DNA of 64,000 nucleotides from a bacterium (GTDB taxonomy: Bacteria; Sumerlaeota; Sumerlaeia; SLMS01; JAHLLQ01), in contig JAHLLQ010000009.1 in NCBI GenBank assembly GCA_020444065.1, positions 1 to 64,000 of the forward strand. Direction: 5' to 3'. The translations under genes and the position numbers were made by a program. Positions 1 to 64,000 of the stretch are shown in pieces (position 1 is the stretch's first letter; the number at the start of each line of letters is the position of its first letter). The notes beneath the pieces are model-generated. The model saw only the letters and a program-made list of their open reading frames with translations. It was not told the origin of the DNA and ran no database searches.

Positions 1-56
1 TTGGTGGATGTGGGGACGTTTTGGGCGTTTGGCTGGGAGGCTGAGGCGCGGGGTGT

Positions 57-1019
57 TTACTCCAAACCGATCTGGCGATACGCCTCTTCCAGGACTTCCG
101 CGCTTTCCATGAGTTTCTCGTGCTCGGGTTCGGCGAGTGTGAGTTCGAGGTGTTCGACGGCCCCGGCGCGGCTGATGAGCGTGGGGATCGAGAGGCAGAC
201 TTCGTGCAGTCCGTACAGGCCGTGAAACTGGCGGCTGACGGTGTAGAGAGAATGCTGCGAGTGCGAGAGGGATTCGGCCAGGCGCACCGTGGCGAGGCCG
301 ATTGCGAAGTGCGTGGCGCCTTTGCGTTCGATGATTTCGTAGGCGGCGCGGCGCACGTCTTTGCTGATCTCGCGCTTCTGATCATCGCCGAATGGAATGC
401 CGTGCAGGCGACAGTATTCTTCGACGTGAAAGGCGCCTATCATAGCGCGGCTCCAGACCATGACTTCGCTGTCGCCGTGCTCGCCGATGACGTAGCCGTG
501 CACGTTGCGCGGTGCGATGCGGCAGTGCTGGCTGATCAGTTGGCGGAATCGTGCGGTGTCGAGCACCGTGCCCGAGCCGAACACGCGCGAGGGCGGCAGG
601 CAGGAGAGCTTCAGCGCGACGCGCGTCATGATGTCGACGGGATTCGTGACGATCAGGAAGAGCGCTTCGGGGTTGTTGACGGCCAGCCTTGGGAAGAACG
701 TTCGATAGATGTCGACGTTGCGGCGAACGAGATCGAGGCGGGACTCGCCGGGCTTCTGGGCCACGCCGGCGGTGATCACGACCAGGTCGCAATCGGTGAG
801 GTCGGGGAGATCGATAACGCTCAGCGAAACGTTTTTGGAGAACGGGACGCAGTGCTGGAGGTCCATCAATTCGCCTTCGGCGCGACGGCGATCCATATCG
901 ACCAGCAGGATCTCGTTCGCGACGCCGGCCTGGATCATCGCATAGGCGGTGGTGGAACCCACGGCGCCGACGCCGACGATGGCAATGCGTTCGATTCCAC
1001 GACTTGGTTTGGCGAGCAT
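57..1019 (-). CDS. ldh: L-lactate dehydrogenase
   Basis: NAD-dependent interconversion of pyruvate and L-lactate in the cytoplasm. The 320 residues match the usual LDH length. The Rossmann loop GVGAVG lies at residues 16-21, and Asp41 ends beta2, as expected for NAD rather than NADP. The active-site loop carries Gln88 at the position that separates LDH (Gln) from malate dehydrogenase (Arg), followed by Arg94. Asp154 and Arg157 sit in LDTARFR, and catalytic His181 is in GEHGDS. The start follows a GGAGG box five bases upstream. Gln88 makes LDH much more likely than MDH, though activity cannot be proved from sequence. A membrane-protein gene lies upstream on the same strand, 97 bases away. Confidence 0.93.
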   Translation of the reverse strand: MLAKPSRGIERIAIVGVGAVGSTTAYAMIQAGVANEILLVDMDRRRAEGELMDLQHCVPFSKNVSLSVIDLPDLTDCDLVVITAGVAQKPGESRLDLVRRNVDIYRTFFPRLAVNNPEALFLIVTNPVDIMTRVALKLSCLPPSRVFGSGTVLDTARFRQLISQHCRIAPRNVHGYVIGEHGDSEVMVWSRAMIGAFHVEEYCRLHGIPFGDDQKREISKDVRRAAYEIIERKGATHFAIGLATVRLAESLSHSQHSLYTVSRQFHGLYGLHEVCLSIPTLISRAGAVEHLELTLAEPEHEKLMESAEVLEEAYRQIGLE

Positions 1020-1116
1020 TCACGCCTCCTGACACCGGAATGCCGCCCTCACCCAATTCCCAAAAACGTTGATAGCAATTCCCTCGCCCGCACGGCAAGC
1101 GTAAGGCTGAGATCGG

Positions 1117-2538
1117 TTATTGCTCTTCGGTCGTGCGGATGGATTCGAGTCCGAAGAATTCGGCGCAGGCGGTGTTGCGCCAGTGCTCGGGGTCTTCGGT
1201 GATATCGTCGAAGTGAATCGTCTCCGGCTCGTCTTCGATGGGCGCGACGACGAGGTTCATTTCGCCGTTGGCGAGCGCTTCCTCGATACGGGCGTAGCGT
1301 GCTTCGAGCAGTTCATCGTACGGGGTGGCCTTGCCGAGCGATTTCGCCGCTTCGATCGGATTGTCCGCCGTGCCGAGCAGACCCGCCAACAGGATCAGTC
1401 GTCCCGCCAACTGCACGTGCTTCCAGTGAGGGATTTCTTCGAGGGCGGAACGACGGCGCCACAATTCAGCTCCGGCTGCGAGCGATGCAAACGCACCCAG
1501 CAGGAAGAAGAAATAGATCACGCCGAGTGTACGATCCGGCGGATCGTCGCCAATGCTCCACGCCGCGGGGAAGAAACCCGCGTACCCGATTCCAACCGCA
1601 ACGACCGGCATTGCCCAGAGCATCCAGCGCGGGCAGTTTGCGAGATACTGCGCCGACCAGCGGATCGCAAACGGCAGGGCCAGGATGCATGTGCCGATCA
1701 GAACGGGCTCGAACAACCAGGCGAGGATGTACTCCGTACCAAACGAAAAGGTCATACCCAGTGCACCGAAGATTCCGGGGTGGGACTCGACGGCTTCCAT
1801 GCGTTGCGAATTACCCGGCGCGAGGATGACGATCGCTGCGCCCATGCCTGCTGCGAGCAATGCGGCAAGCCAATGGTATCGCGACTCGGCCCGCAGATAG
1901 AACTGCGCCGCGGTTCCGAGGGTCAGGATTCCACAGAGCAGGAACATGGTGGTTTCGTTCATTCCCGCCGTCAGGATTGCCAGGACGATGATCGGGATCG
2001 GCAGCCACTTCGGCGGCGAGTTAGCGGCTCGCACGAGCGTGGCGAGAAGCAGAAGCACGAGGATGCTGGCGGCGGTGTATGTTCCGGCGCCTTCGACCCA
2101 GTAGAAGGCCTGCGGAGGACCTGGGACGCTTGCCAGGAAAATGACCAGCGCTCCGGCGGCGGCGATGAGGATTTCGCGGCGGGACGCGAGGTTCCCGGCA
2201 AGTGTGCGAATCAGCACCCAGATCCCCCCGAACATCCCGAGCAGGTGACCGACCGGGACGATCCAGTAGAGATCGGGATCAAGCTTCGTGATTCCGAGGA
2301 ATGCTGTGATCAGGATCGTCGAGGCCCATCGTCCGGACCATTCGAGGTACCAGTATTTCTGGACGGCCAGGAAGCCGTGCTCGCGGACACTGGCCGCGTA
2401 GGCGAAGTCGTCCGCCATCGGGTGACAGAAGAACGCCAGGATCAGGAACATCGCCGGAATGATCACGTACAGCGCCAGAATCACGGTGCGTGGGAGCTTT
2501 CGGGCGAAGAACTCGGCTGTCGGATTCGGCGCGGCCAT
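1117..2538 (-). CDS. Polytopic membrane protein, DUF6056/GT-C-like
   Basis: A 473-residue inner-membrane protein with about ten predicted hydrophobic segments. After the first segment comes an acidic MADDFAYA motif. Such a Asp-Asp pair in the first outside loop is typical of DUF6056 and GT-C glycosyltransferase-like proteins that use lipid-linked sugar donors. The last 70 residues are soluble and acidic. The start is backed by AAAGGA six bases upstream. It lies upstream of ldh on the same strand and divergent from the MBL hydrolase gene. A role in surface glycan assembly is inference; the substrate is unknown. Confidence 0.6.
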   Translation of the reverse strand: MAAPNPTAEFFARKLPRTVILALYVIIPAMFLILAFFCHPMADDFAYAASVREHGFLAVQKYWYLEWSGRWASTILITAFLGITKLDPDLYWIVPVGHLLGMFGGIWVLIRTLAGNLASRREILIAAAGALVIFLASVPGPPQAFYWVEGAGTYTAASILVLLLLATLVRAANSPPKWLPIPIIVLAILTAGMNETTMFLLCGILTLGTAAQFYLRAESRYHWLAALLAAGMGAAIVILAPGNSQRMEAVESHPGIFGALGMTFSFGTEYILAWLFEPVLIGTCILALPFAIRWSAQYLANCPRWMLWAMPVVAVGIGYAGFFPAAWSIGDDPPDRTLGVIYFFFLLGAFASLAAGAELWRRRSALEEIPHWKHVQLAGRLILLAGLLGTADNPIEAAKSLGKATPYDELLEARYARIEEALANGEMNLVVAPIEDEPETIHFDDITEDPEHWRNTACAEFFGLESIRTTEEQ

Positions 2539-2731
2539 TCGGTTTCCTTTCGTTGAGGAAAGGAGTAGGTGGGCCGCCGTACCGCCACAAGGAAAAGACG
2601 GCGGGGGAGGAGGGCCTCCTCGATGGGGTGCTTACTCTTGCGTCGCGATGCTCTTCTGTTCCTAATGGAGGTACGAACGGAACCCGAAGCGAAAGGACGG
2701 CAGGTCGGCCGGGCCCGCCGGTGAGAGCACG

Positions 2732-3580
2732 ATGCACCGAAACTACCGAGTCAGCGATCTGGATCCGCGGCGGCTGTACGTCCTGCCGCTGGGGGTCGGG
2801 GATGCCTTCACGAGCCTGTTCTTCCACACGAGCTTCCTGCTGATCGCCGAGGGGAGGGTGGTGCTGGTGGACTGCCCCGCGCCGCTGCGGCGGATGGTGC
2901 ACGATGCCGCACGGAAGGCTCGTCTGGACCTGCAGGTGCGGGACATCGATCACGTGATCCTGACGCATATGCACGGCGACCATTGCAACGGGCTGGAGGA
3001 GTTTGCGTTCTATAAGCGCTTTGTTCTCAATGCCCCAAAGCCGCATGTCTACATGCTTCCGGAGGTCGAAAAACCTCTGTGGGAGAAGCGGCTGTCGGGC
3101 GTCCTGGAGGAGATATCGATTCCCGGCACCGATGTGCCTGCTCGTCGGAAGATGGACGACTACTTCCAGATCCACCATTGGGAAGAGGATGAGTACCAGC
3201 ACCTCGCCGAGATCGGGTCCGAGCTTGAGTTCGTGATCCGCCGAACGAAGCACTTCATCCCGTGCTTCGGGATGCGCGTCCGGCTGCACGATTTTTCCGT
3301 CGGGTACAGCGCCGACACGGCTTACGACCCGGAGCACATTGACTTCCTGAAGAGCGCCAACCTGATCGTCCACGAGACGGGGCATGGCTCCGGACATACG
3401 CCGTTGGACAAGCTGGCTGCTCTGCCCCACGATATCCGTTCAAAGATGTCCCTGATTCATGTGCCCGACGATTTGAACGTCTTCGATTGCAGCATACCCG
3501 TGATGAGCGAGGGATCGCTGTACGAAGTTGGCTCCGGACGCGATCCAAAGATTATCAACGAGGTCGCACAGCCTACCTGA
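2732..3580 (+). CDS. Metallo-beta-lactamase-fold hydrolase
   Basis: A 282-residue cytoplasmic protein of the metallo-beta-lactamase superfamily. The signature HMHGDH at residues 79-84 supplies the dinuclear-metal ligands (His79, His81, Asp83, His84). Asp47 precedes it at the end of a strand, in LVDCPAP. Further candidate ligands are the Asp in YSADT and the histidines in HETGHGSGHT near residue 215. No signal peptide is present. It opens a plus-strand run with the next three genes. The architecture resembles RNase Z-like or PQQ-type hydrolases; the substrate cannot be told from sequence. Confidence 0.82.
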   Translation: MHRNYRVSDLDPRRLYVLPLGVGDAFTSLFFHTSFLLIAEGRVVLVDCPAPLRRMVHDAARKARLDLQVRDIDHVILTHMHGDHCNGLEEFAFYKRFVLNAPKPHVYMLPEVEKPLWEKRLSGVLEEISIPGTDVPARRKMDDYFQIHHWEEDEYQHLAEIGSELEFVIRRTKHFIPCFGMRVRLHDFSVGYSADTAYDPEHIDFLKSANLIVHETGHGSGHTPLDKLAALPHDIRSKMSLIHVPDDLNVFDCSIPVMSEGSLYEVGSGRDPKIINEVAQPT

Positions 3581-3611
3581 GGCTGTCGACGATTGAGGAG
3601 AGGTAGTGGTC

Positions 3612-4379
3612 ATGACTCGTCAAGTTCAGCAGACTTTCTACGTGGTGTTGCCCCATCAGCCGCCCGATGTCGGTGGGTCGGTGCGCCCGATCTCGCGCCT
3701 GGTGAAGGAAGAGGAAGAGCAGATCCGGCAGCGTTTGCTGATCCCGACGTTTCAGATCTTCCGACGCTATGCGAATCGCTCGAACGCCGAAGGTTTCCGG
3801 AATCAGCTGCACGCGCTCGGCGTAGAGACCTTCATCGTGTCGGACACGGAGTTGAAAGGGCACCTGTTCCTGTGGGCGAAGCGCGCCGACCAGGGCGCGG
3901 GCGGGCTGGCCATTCGCGACTTCAGCGATCAGCCGCTGTACTGTCCGTTCGAGGACTTGCGCGCGATCACGATCGGAACGGTGCAGCGCGAGGATGGCTC
4001 GAAGGTTCAGGTCATCGATTTGCAGAGGAAGTCCACACCGATCACACCGCGTATCGATACGTCGCTGTTCGATTTCGGCGCGATGATGAACCGCCAGGAC
4101 GCCGGTGTGGAGCAGTTCCTGGAAGTGATCGAGACGGCCGCCGACATCAAGGTGGATCGGGACTTCGATGCCATCGCCGACCACATGCCCCAAGTGCGGG
4201 AAGCGTTGGCCTCGCATCCGGGCGAGTTTCCACCGGCGGCCGATGCTATCGAGGTCGCTTATGATCGGCCGTACATGAAGAGCTACAATCTGTACAGCTT
4301 CCTGTACCGCGCGCGGCTGATCAAGATGGACGAGTTGCAAGCGGGCGACGATCCTACGGGGAAGCACCGTCAACCCTAG
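3612..4379 (+). CDS. Conserved hypothetical protein
   Basis: About 255 residues, soluble, with no signal peptide or membrane segment. I do not recognise a family. The N-terminal part is rich in charged and aromatic residues (FQIFRRYANRS), and the C-terminus is acidic. The ATG at 3612 follows AGAGG by eight bases; an in-frame GTG at 3606 is an equally possible start. It lies 31 bases after the MBL hydrolase and 11 bases before the DUF2726 gene, so the three are probably co-transcribed. No function is assigned. Confidence 0.72.
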   Translation: MTRQVQQTFYVVLPHQPPDVGGSVRPISRLVKEEEEQIRQRLLIPTFQIFRRYANRSNAEGFRNQLHALGVETFIVSDTELKGHLFLWAKRADQGAGGLAIRDFSDQPLYCPFEDLRAITIGTVQREDGSKVQVIDLQRKSTPITPRIDTSLFDFGAMMNRQDAGVEQFLEVIETAADIKVDRDFDAIADHMPQVREALASHPGEFPPAADAIEVAYDRPYMKSYNLYSFLYRARLIKMDELQAGDDPTGKHRQP

Positions 4380-4390
4380 CACATCGGAAA

Positions 4391-4918
4391 ATGGAATCTA
4401 TTCAATCAACTCCCGGTGCCTCTTCCCTCCTGATTTTGGCCGCGGCCGCCGGGCTGCTTTTCCTGCTGATCGTGGTGGTGGCGCTGGCGGTGTTGCTGCG
4501 TCCGAAACCACGCGAGGAATTTCCCTATGTGACCCAGCCGGTCATGACGGATGCCGAGCTGGCGTTCCACCTGGCGCTGGCGGACTGCGTGCCGACGGAT
4601 ACGATTCTGCTGTCCAAGGTGAGACTGGCGGATTTCCTGGAGGTGAAGGCTCAGCCCGGGGAGCACCTACGTTACTTCGGCCGGATCTCACAGAAGCACG
4701 CGGACTTTCTGCTGATCGATGCGGCGAGTTCGGACCCGCTGCTGGTGATCGAACTGGACGATGCATCGCATCGGCGATCGCAGCGCACGATCGACAGCGA
4801 TGCATTCAAGGACAAGGCCTACGCCGCGGCAGGCATACCGATCCTAAGAGTGCCGGCGGCGCGACGGTACGACCGGGCCGATCTGGAAGAGAAGATCGCC
4901 GAAGCGCTGGAGGCGTGA
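4391..4918 (+). CDS. Membrane-anchored DUF2726 protein
   Basis: A 175-residue protein with one N-terminal membrane segment (about residues 9-35) followed by a DUF2726 domain (about 55-170). The domain shows the family's core: a strand ending in LLSKVRLADFL, then the aspartates in ADFLLID and VIELDDASH, which resemble the acidic centre of restriction-endonuclease-like folds. The fold analogy is from family knowledge, and nuclease activity is unproven. It starts 11 bases after the preceding gene, which suggests an operon. What it acts on is not known. Confidence 0.8.
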   Translation: MESIQSTPGASSLLILAAAAGLLFLLIVVVALAVLLRPKPREEFPYVTQPVMTDAELAFHLALADCVPTDTILLSKVRLADFLEVKAQPGEHLRYFGRISQKHADFLLIDAASSDPLLVIELDDASHRRSQRTIDSDAFKDKAYAAAGIPILRVPAARRYDRADLEEKIAEALEA

Positions 4919-4972
4919 AGGTCGTTAGCGGGGAACGCGTAGAAAGCCCATCCTAAGCAGGAAGAGGTTCCC

Positions 4973-6397
4973 ATGAGCGAGCACGATGCCGGCGTTCCGT
5001 CACCGCCGCCGACGCCCTTCGAGCAGGAGCCTGACGGACCGGTTCCCCCTCTCGTAAGGGAGGATGCGCCGGTTGCGGAAAGTCAGCGCATCGACAGCCT
5101 CGATCTTGTGCGCGGCGCCGCGGTTCTCGGTATTCTGATCGTTAACGGGCTGAGCTTTGGAATGCCAACAATGTCCTTCTCGATTCCGGGCATCTGGGAA
5201 CCGGCGGGTGGGATACACGCGATCGCATTCGCCTTTGTCTACCTCTTCGCGCTCGGGAAGTTCTTCTCGCTCTTCTCGATGTTGTTTGGCGCGGGCTTGT
5301 GGCTACAGACGAACAAGACGCTGCGAACGGGTCATTCGCCGGCGCCGATTTACTTGAAGCGCCTCGCCGTTCTGCTCTTCATCGGACTCATACATGCCTT
5401 TCTGATCTGGCACGGCGATATTCTCGTCGTGTACGCCGTGGTGGGCCTGATCGTGTTCCTGTTACGGAAGCGCTCGAACAAGTTTCTGCTTTGGACGGCG
5501 GCGATTCTGCTCATCGCGCCGATCTTCTGCTGCAGCGGTCCGCTCAGCCTTGGAGGGGCGGTCAATACAGAGGCCCAGCGTCTCAACATCCGCCACAAGG
5601 TCGCCGATATGGACGATCCGCCGCTGGAGTGGAAGGTTTTCCTGGAGGAGCACTTCCCTTCGAACTGGTCGGTGGCGGAGCCTTTCCTGGATGAACCCTT
5701 CAAAGAGCGAGTGGCATTGTATGGCCAGTATTACATGACGCCGCTTGGCGCCTCGCTGGAGGCGCACACTTTCGCCGATGGCCCCTGGGGAGAGATCATG
5801 GCGTTTCGAGGAATCTCGACCGTTTTCTTCTGGGTCGCCGGCGTTCTGATGTTCGGCTACTCGGTGCTGGCTTACATGCTGTTGGGGATTGTCCTGATGC
5901 GGAGTGGCATCTTCTCCAATCCGGCCGCCCATAAGCGCCTTCTCGAGCGGCTTGTGGTGTGGGGGCTTCCGATCGGATTCGGCATTCAGCTCGGTGCGCT
6001 TTACCTGGCCTACACGGACGATCCTGGATTCCACGCGCTGGCCGGCGCAATCCAGCCTCTCGGGGCAATCGGCATGACCGGCGCGTATTTCGGGATTCTG
6101 ATGCTTGCCTGCCGGAGTGAGAAGTTCCTGCGCGTCATGGCGCCGCTGCGGGCCTGTGGGCGGATGGCATTGACGAACTACCTGATGGATTCCGTTGTCT
6201 TCACCCTGATCTTCTATTCGTATGGCCTTGGGTACTTCGGGCAGTTCGGTCCGGCGACGATCCTGCTGTTTGTGCTGGGAATGTGGATCGTTCAACTGAC
6301 CCTGAGTCCACTGTGGCTGAAGGTGTTCCGCTTCGGTCCGATCGAGTGGCTGTGGCGCACGATCACCTACGGCCACTTCCAGCCGATGCTCCGTTGA
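4973..6397 (+). CDS. DUF418 (YeiB-like) membrane protein
   Basis: A 474-residue integral membrane protein. The soluble N-terminus (about 35 residues, proline- and acid-rich) leads into RIDSLDLVRGAAVLGILIVN, the typical opening of the DUF418/YeiB group and related acyltransferase-3-like proteins. About ten membrane segments follow. The C-terminal part has the conserved stretch ACGRMALTNYLMDS, also typical of DUF418. The start has AGGAAGAGG upstream. Family members are thought to be transporters or membrane acyltransferases; the specificity is unknown. Its stop faces the convergent neighbour with a single base between them. Confidence 0.87.
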   Translation: MSEHDAGVPSPPPTPFEQEPDGPVPPLVREDAPVAESQRIDSLDLVRGAAVLGILIVNGLSFGMPTMSFSIPGIWEPAGGIHAIAFAFVYLFALGKFFSLFSMLFGAGLWLQTNKTLRTGHSPAPIYLKRLAVLLFIGLIHAFLIWHGDILVVYAVVGLIVFLLRKRSNKFLLWTAAILLIAPIFCCSGPLSLGGAVNTEAQRLNIRHKVADMDDPPLEWKVFLEEHFPSNWSVAEPFLDEPFKERVALYGQYYMTPLGASLEAHTFADGPWGEIMAFRGISTVFFWVAGVLMFGYSVLAYMLLGIVLMRSGIFSNPAAHKRLLERLVVWGLPIGFGIQLGALYLAYTDDPGFHALAGAIQPLGAIGMTGAYFGILMLACRSEKFLRVMAPLRACGRMALTNYLMDSVVFTLIFYSYGLGYFGQFGPATILLFVLGMWIVQLTLSPLWLKVFRFGPIEWLWRTITYGHFQPMLR

Positions 6398-6398
6398 G

Positions 6399-7868
6399 TC
6401 AGTAAGTCAGCAGGCCTGACGGTGCGGGTTCGGGCACGAATTCCAGATCGGCGATCGCGGGCACGTGATCGGACGCGACGGAATCGCTTGAATACAGGCC
6501 GTATTCAGTCAGGACATCGTTCGGAATATCCCGTGTGTAGAGACAATAGCTCTTCTTCAATGTCGCGGCATCTTCGCCAACGAGGATGAAATCCAGCTTC
6601 CCAGGGGCAAAGGATCCGTTCGGGTTCTGCCATGTGAACGCCTCTCGGGTGTGCGTGTGGCGCAGGGGAGCCGAAGTCAGAGAACCACGTTCGCGGGCGG
6701 GGGAGAAGTTCGGCCCATACGTAGCTTCGTTGATGAACGTGCCGTCTCGCAGAGTCTCCAACTGCCGCACGTAGCCGACCATATTAAAATCCCCGACCAT
6801 CACGACGGCCTCATCTCCGGAGGTTGTGAATGGTCCTGTGTTCTCCATTGCATTACGCCAAACTTGAGACATTCGATCGTGTTCGCGGTCCCTGCCCGAA
6901 TTGTCCTCGCAGCACGGTGTGTGTGCGTTGATCACAACGAGATCGCGGTTCGAGATCCCCGGCGGAAGGTCGATCAGGCTGACGAGGTTTCCATCCGAAG
7001 CCACCGAAGCTGCGATCGGCCACCGACTGACCGTGATGCAATCACTTACCTCGGCTGCGTACCAGTTGCCCTCGAGGGCATCGGCGACGAAATCGCGCGT
7101 TGTGGCAGCGGACCACCGGTAGACCTCTTGGAAGTTCACGATGTCCGGTTGCGTGGCCTGCAGGATTCGAGTGAAAGGTGCGGGATTCGAGTCCGGCGAG
7201 TCGCTGTGGACATTCCAACTCAGGATTCGGACGTCCGTGGCATCGATGCGGTCGATCGTGATTGGCTCGGCATCCGGCGCCCCTGTCGCAAATGAGTAGG
7301 AGACCGTGCCGGTATCCGGCGCGTAGTCACTCGAGCCAATCGCGAAGTAGAAGGAAACTGAGTCCGAGCCCTGAAGCGGCATTCGATCCCGTTCGAAGGC
7401 GATCTCGAATTGTGAGGCGGAATGGGTCGGGGCGCTGCGCACGCCGAAATCATTCTGCGAGGACCACACGGGCGATGTCGGTGTCTGGTAGTAGTAGATT
7501 CCCCGGTATCCGAAATAAGCGATCAGATCCGCCCCGATGCCTCGGGTTTGGAATCCCGTTTCGGCAGAGCCATCCGCATCGAGGAAGAGTTTCAGTTCAT
7601 TTCCGGCCTCGGAACTGGGGTCGTTTTGGAGGATCGTCTCTCGGGTCACATCGACCCGGAAGTAGAGGAAGTCATCGTCGTTTGCTACGTAGATGGTGCC
7701 AAGATCCTGACCGGTGGATTCCAGGGCGTCGTCGACGACGGGAGTAGCGGCTCCCCAATCGTCGAACTGACCATCAACGATGATCGGAAGCGCTTCGGCG
7801 TGGAGTAGTAGCGGTTGGCAAGCGAACAGGCAGAAAAAGGTCAGCGCGATCCGGTTTGGTAGTGCCAA
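6399..7868 (-). CDS. Secreted endonuclease/exonuclease/phosphatase-fold protein with CBM9-like domain
   Basis: I place the start at the TTG at 7868 because AGGAG lies six bases upstream and a clean signal peptide follows (LTFFCLFACQPLLLHAEA). An upstream ATG at 7931 would bury that peptide. After the signal comes a CBM9/DOMON-like beta domain (VDGQFDDWG, about residues 30-200). An endonuclease/exonuclease/phosphatase domain follows: RILSWNVHS, NFQEVYRWS, VGDFNMVG and a C-terminal SDHVPAIADL. The Asn, Glu, Asp and His catalytic positions of the fold are visible, so it could be a nuclease or phosphodiesterase. The tail ends in VPEPAPSGLLTY, like the start of a PEP-CTERM sorting tag but with no membrane segment after it. 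Confidence 0.85.
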   Translation of the reverse strand: MALPNRIALTFFCLFACQPLLLHAEALPIIVDGQFDDWGAATPVVDDALESTGQDLGTIYVANDDDFLYFRVDVTRETILQNDPSSEAGNELKLFLDADGSAETGFQTRGIGADLIAYFGYRGIYYYQTPTSPVWSSQNDFGVRSAPTHSASQFEIAFERDRMPLQGSDSVSFYFAIGSSDYAPDTGTVSYSFATGAPDAEPITIDRIDATDVRILSWNVHSDSPDSNPAPFTRILQATQPDIVNFQEVYRWSAATTRDFVADALEGNWYAAEVSDCITVSRWPIAASVASDGNLVSLIDLPPGISNRDLVVINAHTPCCEDNSGRDREHDRMSQVWRNAMENTGPFTTSGDEAVVMVGDFNMVGYVRQLETLRDGTFINEATYGPNFSPARERGSLTSAPLRHTHTREAFTWQNPNGSFAPGKLDFILVGEDAATLKKSYCLYTRDIPNDVLTEYGLYSSDSVASDHVPAIADLEFVPEPAPSGLLTY

Positions 7869-8059
7869 TATGTACTCCTGTCTGTGTGGAACTCGTTCGC
7901 AGGAATTCTGTTCCGGCTTGGCGCCAAACAATTGTTTTGCTTGAATTCAGTGCGGCGGATTCTTCCTAATCACGAGGAACGAGAGAAGTATATACCCGTG
8001 TCGCACTTTGTGAAGCGGAATATTTGGGTGAATCGGATCATCGGGGCGGCGAAACCAAG

Positions 8060-11017
8060 ATGAGAGGATCTCGCATTGTCTGGGTGTTGAGGTGGATGGC
8101 GGTGCTTATGGCACTCGTCTTCGTGGGGTGGGGTGCGGCTTTGCTGCGAGGAGCCCAGCGTGAGAAAGCCCAGGTTGCAGAGGGGGCTTTACTCGCGAGC
8201 CGCCTCGACTCCGTTCAGAGTAGCGTTCGGAATCTGAACCGCGCGCTGCGTCCTGCCTCAGGTCTTAATTCATCAAATATCGACGAGACCTGGGACCGCG
8301 CGCACGGGGAGTACGCTGCGGCCGTCGAATCTCTCGCGTCCGACTCGTCTTTCTTTCCGGCAATCTCGGAAACGGTCGGTGAGATGAACGACCATGTGGT
8401 CGCCATGTCCGATCTCTATCCCGAGGCGGCGGCCTTCCGCTTGGGAGATGCTTCTGAGCGAGAATCGGAGGAGAATTTCCTGCTGGAAAGCGCACTGGCG
8501 CTCGATCGCGTGAACGACGCTACCAGTGAGGTCCGTCATCAGATGGGGCTTCTGTCGGTCAGTCTCGATCGGCGTTGGAGTCGACTGCGCACCATCGTCA
8601 TCGTCTCATGTCTTCTGGCGCTTTGCCTGGGCATTATGCTGCTGATTCACCAGCGGGATCTCGATCGACGCATGCGAGTGGAGCACGATCTGCGAAGCGC
8701 GCTCGATTTCAGCGAGGAAATTGAACGGCTCGGGCACGCCATCAACGGCAACACCGAGATTGAGAAGATTCTGGATCACGTTTGCCAGGCCGTGCTGCGG
8801 CACTGCGGCATTCCCCACGCTTCGATCATCTACCGTTCGCCGTCTACACACCAACTTACAGAAAGCGTGACGACCGTTCCAGAGCAGCAGGCCGCCGGCG
8901 TGACTGTCCACAAGGAAGTGCGAAGCGAAGGCGGGCGCACGCAGCACATTCTGAAGAATCGCGAACGCATCGTGATGGAAGACATTGCGAACGATCCGTT
9001 CGAGCAGACCGATCATCTCTCGAATCGATTTGGCATGCGCTCCTACGTTGGGATGCCGGTCGAAGCAGGCGGCGAAGTGCTTGGCGTCATGTACGCCATG
9101 TCGCGGGAACCGAGGTCGTATGACAGCCGTGTGCTGCGGCGACTCGAGCAACTGGCGACGCAGGCCGGTGCCGCGTTGAGCAACGCACATCTCTTCTGGG
9201 AAGCGAAGCAGCAGAACCTGAATCTCGAAGAAACCGTTCGGCAGAGGACGCAAGACCTGGAGCAGGCGAACGTCGACTTGCGCAATGAGATTACCGAGCG
9301 AACGCGCACTGAGCAGGAACTGGAGTCGTCGCTCTCGATCCTGCGTGGTACCCTGGAATCCACTGCCGACGGCATCATGGTCGCCGATAAGAACGGCGAT
9401 GTCGTGACGTTCAATCGGAAATTCCTGGATATGTGGCAACTCCCCCGCGACCTGGTAGAAGAGGGCGGTCACTTGAAGGGAATGGAGATTGCCAAGGATC
9501 GATTGGCCGATCCCGAGGGGTTCATAAAGCGCGTTCAGGAATTGTACGAGAATCCCGAGAAGGAAGCGTGGGATACGCTGACCTTCGCGGACGGGCGGAT
9601 CATCGAGCGCTACTCGCTGCCGCAACGCAGCGGAGGCCAGATTGTCGGGCGCGTGTGGAGCTTCCGCGATATCACGCAGCGCCGCCGGGCCGAGGAGCGT
9701 TTGGCCTTCCTGGCCTATCACGATGCGCTGACGGAGCTTCCGAACAAGGCGGCGTTCGTCGAGCGCCTCGAAAAGGCGGTGCGCTCTGTGCGCGCCGGCG
9801 AGGAAGCGGATTTTGCCGTCCTGTTCCTCGATCTCGATCGCTTCAAGCTGATCAACGACGCGATGGGGCACATCACAGGCGACAAGTACCTGATCGCGGT
9901 TTCGCGCCGGTTGGAACGTTGCGTTCGCCCAGGGATCGATATCGTGGCGCGCTTCGGCGGGGATGAGTACACGTTCTTCCTCGACGGCGTTCGCGATTCG
10001 ATCCAGGCCGGACAACGGGCGGATGAAGTGCTCGAGATTCTCTCCGAGCCGCTCGACCTGGAAGGTCACGAAGTCTATCCCACGGCGTGCATTGGGATTG
10101 CATTGGCAACGATGGGTCACAATACGGCCGAAGATATTCTGCGCGATGCGGACACGGCAATGTATCGCGCGAAGGCGCTCGGGAAAAACCGTTACGCGAT
10201 CTTCGATCGTCAGATGCACGATCACCTGCTCCAGATGTTGGCAGTCGAAACCGAATTGCGGCGCGCCATCAGTGGCGGCGAGTTGCGGACTCACTACCAG
10301 CCGATCGTCGATCTTGAGGAACGACGCGTTGCCGGCTTCGAAGCGTTGGTGCGTTGGGAGCATCCCGAGCGCGGCGTGATTGCACCGACGGATTTCATTC
10401 CAATGGCCGAGGAATCCGGGCTCGTGATCGAAATCGGCGAGTGGATGCTCTCCCAGGCCAGTCGCCATCTGGCGCACTGGCACAGCGGCCGAAACGGAAA
10501 ACCGCTGCCGTACGTGACCGTGAATATTTCCGGGATTCATTTCATGCAGCGGGACTTGCTCGACGTGATCGAGCGTTCGCTTGAAGAAAGCCGCATCCCG
10601 CCGAACTTCCTTCGTATCGAGTTGACGGAGAGCGTCTTCATGGAAAGTGCCGAGTGGACGAGCGACATGATCGGGCGCCTGAAGGCGATGGATCTGAAGA
10701 TCCTGATCGATGACTTCGGCACGGGCTACTCATCGTTGAACTATTTGTATCGCTTCCCAATCGATGCGTTGAAGATCGATCGCAGTTTTGTCAGCAGCCT
10801 CGGGCGCGACAACGATGCGTACGAGATTGTTCTCGCGATCGCGACGCTGGCGAGAGCGCTCGGTATGGATGTGATTGCAGAAGGTGTCGAGACGCCGGAG
10901 CAGATGAACATCATCCGCGAACTGGGCATTCGTTACGTGCAGGGATTCCTGATTTCGCGTGCCGTCCCGATGGATGAAGCCGAAGCGCTCCTCGACAACT
11001 TGCCGGCGTTGTACTGA
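8060..11017 (+). CDS. Membrane GAF-PAS-GGDEF-EAL cyclic-di-GMP signalling protein
   Basis: About 985 residues. Two membrane segments (near 8-27 and 178-198) flank a periplasmic helical sensor. Then come a GAF domain (about 220-380), a coiled linker, a PAS domain (about 425-540), GGDEF (about 555-720) and EAL (about 740-985). The diguanylate-cyclase loop reads GGDEY rather than GGDEF. The phosphodiesterase domain keeps FEALVRWEHP, an intact metal-site ELTES and DDFGTGYSSL. It may therefore both make and break c-di-GMP, or act mainly as a phosphodiesterase. A TTG 36 bases upstream (8024) is an alternative start; neither has a strong ribosome site. The final base lies two bases from a convergent gene. 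Confidence 0.92.
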   Translation: MRGSRIVWVLRWMAVLMALVFVGWGAALLRGAQREKAQVAEGALLASRLDSVQSSVRNLNRALRPASGLNSSNIDETWDRAHGEYAAAVESLASDSSFFPAISETVGEMNDHVVAMSDLYPEAAAFRLGDASERESEENFLLESALALDRVNDATSEVRHQMGLLSVSLDRRWSRLRTIVIVSCLLALCLGIMLLIHQRDLDRRMRVEHDLRSALDFSEEIERLGHAINGNTEIEKILDHVCQAVLRHCGIPHASIIYRSPSTHQLTESVTTVPEQQAAGVTVHKEVRSEGGRTQHILKNRERIVMEDIANDPFEQTDHLSNRFGMRSYVGMPVEAGGEVLGVMYAMSREPRSYDSRVLRRLEQLATQAGAALSNAHLFWEAKQQNLNLEETVRQRTQDLEQANVDLRNEITERTRTEQELESSLSILRGTLESTADGIMVADKNGDVVTFNRKFLDMWQLPRDLVEEGGHLKGMEIAKDRLADPEGFIKRVQELYENPEKEAWDTLTFADGRIIERYSLPQRSGGQIVGRVWSFRDITQRRRAEERLAFLAYHDALTELPNKAAFVERLEKAVRSVRAGEEADFAVLFLDLDRFKLINDAMGHITGDKYLIAVSRRLERCVRPGIDIVARFGGDEYTFFLDGVRDSIQAGQRADEVLEILSEPLDLEGHEVYPTACIGIALATMGHNTAEDILRDADTAMYRAKALGKNRYAIFDRQMHDHLLQMLAVETELRRAISGGELRTHYQPIVDLEERRVAGFEALVRWEHPERGVIAPTDFIPMAEESGLVIEIGEWMLSQASRHLAHWHSGRNGKPLPYVTVNISGIHFMQRDLLDVIERSLEESRIPPNFLRIELTESVFMESAEWTSDMIGRLKAMDLKILIDDFGTGYSSLNYLYRFPIDALKIDRSFVSSLGRDNDAYEIVLAIATLARALGMDVIAEGVETPEQMNIIRELGIRYVQGFLISRAVPMDEAEALLDNLPALY

Positions 11018-11019
11018 CG

Positions 11020-12903
11020 TTACGAGCCGGAGGCCGGCACCTCTTCTTCCAACGGCGGGAGTTCCTGACGTTTCGCGACCGCGAGCCCGCCCTTCGGATC
11101 GATGCGATAGATGCGCACCATGTCGTCCATATAGATCAGAACCGGCGCATCGATGGACTTCTGATACATCCAGACTTCCGGCGTTTCGAGGGCGCGCAGG
11201 ACTTCCCGGCGAAGTCGTGGATCGTGGCGCAGCAGTGCTTCGTGAACCACGATGTACCGCACATTGAGTCGTCTGAGCGATGGGCCGATGTGCAGCGGCG
11301 ACCAGTCATGTACCCATTTCATCTTCACAAGCGACACGCCGGGGAAGTACGTTGCGACTTCGATCAGCTTGAGATTCTGCATCGACATGCGCGAGTCCCA
11401 ACCCCAGAGCACGCCCTTCTGGTGCTGGGTCCCGTAGTACATCGACCAGTGCTGGCCGCGGATGTATGGAATGTCCATGACGCCAAAGAGCCCGGGTTGT
11501 TTCGCAATCTGCTGGAGGGCGGGGATCTCGGCGGGATACATGAAGCGCTCCGGCCAGTTTCTGGGTGTGATCTCGATGCAGTGGGCCATGATTGCGAGCA
11601 TCGCCAGGAGGGCGCGCTCCCAGCGGCGTTTCAGAAGTCGGCAGGCGAACAGGATTCCGTAGCCGGAAAGGAATGAGGTCGCGAGTTGCCCCGTGATGGC
11701 AAAGCGGCGGATCTCGCGCATGGCGCCGAAGATCGGCAACTTCATGAAGGCCATGAACGGTCCGGGAATGAATGCATGATCGGGCCGAGGATCCGTCCAG
11801 GACATTAGCGGTCCCATGGCAAGCAGATGCGCCGTGATTGCCAGCGCCAGAAGGAAGCGCGTTTCCGGTCGTTTTGTACACAGCCCGAGAAGAGACAGGA
11901 TCAGCGCGACCCATCCGATGTACGATGCGTACCGGAATCGCAGCTCCGGCGGCGGCTCCTCGTCATTCGGTTCGTAAGCCGGTTGGGACTCGCGATATTC
12001 CTTTGCGAGTTCCTTTGTCAGATTGCCGACATAGGGATTGAACGTTGGCGGTAGGATCATTTCGGACAGGGTCGCGCTGCCGTATGGAGCATGTTCGACG
12101 AGGTTGCCTTGGCCCGAGATCAGATCGCCTTTGAATGCGTTGTAGTTCTCGGCCAGTAGAGGGCCGGTCAGTAGTGCGGCGATGGCAGCGGCGGCAAAGA
12201 CCTGGCCGATGGGGCGCCACTTGCGCGCAATGGCCCGGTCGCACAGGAAGACGAAGCTGATCGTTCCGACGTGTGCCAGATTCTGGACGGACAGCCAGGT
12301 CGAGAAGCCGGCAGCCAGCCCGGCGAACAGCGTCCATCCCCAGGCGCGGCGACGGTCTTCTTCGCCGCGAAGTCGAAGGATCGCGAAGAGGAAAAGGACG
12401 TTGCCTTCCATAGCCGACAGCCAGGGGACGGCGTGCAACTCGGCGTATCCGCCGCTCCATCCGGCCATCCAGCCGAGGACGACGGCCGGAGCGAAGCGCT
12501 TGTCGAAGAGCCGACGCCCGACGAAGAATCCAAAAAGTCCCACCGTCACGGGCGTTGAGAGGACGATCAGGTTGTTCGCGAACCAGGGCTTCGCGCCGCC
12601 GCCCAGAAGCGCCGCCAGCATTTCCTTCAGCAGGCCGTTAGACATGTGGGCGAGGGGCATCCCAAAGGGGTAGAGCAGGCGAGGGAAGAACCAGATGGAA
12701 TCGGCCCGGCCGGCCAGGACCTCTCCGAACCACCAGATGCGGTAGGCGGCGTAGGAGCCTTCCATCGGGACAAGGTTGTGAGCCAGGAAACCGGTGGCCT
12801 GGGGCAGGAAAAACAGGACCAGGACGGAGTAGATCACCGCGACCGCCGGGTACTGAAACCAGGCGCGATCGTACCAGCGGAGTTTGGACACCGTCTCATC
12901 CAT
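11020..12903 (-). CDS. YfhO-like polytopic membrane protein
   Basis: A 627-residue protein with about eleven membrane segments over residues 15-470 and a soluble C-terminal region of about 150 residues. The first external loop after TM1 carries acidic and aromatic residues, as in GT-C proteins. The tail contains LRRLNVRYIVVHEAL, resembling the LNVRY element of YfhO and related membrane glycosyltransferase-like proteins. A role in moving a lipid-linked sugar to a surface polymer is inference. It stands alone, convergent with the GGDEF-EAL gene and divergent from ribBA. Confidence 0.6.
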   Translation of the reverse strand: MDETVSKLRWYDRAWFQYPAVAVIYSVLVLFFLPQATGFLAHNLVPMEGSYAAYRIWWFGEVLAGRADSIWFFPRLLYPFGMPLAHMSNGLLKEMLAALLGGGAKPWFANNLIVLSTPVTVGLFGFFVGRRLFDKRFAPAVVLGWMAGWSGGYAELHAVPWLSAMEGNVLFLFAILRLRGEEDRRRAWGWTLFAGLAAGFSTWLSVQNLAHVGTISFVFLCDRAIARKWRPIGQVFAAAAIAALLTGPLLAENYNAFKGDLISGQGNLVEHAPYGSATLSEMILPPTFNPYVGNLTKELAKEYRESQPAYEPNDEEPPPELRFRYASYIGWVALILSLLGLCTKRPETRFLLALAITAHLLAMGPLMSWTDPRPDHAFIPGPFMAFMKLPIFGAMREIRRFAITGQLATSFLSGYGILFACRLLKRRWERALLAMLAIMAHCIEITPRNWPERFMYPAEIPALQQIAKQPGLFGVMDIPYIRGQHWSMYYGTQHQKGVLWGWDSRMSMQNLKLIEVATYFPGVSLVKMKWVHDWSPLHIGPSLRRLNVRYIVVHEALLRHDPRLRREVLRALETPEVWMYQKSIDAPVLIYMDDMVRIYRIDPKGGLAVAKRQELPPLEEEVPASGS

Positions 12904-13081
12904 AGGCTAGTCGATTCAGCCCGCGGGCGTGCGGGTGTCAAGCCCCCCAACCGGCAATTGACCCCCGGGACGGGTCGTGCATAGGATTTGCTCAACAATG
13001 GGCAGCCCCCTCTCAGGGGCATGCGGGACTGCTCCTAGCGCGCCTGAGACCCAGGCCTGGAGCACTGAAGAGAGGATACTT

Positions 13082-14389
13082 ATGTCGGATTTTCGATCCA
13101 TCCCGGAGGTCTTGGAGACCCTGAAGGCCGGGCGGATGGTGATCATAGTAGATGACGAGAATCGCGAGAACGAAGGCGACTTCGCGGTCGCGGCGGAGTT
13201 CGTGACTCCGGAAGTCATCAATTTCATGGCGAAGCACGGCCGCGGGTTGATCTGCGTGGCGGCTCCTTCGGAGCGCCTGGAGGAGCTTGATCTGCCTCCG
13301 ATGGTACCGCGGAACACCTCGAGCATGCGGACGAACTTCACGATCTCCGTCGATGCGACAGACGCCGGCACCGGGATCAGCGCCGCCGATCGGGCGAAGA
13401 CGGTTCGCGTGTTCACGAATCCTGACGCTCGGCCCCAGGATCTGCTTCGCCCCGGGCACATTTTCCCGCTGGGCGCGCGCGATGGCGGAGTGCTGGTTCG
13501 CGCCGGACACACGGAAGCCATCGTGGACCTGTGCCGACTGGCGGGGGTCTCGCCGATCGGTGTGATCTGCGAGATCATGAACGACGACGGGACGATGGCG
13601 CGCCTGCCGAATCTGCGCGAGATCGCTCACAAGTATGACATTCCCCTCGTTGCGATCCGTGATCTGATTTCGTATCGTTCGCAAAACGAGACACTGGTTA
13701 ATCGCGTCGTGACGACCCAGATTCCGAATCCGTACGGGCTCTGGAACGTGCACATGTACGAGAATCTGCTGAACGGCGAGGAGCACATCGTTCTCGAGCT
13801 GGGCGAGCCGGCCAAGCAGGAGAGCGCCCTGATCCGCGTGCACAGCAAGTGCTTCACGGGCGACACGCTGTTCTCGTATCGGTGTGACTGCGGCCCGCAG
13901 CTCGAGGCTGCCATGGCGCGCATTGCCGACGAAGGCCACGGCGTGATCATTTACATGGATCAGGAAGGCCGCGGGATCGGCTTGCGTCACAAACTGATGG
14001 CTTACAATCTGCAGCAAAAGGGCCTGGATACCGTTGATGCGAACCTGCACCTGGGCTTCAAGCCGGACATGCGGGAGTACGGTATTGGCGCGCAGATTCT
14101 GCGCGACCTGGGCCTGGAACGCATTCGCATCATGACGAATAACCCGACGAAGATCGTCGGCATCAATGGGTTTGGCCTGGAGGTTGTCGGGCGCGTTCCG
14201 CTGACCGTCGGCCATCATCGTTTCAACGAGGAATACATGCGGACGAAGAAGGAGCGGATGGGGCACATGCTTGACCTCAGCCTCGATACCTGTTCCAACA
14301 CGATTCCGGACCCGATGCGCGAGATCGAGCAGGGCGAGAAGTTCAGCTCTGAGGACGCGCCGCATCCTGAGACTTCGAATCCTCAATAA
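13082..14389 (+). CDS. ribBA: Bifunctional DHBP synthase / GTP cyclohydrolase II
   Basis: Two enzymes of riboflavin synthesis in 435 residues. The N-terminal RibB domain (about 1-200) turns ribulose 5-phosphate into 3,4-dihydroxy-2-butanone 4-phosphate and shows the acidic [11 protein letters not shown] loop. The C-terminal RibA domain (about 205-400) opens GTP and has the zinc cysteines in [16 protein letters not shown], the GTP loop DQEGRGIGL and the catalytic tyrosine in MREYGIGAQ. The start at 13082 has GAGAGGA upstream; longer in-frame starts would add an unrelated leader. ribH follows 15 bases later. The 178-base gap upstream shows no FMN-riboswitch consensus. Confidence 0.95.
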
Positions 14390-14404
14390 TCAAAGGAACC
14401 AGTC

Positions 14405-14875
14405 ATGCCCAAAGAACTGCACGGCGATCTGAATGCCACGGGAATGCGCTTCGCGCTCGTGGTCAGCCGCTTCAACTCACTGGTGACGGATGAATTGCTG
14501 AAAGGCGCGATGGATTCGCTGACTCGTCATGGGGCGAATCCGGACGACCAGCTTGTCGTCTGGGCCCCGGGCGGATGGGAACTTCCCCTGACGGTGCGCA
14601 CCGTGCTTGCCAATCAGGAAGGCCTCGACGGCGTGATCGTTCTCGGTTGCGTAATGAAGGGCGCGACGACTCACAATGAGTATATCGCCGCGGAAGTTGC
14701 GAAGGGCCTTGCCCAGGTTGGGCTCGAATCGAAGTTGCCTGTGACGTTTGGCGTGCTGACGCCGAACTCGCTGGAGCAGGCGCTGGAACGCTCCGGCCTG
14801 AAGATGGGCAACAAGGGTTCGGAAGCCGCCGACGCCGCGATTGAGATGGTCAGCCTGATTCGCAAGATGGCTTAG
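14405..14875 (+). CDS. ribH: 6,7-dimethyl-8-ribityllumazine synthase
   Basis: Condenses the RibB product with the ribitylaminouracil intermediate to give lumazine, the penultimate step of riboflavin synthesis. At 156 residues it has the normal family length. The substrate-binding strand FALVVSRFNS lies near residues 17-26, the ribityl-binding GGWELPLTVR near 56-65, and GCVMKGATTHNEY carries the catalytic His of the family. It sits 15 bases behind ribBA with its own AAAGGAACC ribosome site, so the two are presumably one operon. ribD and ribE are not in this window. Confidence 0.95.
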   Translation: MPKELHGDLNATGMRFALVVSRFNSLVTDELLKGAMDSLTRHGANPDDQLVVWAPGGWELPLTVRTVLANQEGLDGVIVLGCVMKGATTHNEYIAAEVAKGLAQVGLESKLPVTFGVLTPNSLEQALERSGLKMGNKGSEAADAAIEMVSLIRKMA

Positions 14876-15148
14876 GATTCACTTCAACCCACATATTCAC
14901 AAGTTTGACAGAATGCCAACTCCGTCCCTACTTTATGGTAGGGACGGAATGTGTTTCATGCACTTCTTGCAATGCTCCGGATGGTTTCGCCGATTTTGCC
15001 GCTTTAACCTTGCGGGAGGGGTGGTTTCTGTCTTAAGAACTACAGACAGAGCGACAGAAACAACGAAACTTCCCACGCGGCCTCTGACCTTTCGAGCATG
15101 GTGCGCGCGTAGAGCCATTGGCCGTGGCAATTTTCTCAGGGTGAATGC
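14876..15148. other. Intergenic region between ribH and the giant secreted operon
   Basis: A 273-base gap. It contains a perfect 11-bp inverted repeat at 14921-14948, listed separately. The rest is compositionally plain. A short open frame through it has no ribosome site and codes for nothing recognisable, so I do not call a gene. The promoter of the secreted operon should lie here, but I cannot place its boxes with confidence. Confidence 0.55.
14921..14948. repeat. Perfect 11-bp inverted repeat (hairpin)
   Basis: The arms TCCGTCCCTAC (14921-14931) and GTAGGGACGGA (14938-14948) pair without mismatch around the six-base loop TTTATG. It lies 46 bases after the ribH stop. It could end rib transcription, but no T-run follows on either strand, so it is not a textbook intrinsic terminator. 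A protein-binding site or an RNA-stability hairpin are alternatives. Confidence 0.6.
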
Positions 15149-18100
15149 ATGAGAATACCAAAAATCTTTGGTAGGCTCGGGATGCTATTGCTTCTCGGGC
15201 TTGCTTGTCATTCTGGGGCGCGTGCTCAGGACATGATCCGAGTCCTCGACGCCCTCACAGTGGATCAATCGGTCTTTCCCGACTTCACGGGCTACAATCA
15301 GCTGTTGATGGTCTCGTCGATCGATAGCGATAAGCCGAAGGCGTTGCCGGATCAGATTGAGATCAGCACGGAAATCTGGAATCTGGCCGCCACGAAGATG
15401 CTTCATCAGGATCTGCGTGTTTACGATACGAGCGCGCTGACGACCGATACGCTGTTCCTGACGCGATTGGAACTGAGTCCGGGAACGTGCCTCACTGCCG
15501 GTAGCTACCTGATGCGTGTGCATTGGGATCCGAATAATGTGTTGGGAGACGACACACCGGCGAACAACGCAGCATTCACAGCAGCACTGACCGTTCAGGT
15601 CTATGGCGACAGAATGCTGTTTGGCCCGATCGAAGTCGATATCACCGATGTCGCGTCCTACAACAGGACGACTGGGGAGTTCAGCGGCACGATCGCGTGG
15701 GGAAACATCAAGGACATCCCGACTGGCACGATTGTGATCTCGCCCGTCGGAGCACCGGACTGTGAAGCCAGCGTGGTTTCCGGCACAGTGCCTATCTCGT
15801 TGCCTCAGCCGTACAAACCGATCGCTGGGGATTGGGAGTACTTCTCCTCGAATGTTACTCTCGATTCCACGGGATGCGAGGGCGACTTCCAACTGCCGCT
15901 TCCGGCTGGAGTGTGGTACAAGACCACCTATGGGTTCCCGCTGTTCCTGGAGGAGCCGCTCGATCTTGGTACAGCGCGGCTGGATCAGAATCGCGTCATT
16001 GTTGGCAGTTTCGGTTTCTTTCCCGGCGAAATGGAAGTCGTGAAGATGGCGAACGAGCCGTTCTGGATTCGTTTCACCGAAGCGCGATGGGAGGACGCAT
16101 CTGGTTTTGTGCTTCTTGACGCCGAACCAATCTACATTCACCAGGATGAATTCGATTATTCCGGTGACACCAGGGCGTCCAATGACGGTTTCCTGTACAA
16201 TACATCCTCGATTCCGACCGGCAAAGCGTACATTAATCCGGATGGAGTGGAGGTCGCTCTGGAATCGACTGCACCTTCTACGTTCAGAATGGGTTTCCCG
16301 TTTGGTTGGGAACTTCAGGATGTCACGTGGTATCTGGCGTATGGAGCGAATAGACTGCAGGGTGGCCACGAGAATGTCGCCAAGCTGACGGTGACGCACA
16401 ACACCGGGTCTTGCGATGGGGGAGCAGCAACCAACACCATCGTGTACAGTGGGCAGGACTTCGAGTTGGGCCTGGACGGGGCGATGCTGAAGAATGCAGT
16501 GCTGACTGGATCGGATCAGCAATTCGGCTTCGAGACCTTCAAGATCGGCCCAGTTACAGCGCCCGGCATGCTGTTCTTCCCTGGTTGGGTGGCAATGGGC
16601 GACAAGGATGTGAAGCAGATCCTTTCGCCGGCGGAGTACCTGCTGCAGGGGCGTTTGGACCTGGAACTCGATCCGGCGACGGTCGTTCTTCCCGGCGAAC
16701 AAAAATATGCGATCGGTGAAGGTTACTACGCCGGCTTGACGCTGGAGCGCCCGGATCTGACCGGCGTTGAATTCTCAATGCTCCTGGCGTGCGCGGATGC
16801 TCCGTTCGTCGCGTCCGAGTTCAACAAGTTCTATCTGCGGCGCGGGGGATTCAGCGGGACGCTCGATGCTTCAAAGAACAGCCCCGCACTCGGTAATCCG
16901 TTGATGCTGTACGGCGCCTACGAGACGACACTGAAGAAATTCACATACTTGTTCCTGGATAACGAGCAGGCGTTGAGTAGCGATATCAACGGCTCGATCT
17001 ACTTCCCGTTCCCGTCGGACGCGACGTTGGACTTCGATCGAATGAGTATCGAGAAGTGCGGCGGAGTGGGTGAGACACCGATTCGTCGGACAGAGAGCAC
17101 GCTGGCTTACTGGGATGCGGACTTCGGCTTCTCCTACATGGAGTTCCGCGATGTGGATCCACCGAACACGATGAACTGTGGCGGCGTTACGATTGACGAG
17201 AAGACGTTGTGGACGCGCAGCTCGAACAGTATCCCGCAGCTCAATCGATCCGTGCTCGTTGAGACGAATCTCCTCGGCAACGGCGACATTGCCGACAACA
17301 AGATCATCGGTGAGGTCGCGAACACGCTGCAGGGCTGGAACTTCGCACTGCGCAAGGTTTACTACTCGGCGTGGGACGGCACGAGCAACTACAACGGCAA
17401 GACTGTTCTCGTGGGCGATATGAGATTGCCCTTCTGGGGGCTGCGCACGTTGCAGGCTGTGATCGATCTCGGCGGGCTGCCGGAGGTCTTCGATGGTCGG
17501 CCTTATGCCACTTCGCCTCCGGGCGATATCGATCCGAATCGCGACGCGTTCCCGGATTCGAAGCCCTCGATCGATACGATTGCGGAGTACCTGGACGATC
17601 CGGATTTCCGTCCGTTTGTGGATACAAGTTTCGCGGGCATCGTAGATCTTGGATATCCCGTGAAGTACAACACCATCGCGCGCGAGTTCGGAACCGTCAC
17701 TGGCGAGGAACTGACCAAGGACCTCGTCGTTGTCGATGTCGACTCGAGCATTCGCTACATTTCGCAAGCACGGACGGAGATTCTCTTCGGCGTGCAGTAC
17801 GATGGCCTGCCGATGCTGAATATCGGCAGCATGCTGAGCGACTTCACCGATCCGGTTGTGCAATCGCTCCTGTCCGAGATTCAGTCGGGCATGGACGATA
17901 TCAATGACGCGCTGGGCGCGAACTTCACGGATGCGCTTCGGCCGGCGATGATGGACGTGACGCGTCCGTACGTTGTGCAGGCCGTCAACGAGATGAAGAC
18001 CATCGCGGCGGACGTTGACGGCTACGTCAGCGATCCGGCCCTCGATACGACCGTCGACGACCTGGTCGCCGATGTGCGCACGAATCTTCAGGGACAGATT

Positions 18101-19654
18101 CGCAACGCGACCGGCCCCGTTCAGGCGCAGGCCACGATGGTCCTTGCGCGGCTCGATGAGTTGGAAGAGATCGTCGGGCGGTTGAACATCGAGCAGATTC
18201 GTTCGATCATGGAAACGCTCGTTGCCTACACCGGCGTGGACGCTTCCGGGATCGAATCGGTGCTCGACGATGTCGAGTCGGCCCGCGCTTACCTGGTTGA
18301 GGATGTCATCAACGCACAATTGCGACCGCGCATCGAGGAGTTGAATCAGATCCTCGACGACGCCGGGAACCTGACGTTCCTGGACGACATCATGGCAGAT
18401 AACGCGGAGTACCTCGACGCGATCAATCGCGTTGACCAGAAGCTCCACGACTACCTGGCCTCTGTACGTGGGAATGCCGCGACGATCCGGAACCTGGATC
18501 CGGAAGTCGTCAATGCGCTGCTCGTGAACGAGTTCATGAACACGGTTCTCGTGCAGCAGCTTGAGAATGAAATGCAGAAGGTCTTTGAGCCGCTGCGCCA
18601 GCAGATCGAGAGCATCTTCAACTCGTTCTTCTCGTCGCTGAACGGCTACGTGCTGCAGTTCCTCGATTCGATCGAAGCCTCTATCAACGACGCGATCACC
18701 GATCTGAATGACGTGATCGGCGTGAAGGCCGCGGAGATGAACGGCTACGCAACGATTTCTGGCGAAGTGCTGGAACGTCTCCACATCGATGCGAAGTTCG
18801 AGATGTCGGAGCCCAATGATCTCTCGTACCGCGGTGCGCTGGACATGCAGCGCTTCGTGAACGACACCGGGGGTGCCGTCTGCGGTGTTCCGGCCGGGGG
18901 CTCGTCGATTCGTGTCGAGATCGCCGCTTACGGAATTCCAATTTCCTTCGGCTACGGCGATCTGACGGCAGACGAGATCGCGCTGTTACTGCGCCTGATC
19001 GACGAGGGAAGCGGGCCGTACCTGTCCGATATTGGCGGGCACATCAACACAACCGGCGAGATGGATTTCGAGGCTCTGAATATCTTCGATCCGAAGTTCG
19101 GTGCCGGCGTTGGCGCGAATGAGAACTACGTTTACTTCGCGACCGGCATGGAGTTCGAAGGTTACACCATCGAGGGCGGTATCTTCCTTGGGCGCAGTTG
19201 CGACGGGATGAAGATCCTCGAAGTCATCGATCCGGAAGTCGGCAATGTGTTGGAGGTCACGGAGATCTTCGGCATCTACGCGTTCGGCGAAGGACCGATT
19301 CCGATCGTCGACTTCGGGTGCGTGCTGCGCGCGAATGCGACGGTGGGCGCGGGCTTCTGGTACTTCATCAACGGCCCGATGTACGGTGGCAAGCTGACCG
19401 GCGGATTTACCGGGCGTCTGGCCTGTGTTGTGGGCTTGCGCGGCAAGTTGACGCTCGTCGGCGGCAAGGACGCGACCAGCTACTTCTTCAACGGAAACGC
19501 CTGGGTTGCCGGCGGTGTGGGCTGGTGCAGCCCGAGCAAGTGGAAGACGCCGCGCGACGTCCGAAAGGACGATTGGTGCTACACCTGCATTGCATACCTC
19601 GATCTGATCTACCGAAATGACTGGAGTGTGGACTATAGTGTCGACTGCGAATAA
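15149..19654 (+). CDS. Giant exported protein, unknown function
   Basis: A 1501-residue exported protein with a Sec signal peptide (residues 1-26, ending GARAQ). The N-terminal region (about 30-150) resembles a CARDB-type adhesion beta-sandwich: an extended strand with SPGTCLTAGSY and DPNNVLGDDTPANNAAF. Residues 150-850 are beta-rich with scattered cysteines. Residues about 880-1250 are predicted helical and repetitive, suggesting an elongated stalk. The last 200 residues are glycine-rich and beta-like, with several cysteines near the end. No catalytic motif is recognised. It is the first of three large exported proteins in a row, so an extracellular or outer-membrane structure is plausible. 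No anchor or sorting signal is seen. Confidence 0.82.
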   Translation: MRIPKIFGRLGMLLLLGLACHSGARAQDMIRVLDALTVDQSVFPDFTGYNQLLMVSSIDSDKPKALPDQIEISTEIWNLAATKMLHQDLRVYDTSALTTDTLFLTRLELSPGTCLTAGSYLMRVHWDPNNVLGDDTPANNAAFTAALTVQVYGDRMLFGPIEVDITDVASYNRTTGEFSGTIAWGNIKDIPTGTIVISPVGAPDCEASVVSGTVPISLPQPYKPIAGDWEYFSSNVTLDSTGCEGDFQLPLPAGVWYKTTYGFPLFLEEPLDLGTARLDQNRVIVGSFGFFPGEMEVVKMANEPFWIRFTEARWEDASGFVLLDAEPIYIHQDEFDYSGDTRASNDGFLYNTSSIPTGKAYINPDGVEVALESTAPSTFRMGFPFGWELQDVTWYLAYGANRLQGGHENVAKLTVTHNTGSCDGGAATNTIVYSGQDFELGLDGAMLKNAVLTGSDQQFGFETFKIGPVTAPGMLFFPGWVAMGDKDVKQILSPAEYLLQGRLDLELDPATVVLPGEQKYAIGEGYYAGLTLERPDLTGVEFSMLLACADAPFVASEFNKFYLRRGGFSGTLDASKNSPALGNPLMLYGAYETTLKKFTYLFLDNEQALSSDINGSIYFPFPSDATLDFDRMSIEKCGGVGETPIRRTESTLAYWDADFGFSYMEFRDVDPPNTMNCGGVTIDEKTLWTRSSNSIPQLNRSVLVETNLLGNGDIADNKIIGEVANTLQGWNFALRKVYYSAWDGTSNYNGKTVLVGDMRLPFWGLRTLQAVIDLGGLPEVFDGRPYATSPPGDIDPNRDAFPDSKPSIDTIAEYLDDPDFRPFVDTSFAGIVDLGYPVKYNTIAREFGTVTGEELTKDLVVVDVDSSIRYISQARTEILFGVQYDGLPMLNIGSMLSDFTDPVVQSLLSEIQSGMDDINDALGANFTDALRPAMMDVTRPYVVQAVNEMKTIAADVDGYVSDPALDTTVDDLVADVRTNLQGQIRNATGPVQAQATMVLARLDELEEIVGRLNIEQIRSIMETLVAYTGVDASGIESVLDDVESARAYLVEDVINAQLRPRIEELNQILDDAGNLTFLDDIMADNAEYLDAINRVDQKLHDYLASVRGNAATIRNLDPEVVNALLVNEFMNTVLVQQLENEMQKVFEPLRQQIESIFNSFFSSLNGYVLQFLDSIEASINDAITDLNDVIGVKAAEMNGYATISGEVLERLHIDAKFEMSEPNDLSYRGALDMQRFVNDTGGAVCGVPAGGSSIRVEIAAYGIPISFGYGDLTADEIALLLRLIDEGSGPYLSDIGGHINTTGEMDFEALNIFDPKFGAGVGANENYVYFATGMEFEGYTIEGGIFLGRSCDGMKILEVIDPEVGNVLEVTEIFGIYAFGEGPIPIVDFGCVLRANATVGAGFWYFINGPMYGGKLTGGFTGRLACVVGLRGKLTLVGGKDATSYFFNGNAWVAGGVGWCSPSKWKTPRDVRKDDWCYTCIAYLDLIYRNDWSVDYSVDCE

Positions 19655-19667
19655 GACAACGATCCTG

Positions 19668-22574
19668 ATGCGATCACTGATCGCTGCCGTGGCGTTGATC
19701 GCCGCACTGATTGCGGGCGCACCAACGCTGAAGGCCCAGCCTGCGCCCCCGACCGTGATGCCGCTGTTCTTCACCGCGGTTGTCGGTGGCGACTTGCCCT
19801 ATGGCCGGCGTGTGCTGTTGCGCTGGTATACGATGGACAACGTGGGAGACCTGGAATCCGCCGTGATTTTCCGCACGGACGGTTCGGGCAATCGCGTGAA
19901 ACTCTCCGTCGTGAAACCCGTGCGCAACGAAGCGGCTGTCCTCGGCCTGTTTGCGCGGCCGGGCGAACATCGTATTCGCCGCGATGCGAACGAAGTGCTG
20001 ACGCGCATCTTCGGGCCCGACGCGGCGCTGGATGAGAATTTCGGTGCGCGCGTGATCGAGCTCCTGGAAGGCACTGACGATTCCGACTTTGGCGCTTCGC
20101 GGCGACTGTTCCTGGTGCAGGGCAACTACGGCTTCGCCCTGGCTGAGGGCCTCGGCTATCTCGACTTCGTCGATCCGGGCAATGGCCCGTATGAGTATGA
20201 ACTATGGGAAGGCGACGCGGCCGGAAATCCGATGCGTGCGATCGGCGATATCAGTGTCGCCGTTTCCACTCCGGATGAATTGCCCGCTCCGACGAATCTC
20301 CGCGAGGTCCAGTTGGTCGCGCGCGATGGAGCGACGCCGGCCCTGGCAAATAATCAGCGCATCTACCTGAACTGGGATGTGCCGCCGGAACTGGAGTCGC
20401 TTGGGCCGATCAGCTTCGGTTACAATGTCTATCGTCTGGATCGTTTTCTCAATACTGGCGAGACATTCGATGACGTGGAGAACGAGGTTCACAAGATCAA
20501 CGACGCGCCGATTCTGGCGCCGTCTCCGATCGAGGGCGAAGACCCCAGCCAGACCTACATCTACGTCGATGCCGGCGATTGGCTGGAAGGCGGCGACCTT
20601 CTTCCCGTCGGGGCAACGTACACATACTTCGTGCGTGCGCGGGACCTGCTCGGCCAGGAAGGCGTTCCGAGCGATCCACTCAAGACGACGGTGCGCGATA
20701 CGGAAGGCCCCGGAACGCCGGATGGTCTTGCGATCATTTCCGATCTCGATGCGAACACCGAACCGATTCTGCAGGCCATGTGGAACCAGGTCGACGATGC
20801 AGCGGGCTATCGCCTGTATCGCTATCAGGACTACACGCACGTCAGTCGTCGCGGGCCGTTTGCCGATATCGGCGGCTTGACCGAAGGCTTGATTGCCGAT
20901 GTCGCGCCGCCTGCGAATCCGGGCGACAAGGTTCGCTTCCTTGACATGGATGTGAATAACAGCCAGTTGGGCAAGACGTTCTGGTACTGCGTTTCCGCCG
21001 TCGATCTTGCCGGCAATGAGAGTCCACTCTCTCCGCCCAGCTATGGCGCGATCGACGATGTGACGGGTCCTTCGCTCAGCGACAACATCGGGTATTGCGT
21101 GACAGTTAACAATCTTGGCGTGGAAGCGAGCCGCGTCGACAAGACGGGCCTTCCATCGCCCGGCTACTGGGATCCGTCGCTGAAGTTCGTTCCCAACGAT
21201 CCGATCGTCGTGATCGGTCGTGCGTATCGACTGTTCCCCGGCAATCCCGATGTGCTTGTTGCGGAGATTCACTTCGATGGCCGCGCGAATGAAGTGAAGT
21301 ACGCGAGCGATCCGATGCCGTGGGTGACGACGCAGGCGGAATTGCCGACCTATCGTTTCGAGTTTGTTGCGATCGATGGGAAGACAGCGTCTGCGACCCA
21401 AGGTCCGCCAAGCGAGTGGCTTCCCGGCGACGAGCGCCCGGAGTTCGTGGGTGTTGCCTATCCGGGACCGGCTGAAGGCCAGGCCTGCGGCGATCTTGAA
21501 GTTCCCGACATGGTTTGGGTGACGCCCGGTGGCAATGAACCGCCGGTGGATTTTGATGTTCCCTGCGGCGAAGGTGTGGAATCGGTTCGCCTCTATCGCA
21601 GTCTCGATGGGTGCCAGACCTATGATTTTGTGGGCGAGTTCCCCTGCGAGGGCGGAACGATCAACATTCCGGATGACTTCCATATCGAGGGCATGGCGGA
21701 GGTGTGCTATCAGTTCCGCGGCGTGGACGAGCATGGCAACATCGGGCCGGCCTACACCAGCCCGATCACGTTCACGATCGCCGGCGAGATTCCGAATCCC
21801 ACGATGATCGAAGTTGTCGCCACCGGCACGTGGGAGAATCCCGGAGTCGACCTGGTCTGGATGGGCCCGGAGGCTGGCGTGAATCACTACCGCGTGTTTT
21901 TCTCGCAGTTCAGTGAAGATCCCGAGCGACCTTTGGAATTCGCGGTTTACGATCTCAACTACGATCCCTCGACTTCCGAGTTCGTCCAGAAGACAAGCTT
22001 CATCGACCGCGACGGGACCATTCTGGATCCGGCCGCGGAGTATGAAGTGCGCGTCGAGGCTGTTCTTGGAAACGGCGTTTCGAAGGCCAGCAACGTGATC
22101 CCGTTCCAATGGGGAGCGGCGGCGTTGCAGGAGGGCGAGTTCAAGTGGCCGCCCCGTCCGTTGCCGCCAACCGTCATGCACCCGTACCCCTTGGCGTTCT
22201 TCTTTATGGAAGACAAGGGCATGCTGGTGCGGATCAATCGCGAGCCGTTGCGCTACGACAAGAACTACGTGATTGAAGCACTGGTCCCGCAACCGCCGTT
22301 TATGGTCTGGCGTCAGCGTACGGATGTGCCGGATCAGCCCTGGATTCCGGTTTCGCCAGTGATTGAATCGATCAAGACGAACTTCGGTGCGTTGGTGGAT
22401 CCGTTCTTCCGCATTCGACCGGACTCAAATGGCTATCACCTGTTCTTCCTCGACAACTCCGGTCATGCAGTCAACGCGGAGTACGATTACCTGCTCCTCG
22501 ATCTGAACGAGGAAACCTATGAAATCGACCGCATGATCGGACCGATACCATCGTCCACCGTGATGACGCCCTGA
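19668..22574 (+). CDS. Giant exported fibronectin-III-like protein
   Basis: About 968 residues starting at an ATG whose signal peptide (SLIAAVALIAALIAGAPTLKAQ) begins at once; in-frame starts further upstream would overlap the previous stop. Several fibronectin type III-like modules follow, recognisable by the tryptophan and tyrosine patterns in RIYLNWDVPPE, TYTYFVRARDLLG and FWYCVSAVDLAGNESPLSPP, at about 220-330 and 345-480, with further similar modules after 700. Cysteines occur in pairs between 620 and 700. No enzyme motif is seen. It starts 13 bases after the preceding gene's stop, so it is co-transcribed and probably shares its extracellular function. Confidence 0.82.
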   Translation: MRSLIAAVALIAALIAGAPTLKAQPAPPTVMPLFFTAVVGGDLPYGRRVLLRWYTMDNVGDLESAVIFRTDGSGNRVKLSVVKPVRNEAAVLGLFARPGEHRIRRDANEVLTRIFGPDAALDENFGARVIELLEGTDDSDFGASRRLFLVQGNYGFALAEGLGYLDFVDPGNGPYEYELWEGDAAGNPMRAIGDISVAVSTPDELPAPTNLREVQLVARDGATPALANNQRIYLNWDVPPELESLGPISFGYNVYRLDRFLNTGETFDDVENEVHKINDAPILAPSPIEGEDPSQTYIYVDAGDWLEGGDLLPVGATYTYFVRARDLLGQEGVPSDPLKTTVRDTEGPGTPDGLAIISDLDANTEPILQAMWNQVDDAAGYRLYRYQDYTHVSRRGPFADIGGLTEGLIADVAPPANPGDKVRFLDMDVNNSQLGKTFWYCVSAVDLAGNESPLSPPSYGAIDDVTGPSLSDNIGYCVTVNNLGVEASRVDKTGLPSPGYWDPSLKFVPNDPIVVIGRAYRLFPGNPDVLVAEIHFDGRANEVKYASDPMPWVTTQAELPTYRFEFVAIDGKTASATQGPPSEWLPGDERPEFVGVAYPGPAEGQACGDLEVPDMVWVTPGGNEPPVDFDVPCGEGVESVRLYRSLDGCQTYDFVGEFPCEGGTINIPDDFHIEGMAEVCYQFRGVDEHGNIGPAYTSPITFTIAGEIPNPTMIEVVATGTWENPGVDLVWMGPEAGVNHYRVFFSQFSEDPERPLEFAVYDLNYDPSTSEFVQKTSFIDRDGTILDPAAEYEVRVEAVLGNGVSKASNVIPFQWGAAALQEGEFKWPPRPLPPTVMHPYPLAFFFMEDKGMLVRINREPLRYDKNYVIEALVPQPPFMVWRQRTDVPDQPWIPVSPVIESIKTNFGALVDPFFRIRPDSNGYHLFFLDNSGHAVNAEYDYLLLDLNEETYEIDRMIGPIPSSTVMTP

Positions 22575-22590
22575 TAACGAGATTAGTGTT

Positions 22591-25500
22591 ATGAGAGATT
22601 CCATGCTTGAAAGAACATTGCTCTGCGGCGCGGCGATGCTGTTCGCCGGGGCGGTCGCCCTGGCGGATCAGCCAACCGCAATCGCCGCCGATCTGACCGG
22701 CGACATTTACGAGGACCTCGTCCTGATCGATCCGAGCGGTCCTTCGGTGCGCGGCGTCGCATTTACGTCCGGCGGGATGGATCCCTTCGACGATATCGAC
22801 TTCCCGGTTCACGGACCGGGGGGGATCGGCGAGGTCTTCGGTGCGACGCCTCCACGATTCGCGGCCTATGATCGTGCGGAGAACGAGCTCTACGTCTATG
22901 AGGCGGACGGCAAGTTCGTCCTGATCGGTTCGGACGACGGATTCACCGGCGCAGGCGGCGCGCCCCACGCACCCGCAGGCGGTGCGTTTCCCGGCTTCGT
23001 GACGGTCACATCACCAGCGTTCAGCACGGCTCAGTCCTTCGATGCCACCGGCGGATCAATCACGGCGATGGACTACACGAATATCGGCTCGACCGGTTTC
23101 GTTCACCGTGATGCGACGATGGGAACCTACGGCAATGCACCAGATGGCGACCTCGTTTCGCTCTATCTGAATCAGTACACGGGCGCCGGTCATGTTGTTT
23201 TCTGGCAGCAGGGTAATCCCGCTACCGAGCCCTGGGTTTACGTTGCCGATCGCGGGGGTCTTGCGCCCGCAACGCGCATCACGAATCTGACAAATCGACC
23301 GGCGAACTTTGCGACCTTTGCGTGTTGGACGCCCGGTAGCGACGACTTTCAGATCGTCTCGCCGAATTCGTCCTACATCCTGACTATTCAAAACTATGCG
23401 GCGAAGCGCCCGATCGTCGATCTGCGCGCTCCGGATCTGGATAGCGACGGCGCGGCGGACGTGGCGATTCTTCTCGAAGGCGGGCTTGCGATTTCCACCT
23501 ACTTGCGCAGTGGCGTGACGTTGACGCACGCTCAGAGCTCGGAAGTCGCTCTGAAGTTTCCCGCCCGCGAAATTGTTCCCGGCGATTTCGCCGGAGATGG
23601 CTACGATAGCCTGATCACGATCAGTGATGTTGTTCCGCCCACACGTGCACCGGCCTCCATTCTCGTCGGGCTCTTGCACACCGATGGCTCGGGCCTTTTC
23701 TCCACGACGCCGGACAAGGAGCTTGGACTGCCTGCGTTTGGAACCGGACCCGCCGATACGAGCGACCCCAACGTCGTCTTCTACGAGGGCACGATGGATG
23801 GGACCGAGCCGGAACCACGTGTTGCGGCTGCGCACAAGATCCCGGGCTTCACTACCAAGCACGGTGGTTACGATGGAGTTTCCGTGGACGTTGAGGCCGC
23901 CCAGACGGATCCCGATCTTGGATTCTTCGATGTGTATCCGACGGAAACCGTCAATCAGACGTTACCTGGGGCGGCGGGGGACTACACGGTCGGCCTGAAC
24001 CGGATTGGCAAACGCCAGTCGGCGTTCTACTTTGGCGACGCGGGACTGTACGATGAGTTAGGCGTGATCATCGATCCGCCGGCCGGCACTTACGAGACGC
24101 CTTTCGAGGCGACCTTCCTCCCGGAAACCGGTCCGACGATCTTCTATGCGATCGATGGCGGCGATTGGGGACGTTGGAACGGCGAGACGATTCCGATTCT
24201 GAAGTCCACGACGGTCGAGTATGTTGGGACTTCCGGCGGTGTTGTCGGACCGACGAAGTTGGCCGAGTACGTTCTGAACGTACCGGGTTGTCTGGATAGC
24301 GACGGCGATGGAATCCCGGATCTGATCGAAGTTCAATTGGGCATGAATCCGTTCCTGCCGGCCGACGATGAGAACGCAAACGGCATCATGGATCTTGCGG
24401 AGTTCCTTCGCGGGGCCGACACGATTCTTCCGGAAGTACCGGCCCCGTTGCTGGCCGACGCGGATGGCGATGGTTGGGGCGACTACGATGAAGGTTTGCG
24501 AGGCACATTGCCCGGCAATTCTTCAGACTATCCCGTGGCTCCGAACCTGTTCACGCCGGAGGCCCTCGTGCAGGGGGCGATTCTCGATCTTTCTGCGCTG
24601 GGCGATCCACCGGCGGGTACTCCCGCCCCAGGCAAGCCTTACCCCTCAAGTTACAACGTGACTGCATTGACTCCGAGTGGCGCGCCGATCGGCGGCGAAT
24701 CCGCCGGCGGGACGTCCTATGCGACGCGCGTGAGCGGCGAGCACTTCCACATTGTGCGGGCACGGGCCAACGACGCGAGCGGACGACTTCTGATGCGGGT
24801 CGAGCCGCCGACGTCTCTCTGCATCGATCCTGGCGATTTCTGTCGTTATGCCGACGATGCCGATGCATGGCGGACCGCCTATCGATCGGATTATGAAGCG
24901 GTTACCTTCAGCATTCTCAATGGCCACGACATTGAGCCCCAAAGCACGGTCGTCGCCTACCTGCTGAATCGCTATTACGAGGTGCAATCGCCGATGGTCG
25001 GCGAGGAGTTTGCGCCCGGAATCGACGGGGCCGGCCCGCCGCCGGAGCTGGTGGACGCACTGCGGACGACGCGCAACGAGGCCGAGCTGTTCGTGGATCT
25101 CGAGTTCGGCGTGACGGCGGAGATGGTGGAGCTTGTGGCCGACTATCACAAGTTTGCCACGTCGCCGTTGCCGCGCCCGACGCCGGTTGTGCTGGCGGAC
25201 CTGTTCGCCGGCCGCTCGGTGGCTCCGGAAGAAGTTCCCGACGGCGTTCGTCTGGACAATATCCCCGTCGTAGCGGCGCAGGTCGCCCTCCTGATGGATG
25301 GGCTCGGCGATGGGACGACGGACTTGACCGGGACGATTCAATACGACGAGTTCGGCTTCTATCTGGAAACGACCGGCACCTACACGACGATTCGACTGTC
25401 CGGCCTGGCGGAAAGCTTCATCCCGGGCACGACGGTGACGCTGCGCGCGATCCTCGATGTCGACGATTGCGACCCGTCCGTTCCGACGGCGCGGGTAGTG

Positions 25501-26292
25501 GGTGTGCTCAATCGTGAGGTTCCGCCCGTGCCGCCGTCGCTCGACAGCGATCACGACGGCTTGCCGGACGAGTGGGAGTACTACTACTTCGGTAACCTGG
25601 ACCAGGACGGGAACGACAACCCGGACGGCGACAATTCGGACAATGCGAAGGAGTACGCCGACGGGACGAATCCGACGGTTCGGGATGGGGATCTGGACGG
25701 CGACGGGGTGCTGGACATTTGCGAGAGCTTCTCGCCGCCGGTTGTTCCCGAGCCGGGGCAGACGAACGCCATGCTCGCGGATACGGACAGCGACGGCCTC
25801 GACGATCTGGACGAGAACGTGACGGGATGCCCAGGCTTCGAGGGAATCTACCCCACGGATCCGCGCGACTTTGACAGCGACGACGACTTCTATGGCGATG
25901 GCATCGAGGTCCTGATGCTCGGTTCGGACCCAATGGATCCCTCTTCGCCGGCGGAAGCGTTCTCCGACCTGGATGGGGATCGTTTGCCCGACTCGATCGA
26001 TCCGGACCCGACCTCGCCGGATTCGGATGGCGATGGATTCTCGGATTACGCCGAGGAACTCGGCGGCAGCGATGCGCTCGATCCAGACAGTATTCCGTCA
26101 CCGCCGCCGGGCGACGCGGATGGCAATGGCACGACGAACATGTCGGATGCCTTCTGGCTGGCCCGCTTGATCAGCGGCATGGAACCGCAGGATGTGAACG
26201 GAGACGGAATTGTCGACGAGAAGGATGCCGAGTTGATCTACCTCTGGTCGATCGGCGACGCGTCGGTTCCGTACCTGCCGTACTTCGACTGA
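22591..26292 (+). CDS. Giant exported protein with calcium-binding repeats and C-terminal dockerin
   Basis: A 1233-residue exported protein with a signal peptide over residues 1-26 (LLCGAAMLFAGAVALA). The N-terminal half resembles FG-GAP/VCBS beta-propeller repeats (DLTGDIYEDLVLID, DLDSDGAADVAIL). Near 490-570 lies a chitobiase C-terminal-like module (PPAGTYETPFEATF, IFYAIDGG). Thrombospondin-3-type calcium loops follow (DSDGDGIPD, DADGDGWGD, DSDHDGLPD, DTDSDGLDD, DSDGDGFSD). The last 60 residues form a type I dockerin with two duplicated EF-hand-like loops, DADGNGTTNMSD and DVNGDGIVDEKD. Dockerins bind cohesins, but no cohesin is recognised in this window. A GC-rich hairpin follows the stop. 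Confidence 0.88.
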   Translation: MRDSMLERTLLCGAAMLFAGAVALADQPTAIAADLTGDIYEDLVLIDPSGPSVRGVAFTSGGMDPFDDIDFPVHGPGGIGEVFGATPPRFAAYDRAENELYVYEADGKFVLIGSDDGFTGAGGAPHAPAGGAFPGFVTVTSPAFSTAQSFDATGGSITAMDYTNIGSTGFVHRDATMGTYGNAPDGDLVSLYLNQYTGAGHVVFWQQGNPATEPWVYVADRGGLAPATRITNLTNRPANFATFACWTPGSDDFQIVSPNSSYILTIQNYAAKRPIVDLRAPDLDSDGAADVAILLEGGLAISTYLRSGVTLTHAQSSEVALKFPAREIVPGDFAGDGYDSLITISDVVPPTRAPASILVGLLHTDGSGLFSTTPDKELGLPAFGTGPADTSDPNVVFYEGTMDGTEPEPRVAAAHKIPGFTTKHGGYDGVSVDVEAAQTDPDLGFFDVYPTETVNQTLPGAAGDYTVGLNRIGKRQSAFYFGDAGLYDELGVIIDPPAGTYETPFEATFLPETGPTIFYAIDGGDWGRWNGETIPILKSTTVEYVGTSGGVVGPTKLAEYVLNVPGCLDSDGDGIPDLIEVQLGMNPFLPADDENANGIMDLAEFLRGADTILPEVPAPLLADADGDGWGDYDEGLRGTLPGNSSDYPVAPNLFTPEALVQGAILDLSALGDPPAGTPAPGKPYPSSYNVTALTPSGAPIGGESAGGTSYATRVSGEHFHIVRARANDASGRLLMRVEPPTSLCIDPGDFCRYADDADAWRTAYRSDYEAVTFSILNGHDIEPQSTVVAYLLNRYYEVQSPMVGEEFAPGIDGAGPPPELVDALRTTRNEAELFVDLEFGVTAEMVELVADYHKFATSPLPRPTPVVLADLFAGRSVAPEEVPDGVRLDNIPVVAAQVALLMDGLGDGTTDLTGTIQYDEFGFYLETTGTYTTIRLSGLAESFIPGTTVTLRAILDVDDCDPSVPTARVVGVLNREVPPVPPSLDSDHDGLPDEWEYYYFGNLDQDGNDNPDGDNSDNAKEYADGTNPTVRDGDLDGDGVLDICESFSPPVVPEPGQTNAMLADTDSDGLDDLDENVTGCPGFEGIYPTDPRDFDSDDDFYGDGIEVLMLGSDPMDPSSPAEAFSDLDGDRLPDSIDPDPTSPDSDGDGFSDYAEELGGSDALDPDSIPSPPPGDADGNGTTNMSDAFWLARLISGMEPQDVNGDGIVDEKDAELIYLWSIGDASVPYLPYFD

Positions 26293-26317
26293 TTGAGATC
26301 GACTGCAAGATAGAGCA

Positions 26318-26347
26318 GCGGCCCCTCCCGTGACCGAGAGGGGCCGC
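26318..26347 (+). terminator. Hairpin after the giant secreted operon
   Basis: GCGGCCCCTC (26318-26327) pairs perfectly with GAGGGGCCGC (26338-26347) around a ten-base loop, 25 bases after the stop of the dockerin gene. A weak T-rich stretch (CGTCGTTTCC) follows, so it is a probable but not ideal intrinsic terminator. Confidence 0.7.
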
Positions 26348-26647
26348 CGTCGTTTCCTGGAGAACAACTCCGTCCCCCTTTTCCAACGAGAGCCTATGAC
26401 TCACGCAGAATGCCTGGTCTGGCTTCTTTGCGCGTGGCGGCTCGGAAGGCGGTCGGAATAAGGGGCAGCGAGGGGCGCCCGAACATTTGTAAAATGGGGT
26501 TAGGAAGCGTGCTTTCCCCCTCCCCCTCTTGCTTGGACCGCAAAAAACAATTGTGGCGCCTGTGCCGCCACGGGCATCGTAGGCACATCCAAACCTGACT
26601 GGAAGAAGTTGCCTGTGGTTTGGCATCTCTTTTGTGGAGGTACGTCA
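26348..26647. other. Intergenic leader without a gene
   Basis: About 300 bases between the terminator and the next gene. I see no open frame with a ribosome site and no tRNA or riboswitch pattern. It has purine-rich and pyrimidine-rich stretches and ends in the GTGGAGGTACGTC ribosome site of the following gene. Its promoter presumably lies here. Confidence 0.5.
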
Positions 26648-27406
26648 ATGGCTGCGAACAGCGACGACGCGCTGCAGAAACAGCTCGAACGAATCGATGC
26701 GAAGATAGATCAGATGGAGCAGGCCTCGGCCCGATCCAAGATCATTAGCCGTCTGATGACGGTGCTTATCGCACTGACAGCGATTATCATGGTTCTGCTT
26801 CTGGTGAAGCCGATTCTCCAGGGCACTCTGAGCAAGGAGGGCCGCGAGCCCTATCGCGCGGAGTTCGAGAGGACATTCAAAGAACAGATCCAGCCCATGG
26901 TCCAGGACGAAGCCAAGCAACTGGCAAAGGAAGTTCTGCCGGTTTACCAAGAGGCGGCAATGAAGGCTTCCGAGACCAAGCTGCCGAAGGCGATCAGCAC
27001 ATTCGAATCCGAGTGGCAGATCCTCTACGGCGATCTGCAGACGGATCTGCAGGACCGGATTCAGGTGGCTCAGGAAGATATCGTCGAGCACCAGCACAAA
27101 CGTCTGCTTGAGGAATTTCCCGATCTGAAGGACGAGGCGAAGACCGAGGTCGTCCTTGGAAATCTGGCCGACGCCTCATCGCGCGTTTCCGATCGGATCA
27201 TCACCGAACTCTTCACCTCGCACTATCGTGCAATCGATCGGTTGGAGCTCAACTTCAACAGCATCGAGGTTCCGGATCATATTCATTCCATGAACGATGA
27301 CGAGCTGGGCAATCATGTAAAGGACCTTGTGGCTGAAATGGTCGCCCTGAAGCTGCACCCGGACACGCAGCGCGCTGAACTCCAGATGCAGATGGAGAAT
27401 CAGTGA
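26648..27406 (+). CDS. Single-pass coiled-coil membrane protein
   Basis: A 252-residue protein. A short cytoplasmic coiled coil (about 8-30) leads into one membrane segment (about 32-55), and a long, mostly helical charged region fills the rest. No enzyme motif is present. The start at 26648 has GGAGG eight bases upstream, and a longer in-frame start is unsupported. It shares topology, charge pattern and short-helix-then-TM design with the next gene, so the two look like diverged tandem duplicates. A scaffold or membrane-organising role is a guess. Confidence 0.75.
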   Translation: MAANSDDALQKQLERIDAKIDQMEQASARSKIISRLMTVLIALTAIIMVLLLVKPILQGTLSKEGREPYRAEFERTFKEQIQPMVQDEAKQLAKEVLPVYQEAAMKASETKLPKAISTFESEWQILYGDLQTDLQDRIQVAQEDIVEHQHKRLLEEFPDLKDEAKTEVVLGNLADASSRVSDRIITELFTSHYRAIDRLELNFNSIEVPDHIHSMNDDELGNHVKDLVAEMVALKLHPDTQRAELQMQMENQ

Positions 27407-27474
27407 GGCCCAGGTGATTTCTCACCCTAACCTGCTCTCATCTCTCAATAACTGCCCACAAGGAGCGTAAAAAG

Positions 27475-28152
27475 ATGGCAGACGCAAAAGCGAATGCAGA
27501 TCGGATAGAAAAACGCCTCGATGAAACCATTTCAAAACTCGAGCGCGGACAAAGGATAAACACCATTCTCGGAATCGTCCTGATCGTTGTGATCATGGGC
27601 TACTTCGGATGGTTGATCAGCAAGGTGAACGACCTGACCACCCCGGAGAGTGTTTCCGAGCTTGTCATGGGGATGGCCCGTGAGCAGATCCCGGATGCCC
27701 GCAAGGGACTCTCCGAGCAGTTGACGGAGAACGCCGAAGGCTACATCAACGACGCCTTCGACGAAGTCCTGTCCTCTGCACCGGACCTGCGCCGCGAAGC
27801 TCACAAGTTCGCCCTGCAGCAGGCCGACAAGTACATGAAGCAAATCCGGACGGAACTGGAATCGATGATGGATCAAGCCATCGAGATGCACTCCGAGGAA
27901 ATCTCGTTGCTGATTGCAGAGCTCCAGACCGTCGAAGGTACCCAAGAGTTTGAGGACACGCTGTATCAGATTCTGATGGCGCCGATTCAGGAAGAAAACG
28001 TCCACGTCGACATCCAGGCCTACGGTGTGGCTTTGGAAGAGCTGGCCAATAAGATGCAGCGCCTGGCCGAGGCGAAGGACTTGACCGAATCGGAGCGTAT
28101 CGAGCGCGATATCCTGATCGCCCTCAAGGAGTTCAGCGATCGTAGCGGCTGA
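27475..28152 (+). CDS. Single-pass coiled-coil membrane protein, paralogue of the preceding gene
   Basis: A 225-residue protein with the same plan as the gene before it. A coiled coil (residues 5-25, ADRIEKRLDETISKLERG) is followed by one membrane segment (about 28-48) and a long helical, acidic C-terminal part. AAGGAGCG lies upstream of the ATG. The gap to the preceding gene is 68 bases and a strong terminator follows, so the two genes form one transcript. Function unknown. Confidence 0.75.
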   Translation: MADAKANADRIEKRLDETISKLERGQRINTILGIVLIVVIMGYFGWLISKVNDLTTPESVSELVMGMAREQIPDARKGLSEQLTENAEGYINDAFDEVLSSAPDLRREAHKFALQQADKYMKQIRTELESMMDQAIEMHSEEISLLIAELQTVEGTQEFEDTLYQILMAPIQEENVHVDIQAYGVALEELANKMQRLAEAKDLTESERIERDILIALKEFSDRSG

Positions 28153-28177
28153 TCCGGCACGGTTCTTTCTCTTTCAA

Positions 28178-28216
28178 CTCGGGGCATCCCAAAGCGGATG
28201 CCCCGAGTTTCTTTTT
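28178..28216 (+). terminator. Strong intrinsic terminator
   Basis: CTCGGGGCATCC (28178-28189) and GGATGCCCCGAG (28196-28207) form a perfect 12-bp stem with a six-base loop. TTTCTTTTT follows at once (28208-28216). It ends the coiled-coil gene pair. Confidence 0.95.
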
Positions 28217-28227
28217 ACGGATTGCCG

Positions 28228-28623
28228 ATGTCTTTTGACGACCCCATCGAGTTCCCCGCCGAGTATCTGGCATACTTCGATCGATTCAATGACCGCGACT
28301 TCTTCGAGGCCCACGAGGTCCTCGAAGATCTTTGGGTCGTGGAGGTTGGGGAACTGCGCGATTACTACAAGGGACTGATCATGATCGCGGCTGCGTTTCA
28401 TCAATGGCGGCGCGGGCGGTGTCGTGGGGCGTACAAGCTGTTTCGGGATGGTCGTGCTTATCTGGCCACATATCCGGCGCTGTACCAGGGATTTGAGTTG
28501 AAGGGATTCCTTGCCGAAATGGATAAGGTCTTTCGGCCGCTCGTGAGCCGCCACGGCCAGGATTGCCCTGCTCCGTCGGACGAGCAGCTTCCGTGGCTTG
28601 CGCTTGTTCATACCGCGGAGTAG
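28228..28623 (+). CDS. DUF309 family protein
   Basis: A 131-residue small helical protein. The signature RDFFEAHEVLEDLWV (about residues 22-36), followed by YYKGLIMIAAAFHQWRRG, is typical of DUF309, a helical bundle of unknown biochemical role. The ATG at 28228 is chosen because an in-frame ATG at 28198 lies inside the terminator stem. A membrane-protein gene follows 20 bases on. Confidence 0.85.
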   Translation: MSFDDPIEFPAEYLAYFDRFNDRDFFEAHEVLEDLWVVEVGELRDYYKGLIMIAAAFHQWRRGRCRGAYKLFRDGRAYLATYPALYQGFELKGFLAEMDKVFRPLVSRHGQDCPAPSDEQLPWLALVHTAE

Positions 28624-28643
28624 CGGCCCCTCGAGGCAATCTG

Positions 28644-29462
28644 ATGCCCGCACGGCTTGAACTTTTGCGCGACAACCCGGTGCTTCGCCTCGAGCTGAAA
28701 CGCTACGGACGGCGCGTTGCCACGGTACTGCTGCTTGTACTCTGCCTGTGGCTGCCTGTTGCGCTGCTGCGTAGGACGCTGATGATGTATCCTGCGCTGC
28801 TCGCCGGCGGGTGGGCGCGGGAAGCGCTGATCGAGCTCCTGAACTTCATCATTCGCCCGGACATGCTGCTCGGGTTCTTCCTCGTGCACCAGGCGCTTGC
28901 ACATCGACGTTGGCGATCGATCCTGCCGGAACTGCGGACAACATTCATTCAACCCGGAACCATTATCGCGGGCAAGCTCTTCGCCCCCCTTGTATTGTTG
29001 TTTGCCCTGAATGTGATCAGCGCCCCGTATCGGTATGGCGACCTGGTCTTCGATCGTGGGCTCTGGTTCTATCCGAAGGGGTTTCCGATCGCGGCGGGGG
29101 GGATGGTCGCGGCATTTGCGCTCTTGGAGGATGTTCTCTTCTTGCTCGCACTGCTGCTGATTGCCGCGAACGCTTACATGTCGCGGCGCGACGAGTTGAT
29201 GGCCACGATTCTGGCGCTGTTGCAGGTCTTCGGGCTGGGGGTTGTGATTACCGTGTGCGGGTTTGCCCCGGTGATGATTCCGTTCAATTGGTACCGGGTC
29301 GTGCGGTTCGATCTCGGGATCATGGACATGACGGCGCACACCGTGTTTTTCGCGCTCGTCATTCCGGTGGAGTGGTTGGTGATTCGATACTATATCCGGC
29401 GCATCGGCGAGCGGCTCGACCAGGATCTTGGGCCGGAAGAGGACGGCGGAGTTCTTTCGTGA
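28644..29462 (+). CDS. Polytopic membrane protein, possible ABC-2-type permease
   Basis: A 272-residue membrane protein with about six hydrophobic segments. The N-terminus (NPVLRLELKRYGRR) is a soluble helix running into the first segment, as in ABC-2-type permease subunits, and a short charged tail follows the last. No ATPase gene is adjacent. The ATG at 28644 follows the DUF309 stop by 20 bases; earlier in-frame starts overlap that gene. The permease reading is tentative. Confidence 0.65.
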   Translation: MPARLELLRDNPVLRLELKRYGRRVATVLLLVLCLWLPVALLRRTLMMYPALLAGGWAREALIELLNFIIRPDMLLGFFLVHQALAHRRWRSILPELRTTFIQPGTIIAGKLFAPLVLLFALNVISAPYRYGDLVFDRGLWFYPKGFPIAAGGMVAAFALLEDVLFLLALLLIAANAYMSRRDELMATILALLQVFGLGVVITVCGFAPVMIPFNWYRVVRFDLGIMDMTAHTVFFALVIPVEWLVIRYYIRRIGERLDQDLGPEEDGGVLS

Positions 29463-29476
29463 GGTTGTTTCGATGT

Positions 29477-29583
29477 TGCACGCTGACAGCGTGCAGTGCC
29501 TCATTTGCCAAACCCGGGGCGGCGCTCGCGAAGAGCCGCGAGCTTGCCCTGGGCTATCTTTGTTGAATCCCTGTCAGGGATTC
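29477..29583. repeat. REP-like cluster of three palindromes
   Basis: Three hairpins lie within 107 bases between two genes. First, TGCACGCT (29477-29484) pairs with AGCGTGCA (29488-29495). Second, CCCGGGGC (29513-29520) pairs with GCCCTGGG (29546-29553), and its GCTCGCG/CGCGAGC inner arms extend the stem. Third, GAATCCCTG (29565-29573) pairs with CAGGGATTC (29575-29583). The arrangement recalls REP/BIME-type dispersed elements, but no second copy is visible in this window. Confidence 0.5.
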
Positions 29584-29619
29584 TCTTCATGTTCAAGATA
29601 GCTGCGGAACGACCTCGAA

Positions 29620-30279
29620 TTATCCCGCCCATTCTACGACTTTGTTTACAGCCTTCTCGATGCCGGCGTAGATCTTCTGCAGGCGGTCCGGCAGCATGTA
29701 GGCCGGGGACGTCGCGACGCGATTGCGTTCGTCGAAGTGCGCTTCATCGACGGCGCAGTTGATGTGCCTGGCGCCCATTTTCTCGATGGCTTGCGCGGTT
29801 CCTTCATCGTTGCCGATCGTGACTTCGACGCCATTACCAATGACCCTTGCAGCCACTGCCGGGGCGATGCAGACGAAACCCAGCGGCTTGCGCGCTTCGT
29901 GTATTTCGCGCACGAGACGTTCAACTTCCGGATGGACGACGCAGTTGGGGCCTTCTGTCGCGAAGTTGCACAAGTTCTTCGCGGCGCCGAATCCGCCGGG
30001 GAAGAATAACCCGTCGAGTTCCGCGCCCTGCACATTGGCGCAGTCCTTCACGGCGCCGCGCGCGATGCGCGCTGATTCTACGAAGACGTTGCGTGCTTCA
30101 TCCGCTGCCGGTTCGCCTTTTGAATGATCGATGACGTGCATCTGGTTGACGTTCGGAGCGATGTAAACGATCTCCGCGTTGGCGCGATCCAGCGCCAGAA
30201 TTGTCAACACTGCCTCGTGGATTTCGCTGCCGTCGTAAACGCCGCAGCCGGAAAGCATCACGCCGATTTTCTTTGCCAT
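29620..30279 (-). CDS. elbB: ElbB-type glyoxalase of the DJ-1/PfpI-like class
   Basis: A 219-residue cytoplasmic protein close to the length of E. coli ElbB. The features match that family: GVMLSGCGVYDGSEIHEAV at the N-terminus, FFPGGFGAAKNLCNFA near residue 90, and FVCIAPA, which carries the Cys at the position of the nucleophile. ElbB acts as a glyoxalase on small dicarbonyls and has been linked to isoprenoid levels; the substrate here is not shown. It follows the DegT-like gene on the same strand, 23 bases away. Confidence 0.92.
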   Translation of the reverse strand: MAKKIGVMLSGCGVYDGSEIHEAVLTILALDRANAEIVYIAPNVNQMHVIDHSKGEPAADEARNVFVESARIARGAVKDCANVQGAELDGLFFPGGFGAAKNLCNFATEGPNCVVHPEVERLVREIHEARKPLGFVCIAPAVAARVIGNGVEVTIGNDEGTAQAIEKMGARHINCAVDEAHFDERNRVATSPAYMLPDRLQKIYAGIEKAVNKVVEWAG

Positions 30280-30302
30280 GGTAAATCCTTTCGTCGTGGG
30301 AG

Positions 30303-31442
30303 TCAGGCCAGCGATTCGACCGTGCTGTCGATCACCAGTTCGATCTGTTTTTCTGTCATGGATGGACTGAGCGGAAGCGTGACCAGGCGCTTCTCCACGG
30401 ATTCAAGAATGGGAAGATGCGGTTCGCGCGGCCAGATGCCCTGCACGTGTGTGAAGCGATGCAGTGGCTTGTAGTGCACGCTCGTCTGAATGCCGCGATC
30501 CGCCATGCGGCGCATGAACATGTTGCGATCGACTTCCTTTGGCAGCAGCGCCACCAGCAGATGATAGCTGGCGCCTTTGCCGCGCGCACCGGATGATGGG
30601 AATCGAATATCCGTTGTGCGGTCCAGGATCCCGGTCTTGATAAGTTCCGCCGTCTCGCGCCGTCGCCGTGTCGTGTCGTGCAGACGACGAAGTTGCTCGC
30701 GTCCGATCGCCCCGCGCATGTCGTCCATCCGGAAATTATGACCGGCCACGATGATGTCGTAATCGCTGGGGCCGTGGTGGAAGAAATCGTAGCTCGAGCG
30801 CGTCATGCCGTGATTGCGGATCAGGCGGAGACGCTCGGCGATCGCGCGATCGCTGGTCACGATCATGCCGCCTTCGCCGGTCGTGAGGTTTTCGCTCGCG
30901 AAGAATGAAAACACACCGGCGGCACCGTTCGTGCCAAGAAAGCGATCATTGTAATTCGCAAGAATTCCGTGTCCGGCGTCTTCCAGCACCGGCACGCGAT
31001 AGCGTCGTCCCAGCTCCAGGATGGGCTGGATGTCGCATGGGAAGCCGCCGTAGGGCATCGTCACGATCAGGTGCACGTCCGGACTCATCTTCTCCTGCAG
31101 GTCCTTCACGGAGAGAGTCAGGTCGTCTTCGCTTGTGATGTCGATCAGCAGGGGAATCTGCCCGCGGCGGAGGGCCACATTCATCGACGCGACAAACGTC
31201 AGTCCCGACATGGCGACCTGGTTGCCCGGCGCGACGCCCAGCGCATCGTAGCACATCGCCAGCCCATCGGTCCCATTGGATGTCGCAATTGCGTGGGGGA
31301 CGCCGAGCGTCTCCGCAAACTCGCGCTCGAATGCTTCAACCTCGGGGCCCATCGGCAGCCAGCCGCCGTCGAGCACGCGCATCAGGGCGCGCTTCTCTTC
31401 TTCGCCGATCGTCGGAGTTGTGAGCGGAACCTTCCAGGTCAT
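30303..31442 (-). CDS. DegT/DnrJ/EryC1-fold protein lacking the catalytic lysine
   Basis: A 379-residue member of the fold-type I aminotransferase group that builds amino sugars. The start at 31442 has AGGAGG nine bases upstream. Most of the family's core is there: the N-terminal substrate region, ATSNGTDGL at 53-61, and VLEDAGHG with Asp155, which would hold the PLP nitrogen. However, the stretch that normally reads SFHxxKxxTTGEGG is SFFASENLTTGEGG, so residue 184 is Glu where the Schiff-base Lys should be. It cannot be a normal aminotransferase. It may be a sugar-binding, dehydratase-like or regulatory homologue. elbB lies downstream, the FtsX-like permease upstream. Confidence 0.88.
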   Translation of the reverse strand: MTWKVPLTTPTIGEEEKRALMRVLDGGWLPMGPEVEAFEREFAETLGVPHAIATSNGTDGLAMCYDALGVAPGNQVAMSGLTFVASMNVALRRGQIPLLIDITSEDDLTLSVKDLQEKMSPDVHLIVTMPYGGFPCDIQPILELGRRYRVPVLEDAGHGILANYNDRFLGTNGAAGVFSFFASENLTTGEGGMIVTSDRAIAERLRLIRNHGMTRSSYDFFHHGPSDYDIIVAGHNFRMDDMRGAIGREQLRRLHDTTRRRRETAELIKTGILDRTTDIRFPSSGARGKGASYHLLVALLPKEVDRNMFMRRMADRGIQTSVHYKPLHRFTHVQGIWPREPHLPILESVEKRLVTLPLSPSMTEKQIELVIDSTVESLA

Positions 31443-31501
31443 CCAGCCAGTCCTCCTGCCCCATGGGTAGACTTGTGCAGCCCTCAACGGCTACTACGCG
31501 C

Positions 31502-32740
31502 TTACTCCGTCCGCAAGGCTTCGATGGGATCCAATTGGGCGGCCTTCAATGACGGATAAAGGCCAAACAAGAATCCAACCCCTGCAGCGACGCCGTTCGC
31601 AATCAAAACCGCCTGCAGCGGAATGATGGTTTCCCAATCCGCATATTGGCCGATCAGATTGGCGAGTCCGTACCCCAATCCGATGCCCAGGATGCCGCCC
31701 AGCAGGCTGATGATGAGCGATTCGATGATGAATTGCCCGAGAATATCGCGCCGCGTCGCGCCGAGGGCGCGTCGCACGCCAATCTCGCGCGTTCGCTGCG
31801 TCACGGTTGCCAGCATGATGTTCATGATGCCGATGCCGCCGACGAGAAGCGAAATCGCCGCGACGAACATCAGCACGTTCGAGAGAATCGACTCGGTTTC
31901 CTGCTGCTGGCGGATCAGTTCCTCCGGGACGACGATTTCAAAGTCGGTAATCTGGCTGTGGCGGCGTTCGAGAATATCGCCAACGACCTGGGATGTCTCG
32001 CGCAGTGTCGCCGCGTCCCGCACTTTCAGAACAATCTCGTCAAGTTTATCGGCCTGCGCTTCGCCTTGGCCCAGGCGACGGATCAGCGAGTTGATCGGCA
32101 GGTAGATACAACGATCCACGTTGCCGACATCGATGACCGTTTTGACGCCGCCCATGCTGCGCGGCTGCAGCACCCCGACAACCGTGTAGTACTGCCCCGA
32201 AATCAGCAGACGTTGTCCGAGTGGATCGACCAGAGGGAAGGCCTCGCGCCGCACCTCCTCGCCGATCACGCAAACCTGTTTACTTTCTTCTGTATCGATG
32301 GATGTCAGGAAGCGCCCCTCGGCGACTTCGTACCCCATGATACCGGGCAGGTCTTCGTTGGTGCCGAAGATCTCGGCCGGCAGGCTGCGGCCACTCGAGA
32401 AGGCCTCCAGTTCCGCCTTCTTCAGCGGCGCGATGTAGGTGACATTCTGCCCGAGAATCTCGCGGATCGAGGCGGCATCTCCGCGAGTCAGTCCATTTGG
32501 CGAGCGTCGCATTGCGGCCAGCGCCTCCGCGCCTTTCAGTTCGAGCGCACGCACGCGAATCGTATTCGTTCCCAACATGGCCAACTGGCGGTTCAGTTCT
32601 TCCGCGGCGCCGGCGCCGATAGCCGACGTTGCAATCACCGCCGCGATGCCGAAGATCACTCCCATCATCGTCAGCAGCGACCGCATCTTGTGCATGCGGA
32701 TTTCCGTCAGACCGATTCGTACAGACTCACCAATGTGCAT
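31502..32740 (-). CDS. MacB/FtsX-type ABC transporter permease
   Basis: A 412-residue permease. The N-terminal MHKMRSLLTMMGVIFGIAAV helix enters the membrane, then comes a large periplasmic domain (about 50-285). Three more segments follow, with the RTREIGVRRALGATRRDI coupling helix typical of the FtsX superfamily. No ABC ATPase or membrane-fusion gene is adjacent, so the energising partner must be elsewhere or absent. It lies 21 bases after a secreted-looking M23 gene, which recalls FtsEX acting on a peptidoglycan hydrolase. That link is inference. Confidence 0.9.
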   Translation of the reverse strand: MHIGESVRIGLTEIRMHKMRSLLTMMGVIFGIAAVIATSAIGAGAAEELNRQLAMLGTNTIRVRALELKGAEALAAMRRSPNGLTRGDAASIREILGQNVTYIAPLKKAELEAFSSGRSLPAEIFGTNEDLPGIMGYEVAEGRFLTSIDTEESKQVCVIGEEVRREAFPLVDPLGQRLLISGQYYTVVGVLQPRSMGGVKTVIDVGNVDRCIYLPINSLIRRLGQGEAQADKLDEIVLKVRDAATLRETSQVVGDILERRHSQITDFEIVVPEELIRQQQETESILSNVLMFVAAISLLVGGIGIMNIMLATVTQRTREIGVRRALGATRRDILGQFIIESLIISLLGGILGIGLGYGLANLIGQYADWETIIPLQAVLIANGVAAGVGFLFGLYPSLKAAQLDPIEALRTE

Positions 32741-32761
32741 AATCCCGTGACTTTCTCCCTT

Positions 32762-34495
32762 TCAGGCTCCACTCGGTTCCGCCATCGTTCCCAAACTCAA
32801 TCGCCCGGCCTCCACTTCCATTACGAAGAGATCGTCCCGCGCTTCATCTCTCCAGCGCAGCACATGGCGCCCCGCGGGTAAATCACCGATTACAAGCCAC
32901 CCCGATCCCGGCGTATCGTTTTGCAGGCTCTCGTCGGGCGTCTGCGCCTCCAGGAACGGCGTGCAGAAGGGGAATGGCTTCACCGGGCCACGTACCGTGG
33001 CGGAGGGCAGTCGCTGTCCCCTTGGCGATCGGAGGGCCAGCGCGCCGAAGCCCGGCTCCGCGGGTTCCAGCCAGAGCTCCGGGTTCGAGGGCTTCGCCAG
33101 GTCCAGGCTTTCGCCGGTCCGACGCCATTCGACCTCGAAATGGAGGTGGCTGTTTGTCGCCCGACCGACGGCGCCGGCGTCGGCGATGTGCTTGCCAGCC
33201 TTCACCTCCATGCCTTCGCGAACGTACAATGCCCGTCCGTGGACGTAAACCGTCGTCATGATCCAGCCGGGGATGACCTCGCCGTGGTCGATGAAGACAC
33301 GATTCCCATCCTCCGGGGCCGTTACCCGCACCACTTGCCCCGCGGCGCAGGCGACAATCGGTGTCCCCGGCGGCGCGTTGAACTCGACTCCGCGGTGGGG
33401 GCGGAATTCGCCCTCGCACGTCGTTGCGAAGAGGTATGTCTGGTCCAGGTAAGGCTGCTGGGTGCGGTCGATCGGCCGCCGCAGCGATAAGAATGGCCAC
33501 GGCTCGGGCTTTTCGAGGCGAATCTCTTGTGGCTCTTCCCAGGACTTCTGCGGCTTGCGCTCAGCGTACTCGAAGAGGCCCGCGCTGGTGCCGATTAGTT
33601 GCACGTCATCCGGTCGCAGCAGCGCGTGGGCGTCGCTGGCGGGCTCCCAGGCGGCGTTCGAGATGAGTTCCGCCTTTGTCTTCTCGGTCAGCCCTGTGCC
33701 GATTTCGCTGAACCGGACGATGCCGTCCGGTGTCGCCACGGCCAGGCTCGAGGCCGGCCAACTGCTGAAGTGCCGGGCGGGAAGTGTCCCGGGGCCTTTC
33801 TCGAAGAAGTGCCACGAGCTGCCCGAATCGTTCGACCATCCGACGCCGCCGTCCGTTGCCAGCAACCACTGCCGGTGCAGGAGGCGAATGTCGCGCACGC
33901 GGCGGCGTTTTGGGTCCTCCGGCAGGCGCGGCATCAGTGGATGCCAGGTTTCGCCCTCGTCGTAGCTGACCGACCCGCCGGCCAGATGCCCGACGATCAG
34001 GATTGGTCCGCCGGTTCGCAGGGCCGTCGCGTAGACGTTTTCCAGGTGAGCGTCGCCGAATTGATCCTCCAGTTCGCCACCGGGATCGAAGCGCAGCAGC
34101 CCATCCGTCGTCGCCACCCAGATGGCGCGCTCGGTGGCGCTGATGGCGGAGACGTAGCGGTGCACGCGGTCGCCCTGGCTGATTGTCCGGATCTCCGGCT
34201 CGCGATCGTTGAGGCCTTCGAGCAGGGCGAGCGCGCCGCCCGCCGTGCCAATCCACAGTTTCTCGCCGCTGAATGCCAGTGCCGAGACATGCCGCCAGGG
34301 TAGGCCGGACTCCTTGGTCCACCGCCGCCACCGTCCGTTGGCGCCGGGATCGCGCACCAGCAGGCCCTGGCCCTGGGTACCGACCGCCAGCCGGCCTGCG
34401 GGGGACACGGCAAGCGCCCGAACCGCCGGGACGAGCGGCTCGCCCTCCGGCGTGCAGTTGAGACGGCGCCATTGGAAGGTTGCGTCAGCTTGCAT
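32762..34495 (-). CDS. Beta-propeller protein with C-terminal M23-type domain
   Basis: A 577-residue protein. Residues about 15-310 repeat a WxGTxGG-like pattern (LAVGTQGQGLL, LWIGTAGGALA, IWVATTDGLL), as in two-component-sensor-type propellers. An M23 (LytM) endopeptidase domain follows (about 345-470). Its zinc motif reads HRGVE at 367-371, so the usual Asp ligand is Glu. His419 in TVYVHG and His450/His452 in SHLHFEV remain. No signal peptide is evident, which is odd for an enzyme that would cut peptidoglycan. It lies beside an FtsX-like permease. Activity is uncertain. Confidence 0.85.
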   Translation of the reverse strand: MQADATFQWRRLNCTPEGEPLVPAVRALAVSPAGRLAVGTQGQGLLVRDPGANGRWRRWTKESGLPWRHVSALAFSGEKLWIGTAGGALALLEGLNDREPEIRTISQGDRVHRYVSAISATERAIWVATTDGLLRFDPGGELEDQFGDAHLENVYATALRTGGPILIVGHLAGGSVSYDEGETWHPLMPRLPEDPKRRRVRDIRLLHRQWLLATDGGVGWSNDSGSSWHFFEKGPGTLPARHFSSWPASSLAVATPDGIVRFSEIGTGLTEKTKAELISNAAWEPASDAHALLRPDDVQLIGTSAGLFEYAERKPQKSWEEPQEIRLEKPEPWPFLSLRRPIDRTQQPYLDQTYLFATTCEGEFRPHRGVEFNAPPGTPIVACAAGQVVRVTAPEDGNRVFIDHGEVIPGWIMTTVYVHGRALYVREGMEVKAGKHIADAGAVGRATNSHLHFEVEWRRTGESLDLAKPSNPELWLEPAEPGFGALALRSPRGQRLPSATVRGPVKPFPFCTPFLEAQTPDESLQNDTPGSGWLVIGDLPAGRHVLRWRDEARDDLFVMEVEAGRLSLGTMAEPSGA

Positions 34496-34550
34496 CACAG
34501 CCCCCAGGCACTGCGAGCGGACGTGTCGGGAACAGCGGAGGTTGTGCGGA

Positions 34551-35495
34551 TCAGTCGGGATGGGAGGCCGACCATGCTTGGCCTCCTTCGGTGGGGTAGA
34601 TCGCCTCCACCTCGGCGTTGCCGCTGATTTTCCAGGACATCGCCTCGGAGAACGGTCTCGGATTGAAGTCCAGATCGTCGCGGGCCCGATCGATGCCGAC
34701 GTTCTTGTCTTCCTGCATGCGGCGGATGACGTCGGGGGTAACGCCCAGCGGACGGAGGAAGTTCGGCATCACGGTGGCCGACCACATCGCGAGCTTCAGT
34801 GGAACATGCACGAGGCGAATTGCCCGACCCTGGGCCTCGGCGATCTGCCGGATGAAGTCGTTGTACTCGATCGCCTCCGGCCCGCCCAGGGTGTAATCGT
34901 GATGCGACGTGTCCGGGCGGCGCAGCGTTTCCACGAGCGCATCCACCAGGTCCTCCACGAACACGGGCTGGACGAGGTTGTTGCCTTTGCCGAAGACGGG
35001 GAACCACGTGTGGCGGCTGGTCCATTTGACCAGTCTCGTGATGTTGTCATCGCGACGGCCGCCGAAGATCATCGTGGGACGAATGATCGTCCACTCGCGG
35101 TCGCATTCGGTCAGCAGCGCCTCGGCTGCCATGACTTCGTTCACGTCGGGTGTCTTGAAGGTCGAGAAACGGCGCGTGGATGACATGCAGACCAGGCGTT
35201 CGACGCCGACGCGGTGACAGGCCTGGATGCAGACCTCGGCGTGGCGGATGTGCGAGCACGACACCATGGCGTCGCAACCTTCGAGCGCTTCCCAGATCTT
35301 CCAGCGGCGATTCGCGTCGCCCTCGACGATCTCGCAGCGTGCGGCGGCCAGTCCCTGGGCGATTGGCGACTTCGTGTCGCGGGTCATCGCGCGCACATGC
35401 ACGCCGTGTCGAGCAAGGCGGCGCGCGACACGCTCGCCCGTGTGGCTCGAGGCGCCCAGCAGCAGGATTCGGCGGGGGAGCGGGACTACCAGCAT
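34551..35495 (-). CDS. NAD(P)-binding epimerase-like protein
   Basis: A 314-residue Rossmann protein of the atypical short-chain dehydrogenase class, close to NDUFA9/NmrA-like proteins. The glycine-rich loop GASSHTGERVARRLAR lies at residues 13-28, the usual SSTRRF element follows near 110, and no catalytic YxxxK pair is evident. It may bind NAD(P)H without dehydrogenase action. The start overlaps the stop of the upstream glycosyltransferase gene by ten bases, so the two are translated together. A link to glycan metabolism is inferred only from that neighbour. Confidence 0.85.
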   Translation of the reverse strand: MLVVPLPRRILLLGASSHTGERVARRLARHGVHVRAMTRDTKSPIAQGLAAARCEIVEGDANRRWKIWEALEGCDAMVSCSHIRHAEVCIQACHRVGVERLVCMSSTRRFSTFKTPDVNEVMAAEALLTECDREWTIIRPTMIFGGRRDDNITRLVKWTSRHTWFPVFGKGNNLVQPVFVEDLVDALVETLRRPDTSHHDYTLGGPEAIEYNDFIRQIAEAQGRAIRLVHVPLKLAMWSATVMPNFLRPLGVTPDVIRRMQEDKNVGIDRARDDLDFNPRPFSEAMSWKISGNAEVEAIYPTEGGQAWSASHPD

Positions 35496-36700
35496 TTGAC
35501 GCGCTCCCGGATGATTCTCTCGTAAACGCTCCACTGCGCGCTCAGAACGGGCTCCAGCCCATAAATATCCAGCGCGCGCCGCCGGCCCGAGGCCCCCATC
35601 TTTGTTGCCGTGTCGGGATGGCGAAGCAGGTACTTCACGGCGTCGGCCAGTTCATCGGCCTTGCCGACATCGACCAGGAAACCGGAGGCGCCGTCCTGGA
35701 TTTCCTCGCGGCAGCCGCGAATCCGCGTCGCCACAACCGGCAGGCCCATCATCATGGCCTCGATGATCGAGACGGGAAGGCCTTCGCGGTGCGAGGGCAA
35801 TGTAAAGACCGTCGAGGCTGCCAGGAGATCGGGCACGTCGCTGCGCAGGCCAACCATGTGGACGTGGCCCTGCAGTTCCGGCACCTCGGCCAGTTTTTGG
35901 AGCTTGCGCTTAATTCGGTCGCGTTCGCTGGACAGCGTATCGCCGATGATCAGGAAATGCGCGTCGGGAAATTCTTCGCGAATGATCGGTGCGGCCTGCA
36001 GGAATTCGAAGAAGCCCTTCTCTGCGGTCATGCGACCGATGATCGTGATGACCGGCGCTTCCTCCGGGATGCCCAATTCCTTGCGGCGTTCCGGGCCTTT
36101 CCATTTCACGAGGTTGCGGTCGTACTTCGCCACATCGACGCCGTTGCGGATTGTGTAGATATGCGAGGGGGCATCGATCTTCAGGCGCTCAGCGGCCAAG
36201 GCGTCCTCGCCACTGACGCAGAACAGGTAATCGTGAAACTTCGCGGCGAGCTTCTCCAGCAGGATGTGGAAGAAGCGTTTTCTCTTCGGCATCCGATCGT
36301 GGAAGTAGAATCCGTGGGCCGTGTAGATGATCGTGTTCACGCCTGCCAGGCGCGCCACCGGGCGCGCGATGTACGAGGCGATCGGCGTATGCACGTGCAC
36401 GATGTCGTACTTTTTCTTCTTTAGGAGGAAGAAGAGGCGGAAGGCGCTGAAGATGTGGCTGATGAGATTCCGGGAACGCGCGATCTTGAGCGGGATCATA
36501 TTGAGGCCCCAGGACTTCAGCTCGTCCCAATGGGGACCCGGGGTACAGGCGACATCGACCTCGCATTTGTGCTGATTCTGCAGGTCCAGAGCTAGGGGCG
36601 CAAGAAACTGCCGCACCGTGAAGTCCACGGCGCACAGTTGCAGAATCCTGGGCGCCCTGGTTTCGCGCGCCTTCTTCTTCGCCTGTTTCGCTTCAGCCAT
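35486..36700 (-). CDS. GT4-family glycosyltransferase
   Basis: A 404-residue retaining glycosyltransferase with two Rossmann domains (GT-B fold). The C-terminal donor-binding half carries HREGLPVSIIEAMMMGLPVV, the EX7E-type motif of GT4, near residues 290-310, and VITIIGRMTAEKGF marks the start of that half. The ATG at 36700 has AAGGA nine bases upstream and is preferred to a TTG nine bases earlier. It uses a nucleotide-sugar donor; the acceptor is unknown. A terminator and then rpsG lie upstream. Confidence 0.9.
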   Translation of the reverse strand: MAEAKQAKKKARETRAPRILQLCAVDFTVRQFLAPLALDLQNQHKCEVDVACTPGPHWDELKSWGLNMIPLKIARSRNLISHIFSAFRLFFLLKKKKYDIVHVHTPIASYIARPVARLAGVNTIIYTAHGFYFHDRMPKRKRFFHILLEKLAAKFHDYLFCVSGEDALAAERLKIDAPSHIYTIRNGVDVAKYDRNLVKWKGPERRKELGIPEEAPVITIIGRMTAEKGFFEFLQAAPIIREEFPDAHFLIIGDTLSSERDRIKRKLQKLAEVPELQGHVHMVGLRSDVPDLLAASTVFTLPSHREGLPVSIIEAMMMGLPVVATRIRGCREEIQDGASGFLVDVGKADELADAVKYLLRHPDTATKMGASGRRRALDIYGLEPVLSAQWSVYERIIRERVKCW

Positions 36701-36824
36701 CCCGAGCAATCCTTGCCGGACCCGTTGTCGACTCGATCAAATATGAAGAGCGGCGGCCAGCGGGTCAAGCGCGGGAAGCGTTGTCCGCCGGGACATTCTC
36801 CAAAGCCGCCGCGAGGCGGTCGTG

Positions 36825-36869
36825 TTAAACAAAACCCCGTCCGCTCCTGGAGAGGGAGAGCGGACGGGG
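36825..36869 (-). terminator. Intrinsic terminator of the rpsL-rpsG unit
   Basis: On the minus strand a perfect 12-bp stem (CCCCGTCCGCTC and GAGCGGACGGGG, 36858-36869 and 36835-36846) with an 11-base loop is followed by TTTTGTTT. It lies about 40 bases after the rpsG stop and separates ribosomal transcription from the glycosyltransferase gene. Confidence 0.93.
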
Positions 36870-36909
36870 GTTGGAATCGTACTCAGACTCGCCGTGGCGA
36901 GAAGACGTC

Positions 36910-37431
36910 TTACCAGCGGTAGTGGGCGAAGGCCTTGTTGGCTTCGGCCATGCGCAGGACGTCTTCCTTCTTCTTCACGGCGCCGCCGGTGTTGTTGAAG
37001 GCGTCCATGAGTTCGTTGGCGAGACGCTGAGCCATCGTCTTCTCGTTGCGGCCGCGGGCATTGGTGATGATCCAGCGGATCGCAAGGGCCTGGCGACGGT
37101 TCGGCTTCACCTCGACGGGCACCTGGTAGTTGGCACCGCCGACGCGCCGGCTCTTGACTTCGAGCACCGGCTTGACGTTTTCCATTGCCTGGTTGAAGAC
37201 CTCGAGGGGCTCCTGGCCTTCCATCTTTTCGGCGATCTTGTCCATCGCGCCGTAGAAGATGTGCTCGGAGGTCAGCTTCTTGCCGTCCCACATGAGGCAG
37301 TTGATGAACTTCGCGACGAGCAGGCTGTTATAGCGAACGTCGGGGAATAGGCCGCGACCCGGCTGGATTGTCCGGCGACCCATCTTGCGCTGGCTTCTGC
37401 TCCGTCCGTCTTTTTTCTTACGTTTTGCCAC
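36910..37431 (-). CDS. rpsG: 30S ribosomal protein S7
   Basis: Primary rRNA-binding protein that starts assembly of the 30S head. The core is typical: [36 protein letters not shown] and [17 protein letters not shown]. At 173 residues it is longer than the usual 156 because of a basic N-terminal extension of about 16 residues ([15 protein letters not shown]). The GTG start has AGAGGTG four bases upstream. An internal ATG at 37383 would give the standard length but has no ribosome site. It lies 40 bases after rpsL, and a terminator follows. Confidence 0.96.
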
Positions 37432-37471
37432 AGTGCACCTCTAAAGAAATCGTCAGAATCTGGTCGTGCTA

Positions 37472-37849
37472 TTACTTCGGCCGCTTGGTTCCGTACTTGG
37501 AACGGCTCTTCTTGCGGTTGGGAACGCCCTGCGTGTCGCCCTTCTTGGCGCCACGAACGATGTGATAGCGCACACCCGGGAGGTCCTTCACACGGCCGCC
37601 GCGGATCAGCACAATCGAGTGCTCCTGCAGGTTGTGGCCTTCGCCGGGGATGTAGGCGGTCACTTCGTAGCCATTCGTCAGACGCACACGGGCGATCTTA
37701 CGAAGGGCGGAGTTGGGCTTCTTGGGTGTCGCTGTCGAAACACGCGTACACACGCCACGACGTTGCGGACAGCCCTGCAGCGCAGGCACTTTGTTCTTCT
37801 TCTTCGAGACCTTGCGACCGCGTCGAATCAACTGATTAATCGTCGGCAT
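37472..37849 (-). CDS. rpsL: 30S ribosomal protein S12
   Basis: Decoding-centre protein of normal length (125 residues). TPKKPNSAL carries Lys43, and [12 protein letters not shown] carries Lys88 and the Asp that is methylthiolated in many bacteria; both lysines are the wild-type residues at the streptomycin-resistance positions. GAAGGTTT precedes the start. The pair rpsL-rpsG is conserved, but fusA and tuf, which normally follow, are replaced here by a terminator and a glycosyltransferase. Confidence 0.98.
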
Positions 37850-37970
37850 AAACCTTCTTCACTCTCCATAATCTTACCGTCGGCAGGGCGCACGGCTCCT
37901 CCGCAACGGGCCCGCTATAAAGGCCAGAGGGTGCCGCGCGGTCAAGCGCTAATTGCGGCACCCGCGATTT

Positions 37971-39755
37971 CTAGTCTCCCAGCACCGTCCACTGCCAGGG
38001 TCCCAGGGTTACCTTGTTGCCCGGAAGCAGCTCGTGCTCGAGCTCGACAGTCGTTTCTTCGCCCTTCAGGTTGGCAATCACAAGCACATTGCCGCTCGAA
38101 TGAGTTCGAGTAAAGGCCAGGGCCTTGTCCGCCGGCTCCGGGTTCAAAAGCTGGAAGTCGCCATATTTCAATGCTTCATGCTGCTCGCGCAGGGCCAGAA
38201 TGGAGGTCCAGAAGGCCCGCATTCCGTGCGGATCGCTGGTGAAGTCCACGACCTTGCGGTCAAAGAAGCCATCGTTGCGCAGATCTGTACAGCCCACCTC
38301 GGTGCCTGTGTAGAGCAGTGGCATGCCGGGTATGGTCACGCTCAGTACAGCCCCCAGCTTGGCCTGGTCCGGGCCGCCATAGACGTTCAGAGCGCGCTCG
38401 CGGTCGTGATTTTCCACGAAATTCATATGCACCGAGTACCGCGGATAGCCGTATTGCTGGGAAAGGATGGCGGAACGGAGCTGCTTGGCGGACAGCTCGC
38501 CATTGATGACATCGTGGCCAACATCCAGCAGCGGCCAATTGTATGTCAGGTCGAACGCCTTGACGTGCAGGTCGGCCGCTTCGCTTTCTGCCAGCATAAC
38601 GATTTCTCCCGGCTTAATCCGGTCGAGCCGGGCGCGGGCCATCTCCCAGAACGGCGTCGGCATCAGCGACGCCACGTCGCAGCGATAGCCATCGATGTCC
38701 AGGTCCCGCACCCAATACTCCATCATCTCGGCGCAGTACTCCCAGACTTCGTGGTTATCCCAGTCGAGATCGACGATATCGTACCAGTCGGGATTGCTGG
38801 CCGTCATCTTCCCTTCCTCGTTGCGGATGAACCAGTCGGGGTGCTCGCGGGTCAGGACGCTGTCTGGCGACGTGTGGTTCAGAACCAGGTCGATGATGAC
38901 CTTCATGCCGTGGGCGTGGGCCTCGTCGACCAGGCGCTGGAAGTCTTCCTTGGTGCCGAAGTCGGGGTTCACGGCATAGTAGTCGGAGATTGCGTAGGGG
39001 CTGCCGAGCGTGCCTTTGCGTTCCTGCTCGCCGATCGGGTGGATCGGGAGCAGCCACAGGATGTTGACGCCCATGGCTTCGAGCTCGGGGAGGCGCTCGC
39101 GCAGGCCCTCGAAGTCGCCGGATTCGGAGAAATTGCGAATGTAAACGGAATACATCACGAGGTCGCCCAGGTCGGCCAGCGTCGACCGCGCCGGGATCTC
39201 GCTCCATTCCGTCAGGTACAAATCCATCTCGTCGACGACGCTGACCACTTCGACGGGCTTCAGAATGCCGCCGGGTCCGCCTACGTCATTAACGCGCACC
39301 GCCAGGTTCAGCGTGGTCGGCTCGCCCTTCTTCAGGTACGGCCCCAGATCGAGCCAGAACGGTGTGTTCCACGAATGGTGCGAGGTCGCCAGTTCGCCAT
39401 CGATGTAAACCCAGGCCTCGTCGTCGACCTGGCCGAAGCGCAGCACCGTCTTGGCTTCAGCGTCTTCGGGGGCTTCGACCATGATCGTGCGGCGATACCA
39501 GCCGACGCCGTCGTACTCTTCATCCCATTCGGCGGGGACTGCCATGTCGTTCCACTCTGCGTCGTCGTGATCGGGCGCAAACCAGCCCTCATCCACGCCG
39601 ATATCTTCCGTGTCGTATTTGAACTTCCATTCGCCTTCGATCTTCGCCGACTGACCACGGACGGGAGAGAGAACCGACATCATCACCACCACCACAAACA
39701 AAGGAATCCAGGCCGCCCCAGGGCAGCCGAACCGACCGGACTTGGGAGTGCTCAT
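37971..39755 (-). CDS. Exported GH13 alpha-amylase-family enzyme
   Basis: A 594-residue exported glucan-active enzyme. GGAGG lies nine bases before the ATG, and a signal peptide spans residues 1-34 (PLFVVVVMMSVLSPVRGQS). A galactose-binding-like beta domain (about 35-185) precedes the GH13 barrel. Barrel motifs are complete: DLVLNHTS, DGYRCDVASL with the nucleophile Asp, AESEA with the acid/base Glu, and FVENHDRERA with the transition-state Asp. A short C-terminal beta domain ends in VTLGPWQWTVL. The substrate is an alpha-glucan or related oligosaccharide. It is upstream of rpsL on the same strand but probably separate. Confidence 0.93.
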   Translation of the reverse strand: MSTPKSGRFGCPGAAWIPLFVVVVMMSVLSPVRGQSAKIEGEWKFKYDTEDIGVDEGWFAPDHDDAEWNDMAVPAEWDEEYDGVGWYRRTIMVEAPEDAEAKTVLRFGQVDDEAWVYIDGELATSHHSWNTPFWLDLGPYLKKGEPTTLNLAVRVNDVGGPGGILKPVEVVSVVDEMDLYLTEWSEIPARSTLADLGDLVMYSVYIRNFSESGDFEGLRERLPELEAMGVNILWLLPIHPIGEQERKGTLGSPYAISDYYAVNPDFGTKEDFQRLVDEAHAHGMKVIIDLVLNHTSPDSVLTREHPDWFIRNEEGKMTASNPDWYDIVDLDWDNHEVWEYCAEMMEYWVRDLDIDGYRCDVASLMPTPFWEMARARLDRIKPGEIVMLAESEAADLHVKAFDLTYNWPLLDVGHDVINGELSAKQLRSAILSQQYGYPRYSVHMNFVENHDRERALNVYGGPDQAKLGAVLSVTIPGMPLLYTGTEVGCTDLRNDGFFDRKVVDFTSDPHGMRAFWTSILALREQHEALKYGDFQLLNPEPADKALAFTRTHSSGNVLVIANLKGEETTVELEHELLPGNKVTLGPWQWTVLGD

Positions 39756-39876
39756 CAAAAAAAACCTCCGGGTTTCTCGGGGGAAGAAGAGTCGTTGACT
39801 GATCCCCTACCTAAGTGCCGGCCCGGGGCGAGTCAATGCGATGCGTACGGGATGACGAATAAATGACGGAACGGTT

Positions 39877-40491
39877 TCATTCGGCCTCGAAATGCTCCTT
39901 GAGGCGCTTCGCGATTCGGGCGAGTTCTGCTTCAGACAAGACATCACCGGGCTTCGCGCCGAGATCCATGTCGAGCTTCTCCCCAAGGGCGGCGGCCAAC
40001 TCCGTACGGAGGGAAGGGCTTTCGGTTCGTTGAAAGACGATCCACAGAGAATCCGGCTTCTCCTCCACGAGCTCCCGAAAGGCTTGTCGATATTGATCTC
40101 GCTCCTGCTCGGTGTCGGCCTCTTCCCAGCCATCGTTAATCATTGTCGTGAGCTCTGTCAGGAGTTCGTCGACTTGTCCGTGAACGACTTCCATCTGCTG
40201 TCGCAGTTGTTCGAGTTGCCCCGAAGTCATGAGCACTCCGGATTCCTCAAGTCGCTTGACTGCTTCCTCAGTTTGTTTGTTGCTCGAACTCTGGAGCCAC
40301 AGGGGTACCAAGATCAGAAAAAGGGTCGGCAGAACCATCAGCAAGAACTTCCAGAATGGAGGGCGCTTTCCCTCATCTTCCGCTTTCTGCACCATCTGCA
40401 AGATGTTGCCGAGGTAGACCATTATGAAGATGATGGCGCCCAATGTGAACGCGATTGCGCCTATCATGAGCACGATGAACCAGAGATCCAT
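39877..40491 (-). CDS. Two-TM membrane protein with helical C-terminal domain
   Basis: A 204-residue protein with two membrane segments (about 5-27 and 49-66) and a long charged, mostly helical C-terminus. The ATG at 40491 lies two bases past the end of nadD with a G-rich ribosome site, so its translation is probably coupled to nadD. I do not recognise a family. Confidence 0.7.
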   Translation of the reverse strand: MDLWFIVLMIGAIAFTLGAIIFIMVYLGNILQMVQKAEDEGKRPPFWKFLLMVLPTLFLILVPLWLQSSSNKQTEEAVKRLEESGVLMTSGQLEQLRQQMEVVHGQVDELLTELTTMINDGWEEADTEQERDQYRQAFRELVEEKPDSLWIVFQRTESPSLRTELAAALGEKLDMDLGAKPGDVLSEAELARIAKRLKEHFEAE

Positions 40492-40492
40492 G

Positions 40493-41071
40493 TCAGCCGC
40501 TTGCCCCCCCATACAGTTTGTGTATCCGAATGTAATCCAGCACCGGCGCGGCGATCAGTTCTGCGGCGTCCTCGCGGCCGGCGGCGAGGCGTTCGCGCAC
40601 TTCGGTCGATGAGACCATCGGGAGGGCGCCCGGGCGCAGTCCGCGGGCCGGGTCGCCGGAGTCGGTGACGATGCGGGGGATCTCCAGCGGGGGAGCGAGC
40701 TCGACTACCGCCTCGCCTTCGCGCCACTTGGGCAAGTCGTCGATGATGTCCGTTCCGACAAGCAGGCGGCAGGAGTCGTCGGGGTGGCGGTCGCGCAGAA
40801 TCCGGATCGTATCCACCATGAAGGACTTGCCTTCGCGTTCGCCCTCGAGCGGATCGACGGTCGCCAGTCCATCCGCCAGCGGCTCGATGGCGATTCGGCA
40901 CATGGCCACGCGATGGGCGAAGGATGCGCCGGGTTCTTTCCCGAAAGCATGGCGCGCCGCCGGAATGACCAGCACGCGATCGACCTCGCCGGTTTGCAGA
41001 GCCCAGACGATAGCCATCGTGTGCGCCCGATGGGGCGGGTCGAACGTGCCGCCGAAGATTCCGATTCGCAT
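40493..41071 (-). CDS. nadD: Nicotinate-nucleotide adenylyltransferase
   Basis: Makes nicotinate adenine dinucleotide from NaMN and ATP in NAD synthesis. At 192 residues it is near the family norm. The nucleotidyltransferase motif GIFGGTFDPPHRAH (residues 4-17) holds the HxxH pair (His14, His17), and VSSTEVRERLAAG near residue 160 is the conserved SSTxIR motif. AAGGAG lies seven bases before the start. A two-TM gene is coupled downstream. Confidence 0.95.
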   Translation of the reverse strand: MRIGIFGGTFDPPHRAHTMAIVWALQTGEVDRVLVIPAARHAFGKEPGASFAHRVAMCRIAIEPLADGLATVDPLEGEREGKSFMVDTIRILRDRHPDDSCRLLVGTDIIDDLPKWREGEAVVELAPPLEIPRIVTDSGDPARGLRPGALPMVSSTEVRERLAAGREDAAELIAAPVLDYIRIHKLYGGASG

Positions 41072-41242
41072 GTCCAGGCTCCTTGGGGAAATGTTGCGAA
41101 CTGTTGTCGTTTGGATGCAACCGGAACAGGGCGTGTTCCGCGTGGAAGCGCCCGCAGCCCTTATCTCTTGCGTTGAGCGACGGTTCGATTCAGGCTCCAG
41201 CACAGTCGTATCGATCCGCCATCCGGGCAAAGAGGGGTGCCG

Positions 41243-42454
41243 ATGACATCGGACCGTGAGCCACTCCGTTGGCAATTTGAAGAGCTGATGATTCTGAAAG
41301 AGCAAGGCCAGGATCAGGAGGCTGCGGAGCTTTTTCAGAAGTTCCTGCAGCTCGGGCCGGAGCTCTTCGATCCCCTCGCCAGTTTCCTGATCAAGCAACC
41401 CAATCATCCGCGCATTGCCGTCCTGATCGAGCTCCTCGGAAAACTCGGCGATAACCGCGCTCAGCCGATCTTGATTCGCTTTCTGGATATCGAAGTGAAA
41501 GAGTTGCGTCTGAACGCCGCGATCGGCCTCGGGTGGATGCGAGCGCGCGCAGCGCTGGAGAAACTCGATGTCATCGAGGGGTTCGATCCCGACCAGGACG
41601 TTCGGCGCGAAGCGCAAATCGCCGTCGAGGAAATCCTGCGCGACTTCCCGACGTTGCGCGGCCAGTTGAAGCACCACAGCCGCGTGAGTTTGCCGCGCAA
41701 GGCGATTCATATCGACGATGAAACGGCGATCGCGCTGACGCGCACGCCGGAGGGCGAAGAGCGCCGCCGACTGGTGGGAATGCTGCCGCGGTTGTTGGCG
41801 ATGAGACACCGCGCCGTGCCGCTCGGAATTGGGCCGGGCGGAGTCGTATCAGTCGCGGTGCGGTCGGATTTACCGGAGGATCCCTCCGAGCTGTTGACGA
41901 AGTTGATCGGCCACGAGGTGGAACTGCACGGCTGGCCGCTGCCACGCATCTACGAGCGCATCCTGACGTTCTATGCGTGGGGCGACGACGACTGGGTGCA
42001 GTGCTCCGAGACGCTGACCGAAGCCTCGCGTCATGAAATTTGCCACGTCATTCTGGACAACATCGTTCCGGATGAGCCGCACCCGCCGCTGGAGGATTGC
42101 AGCGACTGCATCGAGGCGATCCAGTCGTTCCTTTCCATTGCCGCGCAGTGCAATTACAAGGCGGCCTACGTCGCGCAGGGCCCGGCGGACGACGAGTTCG
42201 AAGTCGTGATGCTGGATGCCGATGGAAATCGCACGGATCTCGGCGCACCGCCGGAGGAACTGCGCGAACGCTTCATGAAAGGCATTCGCATTCTGGCGAA
42301 TCTGAACATCCCCGGCGCTCACCATGGAAGTCGCGGTGCAATCCACTGCGTGAATCCGCGCGAAGACGAGCGCTTCGGCGTTGTCGTGACCGGCAAGCGC
42401 GAAGGCGCGCGCGAGATCCTGGCGTTCGAGTTCGTTCAGCCGGAGAATAACTGA
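41243..42454 (+). CDS. HEAT-repeat protein with MshEN and degenerate GspE-N2-like domains, no ATPase
   Basis: A 403-residue soluble protein. Residues about 10-135 form HEAT-like helical repeats (PILIRFLDIEVKELRLNAAIG). About 175-240 resembles an MshEN domain, the c-di-GMP-binding front of type II secretion and pilus ATPases (LPRLLAMRHRAVPLG, VVSVAVRSDLPEDPS, RIYERILTFY). About 270-385 looks like the N2 domain of those ATPases (an EAIQSFLSIAAQ helix, then RFMKGIRILANLNIP and GSRGAIH). The Walker A and B domain that should follow is missing. It may sense c-di-GMP or bind an assembly platform without hydrolysing ATP. The ATG at 41243 follows GAGGGG. Confidence 0.72.
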   Translation: MTSDREPLRWQFEELMILKEQGQDQEAAELFQKFLQLGPELFDPLASFLIKQPNHPRIAVLIELLGKLGDNRAQPILIRFLDIEVKELRLNAAIGLGWMRARAALEKLDVIEGFDPDQDVRREAQIAVEEILRDFPTLRGQLKHHSRVSLPRKAIHIDDETAIALTRTPEGEERRRLVGMLPRLLAMRHRAVPLGIGPGGVVSVAVRSDLPEDPSELLTKLIGHEVELHGWPLPRIYERILTFYAWGDDDWVQCSETLTEASRHEICHVILDNIVPDEPHPPLEDCSDCIEAIQSFLSIAAQCNYKAAYVAQGPADDEFEVVMLDADGNRTDLGAPPEELRERFMKGIRILANLNIPGAHHGSRGAIHCVNPREDERFGVVVTGKREGAREILAFEFVQPENN

Positions 42455-42511
42455 GAGAAAGCTGCGAATGGCGAACGGTCTGCTGCCGATTGCCAGGTCT
42501 TTCCATCGATC

Positions 42512-43675
42512 ATGCCCAAGAAACTTCGCCTGTTAGTCATTGCCCACTCCACCGAGAAATCCGGCGCGCCGAAGATTGCCACGCAGATGGCGGAGGGCTT
42601 TGCGGCGTTGGGCCATGACGTCGTGGCGTGCTATCCCGAGAGCGGCGGTTGCGAAGAGGAAGCGCGCGCGGCTGGTTTGAAGACGGCGATCGTGCCCAAT
42701 CCCGTGCGTCCGGTTGCCGACGCGTCCGGCGCCGAGCGCATTCGCCTGATGCTGACGCGGCTGCGCGCGATCTGGCTCTATCGGCGGCTCGTGCGCGAAG
42801 GTCGCTTCGATGCCGTGTGGATCGGCAGCTACATCGCCGTGCTGGCCGGCCTGGGGGCTTGGCTGGCGCGTGTTCCCGTCGTATACTGTGTGCAGGAAGA
42901 TCCCATCCCGACGTTCGTGAATCGTCAGCGCGTTCGCGTGATCCGCCGCACGGCGGCGGCGCTTGCGTTTGTTGCCCGGCGCAGCCAGCGCGTGTTCAAG
43001 CCGCGCCCCAAGCGGCAGCCTTGGATCATGTTGCCGAACTTCGCCGACTCGACGCGATACTCGCACGAAGGGCGTGATGAAGATTTGCGCGCGAAACTGG
43101 GTGCCGCGCCGGAAGATGTTGTCTTCACGACGCTCGCGTTCATTCACCATCGCAAAGGCATCGATGTGCTGCTGCGCGCGTTCCGCCAGGTCGTTGCCGA
43201 GCAGCCGCAAGCGCGCCTCTGGATCGCGGGCGATAACGTAGCAACAATGATGGATTATCGCCGCGAGCAGGAAGCCTACATCGCCGAACACAATCTGGGC
43301 GATCGCGTGACGTTCCTCGGCCACCGTGACGACGTGCCGGCGGTGCTGCACGCGAGCGATGTGTTTGTGCTGGCATCGCGCAACGAGGCACTGCCCGTGA
43401 CGATCATCGAATCGATGATGGCCGCGCGGCCCGTCGTGGCGACGGATGTGGGGTCGGTGAACGACATGATCGTGCCGGACGAGACGGGCGCCATTGTCCC
43501 GCCGGAGGACCCGGATGCCTTTGCCGTGGCGATGATGCCGTATGCGGCCGAAGCGGAACTTCGCGCTCAGCACGGCGCGGCGGGACGTGCCCGAGCGCTG
43601 GACCTTTACGACAGGCCACGCGTGGTCGAACGCGGAGTGAATCTGATTCGAAAAGTCCTCGCCGCGCGCAGCTGA
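42512..43675 (+). CDS. GT4-family glycosyltransferase
   Basis: A 387-residue GT-B-fold retaining glycosyltransferase. The N-terminal acceptor half begins LLVIAHSTEKSGAPK, with a Gly-rich loop. The donor half has VVFTTLAFIHHRKGIDVLL, ASRNEALPVTIIESMMAARP (the EX7E pair of GT4) and PEDPDAFAVAM. No clear ribosome site precedes the ATG. It is similar in plan to the one at 35486 but not a close copy. Donor and acceptor are unknown. Confidence 0.9.
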   Translation: MPKKLRLLVIAHSTEKSGAPKIATQMAEGFAALGHDVVACYPESGGCEEEARAAGLKTAIVPNPVRPVADASGAERIRLMLTRLRAIWLYRRLVREGRFDAVWIGSYIAVLAGLGAWLARVPVVYCVQEDPIPTFVNRQRVRVIRRTAAALAFVARRSQRVFKPRPKRQPWIMLPNFADSTRYSHEGRDEDLRAKLGAAPEDVVFTTLAFIHHRKGIDVLLRAFRQVVAEQPQARLWIAGDNVATMMDYRREQEAYIAEHNLGDRVTFLGHRDDVPAVLHASDVFVLASRNEALPVTIIESMMAARPVVATDVGSVNDMIVPDETGAIVPPEDPDAFAVAMMPYAAEAELRAQHGAAGRARALDLYDRPRVVERGVNLIRKVLAARS

Positions 43676-43678
43676 GTC

Positions 43679-44575
43679 CTATCTCCAGACCTTCCAGAGC
43701 TTGCGGAATCGATTGCCGATGGCCTTCGGCGATTCGGCGTAGAGGCGCTTCGCGAGCGGCCGCGCTTTGTCCTGCAACTCCTTGCGACGTTCGGCGATCA
43801 ATGCCTCGAACATGGCGAGGACATCCTCGTTCCCGAAGGACTCGCGTTCGTCCTTAAGCAGCTGCGCCAGCAAGGCAAGGTCGTGGTCGTCGCCGATGAG
43901 TTCGCCGAGCACCATCGCGCCATGGCGGCGCCGATCGACCATGTCGGGCCAGAGCCCGCGCAGTGTGCTGACCTGGTAGCGATGGTACTTCGCGCGCTTG
44001 CGCCAATCGTGAAAGTCTTCGAGCCGGCCAGTCTTGTAGGAACGCTTCAGCCCCGCGCGACCGCGTTCGTACGTCCGTTGCAGGCCGGCGCGAATCGTCG
44101 AGAATCCCGAGCTCTTGATCTTCCACTTATCAATGTCCGCGCGAGCCTGCTCCAGGTCCTTGAGCGTCTCTGCCAGCAGCGCCTCGAGCGCGCCCTCGTC
44201 GATGGCCAGTCGCTTGCGGCGGCGCGTGAGAGCGGCGCGAATCGAACCGAATGCCTTGCGATCGATGCGGTCCTGGAAGCGTGCCATCAGAGCATCGTAG
44301 GTGTTGATGGCCGTCTGGGCGTCGCGCATTCCGGAAAGGCGTTTGGACAGATCGCGGAAGCGCGCGTTTTCGCGATCGTGAAGCTTGCCGTTCTCCATTC
44401 GGACCAGGCGCAGCGCGGCGCGGATTTTCTTGCAGCGTTTCCGCACCTGGTGGACGGCGGTGTGGCGATCCAGCTCAGGATCGCGGATTTCCGCAATCGC
44501 GCGATCGACCTGTTCGCCGACCATGCGTTTCAACGCCTCACCCACATCCTCTTTTCGTTTGAAGCGGAACGGCAT
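43679..44575 (-). CDS. CHAD domain protein
   Basis: A 298-residue all-helical protein. The CHAD hallmark is a set of conserved histidines and basic residues on two four-helix halves: TAVHQVRKRCKKIRAALRL near residue 40 and DFHDWRKRAKYHRYQVSTL near 190. CHAD domains bind polyphosphate and are often fused to or near triphosphate tunnel enzymes; none is adjacent here. The ATG at 44575 follows GAGGAGC. Three bases separate its stop from the convergent glycosyltransferase. Confidence 0.93.
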   Translation of the reverse strand: MPFRFKRKEDVGEALKRMVGEQVDRAIAEIRDPELDRHTAVHQVRKRCKKIRAALRLVRMENGKLHDRENARFRDLSKRLSGMRDAQTAINTYDALMARFQDRIDRKAFGSIRAALTRRRKRLAIDEGALEALLAETLKDLEQARADIDKWKIKSSGFSTIRAGLQRTYERGRAGLKRSYKTGRLEDFHDWRKRAKYHRYQVSTLRGLWPDMVDRRRHGAMVLGELIGDDHDLALLAQLLKDERESFGNEDVLAMFEALIAERRKELQDKARPLAKRLYAESPKAIGNRFRKLWKVWR

Positions 44576-44803
44576 GCTTCGCTCCTCGGCTATCGGATAG
44601 ACGACAGTTCTTCTTTCCATCTGACGTACCTATGCCACACCCCGAGGCCGCGCCCCAAGAAGAACCGCTGCGGAATCGAAGGCCCTCCGACGATCTAACA
44701 CTTCCTTCGCAAGACGTTCGCTCGACGCTCGTCTTGGCTTGCCACGCAGCCGCCCGCCCGCCGACGCTGCGGTACTCTGCCCGTCAATCCGCTGGAGACG
44801 ACG

Positions 44804-46090
44804 ATGACCGAATCTGCCGCGCCGGTGAAACTGAATCGCCGCACCGTGTTGTCCTGGGCCCTGTACGACTGGGCGAACTCGGCGTTTGCGCTGGTGGTTC
44901 TGTCGTCGTTCTTTCCCATCTTCTACAAGAACGTCCTGCGCGACGGGATCGACGTGGCCCATAGTTCCTTCGAACTGGGCATGGCCAATTCCATCGCCAG
45001 CATCGTCGTGGCGGCGCTCGCGCCGATTTTGGGCGCGGTCTCGGACAAGAGCAGCGCGCGGAAGCGCTTTCTGTCCGCATTCGCCACTCTCGGCGTGCTC
45101 TCGACGGCCTGTCTTGTGATTTCCACGCAAGGTCTCTGGGTTGTTGCGCTGGCTCTGTTCGTCCTCGGAAACATCGGATTCGCCGCGGGCAATATCTTCT
45201 ACGATTCGCTGCTGATCAGCGTGGCGCCTGAGGAGAAGTCGGACCAGATCTCCGCCCTGGGTTTCTCGCTGGGGTACATTGGCAGCGCGCTCCTCTTCGT
45301 CGCCCTGCTGGTGCTGGTCGAGCACCCCGAACTGGCTGGGCTGGCAGACGCCAAGATGGCGACGCGGATCTCTTTCATTGTCGTCGCCGCCTGGTGGGCG
45401 GTCTTCACGATTCCGTTGCTCCTGTGGGTGCCGGAACCCAAGGCGGACAAGAGCCTCCCGATCCTGAAGTCTGCCGGTGAAGGACTGATCCAGGTCTTTC
45501 GCACTATATTCGCGCTGAGGACACACCGGAACGCGGCGACTTTCCTGCTGGCGTACTGGCTGTACATCGATGGCGTGGACACGATCATCCGTATGGCGGC
45601 GGACTACGGCCTGTCTCTCGGCTTCGATGGAAGCGTTTTGCTGAAGGCGTTGCTGGTCACGCAGTTCGTTGCCTTTCCGGCGGCGCTGGCCTTCGGGTGG
45701 CTCGGCGGCAAGATCGGCACAAAGCGCGCCCTCTTCATCGGCATCGGAGTGTATGCGCTGGTGACGATCTGGGGCTTCCGGATGAAGGAGCAGTGGGAAT
45801 TCTACGTGCTGGCGATCACGGTTGGTCTTGTCCAGGGCGGCGTCCAGGCGCTGAGTCGGTCTTTCTACTCGCGGCTGATTCCGCGGCATCTTGCCGGCGA
45901 GTTCTTCGGCTTCTACAACATGCTCGGCAAGGCCGCCGCGGTGATCGGTCCGGCCCTGATGGGCTTCGTTGGGCTCCTGACCGGCAGCACTCGATTTGGA
46001 ATTCTCGCGATCATCCTGCTGTTCATCGGCGGCGCGTTCCTGCTGACGCGGGTCGAAGACAAGCCGGCCGATTCTCCCGAAACAGCATGA
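44804..46090 (+). CDS. UMF1-family MFS transporter
   Basis: A 428-residue protein with about twelve membrane segments. The opening VLSWALYDWANSAFALVVLS (about 13-32) is the signature of the UMF1 (Atg22-like) branch of the major facilitator superfamily. A second typical element, GGVQALSRSFYSRLIP, lies near residue 345. Substrates of this branch are poorly known; amino acids are suggested for eukaryotic homologues. GGAG lies six bases before the ATG. It ends just before the toxin-antitoxin promoter. Confidence 0.9.
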   Translation: MTESAAPVKLNRRTVLSWALYDWANSAFALVVLSSFFPIFYKNVLRDGIDVAHSSFELGMANSIASIVVAALAPILGAVSDKSSARKRFLSAFATLGVLSTACLVISTQGLWVVALALFVLGNIGFAAGNIFYDSLLISVAPEEKSDQISALGFSLGYIGSALLFVALLVLVEHPELAGLADAKMATRISFIVVAAWWAVFTIPLLLWVPEPKADKSLPILKSAGEGLIQVFRTIFALRTHRNAATFLLAYWLYIDGVDTIIRMAADYGLSLGFDGSVLLKALLVTQFVAFPAALAFGWLGGKIGTKRALFIGIGVYALVTIWGFRMKEQWEFYVLAITVGLVQGGVQALSRSFYSRLIPRHLAGEFFGFYNMLGKAAAVIGPALMGFVGLLTGSTRFGILAIILLFIGGAFLLTRVEDKPADSPETA

Positions 46091-46114
46091 CGCAAAACAT
46101 TGCCATTATTTGAC

Positions 46115-46154
46115 TTGACTTCGCAATCAAATCGACTAGACTAAACTTAGTCGA
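46115..46154 (+). promoter_or_regulatory. Promoter and palindromic operator of the toxin-antitoxin pair
   Basis: A TTGACT -35 box (46115-46120) and a TAGACT -10 box (46137-46142) are 16 bases apart. The perfect inverted repeat TCGACTA (46132-46138) and TAGTCGA (46148-46154), spaced by nine bases, covers the -10 box. A nested GACTA/TAGTC pair lies inside. This is what autorepression by the antitoxin or its complex needs. Confidence 0.75.
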
Positions 46155-46170
46155 TAAGGAGCCCCAGGAC

Positions 46171-46425
46171 ATGCGCCAAGTCAATATGCACGAAGCGAAG
46201 ACGCACTTCTCGAAACTCGTCCGCCTGGTGGAGCAGGGCGAGGAGGTGATCATTGCCCGGGCCGGGGAGCCGGTCGCTCGACTCGTGGCGCCGGCCAGGG
46301 CGACGCAGGATCGCAAGCCGGGTGTCCTGCGAGGTGGCTTGACAAATCGTGCGGATTTTGAGGCACCGGCGCCGGAAGTCGAGCGCGCGTTCCGCGATCG
46401 ACCGATGCTGCCCGAGTTCGAGTAG
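46171..46425 (+). CDS. Phd/YefM-type antitoxin
   Basis: An 84-residue antitoxin. The N-terminal Phd/YefM DNA-binding fold is clear: MHEAKTHFSKLVRLVEQGEE, then VIIARAGEPVARLVA. The acidic tail should wrap the toxin. AAGGAG precedes the start. It should repress its own promoter at the palindrome just upstream. The toxin gene follows 13 bases after its stop. Confidence 0.92.
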   Translation: MRQVNMHEAKTHFSKLVRLVEQGEEVIIARAGEPVARLVAPARATQDRKPGVLRGGLTNRADFEAPAPEVERAFRDRPMLPEFE

Positions 46426-46438
46426 GGGGGCGCTCGCC

Positions 46439-46816
46439 ATGAAGTTGCTACTCGACATGTCTGTCCTGCTTTGGTGGTTGACGGACTCGCTGAAATTGTC
46501 TCCGAACCACCGCCGCGCCATTGCCGATCACGCCAACGAGGTCTTCATCAGCGCCGCCACGCTCTGGGAGATCTCGATAAGAATGGCCGAGAGTCAAGTG
46601 GAACTGCCTGACGGCTTCTTGGAGCTCTGCGAGGCGCAGGGTTTTCGGACTCTTCCGATCACGCCGGAGCATGCCTGGGAGCTTCGGCAGCTTCCGGCTG
46701 GGCCCACCGACCCCTTCGACCGAATGCTGATCACACAGGCGAAGTCGGAAGGACTCCTCCTTGTCACCTCGGACCGTGCTATTCTCGACTACTATGTTGG
46801 GGTGTTGGCGGGGTAG
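46439..46816 (+). CDS. PIN-domain (VapC-type) toxin
   Basis: A 125-residue PIN-domain ribonuclease. The acidic metal-binding residues are all present: Asp6 in LLLDMSVLLWW, Glu44 in TLWEISI, Asp94 in DPFDRMLITQA and Asp112 in TSDRAI. It looks intact. Family members cleave tRNA or rRNA when free of antitoxin. It is closest to the PIN group paired with Phd-type antitoxins (PIN_Sll0205-like). Its stop is 15 bases from the convergent mnmA stop. Confidence 0.93.
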   Translation: MKLLLDMSVLLWWLTDSLKLSPNHRRAIADHANEVFISAATLWEISIRMAESQVELPDGFLELCEAQGFRTLPITPEHAWELRQLPAGPTDPFDRMLITQAKSEGLLLVTSDRAILDYYVGVLAG

Positions 46817-46831
46817 GGGAATTCTGACGGC

Positions 46832-47971
46832 CTAATTCTCGCCAGCCGAGAATCCTTGGTCGATCCAGCCGCCGCCGAGGACGCGGTCCTCGTCGTCGTA
46901 GAAGACGACTGCCTGGCCGGGGGAGACGGCGCGTTGGGGTGTAGCGAAGTTCACACGAACGCAGTCCCGGTCGTCGGTAGGCGAGAGAGTCGCCGGTGCC
47001 GGCTCATGTCGGTGGCGAATCTGGACTCGAACGCGACGCGGTCCCTCGAGTCCGGCCAGGCCCATCCAGTTCAACCCACTCGCCGTCAAGCTGTCGAACA
47101 GGACGGAGCCCTTCGGGCCGACGATGATGTTGTTCTCTGACGTGTCGATCGCGACCACATAGAGCGGTTCGCGGTCCGCGATGCCGAGACCACGCCGCTG
47201 GCCGACTGTATAGAAAGGGATGCCTTCGTGCTCGCCCAGGTCGCGGCCGTCAACGTGCAGGAATCGGCCGCGGGGCATTTCAACCCCGTCGCGGGCGAAG
47301 CGCTGGCGAAGAAACCGGCGGTAATCGTTGTCGGGGATGAAGCAGATCTCCTGGCTCTCCGGCTTCTCGGCGGTCGGCAGGCCCTCCGTCGCGGCCAGGG
47401 CGCGCACTTCAGCCTTCGTCAGCTCACCCAGCGGAAAGACTATGGCGGCGAGCTGCTTCTGCGTCAGGCCGTAGAGGTAGTAGCACTGGTCCTTCGCTCG
47501 ATCGGCGGCCCGGCGCAGGACCCAGCGGCCCGTTTCCGGGTGGCGTTCCTTGCGCGCGTAGTGGCCGGTGGCGACCTGCTCGCAGCCGTACATCCGGGCT
47601 TTTTCCAGCAGCAACCCCAGCTTGACCAGGTTGTTGCAGAGCACGCAGGGGTTCGGCGTGCGGCCGCCCATGTAGGCGCGGACGAAGGGATCGATCACGT
47701 CACGCTCGAACGCCGGCTCAACATCCAGCACGTAGAACGGGAAGTCGCCGCGATCAGCGCACGCGCGGGCATCCTTGGCGTCGGTGGGAGAGCAGCACGT
47801 CTTGATCTGCGGGCCGCGAGCGATTTCCTCCGGCGTCAGGCGGTGCGTGCGCATGTTGACGCCGACGATGTCGTAGCCATCGCGGCGCAGCAGCACCGCC
47901 GCCAACGACGAGTCCACGCCGCCGCTCATGGCGACGAGAACGCGGGGGTTCGACTGGATCGTTGGGGTCAT
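46832..47971 (-). CDS. mnmA: tRNA-specific 2-thiouridylase
   Basis: Puts the 2-thio group on the wobble uridine of tRNA-Lys, -Glu and -Gln, with sulphur from a relay. The PP-loop AMSGGVDSS is at residues 14-22. The two catalytic cysteines are in TPNPCVLCN (near 105) and SQEICFIPD (near 200). At 379 residues it is of normal size. A start at 47971 is chosen because the upstream in-frame codons encode only a low-complexity Arg/Pro-rich leader. A small membrane-protein gene precedes it on the same strand. Confidence 0.95.
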   Translation of the reverse strand: MTPTIQSNPRVLVAMSGGVDSSLAAVLLRRDGYDIVGVNMRTHRLTPEEIARGPQIKTCCSPTDAKDARACADRGDFPFYVLDVEPAFERDVIDPFVRAYMGGRTPNPCVLCNNLVKLGLLLEKARMYGCEQVATGHYARKERHPETGRWVLRRAADRAKDQCYYLYGLTQKQLAAIVFPLGELTKAEVRALAATEGLPTAEKPESQEICFIPDNDYRRFLRQRFARDGVEMPRGRFLHVDGRDLGEHEGIPFYTVGQRRGLGIADREPLYVVAIDTSENNIIVGPKGSVLFDSLTASGLNWMGLAGLEGPRRVRVQIRHRHEPAPATLSPTDDRDCVRVNFATPQRAVSPGQAVVFYDDEDRVLGGGWIDQGFSAGEN

Positions 47972-48044
47972 CGATCGGGCCCTTGGACGGCATCTGCGGG
48001 CTTGGTGCCCACGGGTTTGCTCGGAAACAAGTTCGGTGCCGGTG

Positions 48045-48380
48045 CTACTGCTCGGGGCGGCGTCGCTGCAGAGCGATCTGAAGGACCATGCCGAGCCCGC
48101 CCACCAGCAGAACCCACCCGGTGGCGCCGGCGGCGGCGTACGGAAAGCCTTCCTCCGGCGGCACATCGACCTTCACGTCGCGCGCGGCCTCCGGATCCCC
48201 AAGGACCAGAAAGGGGAAAACCATGACGCGCGAGATCCCGCGGTGCATCTGTCCGCTGATGGCCCAGGGACCCTCGGCGCCGTAGGAGTAAACACGTTCC
48301 AGCCCGGTCAACAGGAAGAGAAAGACGAGGATCCAGGCAATCAGGAAGCCCGCGGCGACCTTGATGAGGGATGTATTCAT
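48045..48380 (-). CDS. Small two-TM membrane protein
   Basis: A 111-residue protein with two hydrophobic segments (about 5-27 and 84-104) and a short acidic loop between. I do not recognise a family. It lies 18 bases after surE and 73 bases before mnmA on the same strand, so it may be part of that transcript. No function is assigned. Confidence 0.65.
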   Translation of the reverse strand: MNTSLIKVAAGFLIAWILVFLFLLTGLERVYSYGAEGPWAISGQMHRGISRVMVFPFLVLGDPEAARDVKVDVPPEEGFPYAAAGATGWVLLVGGLGMVLQIALQRRRPEQ

Positions 48381-48398
48381 GACGTCCAGCGCGACAAG

Positions 48399-49241
48399 TT
48401 AGTCCACTTGCCTGCGACTGCCCGGCTCGCGCGGTTCCGGACTGCCGAATACGAACTGATTCCATTCCCGTTCGAGGGCCTCACTGGCCGCCTCGGGCAT
48501 GCGGACTGTCAGGTCTATGTTGAGTAATGACAGCGACGCACATCCTTCGTCGATCAGGAGGTCATCGCTGTTCTCGGGCTCGGGAGAGCGCTGCAGGCGC
48601 TCGCCCACATTCTTGTAGTAGGCCATGTTTCCTTCTTCGCGATCGAGCGCAAATTCGTCGACGAAAAAGGACGTTCCTTGCTCTGCCAAGCGAATATTAC
48701 TGACATCATCCAGCGGCAGGTTGGGGACATTGAGATTCCAAAAAGTCCGCGGCTGCCAGGATTGCTGAATCAGCCAGGGAATGAGCTGGCGTGTCAAGGT
48801 CGCGGCCGTGTCAAAGCGTCTCTCCGGGTTGCGGAAGACGGCCAGCGACACCGCCATGGCACGCAAGCCGAAGAATGTGGACTCCACGGCCCCCGCGGCC
48901 GTGCCGGAATACCAGATCGAGTTGCCGACGTTGCGCCCGCGATTGATGCCGCTCAGGACGAGGTCCGGCCGATATCCGTTCAGCGCGGTGAGGGCGAACT
49001 TGACGCAATCGGTTGGGGTGCCGTCCACGGCGTAGCCCCAGATGCGGCCGTTTTCCTCGCGCTTCTCGACGGCCATCTCGGCGTTCAGAGACAGCGAGCA
49101 GCCGGCGCCGGAGCGCTCGGACATGGGCGCGACGACCAGGAGGTCGCACACATCCTTGATTTCGCCGCGCAGGGCCTGCAGCCCGGGGGCATCGATCCCG
49201 TCATCGTTGACGAGCAGAACTTTGACGCTTTTCAAATCCAT
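48399..49241 (-). CDS. surE: 5'-nucleotidase SurE
   Basis: Metal-dependent phosphatase for nucleoside monophosphates. The SurE signature VLLVNDDGIDAPG starts at residue 8, with the metal-binding Asp13 and Asp14. SGINRGRNVGNSIWYSGTAA near residue 95 gives the second metal-binding region. The 280 residues are slightly longer than usual because of an acidic C-terminal tail. The ATG at 49241 follows GGGAGG. Carbonic anhydrase is upstream on the same strand, about 78 bases away. Confidence 0.94.
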   Translation of the reverse strand: MDLKSVKVLLVNDDGIDAPGLQALRGEIKDVCDLLVVAPMSERSGAGCSLSLNAEMAVEKREENGRIWGYAVDGTPTDCVKFALTALNGYRPDLVLSGINRGRNVGNSIWYSGTAAGAVESTFFGLRAMAVSLAVFRNPERRFDTAATLTRQLIPWLIQQSWQPRTFWNLNVPNLPLDDVSNIRLAEQGTSFFVDEFALDREEGNMAYYKNVGERLQRSPEPENSDDLLIDEGCASLSLLNIDLTVRMPEAASEALEREWNQFVFGSPEPREPGSRRQVD

Positions 49242-49319
49242 CGCGGGGAACCTCCCGAAACGTTCAAACAAACCGGGGAAGGTACGCGCGGCGGTGAGGC
49301 GCTTCAAGCGGGAAAGCAA

Positions 49320-49949
49320 TCATTCCGTTGTCAGATACGGATCGGGGACCTGGTCCGGGCCGGAAATACAGCAGTCCAGGTCGCGCAGCAGGCCGTCCTC
49401 CAGGTTATAGACCCACCCGTGGACGGAAAGCTTCTCGCCGCGGTTCCACGCATTCTGGATAATGGTCGTATGGCAGACGTTGCTGACCTGATGGAGGACG
49501 TTGAGTTCGACCAGGCGGTGGTATCGGGCCGTCTCAGCCAGCTTGTCCAATTCGCGTGCGTGGGCGGCGTAGACGTCCCGGATGTGGCGGAGCCAATTGT
49601 CCGCCAGGCCAACCTGAGCTTTACCCATGGCGGCCTTCACGCCGCCGCATCCCAGGTGCCCGCAGACGATGATGTGCTTCACCTTCAAATACTCGACGGC
49701 GTACTGGATGACGGACAGGGCATTGAAGTCCGTATGCACGACCAGGTTGGCCACGTTTCGATGGACGAAGAGTTCGCCGGGATCGAGGCCGACAATCTCG
49801 TTGGCGGGCACACGGCTGTCCGCGCATCCGATCCAGAGGTAGTCGGGGTTCTGCTCGCTGGCGAGACGCGGGAAGTACGATGCATCCTGTGCCGCGCGGT
49901 TCTCGGCCCACTGGCGGTTGTTGTCGAAGAGCTGCTTGAGTTCGCGCAT
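49320..49949 (-). CDS. can: Beta-class carbonic anhydrase
   Basis: Reversible hydration of CO2. The zinc ligands Cys42, His98 and Cys101 and the Asp44/Arg46 dyad (CADSR) are all present, as in the beta class. At 209 residues it is of normal size. It may supply bicarbonate for carboxylation. It is divergent from the ADP-ribosylglycohydrolase gene. Confidence 0.95.
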   Translation of the reverse strand: MRELKQLFDNNRQWAENRAAQDASYFPRLASEQNPDYLWIGCADSRVPANEIVGLDPGELFVHRNVANLVVHTDFNALSVIQYAVEYLKVKHIIVCGHLGCGGVKAAMGKAQVGLADNWLRHIRDVYAAHARELDKLAETARYHRLVELNVLHQVSNVCHTTIIQNAWNRGEKLSVHGWVYNLEDGLLRDLDCCISGPDQVPDPYLTTE

Positions 49950-50058
49950 CGGGTCACTCCGTCGATGTGTTGGGTTCCGTGTTGCGGAAACCGCTCGGGG
50001 GAAGCTAGCGAGAAGTGCGCCTTTGGATTCTGGACACGCGCCGCAAGAAGAAGGACGG

Positions 50059-51135
50059 ATGGCCCACGAGCAAACACAACTGCGACGTGCACTCGCCGGC
50101 TGCCTCCTCGGTGCGGCGGTGGGGGATTCGGTATGTCTGCCGCGGGAGGGGATGTCGGCGCGGCGGTCGGTGCGGCTGTTTGGGCACGAGCCGCATCAGT
50201 GTCTGCTGCCGCGCACGGGATTGCTGAGCGACGACACGGAGCACCTTTGCATGACGGCGCAAGCCTTGGCCGGTGGCGGAATTAGTGACGTGGAGAAGTT
50301 CGCGCGACGCCTCGCGTGGAAGTTGCGCTGGTGGATGGCGGCTTTGCCACCCGGCACGGGAAAGGCCACGGCGCTGGCGTGTATTCGATTGTGGCTTGGC
50401 TTTGGGGCAACTCGCGCGGGCATGTGGTCGGCGGGAAATGGTCCAATGATGCGTGCGCCGGTTCTCGGGCTCGCGTTTGCGAACGAACCGGAGGCGATGC
50501 GCGCGTTCGCCGTAGCGTCCACGTGCATGACGCATCGCGATCCGAAAGCGCTCGATGCGGCACTGGCCATTGCCGTCGCAACGCGAGTTTCCTTCCAACA
50601 AGCAGGCGAGCCGTTCGACTGGAGGGCGGCTTTCGATGAGGTCGCCGCGTGCTACTCGGAAGACGATCCCGATGCGAGATGGTGGCTGCCAATTGTGCGA
50701 GCGGCCGTCGAGGAGGAGTGGGATGCGGAGCGGTTTCTGGAAGAGATGAAAACGCCAGAGGGCCCGAGCGGATACGTTCATCAAACGGCGCCGGCGGTGC
50801 TGTACACCTGGCTGCGTCATCCGCGCGACTTCCGCGGGGCCATGCACACGATCGTTGCCCTGGGAGGAGACGCCGACACGACAGGCGCTGTCGCCGGTGC
50901 GATCATCGGAGCGGCGGTTGGCAAGGAAGGCATTCCGGCGGAATGGTTGCGCGGCATGCGCGATTGGCCGCGATCAGTGGCTTGGATCGAGCGCGTCGCG
51001 GGGCGATTGGCGACGGCGATCGAGGATGGCAAGTTCGTCGAGGAACCTCTCTTCTGGCCGGCGATTCCCGTGCGCAACCTGGCGATGCTGATTGTCGTGT
51101 TGGCCCATGGGTTGTATAGACTGCGGCCGTGGTGA
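50059..51135 (+). CDS. ADP-ribosylglycohydrolase family protein
   Basis: A 358-residue helical hydrolase of the DraG/ARH3 type, which removes ADP-ribose from proteins or other targets. GCLLGAAVGDS lies near the start, LLSDDTEH near residue 55 supplies the first metal-binding acidic pair (normally TDDT), and GGDADTTGAVAGAIIGAAVG near 275 the second. GAAGGA precedes the ATG at 50059. No ADP-ribosyltransferase is seen nearby. A HAD-like gene follows at 31 bases. Confidence 0.88.
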   Translation: MAHEQTQLRRALAGCLLGAAVGDSVCLPREGMSARRSVRLFGHEPHQCLLPRTGLLSDDTEHLCMTAQALAGGGISDVEKFARRLAWKLRWWMAALPPGTGKATALACIRLWLGFGATRAGMWSAGNGPMMRAPVLGLAFANEPEAMRAFAVASTCMTHRDPKALDAALAIAVATRVSFQQAGEPFDWRAAFDEVAACYSEDDPDARWWLPIVRAAVEEEWDAERFLEEMKTPEGPSGYVHQTAPAVLYTWLRHPRDFRGAMHTIVALGGDADTTGAVAGAIIGAAVGKEGIPAEWLRGMRDWPRSVAWIERVAGRLATAIEDGKFVEEPLFWPAIPVRNLAMLIVVLAHGLYRLRPW

Positions 51136-51166
51136 TCGGACAAGGACTGCGTGGAGGGCAAGGATC

Positions 51167-51505
51167 GTGGAGCCTCTTGTTGCTTATGTCGATATCGACG
51201 ACACACTGATTCGGACGACTGGCGGTAAGCGCCTCCCTGTGGAGTCGACGGTTGACTGTGTGCGCCGGCTGCATTCGGAAGGCGCGGCACTGTACTGCTG
51301 GAGTGCCGGTGGCGCAGCGTATGCGCGCGAGGTGGCGGAGGAGATCGGCATCGCGAATGTCTTTGCGGCCTTTCTGCCCAAGCCGGAAGTCTTGATCGAT
51401 GACATGCGTCTGGACGAGTGGTGGTTGTTGGAGCTTCGTCCGGACGAGTGCGGGAGAGACGTCGGGATGCAGGAGCTTCTGGAGCGGCTTCGCGGCGAAG
51501 CGTAG
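51167..51505 (+). CDS. Small HAD-like protein
   Basis: A 112-residue protein with HAD motif I, AYVDIDDTLIRTT (residues 6-18), where the first Asp would be the nucleophile. A motif II-like LYCWSAGG follows near residue 43, and PKPEVLIDD near 71 may be motifs III/IV. It lacks a cap domain and is short for the family. The GTG at 51167 has GGAGG nine bases upstream. Phosphatase activity is possible but unproven. Confidence 0.8.
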   Translation: MEPLVAYVDIDDTLIRTTGGKRLPVESTVDCVRRLHSEGAALYCWSAGGAAYAREVAEEIGIANVFAAFLPKPEVLIDDMRLDEWWLLELRPDECGRDVGMQELLERLRGEA

Positions 51506-51595
51506 CAAGACAATCGGCTTGCCCTTGTTCTGGATCGACTGGTTCTTGAATCAATACAACAGATTCAAAACAGATATTCGATCGGGAGCAGTGCG

Positions 51596-52978
51596 ATGAG
51601 TCTCGATTCCTACTTCGGCATTTCGAGCAACAAGACGAACATGCGCGTCGAGGTGCTGGGCGGCATGACGACGTTCATCACGATGGCGTATATCATCGTG
51701 GTGAATCCGGCGATTTTGGCCGGGGCAGGGTTCCCTATTCCGGCCAGCACGGTTGCGACGATCCTGGCGGCGATCTTTGGCACGCTGCTGATGGGTGTCT
51801 ATGCGCGCCGGCCGATTGCAGTCGCTCCATACATGGGCGAGAATGCCTTCATTGCATTTGGCATGCTGGCGATTGGATTGAATGTTACGGTCGAGCAACG
51901 ACTCACCGTTGTTTTGCTCTCCGGCGTGGCCTTTTTGATTCTGACATTGCTGAAACTGCGCATTTGGCTGGCGGAATCGATTTCAACCAGTTTGAAGCAT
52001 TCCTTCGCCGTAGGCATCGGATTGTTTCTGGCATTTCTGGGTTTGTATGAAACGGGGATTGTGCAGAACTTCGTCGCGGGGAATCCCGCCGCAATGTTTC
52101 TCGATTCCAGTGGCGAAATGCTGACAAACCCCTCCGTGCCTATCAAGATTGGCGATATTACAAACGGCCAGGTTCTTCTTTCGATCGCGACATTCTTCGT
52201 TATGATCGTTTTGATACAATGCAAGATCCGCGGTGCGATTCTGATCGGGATTGTGCTGTCGGCTGCGGCGGGCATATCGCTCGGTTACGGCAACATGCCG
52301 ACGGAGTTCGTGGCTCTTCCGTTCACTGGCGAATACACGGTTGCCCCGATCGCGATGAAGTTCGATTTTGCCGGCGTGCTGAATATGGCATTTCTGCCCG
52401 TTCTGCTGACGTTGTTTCTTATGGGATTTCTGGATACATTGGGCACGCTGGTTGGTTTGGGCGCGGCGGCGGATATGCTGGACGAGAAGGGGAACTTCCC
52501 AGAAATTCAGAAACCAATGATGGTGGACGCGCTGTCTTGCATTTTCGCTCCGCTTGTTGGCACCAGCACCAGCGGTGCATACATCGAGAGTGCCACGGGC
52601 ATTCGCGACGGTGCACGCACGGGCATCGCGAGTATTGTGACAGCGGGTTTCTTTGCGATTTCTCTGTTCTTTCTGCCGATGATTTCGTCGCTTGCGAGTC
52701 TACAGTTTGCCTACGCGCCGGCGCTGATAGTCGTAGGCATTATGATGGTGGGGGCGATTCGTCATATCGACTTCGATGATTTGACGGAACTCGCCCCTGC
52801 GTGCGTGACGATCGGCATGATGGTGTTTACGTACAATATTGCAAACGGACTGACCGCGGGGCTGGTTGTGTGGCCGGCGTTGAAACTTGCGACTGGTCGG
52901 TGGCACGAGATTCGTCCGGGCGCGTGGGCATTGGGCGCGATGTGCCTGGCCTACTATGTCTTTGGAATACCGCACTGA
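51596..52978 (+). CDS. AzgA-type purine (guanine/hypoxanthine) permease
   Basis: A 460-residue NCS2-type transporter with about twelve to fourteen membrane segments. The AzgA-branch features are the N-terminal RVEVLGGMTTFITMAYIIVV, the GENAFIAFGM loop and the SGAYIESATGIRDGARTG stretch. Family members import guanine, hypoxanthine or adenine by proton symport; the exact base is not told by sequence. GGGAG precedes the start and a strong hairpin follows the stop. Confidence 0.92.
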   Translation: MSLDSYFGISSNKTNMRVEVLGGMTTFITMAYIIVVNPAILAGAGFPIPASTVATILAAIFGTLLMGVYARRPIAVAPYMGENAFIAFGMLAIGLNVTVEQRLTVVLLSGVAFLILTLLKLRIWLAESISTSLKHSFAVGIGLFLAFLGLYETGIVQNFVAGNPAAMFLDSSGEMLTNPSVPIKIGDITNGQVLLSIATFFVMIVLIQCKIRGAILIGIVLSAAAGISLGYGNMPTEFVALPFTGEYTVAPIAMKFDFAGVLNMAFLPVLLTLFLMGFLDTLGTLVGLGAAADMLDEKGNFPEIQKPMMVDALSCIFAPLVGTSTSGAYIESATGIRDGARTGIASIVTAGFFAISLFFLPMISSLASLQFAYAPALIVVGIMMVGAIRHIDFDDLTELAPACVTIGMMVFTYNIANGLTAGLVVWPALKLATGRWHEIRPGAWALGAMCLAYYVFGIPH

Positions 52979-53000
52979 CGGACAATTGAATCAGAATAGA

Positions 53001-53036
53001 AAAGCGGCCCGGCGCCAAGGATGGCCGGGCCGCTTT
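53001..53036. terminator. Bidirectional hairpin terminator
   Basis: A perfect 13-bp stem, AAAGCGGCCCGGC (53001-53013) and GCCGGGCCGCTTT (53024-53036), with a ten-base loop. A-rich and T-rich flanks lie on both sides, so it can serve the purine permease on the plus strand and the M56 peptidase gene on the minus strand. Confidence 0.88.
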
Positions 53037-53075
53037 CCTTCTGGAGGTCGCCCCCCTGCGGGGGTAGAGTCTGGA

Positions 53076-55982
53076 TCAGTCTTCTATTTCGGTTTCGAAC
53101 TTCGAGTGCTTGATGGCGATTTTGGTCAGGGATTCCTGGACCTTCTTCTGATCGGCATTGGTCAGTTCGATGTCGTAGTCGTCGAATGCTTCCTGGACGC
53201 GGTCGCGGAGCAAATCTGCAACATCGTTCCAGTCGGCCGCGATCTCGACACGACGCTTGCCTTTGCGGTCATTGATCGAGATCTGCTCGAAATCGACGTC
53301 CTCGGCTACATCCAGCGCGATGATTTCCACTTCGTCGGCCAGAGACTTGAATCCGGCTTTTCCGACGAGCGCCTTCTCGAGATCCGCGGACAGGGAAGCC
53401 GCGTAGGCAACGCGGGCCTTCTCGACCTTGGCTTCGAGTTCCTCGCTCATCAGTTCGAGTTGCTCTTCGAGTTCCATCTGCTGCTGTTCGAGCTTCTCGG
53501 TCATCTCGTGGAGGCGTTCCTCCATCTCGTTCATCCGGTCCTCAAAGCCCACCAGTGCATCTTCCATATCGACGAGTGAGTCTTCGAACTCCGGGTGATC
53601 TTCGAGGGGCTGGAGCGACTGGAGCGTGTGTTCCGAGTACTTCTCTCCCAATTCGGCCATGCGTTCAGCGATTTCCTCGATGCGGTCGGCAGTCTCTTCA
53701 TCCATGGACCACTTGCGGGCCTGCATTTCGATGGCCATCTGCTTGGCCAGCTCTTTCATTTCGGCATCATTGCGCTCCGATGCCTCTTCAAGGCGAGAGC
53801 GGAGTTCCTTTGCCATGGCCTCGGCGTACTCGGCTTTGCCTTCGGCCAGATCGCGAATTCGATGTTCTTCGATCTGAGGCAGGTTCATCTCAAAGGACTT
53901 CATCGCCTTTTCGAAGCGCTTCGCCCACTGCTCGGAGGCCTTGCCATCGTCGGAGAAGAAGACCATCGGGCTGTCGCCGGTCGTCATGGTCCACGTCATC
54001 GCATCGGACTGAGGAGGAACGCGGGGCTCCTCGATTGTGATCGTCAACTTCATCGGGCGTCCTTCGCGCAGGAGATCGAACTGAACGGTATCGCCCACAT
54101 CTGCCTTCTTGAGGGCGTTGCTCAGGTTTGAGGCGGAGGCTTCTTCGCCGTTGATCTTGGTGACGATGTCGTACTTCTGGATGCCGCCCTTTGCGGCTGG
54201 GAAATCGTCGTACACCTTGGTGATGATAAACGAGTTCCGCGGATGGACGCCCAACTGCGCGGACAAGGCCTCGCCGCTCTGCTCGTAGACGATGCCCAGG
54301 CGTAGTGGCCTTTGAAACTGCGGGAGGACCAGGTCAATGTCCTGGACGCCCGACGCTTCGGCCGTGGTCTGGACTTTGATCGTGCGTCCGTCGTCGGTCA
54401 CGAAGGTTTGTCCGCCCTCGGCCAATTCGATCGTCGTGCCCCCCTCAGTCGTCCACTCCCCGCTGTCCCCACTGAGGACCTGGACTTTGCCGTCGTCGCC
54501 GGTGAAAACGATCGTCTTCCCGGTCATCTCAACAGTCTTGCCATCGCTGGTCGTCCACAGGTTGGTGCTGCTGGAAACCGGTTCGCCGTCGGCGGTTGCG
54601 CTGACCCAGACTTGTCCATTCGAGCCATCCGCCTTCGACATTTTGATGATGACTTGCCCTTCCTTGTCAGTGCTGTCGGAGGAATCGTCGGTACCGATCG
54701 TGATTCCGGGAGCGGCGATCACCATGGCGGCGAGCAGTCCGCCGGCCAGCGCGAAGCGGTACTGTGGCGATGCGATGCGCGGGATGGGGGCCTTCTGGTC
54801 GAGCAGGCGTTCGACACGCTGGACGAGGGGCGAGCCTTTCTCGGCCATCCCGGCCACGGGCAGCGGACGCCCCGGCGCCGGGCTGACCCAGGAGGCGATC
54901 TCCGCCAGGCAACGCGCCATGGTCAGGCTTTGGCCGGTGTGATGCGCGGCGAAGTCGTCGCACAGGAACTCGGCGATGGCCTGCATGCGGCGGCGGGCGA
55001 AGCGATTTAGCGGCTGGAAGAAGACGACGCGTTCGAGCACGCAGCAGAATCGGAGCCACGACGGGTCGCGGCGGACGAGGTGTGAGAGCTCGTGGGCGAG
55101 CATGCAGCGTTGCTCGTCGCGGCCAAGAACCCGAAGAGCCTTCTCCGGCAGACAGATCTCGTCCGAGCCAAGGGCGATCGGGCTGCTCAGTGCCGGCGAC
55201 ATCGTCAGGCGGATCGGGCGCTTGTGGTCGGCCTGCCGGCGAAGGTCTTCGAGCATCTTCGGCAACGGACCGCCGACGATCTCGCGGCGATTCGCCAGTT
55301 GATCCTCAAACCTCATCCGCATGACGAACAGGCGGACGATCCCAAAGACTGCCCCGAGGGCCCACAATCCCAGGAGAATCGCGGGGAATCCGCCCCCGCC
55401 GAATGGGCCGCCGTCGGACAGGCTGCCGAGGATCGTGGCGCCCTTGTCGTCATCCATGCCGCGGCGGTCGGGGACCACGCGATAGCTGGTGACCGGGGAC
55501 GGCATCTGAACCAGGCGCATGTCCTGGCCGCCTGGCGGCTCGACCAGCGGCATCGGCAGCAGGGACTGCGTGACTTCCAGGTTCGCCTGGGCCTTTTCGT
55601 CGTCTGTGAAGAGCGACTCGGGCTCCAGCTCGGCGGTGGTCGTCAGCGCAATGGTTTGAGGAGCCGGCCCTGGGTTGTTCTCCGCCACCCAGGTGGCGGC
55701 CGGGGCCGGCTCAGACTTCTGGGAGATCAAATCGTAATGCCCGCCGAAGGGCTGGATGCCGGCTGTGACCTGGATCGTCGCGGTGACGAGACCGCCGACG
55801 AGGGCCACTTTCCACATGGTATCGGCCAGCGGGCTCCAGCGCGGCTTCAGCCAGCGCGTTGCCAGGAATGCGACCACGATCAGCAGGGTGCTGTGCACCA
55901 TGTAGGTCAGTACCCAGGCCATGAAGGCGGGGGAGAGGACCTGGAAGAGCTGGTCGTGAAGGAAGTTCTGGATGGCATGCAT
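53076..55982 (-). CDS. M56 (BlaR1-like) membrane metallopeptidase with PDZ domain
   Basis: A 968-residue inner-membrane protease. Membrane segments lie near 20-42, 58-70, 200-222 and 403-425. The zinc motif HELSH is at 297-301 with the M56 helix ERVVFFQPLNRFARRRMQAI after it. Instead of a penicillin-binding sensor, the periplasmic half carries a beta-rich repeat stretch (about 430-560), a PDZ domain (about 565-655; DIVTKINGE) and a long acidic coiled coil (about 690-880). It should cleave the cognate BlaI repressor or another target on a signal. It starts one base after the blaI-like stop, so the two are coupled. Confidence 0.92.
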   Translation of the reverse strand: MHAIQNFLHDQLFQVLSPAFMAWVLTYMVHSTLLIVVAFLATRWLKPRWSPLADTMWKVALVGGLVTATIQVTAGIQPFGGHYDLISQKSEPAPAATWVAENNPGPAPQTIALTTTAELEPESLFTDDEKAQANLEVTQSLLPMPLVEPPGGQDMRLVQMPSPVTSYRVVPDRRGMDDDKGATILGSLSDGGPFGGGGFPAILLGLWALGAVFGIVRLFVMRMRFEDQLANRREIVGGPLPKMLEDLRRQADHKRPIRLTMSPALSSPIALGSDEICLPEKALRVLGRDEQRCMLAHELSHLVRRDPSWLRFCCVLERVVFFQPLNRFARRRMQAIAEFLCDDFAAHHTGQSLTMARCLAEIASWVSPAPGRPLPVAGMAEKGSPLVQRVERLLDQKAPIPRIASPQYRFALAGGLLAAMVIAAPGITIGTDDSSDSTDKEGQVIIKMSKADGSNGQVWVSATADGEPVSSSTNLWTTSDGKTVEMTGKTIVFTGDDGKVQVLSGDSGEWTTEGGTTIELAEGGQTFVTDDGRTIKVQTTAEASGVQDIDLVLPQFQRPLRLGIVYEQSGEALSAQLGVHPRNSFIITKVYDDFPAAKGGIQKYDIVTKINGEEASASNLSNALKKADVGDTVQFDLLREGRPMKLTITIEEPRVPPQSDAMTWTMTTGDSPMVFFSDDGKASEQWAKRFEKAMKSFEMNLPQIEEHRIRDLAEGKAEYAEAMAKELRSRLEEASERNDAEMKELAKQMAIEMQARKWSMDEETADRIEEIAERMAELGEKYSEHTLQSLQPLEDHPEFEDSLVDMEDALVGFEDRMNEMEERLHEMTEKLEQQQMELEEQLELMSEELEAKVEKARVAYAASLSADLEKALVGKAGFKSLADEVEIIALDVAEDVDFEQISINDRKGKRRVEIAADWNDVADLLRDRVQEAFDDYDIELTNADQKKVQESLTKIAIKHSKFETEIED

Positions 55983-55983
55983 A

Positions 55984-56379
55984 TTACTGCCCTCCTTCGC
56001 GGGAGTCGGCTTCTTTGCGTTCGATGAGAGCTTTGACCTGGGCGAGGTCGCCGGGTGTGATTTCCTGTTCGGAGAGAAGGTGGCTGACGAGCGCCGTGAC
56101 GTCGCCGCTGAAGAGCTGCTCGGTGAGATCCGAGAGGACCGACCCGCGGACCTCGGCCTCGCTGACTTCTGCCCGGTAGACGTACTGACGTCCTTCGGTG
56201 CGGTGCGAGACGAGACCCTTCTTGTCGATCCGGGTCAGCACGGTGGCGACGGTGGTCAAGGCGAGCGAGCGTTCCGCAGCCAGATCCTCCTGGACCTGGT
56301 TGACGGTTGCCTCCCCCCGCGCCCAGAGCACGCGAAGGATCGCGAGCTGTAGATCACTGAGTTGGTGCAGGGAGTTCAT
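55984..56379 (-). CDS. BlaI/MecI-family transcriptional repressor
   Basis: A 131-residue winged-helix repressor of normal length. The recognition helix lies in LALTTVATVLTRIDKKGLV (residues 35-53), followed by the wing HRTEGRQYVYRA. The C-terminal dimerisation helices hold the site usually cut by the M56 partner. It is upstream of and coupled to the M56 gene. Three palindromes in its promoter fit autorepression. Confidence 0.95.
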   Translation of the reverse strand: MNSLHQLSDLQLAILRVLWARGEATVNQVQEDLAAERSLALTTVATVLTRIDKKGLVSHRTEGRQYVYRAEVSEAEVRGSVLSDLTEQLFSGDVTALVSHLLSEQEITPGDLAQVKALIERKEADSREGGQ

Positions 56380-56417
56380 GATATTGCTCCTGTTGGTTTT
56401 TCAGGTATGCCGGCAAA

Positions 56418-56477
56418 ACTACGCTCGTAGTATTACGGCTGTAGTGGGCCGTCAAGTGGAAAAACTACATTCGTAGT
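56418..56477 (-). promoter_or_regulatory. Three BlaI-type operators over the blaI-M56 promoter
   Basis: Palindromes ACTACGCTCGTAGT (56418-56431), ATTACGGCTGTAGT (56432-56445) and ACTACATTCGTAGT (56464-56477) fit a consensus ACTACnnnnGTAGT. On the minus strand a TTGACG -35 (56450-56455) lies between the second and third sites, and the likely -10 lies in the first. Bound repressor would therefore cover the promoter. Confidence 0.8.
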
Positions 56478-56688
56478 AGAAAACCTCATTCGCGGCATTG
56501 GGGGGATCGCTCAGTCTCAGTGTATTCTATGCACTTCGGGCAAAATCCTTTCATCCGATGACAAAAAATCTGCATGGCCCGGGTTGCGCCGGGCTGATAA
56601 GCGGTGGCTACTGAGTGGTGAAACGTGTCTATGTTGGGGTCTGATCCATCGGGATCTTCCCTTCAATCCCTCTCTGGGGGTGATTCTC
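56478..56688. other. Leader between the blaI promoter and purN
   Basis: About 210 bases. I see no gene, no PurR-type or ZTP-type riboswitch consensus and no tRNA. A short hairpin GATCC/GGATC lies shortly before the purN start. The purN promoter must be here but its boxes are not clear. Confidence 0.45.
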
Positions 56689-57312
56689 ATGGCTACTCGA
56701 GTAGCGGTACTGGCTTCCGGAACCGGATCGAACTTCGTGGCGCTGGTGGAAGCGCAGCGCGCGGGCCGGATGGATCCGGCGCAGATTGTGGTTATGGTCT
56801 GTAATCGTCCCGGCGCGGCAGTGATCGAGCGCGCCCGCGGGCTGGGGGTAGAGGCGCTGGTCCTTCCCGACGAAGACTACGATTCTCGCGAGGCGTTTGA
56901 GGCGGAGTTGATCGAGGCTCTTCGGGATCGAGGCGTCGATATGATCGTGCTTGCGGGATTTATGCGGATTCTCTCGCCGAAGTTTCTTGAGGCCTTTCCC
57001 CGCATCATCAATGTGCACCCTGCGCTGCTGCCAGCCTTCCCCGGCAAGGATGGGATCGGCGACGCCCTGGCGTATGGCGTGCACGTGACCGGTGTGACGG
57101 TACACTACGTCGACGCAGGAATCGATACGGGGCCGATCATCATGCAGGAAGCGGTGGAAATAACACCGGGCGAGATTCGCGAGACCCTGGCTCCGCGAAT
57201 TCATGCAGTTGAGCACCGGTTGCTGCCGCGTGCCGTGCAATTGGAGGCTGGCGGACGTTTGCGTGTGAAGGGACGTCGCGTTGTTCTCTTTGATCCGGAG
57301 GAGACTCTGTGA
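56689..57312 (+). CDS. purN: Phosphoribosylglycinamide formyltransferase
   Basis: Transfers a formyl group from 10-formyl-tetrahydrofolate to GAR, the third step of purine synthesis. At 207 residues it is of normal size. The catalytic triad Asn108, His110 ([13 protein letters not shown]) and Asp146 (DAGIDTGPI) is in place; the usual HPSLLP reads HPALLP. The ATG at 56689 has a GGGGG stretch upstream. purD overlaps the stop by four bases. Confidence 0.95.
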
Positions 57313-58574
57313 ACGTTCTTGTCCTGGGTGGGGGAGGGCGCGAACATGCGCTCGTTTGGAAGTTGAAGCAGAGTCCGCGTGTTGCGCGTATCTTCTGTGC
57401 ACCGGGCAATGCCGGCATTGCACAGGATGCCGAATGCGTCTCCGTCCCCCTTTCTCCGCCTTTCATTGAACTGATCGATTTCTGCCGTGAAAGCCACATT
57501 GATCTCGTGGTTGTTGGGCCGGAGGCGCCGTTGGTCGTGGGAGTGGTGGACGCGCTGAAAGACGCTGGGATTGCGGCCTTTGGCGCTTCGCGCGAAGCCG
57601 CACAGTTGGAAGGCTCGAAGGCATTCACGCGCGAGATCACCCAGGCCGCCGGCGTGCCGACGCACGAATGGGCAGCGTTCGAGGACGCCGATGCGGCCTG
57701 TGCATACTACCGCGCCAAGGACGAGCCATGGTGGATCAAGGCAGATGGCCTGGCTGCCGGGAAGGGAGCTGTTCTTCCAGAGAGCATCGAGGCCGGATGT
57801 GAATTGCTCGCGGATTGGTTGAGCGGGGGCGCCATTGGCGAAGCCGGCCGTCGCGTTGTGATCGAGGAGCCATTGACTGGCCGAGAAATGTCGGTGATCG
57901 CCATCGTATCCGGCGAGACGGTGCGTTGCCTGGCGCCGAGTCAGGATCATAAGCGTCTGCTCGACCACGGCGCGGGACCGAATACCGGCGGCATGGGTGC
58001 GTTCGCTCCGGTGCCGGGAGTAGCGCGCGAAGACGTGCAGGCGATCGAGCGGGATTTCTTTGCGCCGACACTGAAGGAGCTGGCGCGCCGTGGCATCGAA
58101 TTTCAGGGCGTGCTCTATGGCGGCATTATGATGACGCCCGCCGGGCCGCGGCTGCTGGAGTACAACGTGCGCTTCGGCGATCCGGAAGCGCAGGTGATTC
58201 TTCCGATGCTGGAAAACGACTTGGTCGATGTGATCGAAGCTGCTGTGGAGGGCCGGTTGGATGAGGTGGATCTGCGCGTGAGGCCAGGTGCCGCCGTAGT
58301 CGTCGTGGGCGCCGCGGAGGGTTATCCGGCGACGCCGCGGAAGGGCGATGCGATCTCGGGGCTCGAGGACGCGGCGAAGATCCTCGGCGAGAAGGGGAAA
58401 GTCTTCCACGCAGGGACACGCGCGGAGGACGGTCGGATTCTGACGAACGGCGGGCGTGTTCTGGGCGTCACGGCGCTTGGCGATGACCTGGCTGATGCCC
58501 GTGCCCGGGCCTACGAGGCACTTGGAGCGGTCTCCTGGGAGGGGCTCCAGTTTCGGACCGATATTGGGGGCTAA
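57309..58574 (+). CDS. purD: Phosphoribosylamine--glycine ligase
   Basis: Joins phosphoribosylamine and glycine with ATP, the step before PurN. The 421-residue ATP-grasp enzyme starts [17 protein letters not shown] at a GTG and includes [13 protein letters not shown] and [10 protein letters not shown]-like [18 protein letters not shown], then [13 protein letters not shown]. The start overlaps the purN stop by four bases, so the two are translationally coupled. Confidence 0.96.
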
Positions 58575-58868
58575 AAAAGCGCGTCATGGGATGCGACGCT
58601 GCTGCGCGCGCAGGGCGGGCACGCACAGGCTAAGTTTTTCTTTTTCAGGCTTCTATATCAAGTTGACGAGCGCGCAGATTATTCCTATATAGTACTTTAT
58701 TGGCATATTGGACAAACTTGGTCTTTGTTGTCCTTTTTCCGGTTGCGCTCCACCCCCCTCCTGCTCACTATCCCGGCCTTGAAAAGCGGGGAGGAGGCCG
58801 GTTTCGGCCCGCACCCGGGTCTCCCGTTGCAGCACTGGACTCGGGACCGATTTTACCCGGAGTATACC
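58575..58868. other. Leader of the decarboxylase operon
   Basis: A 294-base gap. It has a T-rich stretch near 58635-58647 after purD, which may help end its transcript. A good promoter follows (listed separately). The roughly 170-base untranslated leader after it holds a CCGGCCT/AGGCCGG hairpin and then CGGAG before the start codon. No gene is seen. Confidence 0.55.
58663..58691 (+). promoter_or_regulatory. Sigma70-type promoter of the decarboxylase operon
   Basis: TTGACG (58663-58668) and TATATA (58686-58691) with a 17-base spacer. The overlapping TATAGT two bases further on is an alternative -10. It is one of the clearest promoters in the window. Confidence 0.7.
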
Positions 58869-60419
58869 ATGCACACCGTTCAAGACAAGATTCTGCAACT
58901 CAGGACGCTGAAGTCTGAAGCGCGCCTGGGCGGCGGAGAAAAGCGTATCGAGGCGCAGCACAAGAAGGGCAAGTACACCGCCCGCGAACGCATCGACATG
59001 TTGCTGGACGAGGGCAGCTTCGAAGAGTTCGACATCTTCGTAAAACATCGCTGCACGGATTTCGGGATGGACAAGCAGCGCTTCGCCGGCGACGGCGTCG
59101 TCTGCGGCTATGGAACCGTAAACAACCGCCAGGTGTTTGTCTTCTCGCAGGACTTCACCGTTTTTGGCGGGTCGTTGTCCGAGACCTTCGCTCAGAAGAT
59201 CTGCAAGGTCATGGACATGGCGATCCGCGTTGGTGCGCCGATCATTGGCCTGAACGACTCGGGCGGGGCGCGTATTCAGGAGGGCGTCGGATCGTTGGCA
59301 GGTTACGCAGACATCTTCCTGCGCAACACGATGGCCTCCGGCGTCGTTCCGCAGATTTCGACAATCCTTGGTCCTTGCGCCGGCGGCGCGGTTTATTCGC
59401 CGGCGATTACGGACTTCACGATCATGAACCAGGGCTCCTATATGTTCATCACGGGTCCGAAGGTCGTGAAGGCGGTAACCGGCGAGGATGTGGACACCGA
59501 ATCGCTCGGCGGCGCGACCGTGCATGCCGCACGCAGCGGCGTGTCGCACTTCACGACGGACAACGAAGAGGAAGCGATCGACCTGATCAAGGTGCTGCTG
59601 AGCTACCTGCCCCAGAACAACATGGGCGAGCCACCGCTGCAGTCGACCACCGATCCGATCAATCGCAAGGAAGACGATCTGAATGCGATCGTCCCCGACG
59701 ATCCGAACCGTCCTTACGATATGAAGAACGTGATCGCGCTGATCATGGACGATCACAACTTCCTGGAGATCCAGCGTCAGTACGCGCCGAACATTATTAC
59801 CGCGTTTGGTCGCATGAACGGGCGCTCGGTCGGTATCGTCGCGAATCAGCCGAAGTACCTGGCCGGCGTGCTGGACATCAACGCCTCGCGCAAGGCGGCG
59901 CGCTTTGTTCGCCTGTGCGACTCGTTCAATATTCCGATCCTGACGTTCGAGGATGTTCCGGGGTTCCTGCCCGGCACATCGCAGGAACACAACGGCATCA
60001 TCACGCACGGCGCGAAGTTGCTGTATGCCTTCGCCGAAGCGACGGTTCCGAAGATCACGATCATCACGCGCAAGGCCTACGGCGGAGCGTACTGCGTTAT
60101 GAGCTCGAAGCATCTGCGCGCGGACGTCAATTATGCTTGGCCGCAGGCGGAAGTCGCCGTGATGGGGACGAAGGGCGCCGTCGAGGTTCTTCACCGCAAG
60201 AAGATCGACGCGGCAGAGGATCCGACGAAGGAAGAAGCGAAACTGGTCGAAGAGTACGAGGATCTGTTCATGAACCCGTACATCGCGGCCGAGCGCGGCT
60301 ACATCGACGACGTGATCGAGCCGAGCAACACGCGCTTCCGAGTCATTCGCGCTCTCGAGATGCTGGTGACCAAGCGCGATTCCAACCCGCCGCGTAAGCA
60401 CGGCAATATCCCGTTGTAA
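58869..60419 (+). CDS. mmdA: Acyl-CoA decarboxylase carboxyltransferase subunit (methylmalonyl-CoA type)
   Basis: A 516-residue member of the acyl-CoA carboxylase beta family. It moves the carboxyl group from methylmalonyl-CoA (or a similar acyl-CoA) to biotin on the carrier. The two crotonase-like halves are clear: [19 protein letters not shown] with [12 protein letters not shown] in the first, and [19 protein letters not shown] with [12 protein letters not shown] in the second. Length and operon partners fit MmdA better than the longer glutaconyl-CoA GcdA; propionyl-CoA carboxylase is less likely because the Na+ pump genes follow. Start at 58869 after CGGAG. Confidence 0.9.
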
Positions 60420-60438
60420 GAGAAAGGAAGGCTACGCG

Positions 60439-60897
60439 ATGAGGTTCTTTCGTCGCTGGATGACATTGCCGGTCCTGCTGCTTGCTTCGGTGAGTTTCGC
60501 CCAGGAAGCGGCCGACGTTGTCGAGGAAGCGCACAATCCGGGAGCGTTCTTGGATTCCATCATCTTCGGAATCGAGATTGCCGTTGTCGGTATGGTGGCG
60601 GTGTTCCTGGGACTGGTGGCGGTGTTCTTCGTGATGTCATGGCTGAAGAAGCTATCCGAACCGAAGCGCAAGAAGCGCACGGCGGGCGAAGCGGTCGCGG
60701 AAGAGGAGCAGCCGGAAATCTCCGCCGAAGTGGCACACGCGATCGCGCTGGCACTGTTCATGGACCTGCGCACCTTCGAAGAAGAAGCTGCCCACGAGAT
60801 TACCATCCGCAAGATCACCCGCCCGTACTCGCCCTGGTGGCACTCGGGCAAAATGCGCCTCGTGAACGATCAAGTTCAGATTTTCAGGAAGTGGTGA
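60439..60897 (+). CDS. OadG-type small subunit of the sodium pump decarboxylase
   Basis: A 152-residue protein with an N-terminal hydrophobic signal-like segment and one membrane helix (about 42-66), then a charged soluble tail. It fits the OadG/MmdD family, which holds the complex together and binds the carboxyltransferase. The position between the carboxyltransferase and the biotin carrier matches known mmd operons. AAAGGAAGG precedes the start. Confidence 0.85.
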   Translation: MRFFRRWMTLPVLLLASVSFAQEAADVVEEAHNPGAFLDSIIFGIEIAVVGMVAVFLGLVAVFFVMSWLKKLSEPKRKKRTAGEAVAEEEQPEISAEVAHAIALALFMDLRTFEEEAAHEITIRKITRPYSPWWHSGKMRLVNDQVQIFRKW

Positions 60898-60900
60898 CCC

Positions 60901-61320
60901 ATGAATCAATTCAAGTACACCATCAATGGTAACACGTACGATGTTTCGATCGATCGCTTTGAAGGCGACCAGGCGGAAGTCGTCGTGAATGGGACGACCT
61001 ACAAGGTCGAGATCGAGCGGGAAGTGCGACAGACGAAGGTCGTTCGCAAGAAGGTTGTCACCGGCGGTGGCCCGCAGCCCGCACGTATGAAGCCGGCGGG
61101 CGGTTTGGGCGACGTGAAGTCGCCGCTGCCGGGTATCATCAAGGATGTTCAGGTTAAGGAAGGCGACGAGGTGAAGCAGGGCCAGTGCGTTGCGATCCTC
61201 GAAGCCATGAAGATGGAGAACGAAGTCTATGCCTCCACGGCCGGCAAGATCACGAAGATCCACGTGGCGGCAGGACAATCCGTCCTCGAAGGCGATGTAC
61301 TCGTCTCGATCGGAGCCTGA
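60901..61320 (+). CDS. Biotin carboxyl carrier subunit
   Basis: A 139-residue carrier. The biotinylation site is Lys104 in EAMKMENE, inside a lipoyl-like domain (about 70-139). A Pro/Ala/Gly linker is short here. It lies three bases after the OadG-like gene and three bases before the beta pump, which shows tight coupling. It carries CO2 from the carboxyltransferase to the membrane subunit. Confidence 0.94.
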   Translation: MNQFKYTINGNTYDVSIDRFEGDQAEVVVNGTTYKVEIEREVRQTKVVRKKVVTGGGPQPARMKPAGGLGDVKSPLPGIIKDVQVKEGDEVKQGQCVAILEAMKMENEVYASTAGKITKIHVAAGQSVLEGDVLVSIGA

Positions 61321-61323
61321 TCC

Positions 61324-62484
61324 ATGATCGATTTCTTTATCCAGTTCGTCCATAACAGCGGCCTGGCGCCGCTGTTCACGCCGGACAAGATCGACCTGCT
61401 GCTCAACTTCATCATGATTGCCGTGGGCCTTGTGTTCATTTACCTGGCAATCTCGAAAGACTATGAGCCGCTTCTTCTTGTTCCCATCGGCTTCGGCATT
61501 CTTGTCGGCAACATTCCTTACCATCCGTCCATGAACCTCGGGTACAACAACGAGGGCTCCGTTCTCTACATTCTGTATCACGGTGTGCGCTGGGGTTGGT
61601 TTCCGCCGCTGATCTTCCTTGGAATCGGTGCCATGACCGACTTTTCGGCGCTGTTGTCCAACCCGAAGCTGCTCTTTCTCGGAGCGGCTGCGCAGATGGG
61701 CATCTTTATCACGCTGCTGGGCGCGCTGGGGCTCGACTTCAACAGCGCACAGGCCGGCGCCATCGGCATTATCGGCGGCGCGGATGGCCCGACGGCTATT
61801 TTCCTGTCGTCGAAGTTGGCGCCCGAACTGCTCGGCGCGATTGCCGTGTCGGCGTATTCGTACATGGCGCTCGTTCCAGTGATCCAGCCGCCGATCATGA
61901 AACTGCTAACCAATGACAAGGAACGGAAGATGCGCATGAAGCCGCCGCGTGCGGTCAGCAAGCGCGAGAAAATCCTGTTCCCGGTCATCGGCTTTCTGTG
62001 CACCTGCTTCATCGTGCCCGGCGCGCTGAACTTGCTCGGCATGCTGTTCTTCGGCAACCTGTTGAAGGAGAGCGGCGTGACGGAACGCCTTGCCAACACC
62101 GCTCGCAACGCGCTGATCGATTCCGTGACGATCATCCTTGGTTTCAGTGTCGGTGCCAGCACACAGGCCAGCACGTTCCTGACGACGCAGTCGGTGAAGA
62201 TCTTCGCGCTCGGTGCGTTCTCTTTCGCGATTGCGACGGCCAGCGGCGTGTTGTTTGCCAAGTTCATGAACCTGTTCCTGAAGGAAGAGGACAAGATCAA
62301 TCCGCTCGTCGGTGCCGCCGGCGTGTCTGCCGTGCCGGACTCCGCGCGCGTTGTGCATACCGTTGGCCAGGAGTACGACAAGTCGAACTTCCTGCTGATG
62401 CACGCGATGGGGCCGAACGTCGCAGGCGTGATCGGCTCCGCGATCGCCGCCGGTGTGTTGTGGTCGGTTCTCTCGAAGCTGTAG
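61324..62484 (+). CDS. Sodium ion-translocating decarboxylase beta subunit
   Basis: A 386-residue membrane protein with about nine to eleven segments. It decarboxylates carboxybiotin and exports Na+. The family motif [20 protein letters not shown] holds the conserved Asp of the pump, and a second conserved stretch is [13 protein letters not shown] near residue 335. Tight coupling to the biotin carrier upstream. Together with the preceding three genes it makes a complete pump. Confidence 0.95.
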
Positions 62485-62490
62485 GGGAGA

Positions 62491-62513
62491 AGTGGCTAGT
62501 GACTAGTGGCTAG
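62491..62513. repeat. Short interrupted direct repeat
   Basis: AGTGGCTAG occurs at 62491-62499 and 62505-62513 with TGACT between. It lies just after the decarboxylase operon. It may be a slipped-strand or small dispersed repeat; only this one instance is in the window. Confidence 0.5.
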
Positions 62514-62597
62514 AGGCGGGTTACACTCCATCTCACTTGCAATTCCTCCGGCACCGGGTACTCTCGGTGCCGGTTGCTTTTTGGGAGTTGCCAGCGA

Positions 62598-63887
62598 ATG
62601 ACGATCAAGTTCGAAGCCCCACCGAATGTCCGCTACTCGTGTACGCAGTGCGGCGATTGTTGCCGGACGTGGACGGTGATCCTGATGCCGGGCGAGCAGG
62701 AGGCGATCTCTGCGCTGGAGTGGAAGGGGCGCGAGGAACGCCTGGTGGGGGAGAAGACGACGACGCCGGCGCTTGGGCCCGGTACGCCGAAGGGGCGCCA
62801 TCGCCTGGTGCGTACCGATGCCGGCGAGTGCGTTTTCCTCGGCGAGAAGCAGCAGTGCCTGATCCACCAGCACTTCGGCGAGATGGCAAAGCCGCTGCTC
62901 TGTCGGCTCTATCCGTTCGGCTTCTATCCGATGGGCGACCGCGTGGCCGTGCCGATTTCGTTCTTCTGTAACGCAGTCAGTGGGATGACGGGTCGCACGG
63001 TTGCGTCGCGCACGCCAGAGTGGCTGAAGCTGATTGAGGAATCGCGGCGAGCCGTCGATCGCGGTCGTCATCAGTTGAGCGCGGGCAAGCAGATTTCCGG
63101 CGAGCTCATGTGGGAGTTTGAAAGCTACCTCGTCAACTACCTGATGGATCGCAGCATGACGTTGTTCCAACGCGTGCGCGCGGCGCTGGAGTTTGTTCGT
63201 CTCGCGACGACAGGCAATCCGACGGCGCCGACCTCCGGCGTTTTCCGCGAGGCCATCGCAAAGGGTGTCCCCGACCAGGTGCGCCGCCTAGCCGCGACGG
63301 ACACGATGGATGATTCACAGCGGGCCGTCTTCTATCAGTTGCTGTTCATCTCACTGAATCCGACGCCGCCGAATTTCTTCGAGATGACGCGCGGCGATCA
63401 GGAGCGCGAACGCCAGCGGCGCCTTGAGATCGGTAACAGCTTCCGTGATCGCACCGGCAGGCCTCACGTTGATAATCGCGAACTGAATTCGACCTTCGAA
63501 GAGATCGATCGGGTTGGCGCCTCGATCTTCCTGGACGATCCGCCGCCGGTTATTGAGACGTTCCTGTGTGCCCACATTGTCGGCCAGAAGTTCCTGATCG
63601 CCGGAAACGAAGAGCACCCACTTGTGGAATCGACGAACCGATTCCTGATGATCTTCCCGATGATCGTCTGGACGGCGAAAGCGTTGGCGGCTGACCGCGG
63701 CGCGAGCGACGTCGAACTGCCCGACATTCAGAAGGCGATTCGCTTTCTCGACCGCACACCGGGTTCGATCTCGTTCGAGGGATTGCCGAAGAAGCAGGAA
63801 GAGGCGGTCACCTTCGTTATTCAAGAAACCGGCATCGCCGTGTGTGCGACGAATGAAGTTCTCGGTGCAGAGGAGTCGATCGAATGA
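62598..63887 (+). CDS. YkgJ-family cysteine-cluster protein
   Basis: A 429-residue soluble protein. The N-terminal YkgJ cysteine cluster is CTQCGDCCR (residues 14-22) with further cysteines in CVFLGEKQQCLIHQ and PLLCRLYPFGF. These probably bind zinc or an iron-sulphur cluster. The remaining 280 residues are helical, extending well beyond the minimal family. GGGAG lies ten bases before the ATG at 62598. It overlaps the next gene by four bases. Confidence 0.88.
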   Translation: MTIKFEAPPNVRYSCTQCGDCCRTWTVILMPGEQEAISALEWKGREERLVGEKTTTPALGPGTPKGRHRLVRTDAGECVFLGEKQQCLIHQHFGEMAKPLLCRLYPFGFYPMGDRVAVPISFFCNAVSGMTGRTVASRTPEWLKLIEESRRAVDRGRHQLSAGKQISGELMWEFESYLVNYLMDRSMTLFQRVRAALEFVRLATTGNPTAPTSGVFREAIAKGVPDQVRRLAATDTMDDSQRAVFYQLLFISLNPTPPNFFEMTRGDQERERQRRLEIGNSFRDRTGRPHVDNRELNSTFEEIDRVGASIFLDDPPPVIETFLCAHIVGQKFLIAGNEEHPLVESTNRFLMIFPMIVWTAKALAADRGASDVELPDIQKAIRFLDRTPGSISFEGLPKKQEEAVTFVIQETGIAVCATNEVLGAEESIE

Positions 63888-64000
63888 TGGAGCCGATTCG
63901 TTTTCGCCCACACCATTTCCTGTGCATGTTGACGTACAGCGGAGCCGGATACACGCCGGAGTTCGTTGCGAATTTCGACGCGTTGATGCAGCGCATCAAT
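63884..64000 (+). CDS. DUF1284 family protein (partial, runs off the window)
   Basis: The first 39 codons of a gene that overlaps the preceding stop (ATGA). The start PIRFRPHHFLCMLTYSGAGY, followed by TPEFVANFDALMQ, is the typical opening of DUF1284, a small family with conserved His and Cys that may bind an iron-sulphur cluster. The 3' end is cut by the window edge. Confidence 0.8.
   Translation, partial: MMEPIRFRPHHFLCMLTYSGAGYTPEFVANFDALMQRIN

Follow-up and report, generated by a model that had tools for sequence, protein, structure and literature searches.

The closest described relatives of the protein analysed here are the assembly ATPases of type II secretion (GspE/EpsE; 4pht, 1p9w) and of type IV pili (PilB; 5tsh, 5zfr, 7lko), in which an N1 domain, also called ND1 or MshEN_C, is followed by an N2 domain and then by the motor domain. 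PilB additionally carries an MshEN_N-like half, ND0, ahead of N1; by comparison, GspE of V. vulnificus and EpsE of V. cholerae have no ND0 half and their ND1 binds GspL/EpsL (PMC8389850), N1 without MshEN_N being the GspL-binding unit in the solved GspE-GspL and EpsE-EpsL complexes (PMC8389850). Within the hexameric motor of PilB, every N2 lies against the motor domain of the next subunit; the role of N1 in assembly motors is still unclear (PMC11656802). The same N-terminal module is also known from c-di-GMP receptors (MshE, NfrB and MshEN fusions), where the c-di-GMP site is formed by MshEN_N, the N-terminal four-helix half with two tandem 24-residue motifs, and MshEN_C is the non-binding half; MshEN domains occur in many fusions that are not ATPases (PMC5013675).

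The window, a 64,000-nucleotide stretch of a metagenome-assembled Sumerlaeota genome, encodes on its forward strand a 403-residue protein (41243..42454) in which a HEAT-like helical part is followed by N1 (MshEN_C/ND1) and N2 domains of the GspE/PilB type, with no ATPase domain. This architecture, which an earlier note had read from sequence patterns, is borne out alike by profile searches, by profile-profile alignment and by the predicted structure. The open reading frame starts with an ATG at 41243 (an alternative GTG lies at 41237) and runs for 403 codons; in the family alignment the homologues start at the same methionine or close by, and the GC content by codon position (0.69/0.39/0.76) is coding-like. 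The N-terminal part, residues 7-141 (41261..41665), is HEAT/alphaRep-like and helical in the predicted model; the helical repeats proposed at the outset are HEAT repeats, as HEAT_2 (PF13646) matches residues 43-128 (41369-41626) of the window protein alone with an E-value of 1.3e-7, above the Pfam cut-off, and all eight aligned family members, with E-values down to 1.5e-14 in relatives. In the PDB, the family profile matches alphaRep chains with E-values down to 1.9e-23. A little-conserved, low-confidence linker (residues 142-171, 41666..41755; pLDDT below 50 at 149-179) connects this part to N1 (residues 172-246, 41756..41980), which has the stator-binding fold of GspE but is without the MshEN_N half. 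N2 occupies residues 287-399 (42101..42439) and retains its fold, its ring-interface and arginine-finger residues being gone. Between the two domains, where the ATPases have an acidic flexible linker, the family has a conserved segment of its own (residues 247-286, 41981..42100) with the motifs GDDD(W/F) and PxEPxxPL.

The homology of the C-terminal half to the ATPase front was traced both with the single sequence and with the family. The Pfam MshEN profile (PF05157) matches the window protein alone weakly, with an E-value of 0.013, below the cut-off, over profile positions 13-68 of 90; it matches eight of eight aligned family members, the best at 5.3e-9. A single-sequence search matched a full GspE-type ATPase, an open reading frame with a Walker A box, over residues 165-371 (E 4.2e-5), and the family profile matches full-length ATPases over about 170-370 with E-values down to 1.8e-14. 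Against the PDB (177,635 sequences), the family profile finds PilB chains, Geobacter PilB among them, over residues 172-399 (E 2.7e-5). The comparison of the C-terminal part with PilB/GspE that had been suggested as a check, carried out one-against-one with hhalign against an ATPase profile, gives a probability of 99.4 and an E-value of 7e-21 at 13% identity. Profile matches initially made descent from one ATPase type of the same genome (C2:240k) look likely, a candidate that was dropped; when scored directly, a second ATPase (C2:114k) came slightly above it and those of other genomes above both.

Structure prediction, likewise a suggested check, points the same way. AlphaFold gives a mediocre model of the whole protein (pLDDT 66, pTM 0.33) and a better one of residues 169-403 (pLDDT 82.7, pTM 0.78). 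A Foldseek search of the PDB with the latter returns 15 matches below an E-value of 0.001, and these are only GspE, PilB and PilF, the top three being the GspE-GspL structure 4pht; the C-terminal half is thus predicted to fold as an ATPase front and not as something else. N2, as had been proposed, is recognisable both in the profile match and in the model, which superposes on PilB/EpsE N2 at 2.4-3.3 Å over 111-117 columns, and N1 superposes on the N-terminal domain of PilB (7lko) at 2.5 Å over 70 columns (E 0.026, probability 1.00). Across N1 and N2 together the rmsd to 4pht is 17 Å, which may mean either that the two domains are placed differently relative to each other than in 4pht or that their predicted arrangement is unreliable.

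The reading frame ends exactly where the ATPase domain would be expected to start, so that the Walker A and B boxes, the catalytic glutamate and the tetracysteine zinc motif are not reached. The observation that the protein stops before any Walker box extends to the family, Walker A being absent from 12 of 12 members, and the protein cannot complete an ATPase active site. Residue retention, scored in ten family members against 18 ATPases, separates the fold from the motor. Residues that look structural are kept (P182, P193, Y244 and P336 in 10/10, G365 in 9/10), whereas motor residues that are invariant or nearly so in the 18 ATPases are lost: the RxRxR arginines are retained in 0-2 of the ten members, the R347 column in none, PQD in 0-1, and the D379 and R381 columns in none. 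The losses extend over the nucleotide- and ring-contact stretches ASDxHxEP, RxRYRxDG, the R/K before the VMA/ILA stretch, RxPQDGR and DxRxS. The equivalents of PilB R271 and R286 (PMC5424180), a correspondence suggested by their 15-residue spacing, are lost in 10/10 and 9/10 members, respectively.

Whether the N1 domain could sense c-di-GMP depends on the half that precedes it. In the aligned Pfam matches of the same genome, PF05157 starts downstream of the c-di-GMP motifs and models MshEN_C; since this half does not bind the ligand, the Pfam label MshEN is no proof of c-di-GMP binding. In the window protein, the HEAT repeats and the linker occupy the place expected for MshEN_N. A scan for two 24-residue RLGxx..G..xxxxLxxxLxxQ motifs with a 5-residue spacer, in the strict and relaxed published forms, found no such motif in the window protein, where scores stayed at the level of shuffled sequences, while four positive controls from the same genome (L017, L018, L021 and L024) each carry a motif pair at a distance of 29 residues. 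A degenerate partial motif at residues 29-52, with six strict positions, also scores no differently from shuffled sequence, and it overlaps the helical repeats. The MshEN reading therefore holds for the MshEN_C/N1 subdomain, present in all eight aligned members, and fails for the c-di-GMP-binding half; the domain is better called a GspE-type N1 than a c-di-GMP sensor. Elsewhere in the genome, a 455-residue protein (L094:7968-9335, forward strand; G000:C2, about 206 kb) has both c-di-GMP motifs and MshEN_C followed by a divergent region without a Pfam match; it shows no ATPase match and fits the idea of a c-di-GMP sensor without an ATPase better than the window protein does.

The family is narrow. 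It was found in 12 Sumerlaeota genomes, namely the genome of the window, 10 of its 11 order-mates and one from a more distant family of the same class (G014). The remaining 27 class or phylum genomes searched gave no homologue, and a search of 195 genomes of another phylum, run without a positive control, returned no relatives. Relatives are 24-49% identical to the window protein and, where complete, about 373-410 residues long. Scanning contigs with the single window protein recovered no relatives and scanning with the alignment recovered seven. All named public records found to encode a relative belong to Candidatus Sumerlaeota/Sumerlaeia, as judged with one pattern in the HEAT part, a scan that may miss members elsewhere. 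The HEAT-N1-N2 protein thus appears restricted to Sumerlaeota as far as searched, and no description of it, nor any joint mention of MshEN and HEAT repeats, was found in the literature searched. In its surroundings, nadD (40496-41071, reverse strand) lies divergent from the gene and a glycosyltransferase gene (42512-43675, forward strand) downstream. An all-against-all comparison of neighbouring open reading frames revealed, nadD apart, no conserved neighbour and no pilus or secretion gene nearby in the 12 genomes. nadD adjoins the family gene at two loci only, divergent in the window's genome and in tandem in the most distant relative G014 (L056:8782-9333, reverse strand), and because the orientation differs the pairing is not taken as functional.

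The machinery that such a front could contact is encoded throughout the phylum. A check for type II secretion or type IV pilus genes elsewhere in the genome found assembly ATPases, with at least five full PilB/GspE-type proteins among the T2SSE matches, together with PilM_2 and T2SSF proteins; PilM_2 proteins are present in 41/41 genomes searched, this one included, and T2SSF platform proteins in 15/15. Genomes without the family encode PilM-like proteins just as those with it do, so that co-occurrence lends no support; co-occurrence with the C2:240k ATPase type was set aside along with it, as both are near-universal in the class.

We favour, at a probability of about 0.5, a soluble non-catalytic adaptor, whose docking, role and target system we infer. 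Its N1 would dock on the PilM/GspL-type stator of one type IV filament machine, as GspE N1 docks on GspL, while the HEAT solenoid would hold a second partner; the outcome would be either the recruitment of a factor to the filament machine or the occupation of the stator sites of the real ATPase. Candidate partners (PilM_2, T2SSF and full assembly ATPases) are encoded, and the structural-looking residues of N1 and N2 are kept where those of the motor are lost; against this, no operon or neighbourhood links the gene to pilus or secretion genes in the 12 genomes, and the family is narrow where such machines occur throughout the phylum. The main competing explanation is that the N1-N2 module has been repurposed as a scaffold in an unrelated process with no contact to pilus or secretion machines. 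We consider it possible, though less probable than the adaptor. The gene stands alone, its divergence from the ATPases is strong, as the low identity in the profile alignment shows, and a family-specific segment replaces the N1-N2 connector; however, the family preserves the N1 fold with its structural residues, and where N1 occurs without MshEN_N its documented function is to dock on GspL/PilM (PMC8389850).

The absence of the c-di-GMP-binding half also makes a docking or adaptor protein more likely than a signal sensor, and bears directly on the proposal of the earlier note, a free c-di-GMP sensor that mimics the front of the ATPase. The name of the matched Pfam domain speaks for such a sensor, as does the GGDEF-EAL protein reported in the window, which is indeed present as a GAF-PAS-GGDEF-EAL protein at 8024-11017 on the forward strand (Pfam EAL E 3.7e-75, GGDEF E 1.4e-42). 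With MshEN_N missing, motif scores no better than shuffled beside clearly positive controls, and nearly all ring-interface and arginine-finger residues of N2 gone, a c-di-GMP-gated mimic is very unlikely; what may survive of the idea is mimicry by the stator-docking face alone, the ring-interface side of N2 having been lost. Those same losses weigh on the notion that the protein forms mixed hexamers with an assembly ATPase, as a non-catalytic subunit that lowers or gates turnover: N2, which packs against the adjacent motor domain in PilB (PMC11656802), is retained, but the presumed R271/R286 equivalents are missing from almost every member and there is no motor domain to carry the ring onward, which leaves this arrangement improbable. 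As for the possibility that this is an ATPase gene in decay, the truncation ahead of the Walker A box is what decay might leave, yet the domain boundaries are equal in 12 genomes at 24-49% identity, the frames hold no stops and codon use is coding-like; conservation contradicts decay, which we regard as hardly credible, and the constant architecture across the 12 genomes argues instead for selection on the ATPase-less form.

Several further detached or degenerate GspE fronts are encoded by the same genome, some with intact c-di-GMP motifs. One is a prepilin peptidase (A24) with a C-terminal MshEN_C fusion (L095:6663-8174, reverse strand; G000:C3, about 231.7-233.2 kb; Pfam MshEN E 5.9e-16), lacking the MshEN_N half and followed by a hydrophobic, membrane-like segment. 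Another, of 235 residues (L093:11612-12319, forward strand; G000:C2, about 242.6-243.3 kb), combines MshEN_N, with one clear and one weaker motif, MshEN_C and a hydrophobic C-terminus, and lies directly after a GspE-type ATPase (L093:9160-11376); the same two matches are also adjacent in G001, G002 and G004. A third (L096:6469-8757, reverse strand; G000:C10, about 91.5-93.8 kb) joins MshEN through a long acidic linker to a degenerate T2SSE domain (E 1.4e-11) in which no Walker A box is seen, making it a pseudo-ATPase. In the L100 region (G000:C5:97174-98325), a GspE-like ATPase sits within an 874-residue open reading frame whose unusual N-terminal half, in place of N1, comprises a signal-like start, a repeat-like region, a membrane-like segment and zinc-ribbon-like cysteines. 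Genes for GspE/PilB-type ATPases were seen in pairs, separated by about 3 kb, in seven other genomes (G013:C331, G014:C70, G018:C895, G022:C418, G027:C36, G031:C413 and G039:C69), and the recurrence of such pairs in many Sumerlaeota suggests a filament system that uses two such ATPases for assembly. Taken together, the HEAT fusion, the MshEN-membrane protein beside an ATPase, the MshEN_C prepilin peptidase and the MshEN proteins with degenerate motors could act as interchangeable plugs, none of them a motor, for the PilM/GspL stator, several regulators competing with motors for one socket, a speculative and rather unlikely scheme.

Set against the described systems, the window protein shares with GspE/EpsE an N1 without MshEN_N, then N2, in equal folds, but differs in having no motor domain or zinc motif, in the lost N2 ring and arginine-finger residues, in its N-terminal HEAT solenoid and in its place outside a gsp operon. 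With PilB it shares the order and fold of N1 and N2 and the sequence match over 172-399, but has neither ND0 nor the ATPase domain; with the MshEN receptors (PMC5013675) it shares the MshEN_C subdomain, but neither MshEN_N nor the two 24-residue binding motifs. A likeness may be proposed to the PilZ/FimX-type cofactors of PilB (PMC8389850, PMC11656802), accessory proteins acting at the level of N1 and stator, although their domains are unrelated and here the accessory protein itself bears the N1 fold. The case is a reminder that the Pfam label MshEN alone does not equal c-di-GMP binding. How motors are recruited to the pilus stator, or released from it, is poorly understood, and a conserved, natural N1-N2 protein without a motor would be a ready-made tool for asking what the front does alone.
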